DNA from: Coriobacteriia bacterium
GTDB lineage: Bacteria > Actinomycetota > Coriobacteriia > Coriobacteriales > JAEZZM01
NCBI GenBank assembly: GCA_030532415.1
Contig: JAUNLE010000010.1
Location: 1 to 32,524, forward strand
Reading direction: 5' to 3'
DNA: 32,524 bases
Shown: piece by piece, positions 1-32,524 of the stretch
How the letters are laid out: each line of letters starts with the position of its first letter
Numbering within the stretch: the first letter of the stretch is position 1
The notes under the pieces: model-generated
Seen by the model: the letters and a program-made list of their open reading frames with translations, nothing else
What the model was told of the DNA's origin: nothing
The model's database searches: none
Translations under genes and position numbers: made by a program

Positions 1-2403
1 ACAATTCATATCAACACAAATGCGCCAAGGACCTCGCTCCGTTTGAATTTCCACGATCGGAGCATTGCAATCGGGGCATGTTTCTCCCGTAGCTACAATT
101 TTGCCTCTTGCTGGAAGCGGGTAACTTACCCCACAAAGCTCAAAGTTGGTACAGCGAATAAAACGCTTGAGCGTTCTCTCATTTTTATGGGCAACCAGGT
201 CTCCGTGCCTGCCTTCTTCAGCACACACATGACAAGTCCCCACAATAACGTCTTCTTCTTTATTCGTTGGACACAGCGGGTCAACACACATCGTATAGGC
301 CTTCTGCCTAAAAGGCCTTACCATAATTTGCGGTTTACCACACACCGGACAAGGTTCATCGACTGGATCAATTTTTCCTTTTGGAACAGGGTAAACCACA
401 TCACAATCAGGCCAGTTTGAGCAGCCAATAAAACTCGACTTCGTCTTTGGCGAGTGTTTCATGAGCAGGTCGTTGCCACATTTTGGACAAGCACCCACGC
501 GAGCGTCTGCTGTTACGGCATCGCTTATTGCTTCGCCTAAATCGTCTTTGTGATCAATTAAATCATCGAGCATACCCGAAAGCATTAATCGAGAATGATT
601 TACTACATCTTCTTGTGTACGATTGCCTAAGGCTACCTGCTCCATTTCGCTTTCAAGTTCGCTTGTCATAGTAGGAGAAGTTACCTTGGGAGCATACTTT
701 GTGAGCGCTTCAATAATCGCCATACCTAATTGGCTTGGTTCGATTGGATCGTTTTTAACGTACTTAACCTGATACAGGCGCTCAATAATAGAGTGTCGGG
801 TAGATTTAGTGCCTAGCCCTGCTTTTTCCATTTCTTGGATAAGCTTTCCTTGAGAATAACGGGCAGGTGGTTCTGTTTGCTTGGCTTCTAGATCCAAGCT
901 TTCAACCTGAACGATATCGCCCTTTTCAAGTGCTGGAAGCGTCTCGTCTTTTTTCAAACCAAAAGGATAGATTGCCCGAAATCCTGGCTTTACTAAGACA
1001 TCTCCGCTTGCAAGCAACTCTTCACCTTTAATATCAAAACTGAGCTTTGTACCCTCAATTGTTGCAGGATCACCTAAGGTAGCTAAAAAGCGTCTTGCAA
1101 TTAAATTATAAAGTTTCCATTCCTCGGGCTTCATCTTATCGGGATCTCCCGCTGCTACCGGATGAATAGGAGGATGGTCTGTTGTTTCTTGCTTTCCCCT
1201 GCTTGGATGCAGTGGGCTTTTCAAAATATCGAGTGCATATTGACGATATTGAGGAACCGCGCTCAAGATCTTTACCGTATCAGCTAGCTGCAGTGATTTT
1301 GGGTACACTGTATTATCCACACGAGGATAAGAAATGTAACCATTCATGTATAAAGATTCTGCAATACGCATTGTCCTTGCAGGCGAAAGTCCTTCTGCAG
1401 AAGCAGCTGATTGAAGGGAAGTCGTGTTAAACGGGGCAGGCACTGCTTGTGTGCGTGACTTCTTCTCTACATTAATTACCTGAGCTGTTTTTTCATCCTT
1501 AATCTTTGCAAAGGCACTTTCTGCTTGATTTTTGTCCTTAAAGCGTGCTGTTTTATGACTGACCTTAAAGCTTTGGTCTTCAGCACTCATCATACCTTTG
1601 ATCTGCCAGTAATCCTCGGGAATAAAGGCTTGGCGCTCACGCTCTCGCTCGGCCACTAAGGCAAGGGTCGGCGTCTGGACTCTACCAGCGCTTCGAACGT
1701 TTCCAAAACCACCAAACTTCGCCAAAGTAAGGTACCTCGTGAGAACAGCTCCCCAAATTAAGTCAATATGCTGACGAGATTCTCCGGCACTTGCTAGGTC
1801 ATGGTCAAGTTCAACAAGATTTGAAAAAGCATGTTCGATTTCGCCCTTAGTAATGGCAGAATATCGTGCACGACTAATTTTTGCTTCGGTGTTTACCTCG
1901 AGCACCATATTGAGCGCATCAGAACCGATGAGCTCCCCTTCTCTATCGAAGTCGGTTGCAATAATGATATGTTCAGATTTCTTCGCAAGATTTTTTAGAC
2001 TGCGAATAATGTCTTTTTCAGCAGGCTCCTTAATTACGGGCGCCCAAACCAAATAAGGAAGGGATTCAATTTTCCAAGCTTTGAGCTCTACTCCATCTTC
2101 CACGAAAGGTTTTTTCTTCTTAAACGGAGGTTTATCAAGCTCGCTTGGGATATTTGTAGATGAAATCTCGCCTTCTTTATCAATCGCGTTCCAACCAGAA
2201 CGCTTGGCATATTGTAGTTTTAAAGGAAAATCGGGAGCTAAAATATGGCCTCTTAGACCAACCGTAACCCAATCTTCTCCCTTGTGTTTAAATCGATAAA
2301 TTGGAGTTTGATACACCTTATCGGCAACTGGTTTACCTGCGGTATTTAAAAGCTCAGCAATTTTTTGTGCTGCATTATTTTTCTCGGTTACAACCAAAAC
2401 CAT
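1..2403 (-). CDS. topA: Archaeal-type DNA topoisomerase I (type IA), C-terminus cut by window edge
   Basis: This is a type IA topoisomerase that relaxes negative supercoils by passing one strand through a transient nick. 801 residues are visible and the 3' end lies outside the window. The Toprim motif TDFDREGELIG starts at residue 150 with acidic residues D151, D153 and E155. The active-site tyrosine is Y359 in ISYPRVDNTVYP. GLGTKSTRH is also present. Four CxxC-type zinc motifs follow in the C-terminal region (beginning CPKC, CPVC, CHVC, CPDC). The start VVTEKNNAAQKIAELL, the YPRxDNTVYP active site and the TDHPPIHP block match archaeal TopA better than the usual bacterial form (YMRTDS active site). 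The ATG at 2403 has a strong AAGGAG nine bases upstream and lies 23 bases after the hypB stop, so it is probably the last gene of the tat-hyp run. Function is confident; archaeal-type affinity is judged by motif only. Confidence 0.93.
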   Translation of the reverse strand, partial: MVLVVTEKNNAAQKIAELLNTAGKPVADKVYQTPIYRFKHKGEDWVTVGLRGHILAPDFPLKLQYAKRSGWNAIDKEGEISSTNIPSELDKPPFKKKKPFVEDGVELKAWKIESLPYLVWAPVIKEPAEKDIIRSLKNLAKKSEHIIIATDFDREGELIGSDALNMVLEVNTEAKISRARYSAITKGEIEHAFSNLVELDHDLASAGESRQHIDLIWGAVLTRYLTLAKFGGFGNVRSAGRVQTPTLALVAERERERQAFIPEDYWQIKGMMSAEDQSFKVSHKTARFKDKNQAESAFAKIKDEKTAQVINVEKKSRTQAVPAPFNTTSLQSAASAEGLSPARTMRIAESLYMNGYISYPRVDNTVYPKSLQLADTVKILSAVPQYRQYALDILKSPLHPSRGKQETTDHPPIHPVAAGDPDKMKPEEWKLYNLIARRFLATLGDPATIEGTKLSFDIKGEELLASGDVLVKPGFRAIYPFGLKKDETLPALEKGDIVQVESLDLEAKQTEPPARYSQGKLIQEMEKAGLGTKSTRHSIIERLYQVKYVKNDPIEPSQLGMAIIEALTKYAPKVTSPTMTSELESEMEQVALGNRTQEDVVNHSRLMLSGMLDDLIDHKDDLGEAISDAVTADARVGACPKCGNDLLMKHSPKTKSSFIGCSNWPDCDVVYPVPKGKIDPVDEPCPVCGKPQIMVRPFRQKAYTMCVDPLCPTNKEEDVIVGTCHVCAEEGRHGDLVAHKNERTLKRFIRCTNFELCGVSYPLPARGKIVATGETCPDCNAPIVEIQTERGPWRICVDMNC

Positions 2404-2426
2404 TAAGAAAACTCCTTAAAGTACTA

Positions 2427-3104
2427 TTATTTGTTTTGAGCGCGCTTCGCTCTAATTTGTGTGCGCAGCCACTCGACAAGTTCAGCTACACCATCTCCTT
2501 TGGTTGCTGAAATCTTTTTGACCTGGGCTTGTGGATTAAGCTTGCTCATTTCGGTGTCGAACGCATCCATATCGAAGTCGAACACAGCTAGCGTATCAAC
2601 CTTGTTAACAATAACCAAATTCGCTGCTTGAAATACTCCAGGATATTTAAGCAGTTTGTCATCCCCTTCTGGAACAGACAAAATCATAGCTTTAATATCT
2701 TCGCCTAAATCAAAATCAACGGGACATACAAGGTTGCCAACGTTTTCTAAAATTATTAAATCGAGCGATGCTAAATCGAGCGCATCAATTGCCTTGCTTA
2801 TCATCTTTGCCTCTAAGTGGCAAATGCCACCCGTATTAATTTGCACCGCAGGACAACCTGTCTTTTTAATGGTTTGCGCATCAACATCACTTGCAATATC
2901 GCCCTCAATGACGCCAATGGCAAATTCATCCTTAAGGCCGTCGATAAGTGAAAGTATTGTTGAAGTCTTACCAGAACCAGGTGACGATAGGAGATTTATG
3001 ACATAGACCTTATGTTCGTCAAAACGCTCACGATTTTTTCTCGCAAGACGATCATTACTATCAAGGATTTTACTATCAAGCGAGATTTCTTTTGTAGCCA
3101 TCAC
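2427..3104 (-). CDS. hypB: Hydrogenase/urease nickel maturation GTPase HypB
   Basis: HypB is the GTPase that, with HypA, delivers nickel to [NiFe]-hydrogenase precursors. The 225-residue protein has a P-loop SPGSGKT (residues 41-47), the conserved GICHLEAKM segment (C95, H96, metal ligands at the dimer interface), ENVGNLVCP with C127, and the guanine-specificity motif NKVD. It lacks the N-terminal CxxCGC motif of E. coli HypB and any histidine-rich nickel-storage stretch, so only the G-domain metal site is present. It starts 21 bases after the hypA stop. Two adjacent ATGs lie at 3104 and 3101 and I kept the first. No other hyp genes or hydrogenase subunits are in the window, so the client enzyme is not visible; hydrogenase is more likely than urease. 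Confidence 0.95.
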   Translation of the reverse strand: MMATKEISLDSKILDSNDRLARKNRERFDEHKVYVINLLSSPGSGKTSTILSLIDGLKDEFAIGVIEGDIASDVDAQTIKKTGCPAVQINTGGICHLEAKMISKAIDALDLASLDLIILENVGNLVCPVDFDLGEDIKAMILSVPEGDDKLLKYPGVFQAANLVIVNKVDTLAVFDFDMDAFDTEMSKLNPQAQVKKISATKGDGVAELVEWLRTQIRAKRAQNK

Positions 3105-3125
3105 TGCATCCCTTCAGCCTAAGGA

Positions 3126-3476
3126 TTATTCATCTATATCAAGTTCAATAGAGGCAACTTCTAATTCTCGCCCCTTAAGCACTTGGGTCAAAGGAGAATC
3201 ACATTTTGGACAGCGAAGATCGTATCGCGTGTGTTCAAACTCATGACCGCATTCAATACAACGTGAATACGGTTGAATTTCTATAACCTCTAAGACTGCA
3301 TCTTGTGCAATAGTATCTTCTTTTAGAATGTCGAAAGCAAATTGCAAAGATTCCTCGACTGCTTCGACCATAACTCCGATACGCAAACTAATCTGATTGA
3401 TTTTTTGCGCATCATGTTCTTGCGCAACGCGTATGACATTGTCCATAACAGAAGACATGATACCGAATTCATGCAT
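3126..3476 (-). CDS. hypA: Hydrogenase nickel-incorporation protein HypA
   Basis: HypA is a small nickel chaperone that partners HypB in loading the [NiFe] site of hydrogenases. The protein has 116 residues, normal for the family. It begins MHEF, providing the N-terminal amine, H2 and E3 nickel ligands. It carries a zinc-binding pair of CxxC motifs (C73/C76 and C89/C92, in CIEC and CPKC). The ATG lies only two bases after the tatC stop codon, with no strong ribosome-binding site, which suggests translational coupling to tatC. Proximity to the Tat translocase makes sense because hydrogenase small subunits carry twin-arginine signals, but that link is inferred. Confidence 0.95.
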   Translation of the reverse strand: MHEFGIMSSVMDNVIRVAQEHDAQKINQISLRIGVMVEAVEESLQFAFDILKEDTIAQDAVLEVIEIQPYSRCIECGHEFEHTRYDLRCPKCDSPLTQVLKGRELEVASIELDIDE

Positions 3477-3478
3477 CT

Positions 3479-4261
3479 TTATTCAGTTTCTGTTGGAGCA
3501 AGTTCCAAGGATTCTTCTTGCTTTTGCTTTTGTATTCTTTTAGCAAGCACGAGTCTTGAAAGTAAGAGCGACACTTCATATAAGACTACCATTGCGGCAA
3601 ACATAAAGAACATGGTGACCGGTGAGGCATCGGGAGTTACCATCGCACAAATGAGCATGAGCACAATGTATACCACGCGCCAGTTTTCTCTAAAGAAACG
3701 ATACGGCACAATATTGAAAACAATGAGGTAGAAGATGACCATTGGAAGTTCAAAGGCAATTCCAAAGGCTATCTCGAAGAGTAAAATAATTCTAATGTAG
3801 TTCTCTGCATCTGGGACGATTTGTCCGATTGCTGCCGACTGAGAAGTAAGCCAATTAAATGCAGGATCTAGAATAATAAAGTAACAAAATACGATACCTA
3901 CAACAAAAAGAAAGGTTCCTACAAATATGGTAGGAACGACCCATTTTCTTTCATTTGGTTTAAGAGCAGGTAAGAAGAAGGCTAAGAACTGCCACAAAAT
4001 TAGCGGAGCACATATAACCACAGCGGCATACATTGCAACTTTAAAGCGCAGCGAAAAACCGCCGAGCGCCGTAAGAACCGCAAGCTCTTCTCCTTTTGGA
4101 AGATAACTTGCGATAGGCATTTTTAAAATTTCAATAATTGCAGGAGTACCAACATACATAACTGCTGCTGCAATAAATAAGGAAACAAAAATAATGGTGA
4201 GACGACGTCTTAATTCACCAAGATGATCCATAAGGGGCATGCGAGCTGGTCCGATTGGCAT
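3479..4261 (-). CDS. tatC: Sec-independent protein translocase TatC
   Basis: TatC is the polytopic core and signal-peptide receptor of the twin-arginine translocase, which exports folded, often cofactor-containing proteins. The 260-residue protein starts with the typical MPLMDHLGELRRRL segment at residues 8-21 and has about six hydrophobic segments, as expected. The C-terminus is a short charged tail rich in Q, K and E after the last membrane span. It starts 17 bases downstream of the tatA stop and is followed by hypA after two bases. The ATG at 4261 has only a weak upstream ribosome-binding site; an internal ATG at residue 8 is the alternative start and would leave the membrane domain intact. 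Confidence 0.96.
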   Translation of the reverse strand: MPIGPARMPLMDHLGELRRRLTIIFVSLFIAAAVMYVGTPAIIEILKMPIASYLPKGEELAVLTALGGFSLRFKVAMYAAVVICAPLILWQFLAFFLPALKPNERKWVVPTIFVGTFLFVVGIVFCYFIILDPAFNWLTSQSAAIGQIVPDAENYIRIILLFEIAFGIAFELPMVIFYLIVFNIVPYRFFRENWRVVYIVLMLICAMVTPDASPVTMFFMFAAMVVLYEVSLLLSRLVLAKRIQKQKQEESLELAPTETE

Positions 4262-4278
4262 AATGCTTAACGAGACTC

Positions 4279-4839
4279 TTATAAAGAGTTCTCATCCCCC
4301 TCTCTCGATTTCTTTTCTTTTGTGATTCCGTACAACTTATCTGCTACCGAGGCCTCATCTTCACCTTTACCTTTTGAAAGCGCTTCTTTTTCAGCTTTTT
4401 CACGGGCTAGGCGAGCCTTTTTCTGAGCGAAGGTTTCGCCTTGAATTTCTTTTTTCTTAACGGTGCTGGTGTCAAGCGGTGCATCTTCAGATGTAGATGA
4501 GCTTTGACTTGCAGATGTGCTTGCAGATGCGCTCTTCGCCTGCTTTGCCTCGGGCGCTGCAGAATTTTCAAGCTTTTCGACTGCTTTTTGTGCAGGCTCT
4601 TTCTTTTCGCCCGTAAATTCTTTAAATATGCCAGAGATTGTGTCGTTTAAGGGCTCATGATCGCCATCGGGATCATAAACTTCCTGTCTTACGACCTTAT
4701 TCATTTCTTCTTGAGCATTTCTAAACTGTCTAATTGCACGCCCAATTGTTCTTCCCATTTGGGGCATTTTGTCAGGTCCTAGTATCAGAAAACCAAACAG
4801 CAATATTAAGACAAGCTCGGTACCACCAATTCCTAGCAC
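4279..4839 (-). CDS. tatA: Twin-arginine translocase TatA/TatB-type subunit with long charged tail
   Basis: This is the pore-forming or TatB-like partner of TatC. An N-terminal membrane helix (about residues 6-21), a hinge containing LGPDKMPQMGR and an amphipathic helix (to about residue 45) are typical of TatA/TatB. The remaining 140 or so residues form an unusually long, low-complexity tail rich in E, K, A and S (for example ASTSASQSSSTSEDAP), probably disordered and cytoplasmic. No second tatA-like gene is adjacent, so this may do both TatA and TatB jobs; the FGFLILGPDKMP hinge does not settle which. The start is GTG, supported by AAAGGA six bases upstream. Confidence 0.92.
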   Translation of the reverse strand: MLGIGGTELVLILLFGFLILGPDKMPQMGRTIGRAIRQFRNAQEEMNKVVRQEVYDPDGDHEPLNDTISGIFKEFTGEKKEPAQKAVEKLENSAAPEAKQAKSASASTSASQSSSTSEDAPLDTSTVKKKEIQGETFAQKKARLAREKAEKEALSKGKGEDEASVADKLYGITKEKKSREGDENSL

Positions 4840-4869
4840 GTTTGTTCCTTTCTACAGCACACGTGCCAC

Positions 4870-5196
4870 TTAGAACAAAGGCTCCTTGTGGATTTCCAGT
4901 TCTTTATCAACACCCAACATCTCAAAAATGCGCAAGATATTATCATGCGGAATAACTACTTTAAGCTTGATATCTTTATCCTTTGCAAGGTGAGCAGCAC
5001 CCATCAAAACGCCAATACCGGTAGAATCAATGTAAGGAGCTTTGCTCATATCAATGATAACGATATCGTTTTGTGTTTTATCAAGAAGACCATTGAGAGA
5101 TTCACGAAGCGTATCTGCGTTTGATACGTCAATCTCTCCTTCAATAGCTAAAACGCATTCCTTCGTGTCGCAATTTTGATCAATTTTTAGATCCAT
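4870..5196 (-). CDS. STAS-domain anti-sigma factor antagonist (SpoIIAA-like)
   Basis: This is a 108-residue single STAS domain of the anti-anti-sigma type. These proteins release a sigma factor by binding its anti-sigma kinase and are switched by phosphorylation of a conserved serine. The diagnostic segment APYIDSTGIGVLMG contains that serine, preceded by the IDMS strand, and the early motif EGEIDVSNAD is also typical. The ATG has GGAG ten bases upstream. It lies between the TPR protein and tatA in one apparent transcription unit, yet no anti-sigma kinase or sigma factor gene is visible nearby, so its partner must be encoded elsewhere. Family assignment is firm; the target is unknown. Confidence 0.92.
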   Translation of the reverse strand: MDLKIDQNCDTKECVLAIEGEIDVSNADTLRESLNGLLDKTQNDIVIIDMSKAPYIDSTGIGVLMGAAHLAKDKDIKLKVVIPHDNILRIFEMLGVDKELEIHKEPLF

Positions 5197-5210
5197 ATAA
5201 GCTTTGCTCC

Positions 5211-5993
5211 TTAATTACCCTCTGCACTTGTTTCACTCGAGTCCGATGCCGCCTTGCTTTCGTCCATAAGATTAAGAACTTCAAGACGCCCCTCTATATA
5301 AGGCTTTATCATTGGGGACTCTTCTTCGTCCACTACTTCAAGTGCCTTAGTATATGCATCACGTGCTTCGTCAACTTTTTTATCTGCCTCATATAACATA
5401 CCTAAATTCGCCCAGGCAGGTCCATATTCAGGCGACCTTTCAGTGATTGCCTTCACATCATTAATAGCCTCTTCAGTCTTTCCTGCATAAAAAAGACTCA
5501 AAGCTCTGTCAATTTCTACAGAATCTGAAGGCGAGAGCACCAAAATTTTGTCATAAGCTTCGGTGGCCTTTGCAAAAATGCTCTCCATGTGGTTTTTGTT
5601 CGCCTCTGATTCTTCACTATACGGTAGAAGCTGAACTCCCCAATTGTAGTAGGCCTGCGCAAGATCATTGAGCATAGCAACATTTTCTGGGTCTTTTTCT
5701 AACCTTTTATTCAGCGCGTCAATTGCCGGGGTAAAAAGCGCGTCAACATCCCTTGCGTCATTTGGAGAATCATCATCTGGATTGCTGCCATCAGTTTGGC
5801 TTTGCTCGACCTGTCCACCCTGCGATTTATCTCCAGAGAAAAATGCTGAAAGCGAAGGTAACATCATAGTTATGACGAGTATAAATGCAAAGATTGCAAT
5901 AACTACCTTCATAAACGGAGATGTGCGATCACTTTTATTAGTAACTATCTTTTTTTCACCATGGGCATCTACCATAGGTTTTTTCTTTGCCAC
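5211..5993 (-). CDS. Membrane-anchored TPR repeat protein
   Basis: The protein has 260 residues. A lysine-rich cytoplasmic N-terminus is followed by one membrane span (about residues 27-50), an acidic and polar linker, then helical tetratricopeptide repeats from about residue 88 to 235 (for example AWANLGMLYEADKKVDEARD). TPR domains are protein-interaction scaffolds, so a role organising an envelope complex is likely, but the partner is not evident. The start is GTG with GGAG eight bases upstream; an internal ATG at residue 7 is a weaker alternative. It is the first gene of a run with the STAS protein, tatA, tatC, hypA, hypB and topA, which hints at a Tat-related or envelope role without proving it. 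Confidence 0.85.
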   Translation of the reverse strand: MAKKKPMVDAHGEKKIVTNKSDRTSPFMKVVIAIFAFILVITMMLPSLSAFFSGDKSQGGQVEQSQTDGSNPDDDSPNDARDVDALFTPAIDALNKRLEKDPENVAMLNDLAQAYYNWGVQLLPYSEESEANKNHMESIFAKATEAYDKILVLSPSDSVEIDRALSLFYAGKTEEAINDVKAITERSPEYGPAWANLGMLYEADKKVDEARDAYTKALEVVDEEESPMIKPYIEGRLEVLNLMDESKAASDSSETSAEGN

Positions 5994-6048
5994 TGGACGT
6001 ACTCCATCTAAATAAAATCGAACCGATATAGCACTTTATAGTACCACG

Positions 6049-7410
6049 TTACTGTCTAAGCTTCATACGAATCTGCTCAGCCTGCATAAGCGTATCCTCT
6101 AATTCTATATGTGAGCTGAATTTTCCGTGGTCAAAAAGGATTTTACCAGCAACCATTGTCATCAAGAGATTTCTACTATCTGCAGTATTTACTATCGCTG
6201 AATTTGGATAGTGTGTAGGAATTTGATGTGAGTTAGACAGGTCAATGGCAATTACATCGGCTTGTTTGCCTACTTCTAAAGAACCAACTTTGTCGTCAAT
6301 GGCAAGCGCGCGGGCTGCATCAATGGTTGCCATCTCAATCATGTCTTTAGCAACTAAGATGTCATTGGTAAGTTGGCGCGCACGCTGTGCAAGCATGGCA
6401 AAGTGCATTTCGTTAAACATCTCAAGTCCGTCTGAAGCAGCAGCAGAATCAGTTCCAAGCGCAACCGTAATACCAGCTTTTCTTAGTTTAACGATTGGAG
6501 CTAATCCCATCGCAAGCTTAGCGGTTGCCGTTGGGCACACAACGACCTTTACGCCTCTGTCGGCAAGTCTTTTGATATCGCTATCGTCCACGTGAACAAC
6601 ATAGCTTGCAAGTAAGTTACTTGCATCTAAAATTCCCCAGTTATCTGCATATCTCACCGGAGAAACACCCGTTGGCATGAGTTCTTTTGACTGAATCGAC
6701 GAGATCGCCCGAGTTTTTGGATCGTTTGAATCAAGAGCAAAAGAGGAAGTTCCATCGTGAATAAAGGCGTATTCTTCTCGTGAACCAGATAGTTGCATGG
6801 CAACTCGAGCGCCGTCTTTACCGTATTCACCAAGCTTCTTCAGCATGCGAGGATGGCAGATATATAAGGGAGCAGCGGCAAGACCGAAGTCCATTAAATC
6901 CGAGCAATTTTTACGCAATTCATCAAGTCGCGCGAGCGCCTCTTCAAATTCTTCATCAACCTTTTCATGGCTCGTAGCGCCAACTTCTTGATACACAATT
7001 GCGCGAAGTCCACTTTGAGCTAAAGGTCCTACTGAAGCGCCATGACTCGAAGCATCAGCTATCGTGGTAATTCCTGAACTAATAGCCTCGATAACACCCA
7101 TTTTCGAAGAGATTTCCCAGTCATGCTGCTCAAAAAGACGGGCTTTTTCTGTAATATAGGCAATCCAAGGTCCATAGGGCATGTCATTTAAGATGCCGCG
7201 AAATGCCGTATATTCAAGCTTTGTATATGCATCAACAAAACCTGGCATTAAGGCAGCAAGACCAAAGTTTTTAAGCTCATCATCTGGGTATTGAGCCCTT
7301 AATTCATCCACATGACCAATTGCGACAATCGTGTCATCAACAATCCTAATCGCACCATTTTCTATATGTGCCGAACTAACTGGAAGTAAATACTTTGCTG
7401 TTAAAATCAT
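6049..7410 (-). CDS. Amidohydrolase-superfamily protein with a degenerate metal site
   Basis: The 453-residue protein has the fold signature of MTA/SAH and aminofutalosine deaminases (COG0402-like): an N-terminal beta domain (residues 1-55), a TIM barrel, and the C-terminal VGSLEVGKQADVIAID segment. The expected HTH metal motif reads AYTK (Y62, K64). The IHxxE ligand and acid positions read MQLSGS (Q206, G209). The catalytic histidine of the AHxVH motif reads SYVVH (Y270). Only the aspartate D321 in LGTDSAAASDG is kept. It is therefore probably not a normal zinc deaminase. The ATG at 7410 is preferred: the sequence AGGGGG overlaps the menG stop just upstream, and the longer N-terminus would run into menG. 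Co-location with menG suggests descent from an aminofutalosine deaminase of menaquinone synthesis, which is an inference. Confidence 0.8.
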   Translation of the reverse strand: MILTAKYLLPVSSAHIENGAIRIVDDTIVAIGHVDELRAQYPDDELKNFGLAALMPGFVDAYTKLEYTAFRGILNDMPYGPWIAYITEKARLFEQHDWEISSKMGVIEAISSGITTIADASSHGASVGPLAQSGLRAIVYQEVGATSHEKVDEEFEEALARLDELRKNCSDLMDFGLAAAPLYICHPRMLKKLGEYGKDGARVAMQLSGSREEYAFIHDGTSSFALDSNDPKTRAISSIQSKELMPTGVSPVRYADNWGILDASNLLASYVVHVDDSDIKRLADRGVKVVVCPTATAKLAMGLAPIVKLRKAGITVALGTDSAAASDGLEMFNEMHFAMLAQRARQLTNDILVAKDMIEMATIDAARALAIDDKVGSLEVGKQADVIAIDLSNSHQIPTHYPNSAIVNTADSRNLLMTMVAGKILFDHGKFSSHIELEDTLMQAEQIRMKLRQ

Positions 7411-7426
7411 CTTCAGGGTGCACCCC

Positions 7427-8128
7427 CTATTTCGTCGCCGTATATAAGCTAACAATTCCCGTGCTTAATGGTTTTGACCTTACCGTACTAAAACCGCATG
7501 CATGAAGTTCTTGATCAATAACTTCACGAGGCGGGAAATTCTGAATTGACTGCGTAAAGTACTCAAAGCCATCTTTATTCTGCGAGAACAGGCCGCCAAT
7601 TGTGGGTATTGCAACATCTAAATAAAAATTATAGAGCTCTCGATACCCAATGGTCCTTGGAGTTGAAAACTCCAAAATAATGTAGCGACCACCTTCTTTG
7701 AGAACCCGATATGCTTCTTTCATGGCTTGAAGTCTATCTTCAAAATTTCTAATTCCGTAGGCAACGGTCACCAAATCAAAGCTTTCGTCTTCATAAGGCA
7801 AATCCATTGCATCTTCGACTTCAAAGCTCATCTTGACGCCATTTGACATACCTTGAGCATAGCGTGCTTTAGCAACTTCAAGCATTTCTTCACAAAAATC
7901 TGTGACGACAGCTTCTTCGGGGCGACAACGATTCGCAACACAAAAGGCAACATCGCCCGTACCTGAAGCACAGTCAAGCATTCGGTGAACAGGCTTTGTG
8001 TCGGCTTCCTTTGCCACCTGCTTAAGCCAAGCTTTGTAACGACCGAAACTGCATACTTGATTAAACTTATTATATTTTGGCGCTAGTTCTGAGAAAATGT
8101 CACAAACCATCTGAGACTTATGATTCAC
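7427..8128 (-). CDS. menG: Demethylmenaquinone methyltransferase (UbiE/MenG family)
   Basis: This family performs the last ring C-methylation that converts demethylmenaquinone to menaquinone, using S-adenosylmethionine. From the chosen start the protein has 233 residues. Motif I LDCASGTGD lies at residues 51-59 and the UbiE signature GIRNFED at 125-131, followed by the YRVLKEGGRYIILEFSTP block. The start is uncertain: the frame is open to 8179, but homologues begin about ten residues before the VCDIFSELAPKYN segment. That fits the GTG at 8128 (GAAAGG about 11 bases upstream, overlapping the aminotransferase stop) or the ATG at 8110. The gene sits between an aminotransferase and a relic amidohydrolase. 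It implies a quinone-based respiratory chain. Confidence 0.93.
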   Translation of the reverse strand: MNHKSQMVCDIFSELAPKYNKFNQVCSFGRYKAWLKQVAKEADTKPVHRMLDCASGTGDVAFCVANRCRPEEAVVTDFCEEMLEVAKARYAQGMSNGVKMSFEVEDAMDLPYEDESFDLVTVAYGIRNFEDRLQAMKEAYRVLKEGGRYIILEFSTPRTIGYRELYNFYLDVAIPTIGGLFSQNKDGFEYFTQSIQNFPPREVIDQELHACGFSTVRSKPLSTGIVSLYTATK

Positions 8129-9404
8129 GATTTTGAAGAACCTTTCTTGCAACGAGATATTTATACACGCATGAAACAACTCTAAGCGCTACTTCTAATT
8201 CTTCAAGCTTAGGATAAGATGGGCAGATGCGCACGTGTGAGTTATGTGAATCCTTAGCATGAGGATAACTTGAGCCCGCTGCGGTCAAAACAACTCCATA
8301 CTCTTTGGCCATAGCAACTAATTCAGCAGCAAAAGGCTCGTGGAGGAAGAGCGACACAAAATAGCCGCCCTTTGGCTTTGTCCAATGTGCTAGGTCTGTT
8401 TGCGCAAATTCTTCATTAAAAATGGCTTCTGTTAGTTCAAACTTGGGACGAAGCACCTTGGCCTGTTTCATCATGTGTGCTCTTAAACCTTTTAGATCGC
8501 TAAAAAAGCGAGCATGACGAAGCTGGTTCACCTTATCGAAGTTGATGGTATAGCTTTTAATTAAGTCAATCTGCGCTTGGATATTTTTAGGTGAAGCGCT
8601 AAAAGCACCCACACCTGCGCCTGGAATTGTCATCTTCGAAGTTGAAGCAAAGGTATAAACCATATCCTCGTTACCGTATTTTTTTGCCTCTTGGTACAAA
8701 TTGAGCACATGATCTTGGTCGTCAGGATACAAGTGGTGCTCTATATATGCATTGTCGTTATAGATTCTAAAATCTTGTGCCGCAGGCTTAAGTTGGGCGA
8801 GACGAAGCATCACTTCATCAGAAAAGCTTATGCCTGTTGGATTATGGTATTTAGGGTTAATCCAAATACCTTTTACATGAGGATCTTTGACAAATTCCTC
8901 AACCTGGTCCATGTTTGGACCAAAGTCCGTCATCTCAACTTCAATGAGCTCAAAGCCTAACTGGTCGCTCATAATAAAATGGCGGTCATAACCTGGAGAA
9001 GGACAGAGGAATGCACGCTTTGTATCTTCAATTTGAGGAGCCTCGCCCAAAACGCCAAAGATAAGTCCACGAACAAGGACATCGTACTCGAAAACCAGCG
9101 AAGAATTTCCTAAGATTATCAGCTCATCTTCATCCACTTCAAGCATTTCAGAAAAGAGCTTAAGCGCACTTGGACTTCCCTTGAGCGCTCCGTAATTTTT
9201 TACGTCAACGCCCTCGTCAATAAAATCTGAATCGGCATGAAGCGCATCAAAAAGCTCGTTGGAAAGATCAACTTGCTCAGGGCTTGGTTTACCGCGCGCC
9301 ATATTCAGTTGAAGGTTTTGAGACTTAAAAAAAGCGAGCCTCTCTTCAAGCTCGCTTAATTCTTTTGCTAGTTGAGCATCATCGAGGCTCTTATAGTAGT
9401 TCAT
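8118..9404 (-). CDS. PLP-dependent aspartate aminotransferase, class Ic type (PF12897-like)
   Basis: This is a fold-type I aminotransferase of 428 residues. The pyridoxal-phosphate lysine is K257 in ASTSKMTIPGAG, with substrate and cofactor motifs NPKYHNPTG (residues 183-191) and YNDNAYIEHH. The N-terminal NMARGKPSPEQVDLS block and the PGAG after the lysine are typical of the PF12897 group, which includes the Corynebacterium glutamicum aspartate aminotransferase, sometimes mis-annotated as MocR-type. Expected reaction: aspartate plus 2-oxoglutarate to oxaloacetate plus glutamate. The ATG has GGGAG nine bases upstream. A TATAAT at 9443-9448 in the gap after pstB could give it its own promoter. 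It overlaps the start of menG by 11 bases. Substrate is inferred from family resemblance. Confidence 0.88.
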   Translation of the reverse strand: MNYYKSLDDAQLAKELSELEERLAFFKSQNLQLNMARGKPSPEQVDLSNELFDALHADSDFIDEGVDVKNYGALKGSPSALKLFSEMLEVDEDELIILGNSSLVFEYDVLVRGLIFGVLGEAPQIEDTKRAFLCPSPGYDRHFIMSDQLGFELIEVEMTDFGPNMDQVEEFVKDPHVKGIWINPKYHNPTGISFSDEVMLRLAQLKPAAQDFRIYNDNAYIEHHLYPDDQDHVLNLYQEAKKYGNEDMVYTFASTSKMTIPGAGVGAFSASPKNIQAQIDLIKSYTINFDKVNQLRHARFFSDLKGLRAHMMKQAKVLRPKFELTEAIFNEEFAQTDLAHWTKPKGGYFVSLFLHEPFAAELVAMAKEYGVVLTAAGSSYPHAKDSHNSHVRICPSYPKLEELEVALRVVSCVYKYLVARKVLQNRES

Positions 9405-9442
9405 GAAAAAGCGCTCCCTTTAAGATTATGCAGGTCTTAAAG

Positions 9443-9448
9443 ATTATA
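9443..9448 (-). promoter_or_regulatory. Candidate -10 element (TATAAT) for the aminotransferase gene
   Basis: A perfect TATAAT on the minus strand lies in the 52-base gap between the pstB stop and the aminotransferase start, 38 bases before the ATG. No good -35 hexamer is seen at 16-18 bases upstream, so the call rests on the -10 box and position only. Confidence 0.35.
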
Positions 9449-9456
9449 GCGCCAAA

Positions 9457-10305
9457 TTATGAGAAAACACCGCTAATATAATCTTTGGTTCTTTGATCTT
9501 GCGGGTTGTTGAAAAGCTCATGTGTGTCGTTGAACTCTACAAGCTCGCTAGGACGATCACTACTTTCTCTTAAGAAAAATGCCGTCTTGTCAGACACGCG
9601 GGTTGCTTGCTGCATATTGTGCGTTACTACCACAACGGTTACATATTTCTTAAGATCGTTGATCGTTTCTTCGATTTGTTTTGAAGAAATTGGGTCGAGC
9701 GCACTCGTAGGCTCATCCATTAAGATAACGCGTGGAGAAGTCGCAAGCGCACGTGCAATACAAAGACGCTGCTGCTGTCCACCAGACAAATCGAAGGCAT
9801 GCAAATTCAGGTTATCTTTTACCTCGTCCCACAGCGCCGAGCGCTTCAGGCACACCTCTACGATTTCATCCAAATCTGATTTATTGTGGATTCCTTGTAC
9901 ACGTGGCCCATAGGCAAGATTGTCATAAATTGACATAGGGAATGGGTTTGGTCTTTGGAAGACTTGACCTACACGTTGGCGCAGGTACACCTTGTCGTAG
10001 CCAGGCTGATTAATGTCTTCGCCGTCAAGAAAAATACGGCCGCCAACCACAACGTTTCCCAGTTCATCGTTCATTCTATTCAAACAACGTAAAATGGTAG
10101 ACTTACCGCAGCCCGAAGGTCCGATAAGCGCAACCACGCTTTTAGGTTTTATTTCAAAACTAACTCCTGCAATAGCAGTGTTCGTTCCGTAAGTAACAGA
10201 AACATCTTCAAGCTTATAGTAACCAACTGTATCCGTATGTGCGTCGCTTGAATTGTCCTGTGCATCAAGACTTGTTGGTGCAGTCACTAAACTATCTTCA
10301 GTCAA
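9457..10305 (-). CDS. pstB: Phosphate ABC transporter ATP-binding protein PstB
   Basis: PstB is the ATPase subunit of the high-affinity phosphate importer PstSCAB. The protein has 282 residues with Walker [10 protein letters not shown] (62-70), the PstB-specific [12 protein letters not shown] segment, ABC signature LSGGQQQR and Walker [14 protein letters not shown] 28-residue acidic, Thr/Ser-rich N-terminal extension precedes the ABC domain. The start codon is TTG at 10305, supported by AGGAGG eight bases upstream; the next in-frame candidate is a GTG six codons later. pstS, pstC, pstA and phoU are absent on both sides: downstream is an aminotransferase and upstream is a divergent response regulator. 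It is therefore encoded apart from its transporter partners but next to a PhoR-like regulatory pair. Confidence 0.95.
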
Positions 10306-10483
10306 AAGAGTAGCCTCCTCGCGCAGTGTATACTATATCCAATGATATACGGCGCTTCTTGAAAATTCGTGAACTATCAAGCTAAGGCGTTACAAGTTTG
10401 TTAAATTACTTTTCTAATTGGATTTTCTTGTGATTATTATTAAACTGAAAGAAGCAATATTCTTAGATTGATTGAGGAGACTC

Positions 10484-11221
10484 ATGCCTACTATTCTCGT
10501 AATCGAAGATGACCCCACAATTCGTCTTACTATGGAATTCGCACTTACTAAAGCAAATTATGGTGTATCTACGGCAGCCGATGGATCAACTGGTCTAGAT
10601 ATTGCGAGAAAAATTAAACCCGACCTTATTTTGCTCGACTTGATGCTTCCAGGAATGTCTGGCATTGATGTTGCTCGAACGCTGCGTTTAACCGACAGCG
10701 AAACGCCAATTATTATGGTGACTGCGCTAGGTTCAGATGAAGATAAGGTTCGAGGACTAGATGCTGGGGCAGACGACTACATAACGAAACCTTTTTCTAC
10801 CAAAGAACTGTTAGCTCGCATCCGCGCAAATATGAGAAGAGTTAATAAGTCTAGCGAGAAAACGGAAGATAAGATTTACGAGTACGGAGACTTAAGCATA
10901 GACACCTCTTCAACTCGAGTAAGTGTCAAAGATCAACTGATCAAGCTTCGTTCAAAAGAATATGAGCTCTTAGTTGCCATGGCGTCCAGACCAGGTGCAC
11001 TTGCACGAAGAGAATGGCTTGCCCGCACTGTTTGGGGAGAAGAGTTTTTATCAACATCTCGAACCATCGACGTGCATGTTCGCCGCATTCGCAAAGCGAT
11101 CGAAGGTATTAGCGACTATTACTTTATTCATACGGTACACGGCATGGGCTATCGTTTTGAAGCAGTTCATAAAACTGATGCTAAGCACAAGCCAGACCAT
11201 GATGATTACGCCAATGAATAG
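10484..11221 (+). CDS. OmpR/PhoB-family response regulator (PhoB/PhoP-type)
   Basis: This is a two-domain DNA-binding response regulator of 245 residues. The receiver has an acidic pocket (E8, D9, D10), phospho-acceptor D52 in LLDLMLPG and K102 in ITKPF. The winged-helix output domain follows from about residue 130, with RTIDVHVRRIRKAI. The ATG at 10484 is chosen because GAGGAG sits five bases upstream; an in-frame TTG at 10472 would lie before that ribosome-binding site. The sensor kinase gene follows after 17 bases. Its position divergent from pstB and beside a PhoR-like kinase suggests phosphate-starvation control. I do not see a clear Pho box in the intergenic region, so the regulon is inferred. 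A short, poorly conserved C-terminal tail is rich in H, K and D. Confidence 0.88.
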   Translation: MPTILVIEDDPTIRLTMEFALTKANYGVSTAADGSTGLDIARKIKPDLILLDLMLPGMSGIDVARTLRLTDSETPIIMVTALGSDEDKVRGLDAGADDYITKPFSTKELLARIRANMRRVNKSSEKTEDKIYEYGDLSIDTSSTRVSVKDQLIKLRSKEYELLVAMASRPGALARREWLARTVWGEEFLSTSRTIDVHVRRIRKAIEGISDYYFIHTVHGMGYRFEAVHKTDAKHKPDHDDYANE

Positions 11222-11238
11222 TAAATACGTGCGCTGAT

Positions 11239-12549
11239 ATGCAAATTCCTTCACTATCAGAGCTTCGCGATAAGCTTTCCAGTTCAGGATGGAGAGGATT
11301 TTTGATTCTTTCCTATATATTAGTTGTCGCGGTGTTTGTAGTCTTATGGGTATGGCTTCTGCTGGTGCCCTTGCAAAGCACCTCCGTTGACGAACAGGCT
11401 GTTGCCTTGAGTTCGGTAGCCGACGCAACCGTTTACATTTTAGAAGAACACCCTGATTCAGATTTTAAAACAGTGGTTGAAAACGTCGCAAAAAACGACA
11501 CGATGAGAGTAAGCATTATTGCGGCCAATGGCCACGTTTTAGCAGACTCAAGGCTTGACCTTGACGAACTTGACAATCATCTTGAGCGTCCAGAAATTGT
11601 ATCGGCTCAAAAAGATGGAGTGGGAATTTCGGTTAGAACTTCTGACTCCGATAATAAGAGACGCATTTATGTAGCCAAGCAGTTTGAAAACGAAAAACAT
11701 AAAGGTTATGTGCGAATTGCCGAGCAAATGAACGCTATCGACAAGGCAACGCGCAACGGGCAAATTAGTGGTTTCATTCTTTTAGTTATTGGCATCATAG
11801 TCTTAGGCATTGTTGCTGCTACCACCTTGCGTCGAGCCACCTCGCCTGTAGGTCATCTTGAACGAGTGCGCACAGACTTCGTGGCTAATGCTTCGCACGA
11901 ACTTAAAACTCCTGTAGCTGGCATCAAGCTTTTAGCAGAATCACTCGAGATAGCAGCACATGACAAGGATTATGAAACGGTAGAAATATTTTCTCAACGA
12001 CTGGGTGATGAAACTGAACGGCTGCAGTCTTTGGTAACTGACCTGCTTGATTTATCAAGACTTGAACAAAGCGATATTCAGGCTCGTAAAGGAGAGACCG
12101 ACCTTCACGCAATTTTATCTGCCGAAGTCGAATCCAGACGTAGTTCCATAAACACAAAGGGACTGTATTTGAAGTTTATTGATAGCACCCCGCAAAATAT
12201 TTCAACACGCTTTCCCATCTCGAGTTCTGACGCTGCACTTATCATCGATAACTTAATTGATAATGCGATTAGGTATACCGATGAGGGTGGCGTAACGGTT
12301 ACCCTGTTTTGCGACAAAAAAGAAGCCCTCATAAAGGTAAGCGATACAGGAATCGGCATGAGCGCCGATGTCATCCCAAGAATTTTTGAACGTTTCTATC
12401 GCGTTGATGTGGCTCGTTCTCGCGAGCTTGGAGGAACTGGCCTTGGCTTGTCACTCGTTCGTCATGCGGTATTGAAATCGCGAGGAACCATTGAGGTTGA
12501 CTCAACGGTTGGCGAAGGCACAACCTTTCGCGTTCGTATCCCCCGCTAA
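11239..12549 (+). CDS. PhoR-like sensor histidine kinase without visible HAMP domain
   Basis: The kinase has 436 residues. TM1 covers about residues 21-43 and TM2 about 177-197. The extracytoplasmic region between them contains GHVLADSRLD and NHLERPEI, the pattern of the sensor domain in Gram-positive PhoR/WalK-type kinases. The phospho-accepting histidine is H220 in ASHELKTPV. The ATPase domain has N-box DNLIDNAIRYT, G1 SDTGIGM, F-box FERFYR and G2 GGTGLGLSLV. Only about 20 residues separate TM2 from the dimerisation helix, so the HAMP and PAS modules normal for PhoR are missing. It is cotranscribed with the upstream response regulator. The ATG has only a weak ribosome-binding site. A phosphate-sensing role is inferred from domain type and from pstB next door. 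Confidence 0.88.
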   Translation: MQIPSLSELRDKLSSSGWRGFLILSYILVVAVFVVLWVWLLLVPLQSTSVDEQAVALSSVADATVYILEEHPDSDFKTVVENVAKNDTMRVSIIAANGHVLADSRLDLDELDNHLERPEIVSAQKDGVGISVRTSDSDNKRRIYVAKQFENEKHKGYVRIAEQMNAIDKATRNGQISGFILLVIGIIVLGIVAATTLRRATSPVGHLERVRTDFVANASHELKTPVAGIKLLAESLEIAAHDKDYETVEIFSQRLGDETERLQSLVTDLLDLSRLEQSDIQARKGETDLHAILSAEVESRRSSINTKGLYLKFIDSTPQNISTRFPISSSDAALIIDNLIDNAIRYTDEGGVTVTLFCDKKEALIKVSDTGIGMSADVIPRIFERFYRVDVARSRELGGTGLGLSLVRHAVLKSRGTIEVDSTVGEGTTFRVRIPR

Positions 12550-12567
12550 ACCATAAAGGTAAAAACT

Positions 12568-12816
12568 ATGACAGATTTCAAATCAGAAGAGTACGGTGTA
12601 CTGCAGAAATTAATGGATATCTTATTTGCCTCACGCAAGCGCGTCGATAAAGTTGACTTACTTCTGTTGGGAGAAGTTCACGATATCCATCCAGACCTTA
12701 TGGAACTTATTAACAACATACCACCAGGTAGCTATGATCGTGAAAAGTTAGCCAACCAAATCAATTCTGCAGTAAGTGGCCGCGGCTGGGGAATGGTATA
12801 CGGCACGGTTGAATAA
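12568..12816 (+). CDS. Small protein of unknown function downstream of the PhoR-like kinase
   Basis: This is an 82-residue protein I do not recognise. It has no signal peptide or membrane span. The central part (residues 30-65) looks helical, with VDLLLLGEVHDIHPDLMELINNIP, and the C-terminus is glycine-rich (SGRGWGMVYG). An AAAGG eight bases before the ATG and the 18-base gap after the kinase stop support it as a real third gene of the regulatory unit. It could be a small regulator or partner of the two-component system, but nothing in the sequence says so directly. Confidence 0.75.
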   Translation: MTDFKSEEYGVLQKLMDILFASRKRVDKVDLLLLGEVHDIHPDLMELINNIPPGSYDREKLANQINSAVSGRGWGMVYGTVE

Positions 12817-12823
12817 TTTTTGT

Positions 12824-12855
12824 GCAAAACCGCAAAACTGCAGAACAGCAGAACG
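12824..12855. repeat. Four tandem copies of an 8-base unit GCARAACN
   Basis: The short gap between two convergent genes holds four perfectly phased 8-base units: GCAAAACC, GCAAAACT, GCAGAACA and GCAGAACG. The first two share A and the last two G at the fourth position. It is not coding in any supported gene and has no U-tract that would make it a terminator. It could be slipped-strand expansion or a binding-site array. Confidence 0.7.
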
Positions 12856-12885
12856 CGTATAGGGCCTTACTAGGTAGGTAGGACC

Positions 12886-13197
12886 TTAATAGTTTAACTG
12901 AGTAATTTTAAGCGAGAGTTCAAGCAAATTTTCAAGGAGCTTTTTCTGCTCAAAAATCATGTTATAAACTGCATCTTCCGTTAAAACACCACAGGCTAGA
13001 TTACTCGGCAGCCGATTCTGCTCCATTGCATCAAGATCATCACGATACTCTGAAGATCCGTAATATCGCAGCAATGCCTCATACTGAGGAAGCTTATCCT
13101 TATAGTTTACCAGCGCTGCCTGCAGGTTCTCTATATTATCTTGCATGCTATTTAAAACATGCTCCATTGTTTCAATTCGGTCGAGCGAATAGGCCAT
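12886..13197 (-). CDS. DUF4298 family protein
   Basis: This is a 103-residue cytoplasmic, largely helical protein. It matches the DUF4298 pattern as I remember it: an early RIETME segment, a central YYGSSEYRDDL and the conserved LACGVLTEDAVYNMI near residue 67-81. The molecular role of this family is unknown. The frame is open to 13245, but the ATG at 13197 is preferred because GAAGG lies just upstream and the domain begins there. A strong intrinsic terminator of the aldehyde dehydrogenase gene ends only about 14 bases upstream of this ATG, so expression would need readthrough or regulated termination unless a promoter hides inside the terminator. Confidence 0.85.
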   Translation of the reverse strand: MAYSLDRIETMEHVLNSMQDNIENLQAALVNYKDKLPQYEALLRYYGSSEYRDDLDAMEQNRLPSNLACGVLTEDAVYNMIFEQKKLLENLLELSLKITQLNY

Positions 13198-13210
13198 AGC
13201 TTTTCCTTCA

Positions 13211-13250
13211 TAAAAAAAGAGAGGTGATAGTTTGTAGACTAGCACCTCTC
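13211..13250 (-). terminator. Intrinsic terminator after the aldehyde dehydrogenase gene
   Basis: Read on the minus strand, an 8-bp stem GAGAGGTG / CACCTCTC (13243-13250 with 13219-13226, plus an inner CTA/TAG pairing) is followed directly by seven T residues (13218-13212). It starts about 30 bases after the aldehyde dehydrogenase stop codon. Confidence 0.9.
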
Positions 13251-13280
13251 AAAAGGATTAGACAACTAACAGGGCGTCAC

Positions 13281-14768
13281 TTATTTTTGAGGATACATAC
13301 CAGTTGGGGAATCATCGATATCGATCATAATGTTCTTAACTTGCGTATAGGCATCTAAGATTAGTTGGTCGGTCTCGCGTCCAATACCAGACTCCTTATA
13401 ACCACCAAATGGAGCACCTGCAGGAAGTTGGTTATAGGTGTTAACCCACATACGACCGGTTCTTACAGCACGAGCAACGCGAAGGGCACGACTAATATCG
13501 CGCGTCCATACTGCACCACCTAAACCATAGGATGAATCGTTTGAGTACTTAATAACTTCATCTTCATCCTTAAATTTAATTACAACACCTACCGGACCAA
13601 AAATCTCTTCTTGAGCTACACGCGTATCATTGTTTGTGGCAATGAGCGTTGGTTTAACGAAAGCACCCTTAGCGAATTCGCCTTCGTCTAGGCGCTCTCC
13701 ACCAATGAGAACCTCTCCGCCTTCTTCTTTACCAATCTCAATGTAGTTTAAGATACGATCAACTTGCTTTTCATTAATTTGTGAACCCATTTGGGTCTCT
13801 TTGTCAGTTGGGTCTCCAACCTTTACCTTGCTAAAGCGTCTTTTTACCTCTTCAACGAACTCGTCGTAAATACTTTCTTGTACGAAAATTCTTGAACCAG
13901 CTGAGCAGACTTGACCTTGGTTGAACAAAATTCCTAATTGAACACCATCCATTACCTTTTCAAGGTCGGCATCTTCAAAGATGATGTTTGCAGACTTACC
14001 ACCAAGCTCAAGGGTTGCTGGGATTAAGCGATCTGCTGCAGCAAGGGCAACATCGCGGCCTACCTCAGTTGAACCGGTGAATGCAAGCTTATCAATATCA
14101 GGATGCTTTAAGAGATAGTTACCTGATTTTGAGCCCCTACCAGTAATAACGTTGAATACACCAGCAGGGATAATGTCTTGGGTGAGACGAGCTAATTCAA
14201 GTACAGAAACCGAGGTTGAGCTTGAAGGCTTAAGAACGGTAACATCACCAGCAGCTAATACAGGAGCAAGTTTCCATGCAGCCATCAAAAGTGGGAAGTT
14301 CCAAGGGATAATTTGTCCTACAACACCGATAGGCTCACGAATTACGATTGAAAGAAGGTTGTTTTTAGGACCAAGGGTATTGACAGTACCTTCTTGAGCT
14401 AAGATAACGCCTGCAAAATATCTAAAGTGTTCAATAACAGCTGCTACATCAATAGCAAGAGATTCACGAATTGGTTTACCGTTTTCTAGGGTTTCAATCA
14501 AAGCAAAATATTCAGCATGCTCTTCAATAACATCTGCAACTTTATTAAGGATTGCAGATCTTTCAGCAGCCGTGGTCTGTGACCAGGTCTCAAAAGCCTT
14601 ACGAGCAGCTATAACTGCTTTGTCAACATCTGCCTCACTTGCATCAGCAATTTTTGTGAGCAATTCGCCATTAGCAGGGTTGTAGCTTTGAAGTGTAGCG
14701 CCATCTTCAGCGTCTAGCCACTCGCCGCCAATGTATAGTTGGTAAGACTCTTTGATTGGATTGTTCAT
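13281..14768 (-). CDS. NAD(P)-dependent aldehyde dehydrogenase
   Basis: This enzyme oxidises an aldehyde to a carboxylic acid with NAD(P)+. The 495-residue length is normal for the class. Catalytic C288 lies in GQVCSAG, general base E254 in LELGGKS, and N157 and K180 in PWNFP and TVLKPS. The C-terminal GGYKESGIGRE motif is typical of betaine-, retinal- and acetaldehyde-type dehydrogenases. Substrate cannot be told from sequence. The ATG has GGAGG eight bases upstream. The gene appears monocistronic: the nhaA terminator lies upstream and its own terminator downstream. An unusual array of GTTT/AAAC half-sites just before the start (14796-14825) suggests control by a DNA-binding repressor. Confidence 0.93.
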   Translation of the reverse strand: MNNPIKESYQLYIGGEWLDAEDGATLQSYNPANGELLTKIADASEADVDKAVIAARKAFETWSQTTAAERSAILNKVADVIEEHAEYFALIETLENGKPIRESLAIDVAAVIEHFRYFAGVILAQEGTVNTLGPKNNLLSIVIREPIGVVGQIIPWNFPLLMAAWKLAPVLAAGDVTVLKPSSSTSVSVLELARLTQDIIPAGVFNVITGRGSKSGNYLLKHPDIDKLAFTGSTEVGRDVALAAADRLIPATLELGGKSANIIFEDADLEKVMDGVQLGILFNQGQVCSAGSRIFVQESIYDEFVEEVKRRFSKVKVGDPTDKETQMGSQINEKQVDRILNYIEIGKEEGGEVLIGGERLDEGEFAKGAFVKPTLIATNNDTRVAQEEIFGPVGVVIKFKDEDEVIKYSNDSSYGLGGAVWTRDISRALRVARAVRTGRMWVNTYNQLPAGAPFGGYKESGIGRETDQLILDAYTQVKNIMIDIDDSPTGMYPQK

Positions 14769-14795
14769 AAACTAAGCCTCCAAAATTAATGTCAG

Positions 14796-14825
14796 GTTTA
14801 AACGTTTTTGAAAACGATGTTTACA
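14796..14825. promoter_or_regulatory. Cluster of GTTT/AAAC palindromic half-sites, candidate operator
   Basis: In the leader of the aldehyde dehydrogenase gene three palindromic elements abut: GTTTAAAC (14796-14803), GTTTTTGAAAAC (14804-14815), and a TGAAAAC/GTTTACA pair (14809-14825) centred on GAT. This resembles LacI-family or catabolite-response operators in style. The regulator is unknown and no regulator gene lies beside it. Confidence 0.45.
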
Positions 14826-14926
14826 ATCTATTCCCGAATCTAAAGACCTCATTCCTTAGAGAAATCCTCTCGACAATCTGTGTATGAATTTCGCAAACTT
14901 TGTTCTTATTTTGTATCGTATCGAAC

Positions 14927-14960
14927 AAAAAAAGAGGAGACCCGTTTTAGATCTCCTCCT
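14927..14960 (-). terminator. Intrinsic terminator after nhaA
   Basis: On the minus strand a 7-bp stem GAGGAGA / TCTCCTC (14952-14958 with 14934-14940), extendable by wobble pairs, is followed by seven T residues (14933-14927). It begins about 28 bases after the nhaA stop. Confidence 0.9.
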
Positions 14961-14986
14961 GCTAGATAGGGGTAAAAGTGAGAATC

Positions 14987-16363
14987 TTACTCAGTTTGAG
15001 GCAAGGCTTCTTGCGTACTTTTCTTCGTCACAATATTCATATAGATAAGGCCCGTTATGGCGGCTATCAGTGTTGCCAACAGAATTGCAGTCTTTGCCGC
15101 AAGGGTAGCTTGTGGGTCTTCAAAGGCTAGGCTTGCTATAAGGATAGACATGGTAAATCCAATACCACCCAGTATTGAAATGCCAAATATATGAGACAAG
15201 TTTACGTTTTGTGGCAAACGTGCAACTTTCGCTTTTACTAAGGCAAAGCTTACCGAGAAGATGCCTAAGGTCTTTCCTAGGAGAAGACCAAAGAAGACTC
15301 CTAAGGTTACTGAACTTGTAAGCACCATGGACATATCGGCACCAACAAGTCGAACTTGTGCATTGAAGAATGCAAAAATTGGCAGTACGACTAGGTTTGA
15401 AAAATTAAGTAGATAATGCTCAAGTCTGATTAGTGGAGGCTGCGCATAGTGTGAAGCAGACTCAATCTCTCGAATCATGTGTGAAAATTCCGATTGAGAG
15501 AGCGGATGCGCCTCGACATCTAAGGAATTTTTTGCTTCATTAAGTTTCTCAGAAGCAAATTGAGGCAATTCGCTAAGCATAATCATTGGCTTGGCAGGGA
15601 TCGTAAAGGCTAAAATAACACCTGCAATTGTTGCGTGTATGCCAGAAAGATACACAAAAACCCAAAGCACAACACCTAAGCTTAAATATGGCCAAAGCCT
15701 ATATATATGTCCTCGATTAAGAGCAGCAAGCATAAGCGTTACAAGTAAGGCAGCAGCAAGCCACATAATTTGTAGATTGGAGCCATAAAAGATGGCAATA
15801 ACTAAAATCGCAATAATGTCATCGGCTATAGCGAGTGTGGTAAAAAACACTTTTACGCCTTTGGGCACCTTATTGCCAAGCAAGGACAGGGCACCAAGAG
15901 CAAAAGCAATGTCGGTTGCCATAGGAATTGCCCAACCGTTTAGATTCCCTGACCCTAAAACATTAAAAAGAATGTAGATAAGTGCCGGAACTACAACACC
16001 ACCAACAGCAGCTAAAAGTGGCAACATGGCTGCTTTTGGATTAGTGAGCTCTCCTACCGTCATCTCGTATTTAAGCTCAATACCAACCATCAAAAAGAAG
16101 ATAGCCATGAGCAAATCGTTAATGAAATGCTCGACTGACATGCCAATTTGTGCATCGCCTACATATATACCTATGTAGCTTTGTAAGAACTCTTGAATAG
16201 CAAAATAGGCATTAGTATTTGCTATAACAACGGCAACTAGAGCAGCTAAAACCATGATTCCTGCTGCTACCGTTGATGATGTTATCACCGACTTAACTTT
16301 TTGATTACGTTCAATCCTGTTTTCAAGTTGAGGAATTATGATTGAATTCAAATTAGTTGGCAC
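14987..16363 (-). CDS. nhaA: Na+/H+ antiporter NhaA
   Basis: NhaA exchanges external protons for internal sodium and sets internal pH and sodium. The protein has 458 residues, somewhat longer than E. coli NhaA (388). It contains MATDIAFALGALSLLG (residues 148-163) and LAIADDIIAI with the ion-binding aspartate pair D181/D182. The extra length includes a hydrophilic loop of about 45 residues near positions 255-310. About eleven membrane spans are expected. The start is GTG at 16363, overlapping the ppaC stop by 11 bases with no good ribosome-binding site, so translation is probably coupled to ppaC; an in-frame TTG at 16351 is the alternative. It ends the operon at a clear terminator. Confidence 0.93.
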   Translation of the reverse strand: MPTNLNSIIIPQLENRIERNQKVKSVITSSTVAAGIMVLAALVAVVIANTNAYFAIQEFLQSYIGIYVGDAQIGMSVEHFINDLLMAIFFLMVGIELKYEMTVGELTNPKAAMLPLLAAVGGVVVPALIYILFNVLGSGNLNGWAIPMATDIAFALGALSLLGNKVPKGVKVFFTTLAIADDIIAILVIAIFYGSNLQIMWLAAALLVTLMLAALNRGHIYRLWPYLSLGVVLWVFVYLSGIHATIAGVILAFTIPAKPMIMLSELPQFASEKLNEAKNSLDVEAHPLSQSEFSHMIREIESASHYAQPPLIRLEHYLLNFSNLVVLPIFAFFNAQVRLVGADMSMVLTSSVTLGVFFGLLLGKTLGIFSVSFALVKAKVARLPQNVNLSHIFGISILGGIGFTMSILIASLAFEDPQATLAAKTAILLATLIAAITGLIYMNIVTKKSTQEALPQTE

Positions 16364-17285
16364 TTTCTATAAGCGGAGCGGCAACCTGCTTCTTTCTTGA
16401 CAAAACGCCAGGCATCCATATGCCTTCATCAGTAAAGCTAACCTTTAGTGCATCTTCAATAAATCCAAGCTCGCCTACCGCAAGAACTTGAGAGCCCTCT
16501 TCCAAAATATCGGTAATCAAAAGCACCATCGCGTCGCCCTTGTGCTCCTTAATAAAAGACTGCATAAGCGCACGAATATCAGGAATACGATCCATAAATG
16601 GAGCCTTATCAACGGTTTCAAATTGTCCTATATAAACAATCTTGTCGCCGATTTCGAATTTTTTGGTATCGCGATTAACAATGTCCTCATTCGTGAAATC
16701 TGCCGTACCACGCTGGTTAAAAACCCACTTACCAAATTCAATTGGATCTTCTCCAACGATTTCACCTAATTGCTTTGCAATTCGCTCATCAATTTTAGTT
16801 GCCGTTGGGCTTTTCAGCATAACGGTATCCGTCATAATTGCACTTAAAAGAGCAGCTGCATATGCTTTAGCAGGCTCAATCTCGTAGTGTTGAAAACGAG
16901 TTGCCACGATGGTTGAAGTTGATCCAACCGGCATATTCATAAATAAGATTGGATTTGGTGTTTGTACATCGGCAACACGGTGATGATCTAAGATTTCAAC
17001 AATTTCTGCGTGCTCAATACCATCAACCGTTTGTGAAAGCTCATTGTGATCAAGTAAGATGAGCTTCTGCTTTTCATCCTGTGCTTCGATTTTCTCAAGC
17101 TTTTGGGGTGCCTCTAAGCCAAACTTATCAAGCACCGCTTGAGTCTCGTTAGGAATAGAGCCAAGGGCACATGCGACATATTCATTCTTATCATCAATTT
17201 GATTTTTAAGCCACGCATAAGCAACCGCAGACATAATTGCATCATTGTCAGGATTCTTATGTCCTGTAATTAAAATCTTGCTCAT
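16353..17285 (-). CDS. ppaC: Manganese-dependent inorganic pyrophosphatase (family II, DHH)
   Basis: PpaC hydrolyses pyrophosphate to orthophosphate, pulling biosynthetic reactions forward. The 310-residue protein has the expected motifs: GHKNPDND (H9, D13, D15), LLDHNE (D79, H80) and EILDHHR (D100, H101, H102) for the metal cluster. The C-terminal DHHA2 domain ends with WMPGVLSRKKQVAAPL, which contains the SRKKQ substrate-binding loop. No CBS regulatory domains are present, so it is the short form. The ATG has AAAGG eight bases upstream. A TATAAT 33-38 bases upstream of the start could be its own promoter after pcrA. Confidence 0.96.
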   Translation of the reverse strand: MSKILITGHKNPDNDAIMSAVAYAWLKNQIDDKNEYVACALGSIPNETQAVLDKFGLEAPQKLEKIEAQDEKQKLILLDHNELSQTVDGIEHAEIVEILDHHRVADVQTPNPILFMNMPVGSTSTIVATRFQHYEIEPAKAYAAALLSAIMTDTVMLKSPTATKIDERIAKQLGEIVGEDPIEFGKWVFNQRGTADFTNEDIVNRDTKKFEIGDKIVYIGQFETVDKAPFMDRIPDIRALMQSFIKEHKGDAMVLLITDILEEGSQVLAVGELGFIEDALKVSFTDEGIWMPGVLSRKKQVAAPLIESAN

Positions 17286-17317
17286 AAAAGTACCTTTCTT
17301 ACTAAATGTAACGCGTG

Positions 17318-17323
17318 ATTATA
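17318..17323 (-). promoter_or_regulatory. Candidate -10 element (TATAAT) upstream of ppaC
   Basis: A perfect TATAAT on the minus strand lies in the 80-base gap between pcrA and ppaC, 32 bases before the ppaC ATG. The -35 region is poor, so this is a position-based call. Confidence 0.4.
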
Positions 17324-17365
17324 TTTATATTTCCCACTTGAAATGAGCTTACACAGCTTAGAGTC

Positions 17366-19726
17366 TTATTCATTTATTTTTACAATGGGAGCAAAACCCA
17401 GCATGAGTTTCTTCGTTTGGCCGGTTTTTTCAAAACGTACGCTTAAGGTATCTCCCTTAACTTCAAGCACGACACCTTTTCCGAAGGTTTTGTGAGAAAT
17501 TTTATCTCCCAGCTCATAGCTCGTGCTTACTGCTTGTTTCGAAGGTGCCTGACGCTTGCTACCCCCAGAAGAGCGTGTTTGAGCACCGTAGACCTTACCG
17601 CCATACATTTCACTTCCAACCCCTGAACCAAAGGTGCCGTGTCTGTCTCCACGCTTTTCCCAACCAGTTCCAGAAAACGAGCTCGAACCCGTACCGGTAA
17701 ACAGGAGGTCTTCTTCAGGAATTTCGCTTAAAAACCTCGATCGTGGATTTGACTGGCTTGAGCCGAATGCATGGCGCACCGTTGCATAACTTAGGTAGAG
17801 TTTGCTCATAGCACGAGTTATGGCAACATAGGCAAGTCTTCGTTCCTCTTCCATTTCAAGTGGATCATTTAAAGCTGACGAATGAGGGAAGATATAGTCT
17901 TCCATACCGGCTACAAATACTATTGGAAATTCGAGTCCTTTTGCTGCGTGCACCGTCATCATCGTCACGTATGATTCATTTCCCGACAAAGAATCAAGAT
18001 CACTTCTGAGCGCTAACCACTCAACGAAGTCTTCTAAACTTCCCTTTTGTGTTTGTATTGCTTCGTCTTGTTTAATCGCCTCAAGCGCACGCTCATCATC
18101 CTTATTGGCAAGATCAAACGCATCTTGCTCTTCTCGTTCTAAGGCAAGCTCCTCATATCTCATCTGAGTAAAATCTTCTACAACAGTTAAAAATTCCTTG
18201 ATGTTTTCAATGCGCGAGTCGGCCTCTTGCGTATGCTCAAGCTCAAGCGCTCCAATAAGATTAGAGGCGCTAATAATTTCATCGACAATATTGCGAAGTT
18301 CGCCATCAAGATGCCTTATGTGCTCAATAATATTCATAAAGTGCGCGAGCTTATTGCGCGTGTTTGTCTTGTACACCACATCATTTGCTACGGCCATTTG
18401 CACTGCAGAATAAAAAGAAACCCCGTCGTCGCTTGCATCCTTTTCAATCTTGCCGATGGTCGCATCTCCAATACCACGACGCGGCGTATTAATAATTCGC
18501 TTAATAGCCATATCATCTTCAGGATTGATTGCAGCCTTAAGATAAGAAATTACATCCCTAATTTCAGCGCGGTCGAAAAATCGTACCCCGCCAACAATTT
18601 TGTAGCTAACGCCCGCGCGCAAAAACATATCTTCTAAAACGCGCGACTGCGCATTTGTTCTATAAAACACCGCCATCTCGCGATACGATGAACCTTGCGC
18701 AAGTAAGCGCTCAATTTGAGAGGCAATCCACGAGCCCTCATCGCGCTCATCACTTGCTTGATATAAATGTATCTTTTCGCCCTCACCTAAATTGGTGTAC
18801 AGCTTTTTTTCTTTTCTGCTTACATTATTTGCAACAACTGCATTAGCCGCATTTAAAATATGAGAGGTAGAACGATAATTTTGCTCGAGCTTAATCGTTT
18901 GTGCCTTCGGATAATCCTCTTCAAAACCTAAAATATTGCTAATATCAGCACCGCGCCATGAATAAATGGATTGGTCGTCATCTCCAACAACCATAATGTT
19001 TTGATACTTAGCAGATAAAAGCTTGACGAGCGCATACTGCGCCTTGTTCGTATCCTGATATTCATCAACACTGATATAGGTAAAACGCTCTTGATAACTT
19101 TCTAAAACCGATTCATTATCGCGAAGCAGGTAGTAACTTTGCATGAGTAAATCATCAAAGTCCATAGCATTAGCTGCTTTAAGACGTGCTTGCAAGTGGG
19201 CATACACCAAAGATGCTGCCTTGGCAATGTCGGAGCTTCGTGCAAGCTCTTGTTCAAAGGCTTTTGGGCTCATCAAATTGTTTTTTGCTTGAGAAATCAT
19301 AGAGCGGATTGCGTTCATTGGATAACGTTTGGCGTCTAAATTCAACTGAGCCATGATTTCTTTGACGAGACGCTTTGAATCGGAATCATCGTAAATCGTA
19401 AAATTCGGCTTATAGCCCACCAGTTCTGCATCTGTCCTTAACATTCGCACGCACATTGCATGAAAGGTCATGACCCACATGCCACGCATAGAGCCCTGCA
19501 GCAAGGAAGCGAGTCGATCCTTCATTTCGCGCGCCGCTTTATTGGTGAATGTGATGGCCAGAATTTGCCACGGAGCAATGCCCTCGTTCAGGATAAGATT
19601 TGCAATTCGATAGGTTAAAACCCTTGTTTTGCCAGTTCCTGCACCCGCCAGGACCAAAAGCGGTCCCTCTGTTGTTTGAACGGCTAATTTTTGTTCTTTG
19701 TTTAAGGCACTAAAATCTAAACTCAT
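17366..19726 (-). CDS. pcrA: ATP-dependent DNA helicase PcrA/UvrD
   Basis: PcrA is a superfamily 1A 3'-5' DNA helicase for repair and for removing protein roadblocks. The 786-residue protein contains the Q-motif region LNKEQKLAV, Walker A AGAGTGKT (27-34), motif Ia ITFTNKAAREMKDR, motif II DEYQDTN, motif III GDDDQSIYSWRGA, motif IV QNYRS, motif V TVHAAKGLEFP and motif VI VAITRA. A Gly/Ser-rich linker (about residues 680-730) leads to the C-terminal Tudor-like domain (LGDKISHKTFGKGVVLEV), which in PcrA contacts RNA polymerase. The ATG has only a modest AGG about 11 bases upstream and lies 19 bases after the uppP stop, so it is probably cotranscribed. Confidence 0.96.
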   Translation of the reverse strand: MSLDFSALNKEQKLAVQTTEGPLLVLAGAGTGKTRVLTYRIANLILNEGIAPWQILAITFTNKAAREMKDRLASLLQGSMRGMWVMTFHAMCVRMLRTDAELVGYKPNFTIYDDSDSKRLVKEIMAQLNLDAKRYPMNAIRSMISQAKNNLMSPKAFEQELARSSDIAKAASLVYAHLQARLKAANAMDFDDLLMQSYYLLRDNESVLESYQERFTYISVDEYQDTNKAQYALVKLLSAKYQNIMVVGDDDQSIYSWRGADISNILGFEEDYPKAQTIKLEQNYRSTSHILNAANAVVANNVSRKEKKLYTNLGEGEKIHLYQASDERDEGSWIASQIERLLAQGSSYREMAVFYRTNAQSRVLEDMFLRAGVSYKIVGGVRFFDRAEIRDVISYLKAAINPEDDMAIKRIINTPRRGIGDATIGKIEKDASDDGVSFYSAVQMAVANDVVYKTNTRNKLAHFMNIIEHIRHLDGELRNIVDEIISASNLIGALELEHTQEADSRIENIKEFLTVVEDFTQMRYEELALEREEQDAFDLANKDDERALEAIKQDEAIQTQKGSLEDFVEWLALRSDLDSLSGNESYVTMMTVHAAKGLEFPIVFVAGMEDYIFPHSSALNDPLEMEEERRLAYVAITRAMSKLYLSYATVRHAFGSSQSNPRSRFLSEIPEEDLLFTGTGSSSFSGTGWEKRGDRHGTFGSGVGSEMYGGKVYGAQTRSSGGSKRQAPSKQAVSTSYELGDKISHKTFGKGVVLEVKGDTLSVRFEKTGQTKKLMLGFAPIVKINE

Positions 19727-19745
19727 GAATATTCAAACCTACATC

Positions 19746-20639
19746 TTATAGTAAATTTCCATTAGCTATAAAATACGCTATCACTAAGACACCTAAGATG
19801 ATTCGATAGATTCCAAAAGGTTTGAAGTCGTTCGTTTTAATAAATTTCAGCAAAAATTTGATTGAAAGAATTGAAACGAGCAGGGCCACGAACATACCTA
19901 GCCCCAAGATGAAAAGCTCTTGGCTACTAAAGGTATTTCCTTTTACAAAAAATTTGACAATTTTTAGAAGAGATGCACCAAACATCACAGGAATTGCCAT
20001 GAAAAATGAGAATTCGGTTGCAGTTGTACGACTTGTCCCTAAAATAAGACCACCCAAAATGGTCGAACCCGAGCGAGACGTTCCAGGAACTAAAGAGAGC
20101 ACTTGGAAAAATCCAATTCCTAAAGCTTTTGGATATGAGATGTCTAAAAGTGCATCATCTTCATCAAGAGCTTCTTCTGATCGGGCAAAATGCGCGCCTT
20201 TTGCAGTTTGTTTTGAACTATCCCGCTCTCGCATGACTTCAACTACGATAAAAGCAATTCCATAGACGATTAAAGCTGCAGCAACGACTGAGGGATTATA
20301 AAGATGCTCTTCCATCCAGTCATTTAAGAGCAGGCCTAAAATAGCAGCAGGGAGCACGCCAACGAAAATTTTGCCCCAAATAGTCCACGTTTCCTTCTTC
20401 TCATATGCCGACTTAGAGGAAGAAAATGGATTTAATTTCGCAAAATAAAGGATGACAACAGCTAAGATGGCACCAAGCTGAATCACCACTAAAAACATAT
20501 TCCAGAAATCTTCGCTCACCTGAAGCTTAATAAATTCATCGAGCAAAATCATGTGACCTGTTGAAGAAATGGGGAGCCATTCGGTCAGACCTTCAACAAC
20601 ACCGATAAGAATAATTTTAAGTATCTCAATAATATCCAC
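19746..20639 (-). CDS. uppP: Undecaprenyl-diphosphatase UppP (BacA)
   Basis: UppP dephosphorylates undecaprenyl diphosphate so that the lipid carrier can be reused in peptidoglycan synthesis; it is a polytopic membrane protein. The 297-residue protein has both catalytic motifs: EGLTEWLPISSTGH (residues 16-29) and VPGTSRSGSTILGG. A hydrophilic loop of about 40 residues rich in E, D and K lies between the helices before the second motif, longer than in E. coli. The start is GTG with AGG nine bases upstream, nine bases after the EamA transporter stop. Confidence 0.95.
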   Translation of the reverse strand: MDIIEILKIILIGVVEGLTEWLPISSTGHMILLDEFIKLQVSEDFWNMFLVVIQLGAILAVVILYFAKLNPFSSSKSAYEKKETWTIWGKIFVGVLPAAILGLLLNDWMEEHLYNPSVVAAALIVYGIAFIVVEVMRERDSSKQTAKGAHFARSEEALDEDDALLDISYPKALGIGFFQVLSLVPGTSRSGSTILGGLILGTSRTTATEFSFFMAIPVMFGASLLKIVKFFVKGNTFSSQELFILGLGMFVALLVSILSIKFLLKFIKTNDFKPFGIYRIILGVLVIAYFIANGNLL

Positions 20640-20648
20640 GCAAATAAC

Positions 20649-21584
20649 CTATATTTCTGCTGCGCTTACGTGCGCCTTCTTTTTAGATGAGTACGACGAG
20701 ATGAGTAAGCCTAAGGTTAGAACAATAATGCCTAAAATGGCCGCAAGAGATAAGTTTTCTTTAAAAACAACAAAGGAAGTAAACGCCGATACTACCGGCA
20801 TAAGATAAAGATAGTAATTTACTTTCACTTCTCCAAGCGTGCCCATCGCAGAATTCCAAATAACATAGGAAAGCGCCGATCCGCAAAGCGAGAGGTATAA
20901 GAGGTTTAAATAGATGGTCGGGTTAGGTTTAAAAAGCCAGCTAAAGTCTGCGTGCATCAAAGGCATAATGCAAAGTGCGCTTACAATACCCCAAAAAAAG
21001 ATGCGTTTCGTTATGATTATTGCATCAATTTCACTGTCTTGCGTACGTAGTGCTTCCTGTTTTCTTATTCGCGGCATCATAAGCGTATAAACGACCCATG
21101 AAAGTGCACCGAGTGCAGCCAACATATCTCCATACAAAGATCCTTGTATTTGCCCCAAATCACCATTGGTGCTTACTAAAACTAAACCAACGAGCACCAA
21201 GGCAGAACCAAGAAAAAACTGTGGCTTAAGTTTTTGTTTAAACACAAGCCAAAAGAGCAAAGCAGTCACCATAGGCGCAATTTCTACAATAACGTTAACA
21301 TTTGCTATTTTGGTATATTTGAGTGCGTTGTTTTCAAAGAGGAAATAGATGGTTGTTCCAAATATACCTGCGATAATGAAGGGAATTTCTTGTTTCATTC
21401 CCCTGAACGGTATTCCGCGCGGACGAAACATCGTCAAGAAAAACCAGGCCAAAATAAAGCGCGACAGTAAAATCTCATATGCTGAAAGGCCGGCGTTAAG
21501 CAGGACACGGGAATTAATGAAGGTCACACCCCAAATAGTAACCGTAATCAAGGCAAATATATGAGCCTTTATAAGCTGTTTCAT
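20649..21584 (-). CDS. EamA-family (DMT superfamily) transporter
   Basis: This is an inner-membrane exporter-type protein of 311 residues with about ten hydrophobic segments arranged as two EamA repeats. The first repeat begins at TIWGVTFINSRVLL and the second near the GALSWVVYTLMMPR segment. The family exports metabolites such as amino acids or nucleosides, and substrate cannot be assigned. The C-terminus is short and basic (SSYSSKKKAHVSAAEI). The ATG has AAAGGA about eight bases upstream. It heads the minus-strand run leading into uppP and pcrA, and is divergent from thyX across about 170 bases in which I see no strong element. Confidence 0.88.
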   Translation of the reverse strand: MKQLIKAHIFALITVTIWGVTFINSRVLLNAGLSAYEILLSRFILAWFFLTMFRPRGIPFRGMKQEIPFIIAGIFGTTIYFLFENNALKYTKIANVNVIVEIAPMVTALLFWLVFKQKLKPQFFLGSALVLVGLVLVSTNGDLGQIQGSLYGDMLAALGALSWVVYTLMMPRIRKQEALRTQDSEIDAIIITKRIFFWGIVSALCIMPLMHADFSWLFKPNPTIYLNLLYLSLCGSALSYVIWNSAMGTLGEVKVNYYLYLMPVVSAFTSFVVFKENLSLAAILGIIVLTLGLLISSYSSKKKAHVSAAEI

Positions 21585-21754
21585 GCGCTATGTCCTTTTT
21601 CTTTTGGATTCATTAAGGAGTTCAAAAAATTGTACTCAATTTTAATCGAGTTCATCAAGCCTTTTGCCAACATACCACTATACTAATAAGAAGTGCTTGT
21701 TCGCGTAAGGCAAGGCTTAAAGAACCGGTATGAGAATCACGTTGAGGAGTAGCT

Positions 21755-22681
21755 ATGTACAATTTGAAAACTTCTGCAAAAATCGTAATGGATTCCCTGA
21801 TAGACGGATTGCGTGTTACCACATTTGAGGTAAGCTTTCCTCGATTTATTTTACCCGAGCTCAACACTCATCGTGTTTTTTCAAGAAATTCTGCATCGTC
21901 ACGCGCACGATCTATTAAGCGAACGTTTGCTGAAGTGATGGAGTCGCCTTTCTACCCACATCCGTTTACCAAAAACCAAAAGGGTATGTCTGGTCAATTT
22001 GTAGATGATGAACTTCAAGAAGAAGCGCAACAATACTGGCTGCAAGCTCGAGACTCTGCTGTTTTGTCAGCCTTAGACCTCTTGGTGGGACAGGCAAAAC
22101 GCAAAGAGCTTATTGGGGATAAGGTTGAAGACTACGAAAGCGTTATCCAAGCATACTCCATGCATGAGGATAGTCCTTCAATTCACAAACAACACCTCAA
22201 TCGCTTGCTCGAGCCTTTTATGTATCACACCGCAATTATCACAGCAAGCATGTGGGATAACTTCTTCAAGCTCAGAATTGCAGATGACGCCCAGCCCGAG
22301 ATTCATGAGCTTGCAATTCTTATGAAGGAAGCCTTTGATGCATCAAAACCAGTCGAGCGCGACTGGCATCTTCCTTATATGGACTACGACGAAGTTAGTA
22401 TGTGGGATATCAAGCGTTCAGCCGCTTCATGTGCAAGCGTGTCGTATAAGTCTCCAAGCGAGATAAATGATGCTGCTGTCGAAAGAATATTTACGAGCAT
22501 GTTCGAGGAATTTCATATGTCTCCTTTCGAACACCAGGCGCTTAGCCCAAACAAGCTTGATGAACTTTTAGAAATAATGGATTGGAAGCTTGCAGATAAG
22601 CCCGAGAACTTAGACCTTCACGGCAATTTATCAAAGGGTATAGTTCAATTGAGAAAAGTTATGGAACATTTAGAAAAGTAG
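21755..22681 (+). CDS. thyX: ThyX-family flavin-dependent thymidylate synthase, phage-type with permuted motif order
   Basis: ThyX methylates dUMP to dTMP using methylene-tetrahydrofolate and reduced FAD. This 308-residue protein belongs to a divergent branch also seen in phages. The RHR-like motif reads THRVFSRNSASSR (T38, H39, R40; S48 aligns with the active-site serine), so the first arginine of RHR is threonine. NRLLEPFMYHT and DNFFKLRIADDAQPEIHEL follow, as in the C-terminal half of classical ThyX. The SCASVSY and MSPFEHQA (residues 255-262) motifs, which are N-terminal in classical ThyX, come last. The order is thus circularly permuted. The ATG has GAGGAG six bases upstream. It is coupled to the LOG-family gene six bases downstream. 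Activity is probable but unproven. Confidence 0.85.
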   Translation: MYNLKTSAKIVMDSLIDGLRVTTFEVSFPRFILPELNTHRVFSRNSASSRARSIKRTFAEVMESPFYPHPFTKNQKGMSGQFVDDELQEEAQQYWLQARDSAVLSALDLLVGQAKRKELIGDKVEDYESVIQAYSMHEDSPSIHKQHLNRLLEPFMYHTAIITASMWDNFFKLRIADDAQPEIHELAILMKEAFDASKPVERDWHLPYMDYDEVSMWDIKRSAASCASVSYKSPSEINDAAVERIFTSMFEEFHMSPFEHQALSPNKLDELLEIMDWKLADKPENLDLHGNLSKGIVQLRKVMEHLEK

Positions 22682-22687
22682 GTATCG

Positions 22688-23269
22688 ATGATTTTTTGCG
22701 TCTTTGGTGGATCAAATCCAGGCACAAATCCAAATTTTGTGAGCGAAAGCGCTAGATTTGTAAAAGCTATAGCAGAAGCTGGTCACTCATTTACCTATGG
22801 TGGCGGCTCAACTGGCATTATGGGAATCGCAGCACAAACGGCGCTTGAAGCAAACGCTCATGTTACCGGCATAATCCCCCAGTTTTTAATGTCTATTGAA
22901 AATGTCCAAGAGGGATTAAGCGAACTTATAATTACCGATGATTTGCCTGAAAGACAAGACTTGATGATGAAGGCTGCCGATGTAATCCTTACCCTCCCTG
23001 GAGGCACGGGGACTATGGAGGAATTCTTTGTAGCTCTCTCACAAGCCCAGCTCGGTCGCAGGATGAAGCCTTTAGTCGTTGTTAATGTTGATGGATTTTA
23101 CGATCCACTCAAGGCGCTTATTGATAATTTAATTGACGCAGATTTCGCTCCAAAAGAAGATGAAACGCTTGTAAGATTCGTTTCAGAACCCGAGGAGATG
23201 TTTGAGTTTCTCGAAAATTATTCACCCTTACTCGGGGAAAAATTTAGAAACGATGAAATTTTCTCTTAA
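22688..23269 (+). CDS. LOG-family nucleoside 5'-monophosphate phosphoribohydrolase
   Basis: This is a Rossmann-like protein of 193 residues. LOG-family enzymes remove ribose 5-phosphate from nucleoside 5'-monophosphates. Family motifs are visible: the start VFGGSNPG, the YGGGSTGIMG loop (37-46), R89 in ERQDLM and the signature PGGTGTMEE (104-112). Many bacterial members act on AMP or other nucleotides rather than cytokinins. It begins six bases after the thyX stop with AGG six bases upstream, so the two genes are probably cotranscribed. That suggests nucleotide salvage or clean-up, an inference. Its 3' end overlaps the convergent cbiK gene by 26 bases. Confidence 0.9.
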   Translation: MIFCVFGGSNPGTNPNFVSESARFVKAIAEAGHSFTYGGGSTGIMGIAAQTALEANAHVTGIIPQFLMSIENVQEGLSELIITDDLPERQDLMMKAADVILTLPGGTGTMEEFFVALSQAQLGRRMKPLVVVNVDGFYDPLKALIDNLIDADFAPKEDETLVRFVSEPEEMFEFLENYSPLLGEKFRNDEIFS

Positions 23270-24041
23270 TATGGTCTCTATAGAGCTCTCTAATTTCAGG
23301 GAGCTCTCCCATTCCTTGTAGCATTCCTTCTATCTCATATCCCAAAGCTTCAAGCTGGCTTCTCCACGATTTTTCAAGTGACGAATCATTCATATCGTTG
23401 TGCGCATGTTCGCCTGCAACGAAAAGCAAGGGTGCAAGGTAAATTTTCTTTATCGCGCCCTCTTTTTCCTCATAAGCTTTCAGCATACCTAAGGCATCAC
23501 TAAAGGCAGGGTATCCTTCAACTGTTCCTAAAAAGATATTTGGGTACGAGCGCAGAAACTCAAACGCAAGTGCAGGATAGGCTGCATTCATCCCATGTTC
23601 TGATCCATGCCCCATAAGGAAAAGAGCCTCACCTGTTTTAAGCGGGTACGCTTTTGCCATAATATTTGCCACACTTTGATAGTCTTCTGGCTTATCTAAC
23701 AAGGGACTTCCCAAACTTAAGACTTCAAAGTCATCGGCATAGTCTTGGAGATAAGAAATTATCTTGTGATATTCTTCGCCAGCTATCAAATGAGTAGGCT
23801 GCAAGAACACGCGCTTGATTCCCTGTTTTTTCAAGTAATCAAGGGCTTCAGGCACATTGAATACACGCTCGCCTTTTTTATCAAGAATTGAACGAATTAT
23901 CTCGGACGTATAGGCAAGCACAATTGTTTGATCGTTAAATTCTTCTTTCAGTTCACTAAACAAAAGATCGATGGACTTTTCTCTTGTTTTAGACTCACTA
24001 ACCCCAAAGCTCACTAAAACGATTGCTTGATAATTCCTCAT
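23244..24041 (-). CDS. cbiK: Sirohydrochlorin cobaltochelatase CbiK (anaerobic type)
   Basis: CbiK inserts cobalt into sirohydrochlorin in anaerobic cobalamin synthesis; some members insert iron to make siroheme. The 265-residue protein has the class II chelatase layout with two half-domains. It starts IVLVSFGVSE; the N-terminal metal-site neighbourhood is QPTHLIAGEEY; the catalytic histidine is H145 in LMGHGSEHG; a second ligand is H212 in VAGEHAHNDM, with E175 between. The ATG is preceded by AGAGAG. No other cobalamin or siroheme genes are adjacent, so the metal cannot be decided from context. It is convergent and overlapping with the LOG gene, and no terminator with a U-tract is seen between them. 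Confidence 0.92.
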   Translation of the reverse strand: MRNYQAIVLVSFGVSESKTREKSIDLLFSELKEEFNDQTIVLAYTSEIIRSILDKKGERVFNVPEALDYLKKQGIKRVFLQPTHLIAGEEYHKIISYLQDYADDFEVLSLGSPLLDKPEDYQSVANIMAKAYPLKTGEALFLMGHGSEHGMNAAYPALAFEFLRSYPNIFLGTVEGYPAFSDALGMLKAYEEKEGAIKKIYLAPLLFVAGEHAHNDMNDSSLEKSWRSQLEALGYEIEGMLQGMGELPEIRELYRDHIKRKFHRF

Positions 24042-24177
24042 ACACTCTCTTTTCTCATTCAGAATTAAGAGTGTAGTCTATTTTTAAGAAACGCAAGACA
24101 ACAATTCATTTTTAATCAAAGTCTCCGTAAGACAATGGTAGAATTCCTAACAACACATAAGGAAACTGGGGTGAAGC

Positions 24178-24789
24178 ATGGATATCTTAGAGAAACTACC
24201 TGAATCAAATGAAAACCGCCTTAGGGCTCCCCTTGATAAGGCCGAAGCAGAAGCGCTGCTAAACGAGCACAATAAAGAGCCTTTCCACCTTGAGCACGCT
24301 CAAACTGTTGCAGCGGTTATGAGATGGTACGCCTTCGATCTTGGTTACGGTGAAGAAGCAGATTTTTGGGAGCAAGTTGGCTTTTTACACGACTTAGATT
24401 ATGAGGAGTATCCCGAAGAGCACACGATTAAAGTTCAAGAAATGCTTGCTCCTTATGAGGTGCCCGAGCTTTTGCGCGCCATTGTTTCACATAGCTTTGG
24501 CATGTGTCAAAACGAGGTTGAGCCTATCCATGAAATGGAGAAAGTTCTGTTTGCTGCCGATGAACTTACCGGCCTTATTGGTGCAGCCATCTTAATGAGA
24601 CCTTCAAAATCAACGCTCGATTTTGAAGTAAAGTCACTTAAGAAAAAGTTTAAAGATAAGAAGTTTGCTGCCGGAGTATCTCGCGATGCCATTCGAGAAG
24701 GAGCAGAGCGCCTTGGCTGGGAACTCGATGAATTATTCGACAAAACCATTCAAGCAATGCAAGCTCGCGAAAGGTCACTTTCAGCTTAA
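24178..24789 (+). CDS. HD-domain metal-dependent hydrolase of unknown substrate
   Basis: This is a 203-residue cytoplasmic protein. The HD metal-binding pattern is complete: H40 (HLEHAQTV), H71-D72 (FLHDLDYEEYPEEH), H105 (IVSHSF) and D128 (FAADELTGLI). This short, single-domain form resembles the hydrolase family usually annotated simply as HD domain-containing protein. The C-terminal half (after residue 140) is basic and helical. A purine-rich GGGGTGAAG lies just before the ATG. Its end overlaps the convergent methyltransferase gene by four bases. Nucleotide phosphatase activity is the usual guess for the family, but substrate is unknown. Confidence 0.88.
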   Translation: MDILEKLPESNENRLRAPLDKAEAEALLNEHNKEPFHLEHAQTVAAVMRWYAFDLGYGEEADFWEQVGFLHDLDYEEYPEEHTIKVQEMLAPYEVPELLRAIVSHSFGMCQNEVEPIHEMEKVLFAADELTGLIGAAILMRPSKSTLDFEVKSLKKKFKDKKFAAGVSRDAIREGAERLGWELDELFDKTIQAMQARERSLSA

Positions 24790-25553
24790 GCTCGTTTCTG
24801 TAAAATAAGATAGCGGTTAAGCTCATGGCTTTTGCCGTCCTCTTGATAACTTGCGATTAGCGTAGCACGCGCACTTATTGCACGAGTTAGCTCCTGTATT
24901 TCTGCTTCATCAAAGTGGTGTACATACCTAAAGGCTTCCAGATCATCTTGCCAATCTAAAAAGTAATCGCCTTCCTCTAGCTTTAGATTTGTAAACTTCT
25001 CTTGTGCACGTGCGCTTGTCTGCAAAGCTTTTGCCTTGAGCTTTTCCGATTTCATAAACTGCCAAAAGGTAAGTGCAATAAAACCGCCTGGTTTCGTATG
25101 GGAGACCAAACTTTCAATCACGTTTTGGCGCAAACTTCTACCTGGTACATGGTGCATAAAGCCAAAGCAAACGCTAATGTCAGCAGGTTTTACCTCGGCC
25201 AATCTTTCATCAAAGCGACCCATAAGTAAGTCTTGTAAAATATCGGCGTACAGAAAGTTTTTTTCATACTGCGCTGGCACCAAAGCCAAGGCATTATCGA
25301 CAGCCGTATACTCGAAGCTTATCTGAGGGTAGTTTTCTTGCAAAAAATCATAAAACCTCATATTTCCTGCTGCAAGATCTAATACCTGCGCATGTGTTAT
25401 CTTCGTATCATTAAAATAAGTGCTATTAAGTATCTTGGCGAATTGCTTCCATCCCTGCCAAGGAGAAGATCGGGTAGAAGAAAACGAAGATGCGTAGCGT
25501 TTATAAAAATCTGAGGTAATGTGTATTAATTGTAAGGTCGTGGCTGTGTCCAT
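24786..25553 (-). CDS. Trm9/ALKBH8-like SAM methyltransferase, candidate tRNA wobble-uridine carboxymethyl esterase-forming enzyme
   Basis: This is a class I SAM methyltransferase of 255 residues. Features match the eukaryotic Trm9/ALKBH8 methyltransferases, which esterify cm5U34 in tRNA: an N-terminal FYKRYASSFSSTRSSPW (residues 16-32; compare the YNEIAPHFSQTRYKPW type), motif I VLDLAAGN (57-64), a post-motif FMHHVPGRSLR where Trm9 has HHxSTxERR, then TKPGGFIALTFWQF. The C-terminal GDYFLDW followed by FRYVHHFDEAEIQEL corresponds to the Trm9 layout of an acidic/Trp segment, RYYHxF and ExxxL. The ATG at 25553 is preferred over 25586 because the longer form has no ribosome-binding site and nearly meets elp3. 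It is divergent from elp3, whose product makes cm5U. A generic methyltransferase role remains possible. Confidence 0.75.
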   Translation of the reverse strand: MDTATTLQLIHITSDFYKRYASSFSSTRSSPWQGWKQFAKILNSTYFNDTKITHAQVLDLAAGNMRFYDFLQENYPQISFEYTAVDNALALVPAQYEKNFLYADILQDLLMGRFDERLAEVKPADISVCFGFMHHVPGRSLRQNVIESLVSHTKPGGFIALTFWQFMKSEKLKAKALQTSARAQEKFTNLKLEEGDYFLDWQDDLEAFRYVHHFDEAEIQELTRAISARATLIASYQEDGKSHELNRYLILQKRA

Positions 25554-25576
25554 GAGTATTATTTCCCACAAGTCGA

Positions 25577-25582
25577 TATAAT
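25577..25582 (+). promoter_or_regulatory. Candidate -10 element giving a leaderless elp3 transcript
   Basis: A perfect TATAAT ends only nine bases before the elp3 ATG. Transcription starting the usual 6-8 bases downstream would leave a 5' leader of about 1-4 bases. No Shine-Dalgarno sequence is present before the ATG, which agrees with leaderless translation. The -35 region is poor, so the call is moderate. Confidence 0.45.
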
Positions 25583-25591
25583 GCAAAAACT

Positions 25592-27397
25592 ATGAATGAA
25601 ATACTAGAGCACATAATAGCAAAAATACAAGATGGTCAAACCATAGACGAACGTGCCCTTACGTCCATTGTGAATCACTTCAATCAAGGCAAGCCTATGG
25701 ACAATCGCCATACCAAGCGAAAAATTGTCAGTTACTTTAGGTACTTGCAACAAAAGGATAGGGACACACTCGAGGCTATGGGGGTAGACGAAGCGATTGA
25801 GGATACTCTTTCAAAAATTCTGAAGATTAAGCCTCAGCGCACTGCAAGTGGCGTAGCTACTATTACGATTCTCACGAAGCCATGGCGCTGCTCGAGCGAT
25901 TGCTTGTATTGCCCAAACGATATTCGTATGCCTAAATCGTACATGCATGAAGAACCTGGTGCACAGCGCGCCGAGCTCAACTTTTTTGATCCCTACCTGC
26001 AGGTAAGCATGCGTCTAAAAGCACTTGAGTTTATGGGGCATGTAACGGACAAAATAGAGCTCATCGTACTTGGTGGCACCTGGGCAGACTATCCAGAAGA
26101 CTATCAAATTTGGTTTACCAAAGAAGCATTTCGTGCACTCAATGAGGGCGCAAGAAATGACGAACATATTCGAGAGCGCCGTTCTTATTACGAAAATCTT
26201 GGACTTTCACGACATCCTGAGGTAAATGAAGAACGTACGCAAGCGATGCAAAAGCGCATTGGTTCTGGCGAACTTAACTATAACGAAGCGGTTGATGAAT
26301 TCTACGGCAAGCATCCGGGCTGGATTGAAGCATCAAGTATGCAAACTGCCAGCTTTGATGAGCTTGTGCGAGAACAAAAAATAAATGAAACGGCCGACCA
26401 TCGCATGGTTGGTTTTGTCGTTGAAACGCGCCCCGAAACATTGAATATTAAATCTATGACAACCATCCGCAAACTTGGGGCAACAAAAATCCAAATAGGT
26501 GTTCAAAGCGTTCAAGAAGAAATACTGAGGGCAAATAACCGTAATATAACATTAGAAAAAATTAAGCGCGCATTCACGCTTTTAAGAATTTTCGGTTTTA
26601 AAATTCATACTCACTTTATGCTCAACATGTATACTGCCACGCCAGAATCTGATAAGGCAGATTATTATGAGTTTGTGAACAACCCGGCTTATCTCCCGGA
26701 TGAAGTCAAGCTCTACCCAACCTCTTTGGTAGCAGACACCTATCTTAATGCAAAATACGCAGATGGAACGTGGCGTCCTTACACCTTAGAAGAATTAATT
26801 GAACTGCTGACCTATGACACGCTTATTACAAAGCCCTATACAAGAATTTCGCGGATGATACGAGATATTTCCTCGAAGGATATCTTGGTTGGAAATACCT
26901 ATTCCAATGTAAGGCAATTGGTTGAAAAGGAAATCAATAGAAGAGAATCCCCCGTAGAAGAAATGCGGTTCAGAGAAATTCGACTTAAGAAGGTCAAGCT
27001 TGAAGACTTGCATTTAGAAGTTGTACCTTATACCACGAATGAAACGAGAGAGTTCTTCTTACAATGGGTTGATGAGCATAATTCTTTAGCTGGCTTCCTT
27101 CGTTTGTCTTTGCCAAATCAAGACTTTATTCAAGAACACTTAGACGAACTTCCTGTTGGGCTTGAAGAAGCAATGATACGAGAAGTTCATGTGTACGGTA
27201 AGGTTGAAGCAATCAACAGCATGGGCGAAAACGCACAGCACATAGGACTTGGAAAAATGCTCGTTGCCAAGGCTAAAGAGATTGCCAAAGAAGCTGGCTA
27301 CAAACGAATAAACGTTATTAGTTCTATTGGTACACGCAAATATTACGAGCACTTAGGATTTAAACAGCACGGCTTATACCAACAAGCTGAACTGTAA
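25592..27397 (+). CDS. elp3: Elp3-type tRNA uridine-34 carboxymethylation enzyme (radical SAM plus GNAT)
   Basis: Bacterial Elp3 acts alone (no Elongator complex) and forms 5-carboxymethyl-uridine at the tRNA wobble position using acetyl-CoA and a radical SAM centre. The 601-residue protein has an N-terminal tRNA-binding region with basic NRHTKRK (38-44), the radical SAM cluster in CSSDCLYC (C100, C104, C107), strands VLGGTWADYPEDYQ and VVETRPETL, and a C-terminal GNAT acetyltransferase domain from about residue 450, with GLGKMLVAKAKEIAKEAGYKRI split around the acetyl-CoA site. Length and domain order are as expected. It is divergent from the Trm9-like methyltransferase and convergent with the nuclease-glycosylase gene two bases away. 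Translation may be leaderless. Confidence 0.94.
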   Translation: MNEILEHIIAKIQDGQTIDERALTSIVNHFNQGKPMDNRHTKRKIVSYFRYLQQKDRDTLEAMGVDEAIEDTLSKILKIKPQRTASGVATITILTKPWRCSSDCLYCPNDIRMPKSYMHEEPGAQRAELNFFDPYLQVSMRLKALEFMGHVTDKIELIVLGGTWADYPEDYQIWFTKEAFRALNEGARNDEHIRERRSYYENLGLSRHPEVNEERTQAMQKRIGSGELNYNEAVDEFYGKHPGWIEASSMQTASFDELVREQKINETADHRMVGFVVETRPETLNIKSMTTIRKLGATKIQIGVQSVQEEILRANNRNITLEKIKRAFTLLRIFGFKIHTHFMLNMYTATPESDKADYYEFVNNPAYLPDEVKLYPTSLVADTYLNAKYADGTWRPYTLEELIELLTYDTLITKPYTRISRMIRDISSKDILVGNTYSNVRQLVEKEINRRESPVEEMRFREIRLKKVKLEDLHLEVVPYTTNETREFFLQWVDEHNSLAGFLRLSLPNQDFIQEHLDELPVGLEEAMIREVHVYGKVEAINSMGENAQHIGLGKMLVAKAKEIAKEAGYKRINVISSIGTRKYYEHLGFKQHGLYQQAEL

Positions 27398-27399
27398 GC

Positions 27400-28170
27400 T
27401 TAGGAAAGAAAGGGCTCAAGAGGCTTCCACTTTTCAGCCAGCTTCTCTAAAGAAAATCGAGCATTTGCTGGACTTGTTGAAGGTAAGCCTAGTGCTGTTC
27501 GCCCAAGTGTTTGCGCCTGATATTTCTTAAAGAGCTTCGTTGCTAGTCCCCCATTCGTCACAATAAGTTCTATGGGAGCTTCTTGTAATATTGGATCTAA
27601 ATTCGTAGGTACTACATTTTTGATTGAAGCATCTGAACTTCCTATGATGTCACACTCATAAATTACATCGTATAGGGCAATGTGATGAGTGCTAAGAAAA
27701 TCAATCTTCTCTTCTTTCGTTTGAGGAGTTTCATCGTTTGAAAGCAAGGCCATCAGCGGCCAAAAACGATTCTGAGGATGACCATAGAAAAACTGTGATG
27801 ACCTCGTTTTTACGGACGGAAAGCTCCCTAAAACGAGCACGCGTGAATCGCTTTTGTAAAAAGGTTCCAAAGGATGAACAATATGCTCGTATCTCTCATC
27901 TTCATCCCGCATGCGCTCTGTCCTCTCATAGCTAGCAATAAGCTCTAATTTTTGACTTCGTGATAGCTGCTTGATGAAATACTCACGTTTTGATGCAGCC
28001 GACCTATCCTCTTGTCGTTCTAGATACTTAAGCTTTACCGGTGTCCTCGTTTTTGTGTATTTGGCACCAGTATGGGCGTTATGTTCAGCTATTCTGCGTT
28101 CAATATTGGTAGTAATTCCTGTGTACAAACTTGTATCGGCACACTCAAGAATATATACGTAATAGGGCAT
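27400..28170 (-). CDS. GIY-YIG nuclease fused to a hypoxanthine/uracil-type DNA glycosylase
   Basis: The protein has 256 residues and two domains. Residues 1-85 form a GIY-YIG domain of the YhbQ/URI type: YYVYILECADTSLYTGITTN, then R26-R27 and E63 in the A-x3-R-E-x-x-IK segment. Residues 95-256 match a uracil-DNA-glycosylase superfamily member of the deoxyinosine (hypoxanthine) glycosylase group: LGSFPS (115-120), FFYGHPQNRFWPL (127-139), ALYDVIYECDIIGSSDASI and LPSTSPANA (229-237). The fusion would join base removal and strand cutting in one enzyme, which is an inference. The ATG at 28170 has AGGAG eight bases upstream; a longer open frame to 28203 has no such signal. The promoter is shared with divergent fhs. 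Confidence 0.85.
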   Translation of the reverse strand: MPYYVYILECADTSLYTGITTNIERRIAEHNAHTGAKYTKTRTPVKLKYLERQEDRSAASKREYFIKQLSRSQKLELIASYERTERMRDEDERYEHIVHPLEPFYKSDSRVLVLGSFPSVKTRSSQFFYGHPQNRFWPLMALLSNDETPQTKEEKIDFLSTHHIALYDVIYECDIIGSSDASIKNVVPTNLDPILQEAPIELIVTNGGLATKLFKKYQAQTLGRTALGLPSTSPANARFSLEKLAEKWKPLEPFLS

Positions 28171-28303
28171 AACAAAACTCCTAAATATGCCAAAATTTCT
28201 CATAATAGTGAGATACTGTTAGGTAACGGCATTATGCTTTGGATAGTACTTAGTTTATCTGAGTATAGAATTTCAAAAAGGGCTTTTATGTAAAGAGGTG
28301 TGT

Positions 28304-29968
28304 ATGAGGTCAGATATTGAAATTGCACAAGGGTCTAAGATGCAAGCAATCGATGAGATTGCAGACAAAGTGGGTCTTACGAATGAGCAACTTGAACACT
28401 ACGGAAAGTACAAGGCAAAAGTTGATATCCATGCCTTAAACGACAAAGAAAAGAAAGCCAAACTTATATTAGTAACCGCAATCAACCCAACGCCTGCAGG
28501 TGAAGGAAAAACGACTACATCCGTGGGTCTTGCCGATGCACTGCGAAAGATTAATAAAAATTCTTTTCTAGCGCTTCGTGAACCTTCGCTCGGCCCAGTT
28601 TTTGGTATTAAAGGTGGTGCTGCAGGAGGCGGATATGCCCAGGTCGTGCCTATGGAGGACATTAATCTCCACTTTACCGGGGACTTTCATGCAATAGGCG
28701 CGGCAAATAACTTACTTGCGGCAATGATTGATAACCACATTCATCAGGGCAATAGCCTAGGTATTGACCCTCGCCGCATCGTGTGGAAGCGCGCAGTAGA
28801 TATGAATGACCGCCAATTAAGATTTATTGTCAATGGTCTTCACGGTGAAAAGAATGGTACACCACGTGAGGATGGCTTCGACATTACCGTTGCTTCAGAG
28901 GTTATGGCGGTATTTTGCCTCGCACGCGACCTTGAAGATTTAAAAGAGCGACTTGCTCGTATGGTCGTTGCATATAGCTATGATAATAAGCCCATTACGG
29001 CCAGAGATCTAAAAGCTCAAGGCGCTATGACGGCGCTCTTAAAAGACGCCATCAAGCCAAATTTAGTGCAAACCCTAGAAGGTACTCCCGCCTTCATTCA
29101 TGGTGGTCCTTTTGCAAACATTGCACACGGCTGTAACTCCGTACAAGCAACGACTACTGCAATGAAGCTTGGTGACTATGTAGTTACTGAAGCAGGATTC
29201 GGCGCTGACTTAGGTGCAGAAAAATTCATTGACATTAAGTGTCGTAGTGTTGGCATAAAGCCTGACGTCGTAGTTTTAGTTGCAACCATTCGCTCGTTGA
29301 AATATAACGGCGGCGTAAAGAAAGATGCGCTTGGAGAAGAAAATCTTGAAGCGCTCGAAAAGGGTATGCCAAACCTCATCCAACATATCTCGAATATTCA
29401 AGATGTTTGGGGTCTTCCTGTCGTAGTTGCCTTAAACCGCTTCCCTACCGATACGGAAGCTGAATTGAAGCTCGTTCAGGATAAGGCTGACGAACTTGGG
29501 GTGCGCGTGTGTCTTTCTGAAGTTTGGGCTAAAGGCGGGGCCGGCGGTCTTGACTTGGCCGAAGAAGTCGTACGTTTAGCAGAAATGCCCTCTGAGCTTA
29601 GCTACACCTATGATTTAGATCAAAGTATTGAAGATAAGATTAGAGCGATTGCTCAAAAAATATATCGTGCAAAAGATGTAGTTTTCTTACCACTTGCAAA
29701 GAAACAAATACAAAGTCTTGAAGAACACGGCTATGATAAGCTCCCTGTTTGCATGGCCAAAACCCAGTATTCCTTTAGCGACAATCAAAATCTCTTAGGT
29801 GCACCTCAAGATTTCGAGATTACGGTGCGCAATATAAAGGTAAGTGCTGGTGCAGGCTTTATCGTTGCTCTTACAGGAGAAATCATGACTATGCCTGGTC
29901 TTCCAAAAGTACCTGCAGCAGAATTTATTGACGTAAGTCCTGATGGAACATTAACCGGCTTATTCTAA
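28304..29968 (+). CDS. fhs: Formate-tetrahydrofolate ligase
   Basis: Fhs makes 10-formyl-tetrahydrofolate from formate, THF and ATP, feeding purine synthesis and, in acetogens, the methyl branch of the Wood-Ljungdahl pathway. The 554-residue protein has the ATP loop [15 protein letters not shown], the [20 protein letters not shown] block, [10 protein letters not shown] and the [13 protein letters not shown] segment. It ends with [15 protein letters not shown]. The ATG at 28304 is chosen: AAAGAGG sits five to seven bases upstream, and a GTG six bases earlier would overlap that site. It is a single-gene unit ending at a strong terminator. No other one-carbon genes are in the window. Confidence 0.97.
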
Positions 29969-29990
29969 GCATATTTGTCGAATTATTGTT

Positions 29991-30024
29991 AAGAGTGTCA
30001 CAGGGGCCTGTGGCACTCTTTTTC
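29991..30024 (+). terminator. Intrinsic terminator after fhs
   Basis: A long stem, AAGAGTG-T-CACAGG paired with CCTGTG-G-CACTCTT (one T-G wobble), with a loop of only one or two bases, is followed by a short T-run. It starts 22 bases after the fhs stop codon and could also block transcription coming from the convergent kinase operon, because the complementary strand begins with A-rich sequence. Confidence 0.88.
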
Positions 30025-30045
30025 ATGAAATTTCAAGCTTAAAGA

Positions 30046-31281
30046 TTAGTTTTTCAGGTGGGCAGTATCGTCTGCATATTTTGGCAGATAAAAACCGAGT
30101 ACCGTGCCTTGCCCTAATTCGCTTTTTGCAAACATTTCTCCCTCATGCTCTTCGACAATTGCCTTAGAAATCGCAAGGCCTAAACCAAGACCTCCCGTTT
30201 TATTTGAACGAGATGAATCGGCTCGGTAAAAACGCTCAAAAATATAGGGCAAATCTTCAGGGGGAATTCCTTTTCCGCTATCGCTCACAGATAGCTCATA
30301 GGCATGCTGATCTTTGAGCTCCTTTAAAGCAAGCTGTATACTTCCTTTTTCTGTGTATCGAAAGGCATTGCTAAGCAAATTATCAATTACCTGCGTAATC
30401 CTTATTTTATCTGCATAAACATAGGCTATTTTCGGCTCAAGATTCAGTTGAAAAGATAGCTGCTCACTTGAACTATTCTCATAACTTCGAGCAAGCTCTT
30501 GCATAAGTGCGGCTACATCCAACTTTTCCTTATGGAGGCTAAGTTTTTTTGCATCGGCTAAACTGAGCTCTTGCATATCATCGATTAACACTGCAAGCTT
30601 TTTGTTTTCAGCCAAAGCTTGCCCAACATTTTCTTTCGTAATTGGCAAAATACCATCGAACATGGCTTCAAGCTGAAGGTTAGCACTCGAGAGCGGGTTT
30701 TTTAGCTCATGCGACATATCGTTGATAAGGCGCCTTCTAAGCGCTTCATTTTCTTGCAGTGTATTGCTCATACTCTCAAGAGAGTTTCCTAAGTCATAAA
30801 ACTCCCGCGGCAAGAATCTTGGATACGCTATTTTCTGGTATTCATCTTGAGCAATGCTCTGCGCAAGTTTCGTGTAGCGCTCTATAAGTTTTGTGAGTAA
30901 ATAAGAGACTACGAATGCTATGGCCAGAGCAATTGCCAGGGCTGCAAGTATTGCAATCAGGGTGTTTCTAGCAAGCGATTGCACTAAGTTCTTTTCGGCA
31001 GTTCCTAAATTTTGAACCATAAGCCCTTTTCCGGACTTGCTTGCATTCATGCCTCGACCTTTGTTTTGGCCTTGAGAGTTATTGTTACCTTCACCTTTGT
31101 TTTGGTTTTCGGATCTGCCTTGGCCCATCATTGAAGGCCCCATACCACCTTGCCAATATCTATCGAGCGATTGTTCTATGGCCGCTTGATTTATGGCAGC
31201 GAAGATAAGAAGGACGAGAAGCGAGCTAAAAAATACTATGAAAAAAAGGTAGGAGCGCGTACTGAGCTTATGTTTTTTCAT
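30046..31281 (-). CDS. Sensor histidine kinase with a Gly/Asn/Gln/Lys-rich extracellular loop
   Basis: The kinase has 411 residues. TM1 covers about 11-31 and TM2 about 106-130. The roughly 74-residue outside loop is low complexity and rich in G, N, Q, K and M (for example QGGMGPSMMGQGRSENQNKG), with no known sensor fold. A HAMP-like linker spans about 131-183, H191 lies in DMSHELKNPL, the N-box is DNLLSNAFRYT, G1 is SDSGKGI, the F-box is FERFYR and G2 is GLGLGLAIS. The response regulator is ten bases upstream and a secreted repeat protein precedes that. The loop composition echoes the C-terminal half of the secreted protein, which may be a clue to its ligand. The BaeS/PhoR-like catalytic core is clear; the signal is unknown. 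Confidence 0.9.
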   Translation of the reverse strand: MKKHKLSTRSYLFFIVFFSSLLVLLIFAAINQAAIEQSLDRYWQGGMGPSMMGQGRSENQNKGEGNNNSQGQNKGRGMNASKSGKGLMVQNLGTAEKNLVQSLARNTLIAILAALAIALAIAFVVSYLLTKLIERYTKLAQSIAQDEYQKIAYPRFLPREFYDLGNSLESMSNTLQENEALRRRLINDMSHELKNPLSSANLQLEAMFDGILPITKENVGQALAENKKLAVLIDDMQELSLADAKKLSLHKEKLDVAALMQELARSYENSSSEQLSFQLNLEPKIAYVYADKIRITQVIDNLLSNAFRYTEKGSIQLALKELKDQHAYELSVSDSGKGIPPEDLPYIFERFYRADSSRSNKTGGLGLGLAISKAIVEEHEGEMFAKSELGQGTVLGFYLPKYADDTAHLKN

Positions 31282-31291
31282 GACGAACTAT

Positions 31292-31987
31292 CTAACCGCC
31301 ACTCTTATAGCCAGCACCAATAACCGTAATAATATAGTTTTGTTGCTTAGGGGACTCGTGGAGTTTCTTGCGCAAATTCTTAATATGGGCATCAATGCTG
31401 CGAATATCTTGATATTCATTGATACTTTGCGCTTCGCTTAAATGATCTATCATCTGCTGTCTGGAAAACACCTGCCCAGGATGGCTTAACAGAAGCGTGA
31501 GGAGCAAATATTCCGTATTGGTAAGATTGATTAGTTCGTCTTTAAGAAAAACTTCATGTGTTTTCAAATCAATTTCAAGATCTTGGTGGCGAATCTTTTG
31601 GACAGCAGGCTCCTGAGCATTTGGATCGTCTTGCACTCGTCTTAGGACTGCCTTTATGCGAGCCATCAATACGTTGGGGCTAAAAGGTTTGGTCACATAG
31701 TCGTCTGCCTGAAGTTCAAAGCCATAAAGCAAATCATCTTCTTGCGATTTTGCAGACAAGAAAATAACGGGAGTACCCTGGAGTTTCAATTGAGAAGCCA
31801 AGGCATAACCATCAACACCAGGGAGCATGATGTCAAGCACTGCTAAATCTATGTGTTCACGATTGATAAGATTAAGCGCATCTTCACCATTATACGCAGT
31901 GAGTACCTCGAAGCCTTCACGCTTGAGGTACTCACGTACAATAGATACGATTGTCTCATTGTCATCTACGAGCAAGATGTTCGTCAT
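31292..31987 (-). CDS. OmpR-family response regulator, BaeR-like
   Basis: This is a 231-residue DNA-binding response regulator. The receiver has acidic residues D8 and D9, phospho-acceptor D52 in VLDIMLPG and K100 in VTKPFS. The winged-helix domain contains LTNTEYLLLTLLLS and RSIDAHIKNLRKKL, the latter close to the BaeR pattern. It begins six bases after the stop of the secreted repeat protein and ends ten bases before the kinase start, so the three genes read as one transcription unit and it is paired with the downstream kinase. BaeR-type regulators commonly respond to envelope stress; here the target genes are unknown, and the adjacent repeat protein is an obvious first candidate for control. 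Confidence 0.92.
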   Translation of the reverse strand: MTNILLVDDNETIVSIVREYLKREGFEVLTAYNGEDALNLINREHIDLAVLDIMLPGVDGYALASQLKLQGTPVIFLSAKSQEDDLLYGFELQADDYVTKPFSPNVLMARIKAVLRRVQDDPNAQEPAVQKIRHQDLEIDLKTHEVFLKDELINLTNTEYLLLTLLLSHPGQVFSRQQMIDHLSEAQSINEYQDIRSIDAHIKNLRKKLHESPKQQNYIITVIGAGYKSGG

Positions 31988-31993
31988 ACAGAC

Positions 31994-32509
31994 TTACTTT
32001 CCGTTAGCAAAACCTTTGCCTGCCATTTTACCCTGAGCTTGAGCTCTTTTGTTGGCGCCAAAAGCACCTTTGCCGTTTTGAGGTCTTTCGCCATTTTGTA
32101 GACGAGCACAGTTATCGTTCACACCGTCGCCATCTTCGTCTACAAAGTTAGGGCAGTTTTCGTTGGTGCCATTGCCGTTTTGACGACCAAGATTTCGACG
32201 ATTGTCGTTAAAGCCATCGCCATCTTCGTCTACAAAATTTGGACAGTTTTCGTTGGTACCATTACCGTTTTGACGACCGTAATTTGGACGATTGTCGTTT
32301 ATGCCATCGCCATCTTCGTCTACAAAGTTTGGACAGTTGTCGCGTTGGTTGAGTCTTTGACCTGGATTAGCTTTTTGCACCACTTGCTCTTGAACTGTAA
32401 CCTTTGGAGGTACTGGCACTGGTTGAGCTCCTGCTGCAAATGCAGCGCCGCCTAAACCGAAAACTAACAGTAGTGCTGAGGCGCTTGAGATTATATGTTT
32501 CGCTTTCAT
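31994..32509 (-). CDS. Secreted protein with 30-residue DxDxDG (TSP3/EF-hand-like) repeats
   Basis: This is a 171-residue exported protein. A signal peptide with a hydrophobic core at residues 8-22 and a likely cut after AFA (residue 25) leads to a Pro/Val/Gln linker, then three repeats beginning at residues 58, 88 and 118. Each contains NCPNFVDEDGDG, an Asp/Asn loop typical of calcium-binding thrombospondin type 3 or EF-hand-like sites, and the repeat period is 30 residues. One cysteine opens each repeat and a fourth follows the third loop. The C-terminus is basic and Gly/Lys/Asn-rich. AAGGAG lies seven bases before the ATG. The protein is first in the operon with the BaeR-like regulator and kinase. 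Calcium binding is inferred from the loop; function is unknown. Confidence 0.88.
   Translation of the reverse strand: MKAKHIISSASALLLVFGLGGAAFAAGAQPVPVPPKVTVQEQVVQKANPGQRLNQRDNCPNFVDEDGDGINDNRPNYGRQNGNGTNENCPNFVDEDGDGFNDNRRNLGRQNGNGTNENCPNFVDEDGDGVNDNCARLQNGERPQNGKGAFGANKRAQAQGKMAGKGFANGK
32092..32338 (-). repeat. 90-bp in-frame tandem repeats in the secreted DxDxDG protein gene
   Basis: Two full units (32249-32338 and 32159-32248) and a partial third (about 32092-32158) repeat at DNA as well as protein level. The Asp-rich core is almost identical, and differences fall mainly at the residues after DGDG and NDN. Exact spacing of 90 bases keeps the frame. Confidence 0.88.
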
Positions 32510-32524
32510 GGATACTCTCCTTTA

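Follow-up and report, generated by a model that had tools for sequence, protein, structure and literature searches.

The three-gene locus

The window analysed here, a stretch of 32,524 nucleotides, is an entire contig of a 1.41-Mb Coriobacteriia genome. Three minus-strand genes occupy positions 30046-32509, encoding a repeat protein, a response regulator and a sensor kinase, with gaps of 6 and 10 bases between them:

31994..32509, minus strand: exported DxDxDG-repeat protein, first gene seen of the unit (ORF of 171 aa; no Pfam or NCBIfam family at cut-off)
31292..31987, minus strand: OmpR/PhoB-family response regulator (231 aa; Pfam PF00072 and PF00486)
30046..31281, minus strand: BaeS-like sensor histidine kinase (411 aa; two TM helices; Pfam PF00512 and PF02518, no HAMP match in Pfam)

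An earlier reading made from the letters alone (the sequence-only reading) had placed the trio in series with these gaps, and the three ORFs, all on the minus strand, bear this out. A Shine-Dalgarno-like GGAAAG of the regulator gene overlaps the final codons of the repeat gene. No strong terminator was found between the three genes; the region has a single minus-strand terminator-like site, a weak one within the kinase gene. The contig ends 15 bases upstream of the repeat-gene start codon, so the promoter of the unit is unreadable and the upstream end of the operon unseen. Elsewhere in the window (27400-28203, minus strand), a GIY-YIG nuclease domain (PF01541, 7e-19) and a DNA-deoxyinosine glycosylase (TIGR04274, 115.6 bits for a cut-off of 80) are joined in one ORF, a possible single-protein repair unit.

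The exported repeat protein

The first gene seen encodes a small protein with the following features:

32435..32509, minus strand: Sec-type signal peptide, residues 1-25, AFA/AG, MKAKHIISSASALLLVFGLGGAAFA (from the sequence; helix 5-19 in the AlphaFold2 model)
32294..32320, minus strand: calcium-type loop 1, DEDGDGIND (from the sequence; the block covering it has pLDDT 79 in an otherwise low-confidence AlphaFold2 model)
32204..32230, minus strand: calcium-type loop 2, DEDGDGFND (from the sequence)
32114..32140, minus strand: calcium-type loop 3, DEDGDGVND (from the sequence)
32127..32342, minus strand: 90-bp tandem DNA repeat beneath the loops (2.4 copies, 89% matches)
31997..32107, minus strand: disordered G/N/Q/K tail (from the sequence; mostly pLDDT <50 in AlphaFold2)

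The Sec-type signal and the three DxDxDGxxD loops agree with the initial description of a secreted protein bearing three calcium-type loops. The loops lie in three copies of NCPNFVDEDGDGxNDN, and all of them follow the DxDxDG calcium-loop consensus, as DEDGDG[IFV]ND. The DNA beneath them is nearly identical from copy to copy (90 bp, 89%), which points to a recent tandem duplication as the origin of the array. Loops of the DxDxDGxxD form are of calcium type (PMC10536834), and the exported protein would bind calcium through them. It matches no Pfam or NCBIfam family at cut-off and no PDB sequence, nor do Pfam EF-hand, dockerin or TSP_3 match it at E<=1. Its AlphaFold2 model is mostly disordered (pLDDT 58.8, pTM 0.23), a confidence too low for a structure-based identity, which was dropped.

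The regulator, the kinase and its outside loop

The regulator is composed of Response_reg and Trans_reg_C domains, and the kinase of HisKA and HATPase_c domains (Pfam). In NCBIfam, the best match of the kinase is BaeS_SmeS, with 198 bits against an equivalog cut-off of 500, and the regulator scores 168 bits on BaeR against a cut-off of 380. The term "BaeR-like" first given to the regulator is loose as a label, no NCBIfam equivalog cut-off being reached. A second two-component system, PhoB/PnpS-like, is found in the window at 10472-12549 (plus strand), divergent from a phosphate-type ABC-transporter ATPase gene; it is probably part of an ordinary phosphate regulon.

The kinase of the trio has one segment that sets it apart:

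30985..31173, minus strand: extracytoplasmic loop of the kinase, residues 37-99, low complexity (G/N/Q/K/M), predicted disordered (pLDDT <50; composition outlier)

This loop had been described as foldless, in keeping with the AlphaFold2 model, in which residues 37-99 have pLDDT <50. Its G/N/Q/K composition is real and unusual: among 11 kinases linked to a repeat gene, set against 35 unlinked ones, the window kinase loop has the top low-complexity score. The likeness noticed between the loop and the tail of the exported protein is a pattern that extends across the family.

Partners of the repeat gene in relatives

A profile search found the repeat protein in 75 of 301 genomes of Coriobacteriales, and the matches of a class-wide search all came from members of this order. 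An ECF sigma factor and an RsgI-like anti-sigma adjoin the repeat gene in 55 of the 60 order loci examined, the linked anti-sigmas carrying the RsgI central domain PF23750. The other five loci are without the sigma/anti-sigma pair, and none of the 60 has a two-component pair as operon partner of the repeat gene. No RsgI-like protein was matched in the window genome, and the kinase pair therefore occupies the place of the sigma pair. In Eggerthellaceae-type loci (L155 and others), the repeat-sigma-anti-sigma operon often follows a tyrosyl-tRNA synthetase gene, about 2 kb from contig ends, and some of these loci seem to run on into rRNA-like sequence.

Related loci were not found with the raw repeat-protein sequence as query, but a degenerate DNA pattern did find them. 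This pattern favours one codon pattern and gives at least the matches listed, so that the survey serves for occurrence and not for frequency. Coriobacteriia and Clostridia of the gut commonly have the sigma form (Slackia, Collinsella, Enterorhabdus, Olsenella, Butyricicoccus and Flavonifractor, among many others), which is the dominant arrangement among the Clostridia loci listed in this survey. Two-component partners appear in other phyla. Among the matches listed, Chloroflexota loci show the repeat-regulator-kinase order of the window (L054/L236, L081, L090/L235, L131 and L140; likewise L230, but with a 1.9-kb gap), and Hydrogenedentota loci show a repeat-kinase-NtrC-type regulator order (L072, L089, L100 and L113). 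The repeat gene is rare in Chloroflexota, with 5 of 301 genomes at E<=1e-8. Several copies in archaea, Calditrichota and Lachnospiraceae stand alone; together with the five order loci devoid of a sigma pair, they imply that the protein can work without a linked sensor. The archaeal stand-alone proteins, exported and of this same DxDxDG type, come from Methanosarcinales, ANME and Methanophagales (L044, L060, L116 and others).

The window kinase has no orthologue in order-mates at E<=1e-60, its best homologues there aligning to the cytoplasmic part only, and vertical descent inside the order was rejected on this ground. In a kinase tree, it falls at an open node (SH-aLRT 84) near a BaeS-like Chloroflexota group that contains all linked kinases. 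Independent recruitment and transfer from Chloroflexota are both possible origins.

Conservation of the three-gene order in relatives, which the sequence-only reading had offered as a check, is thus found in Chloroflexota but not in the order itself. The idea of a fixed three-gene two-component unit has to be revised after this comparison: in the 60 order loci examined, the repeat gene has no two-component pair as operon partner, an outcome that the sequence-only reading had named as refuting. What the linkage and its recurrence in other phyla do uphold is the coupling of an exported DxDxDG protein to a dedicated membrane sensor, and the two are probably coupled in function. The best reading of the genomic distribution is that the signalling module, sigma/anti-sigma or two-component, was swapped in evolution while the exported protein was retained. 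A chance adjacency of the secreted repeat protein and the two-component pair at a contig end can scarcely be credited. The sample includes only one genome of this family and the contig stops 15 bases upstream, but the gaps of 6 and 10 bases and the overlapping ribosome site speak against such an accident, and the recurrence in other phyla, with the same gene order in Chloroflexota, contradicts it.

Promoter motif and output of the sigma form

In a dyad search of sigma-linked loci, about half of the upstream regions shared one motif, with shuffles giving 6 or fewer. The motif, G[AC]A[AT]GGAT-N13-TCGT[AGT]T (27 bases), lies upstream of the repeat gene in 69 of 81 sigma-linked loci for 0.05 expected, at a median distance of 76 bases from the start codon, with 3 more occurrences in the other 1.3 million strand-bases. 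From its place, it is very probably the promoter read by the linked ECF sigma factor. In 12 genomes searched by exact matching, a method that weaker sites would escape, the full consensus is matched only at the repeat-gene promoter, which is the only clear site; the other matches resemble coding-sequence noise, and the reversed pattern gives a similar total. The sigma form thus seems to have essentially a single non-regulatory gene under its control, that of the exported protein. A sigma-type promoter on this gene, together with its standing as apparent sole target, makes the exported protein the output of the switch: apparently a dedicated output rather than an accessory alone, which may additionally feed back on the switch. 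The sigma motif is absent from the Chloroflexota kinase-linked loci, so that autoregulation is indicated for the sigma form only; the window operon would be autoregulated too under the reading proposed below.

These results bear on the mechanism first proposed for the trio, in which the exported protein binds a cation, docks directly on the kinase loop and modulates the kinase. Accessory proteins acting on kinases are established, as for HbpS on SenS and QseG on QseE (PMC4991794, PMC12691602), and the operonic linkage in the window and the similar composition of tail and loop are what this mechanism would lead one to expect. Most relatives, however, pair the protein with an anti-sigma, and the protein is the sigma's own apparent target; the kinase is without a folded docking domain in AlphaFold2, and low-complexity tails offer no specific interface. 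Direct docking on the kinase is regarded as rather unlikely.

Glycine-rich outside segments of the linked sensors

The anti-sigmas adjoining the repeat gene have terminal G/N/Q/H tails resembling those of the repeat proteins. With the maximal glycine fraction in a 30-residue window as score, the linked RsgI-like tails reach a median of 0.37 (n=77) versus 0.13 for unlinked ones (n=23; p=1.8e-9), and the linked kinases 0.20-0.52 (n=11) versus a median of 0.12 in 35 unlinked kinases drawn nearly all from the genomes of the linked ones (p=9e-7), both p-values being computed with sequence relatedness left in. The two other kinases tested in the window genome score 0.08 and 0.16. Sensors linked to the repeat gene, kinase or anti-sigma, thus tend to possess a glycine-rich outside segment, of which the window kinase loop is an example. 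Two unlinked BaeS-like Chloroflexota kinases (L282 and L283) also harbor Met/Gly-rich loops, and this loop type is therefore not confined to repeat-linked kinases. The unlinked RsgI-like anti-sigmas of order-mates (L240-L251) mostly have long poly-Asp ends (DDDDWDDDDD) that may themselves bind cations.

An alternative holds that the exported protein is output only. The switch would sense something else (wall damage, an antimicrobial peptide or acid) through its disordered loop, the exported protein would be a surface or wall-strengthening calcium protein, and the likeness of the tails would reflect a similar surface habitat rather than interaction. Consistent with this are the stand-alone copies and the fact that the sigma form has no clear target besides the exported protein. 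RsgI of Bacillus subtilis, moreover, is held to sense wall gaps via a disordered region that can reportedly be replaced by others. Such a scheme leaves the glycine-richness of the linked sensors unexplained, the unlinked RsgI-like paralogues being mostly acidic-tailed, as well as the histidine covariation described below, itself weak after phylogeny. It is considered unlikely.

In sigma-linked loci, the histidine content of the exported tail covaries with that of the anti-sigma tail, with rho 0.65 before phylogeny is taken into account, and with 3.3 versus 0.2 independent pairs (p about 0.25) afterwards. This lack of significance led to the rejection of the covariation as proof of tail matching, and it is kept as a lead only. 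It has a bearing on a transition-metal unit, whose His/Met/Gly-rich tails and loops would bind Cu, Ni or Zn, with the exported protein as a metal sink. The covariation and the Met and His residues of the Chloroflexota kinase loops would fit such a unit, but the window tail and loop are without His, the sigma motif leads to no metal exporter, and the DxDxDGxxD loops are calcium-type (PMC10536834), which together make it quite improbable.

A proposed autoregulated envelope unit

With a probability of about one half, the three genes form an autoregulated envelope or cation-homeostasis unit with an exchanged signalling module, the exported DxDxDG protein being its dedicated product. In such a unit, the membrane sensor (the kinase and its naked disordered loop in the window; an RsgI-like anti-sigma ending in a disordered tail in relatives) would monitor an extracytoplasmic site. 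This site would be the same one that the exported protein occupies, at the wall or surface, probably with a divalent cation. A bare site or a changed cation status would make the sensor turn the operon on; the exported protein would then be made, bind the cation by its loops and occupy the site with a tail of the same kind as the sensor's, thereby resetting the signal. Evolution would have exchanged the signalling module and kept the exported protein together with a sensor segment of the disordered, glycine-rich type.

This mechanism is put forward by combining two precedents with the gene anatomy described here. The gene arrangement, the loops and signal peptide, the change of partner, the promoter motif in relatives and the sensor composition are observed; calcium binding, what is sensed, the sign of the feedback and autoregulation in the window are inferred. 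For B. subtilis, it has been proposed that RsgI extends its disordered region into the wall to sense gaps there (Brunet et al. 2022, as cited in PMC10128001 and PMC13059805). In Caulobacter, the exported EF-hand protein CaBP, encoded beside an ECF sigma factor, is activated by that sigma, feeds back on it and is Ca2+/pH-responsive (PMC13171946). The Caulobacter calcium protein, however, exerts a positive feedback on its sigma (PMC13171946), in contrast to the negative reset proposed here, and this counts against the proposal. Also against it are the window promoter lying off the contig, the missing sigma motif of the Chloroflexota kinase-linked loci, the copies without a linked sensor, the want of an orthologous kinase in order-mates, and the relatedness left in the composition tests.

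The literature searched on DxDxDG proteins with two-component systems, on thrombospondin type 3 repeats with sigma factors and on glycine-rich sensor kinases does not describe the unit, nor was the sigma form met in it. The window unit is a two-component version of an exported-protein/sensor system that is widespread and apparently undescribed. A broader claim is more doubtful and is made tentatively: that there is an undescribed class of envelope switches in which a calcium-loop protein and a sensor with like disordered glycine-rich segments regulate each other, plugged into ECF sigma/anti-sigma, OmpR-type and NtrC-type two-component systems in at least three lineages. The sigma form (one sensor, one promoter, one product) would offer a simple system for envelope sensing by a disordered segment, with calcium as a possible signal, and the kinase version of the window suggests that a kinase can take over the sensing principle from a sigma/anti-sigma chassis.

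Comparison with known systems

The BaeS-BaeR envelope stress system belongs to the same broad class of kinase and regulator, being the best or a good NCBIfam match of the window pair. In contrast, the window proteins score below the equivalog cut-offs, the ectodomain is another one, and no efflux genes are seen adjoining.

Thrombospondin type 3 repeats have Cys-Pro ahead of each loop, as does the window protein. Their EF-hand-like DxDxDG loops (xDxDxDGxxD, PMC10536834) share the D-x-D-x-D-G-h-x-D consensus with it. The window protein differs from the EF-hand, dockerin and TSP_3 families by having no Pfam match at E<=1 and no acidic residue at loop position 12.

The sequence-only reading had likened the trio to HbpS-SenS-SenR of Streptomyces. 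HbpS, a folded haem/iron protein, forms octamers, and SenS-SenR belong to a different kinase/regulator class. The HbpS/GlcG fold family is not recognised in the exported protein (no Pfam or NCBIfam match, no PDB sequence match, a mostly disordered AlphaFold2 model), and in place of a SenR-type regulator (NarL/LuxR output) and a SenS-type kinase the window has Trans_reg_C and HisKA: its calcium-loop protein is disordered and is accompanied by an OmpR/BaeS-type pair. With both the fold and these kinase and regulator types absent, HbpS-type membership is ruled out and the comparison holds as an analogy only, that of an exported protein, a kinase and a regulator in one signalling pathway (PMC4991794).

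In SigI-RsgI of B. subtilis, the sensing part is the extracytoplasmic disordered region of the membrane sensor, according to the accounts of Brunet et al. (2022) given in PMC10128001 and PMC13059805. The window kinase also has a disordered outside segment (residues 37-99), a likeness in how it would work; the linked anti-sigmas of relatives carry PF23750, whereas the window has a kinase without any RsgI domain. SigI, to our knowledge, is not an ECF factor partnered with an exported DxDxDG protein.

The CaBP-SigV pair of Caulobacter vibrioides differs by the helical EF-hands of CaBP (CREC/calumenin type), with neither a known linked membrane sensor nor a two-component version. CaBP is expected to be without a glycine-rich tail. 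Like the window protein, it is small, is exported and has three calcium loops; an adjoining ECF sigma factor activates it, and the two regulate each other in response to Ca2+ and pH (PMC13171946).
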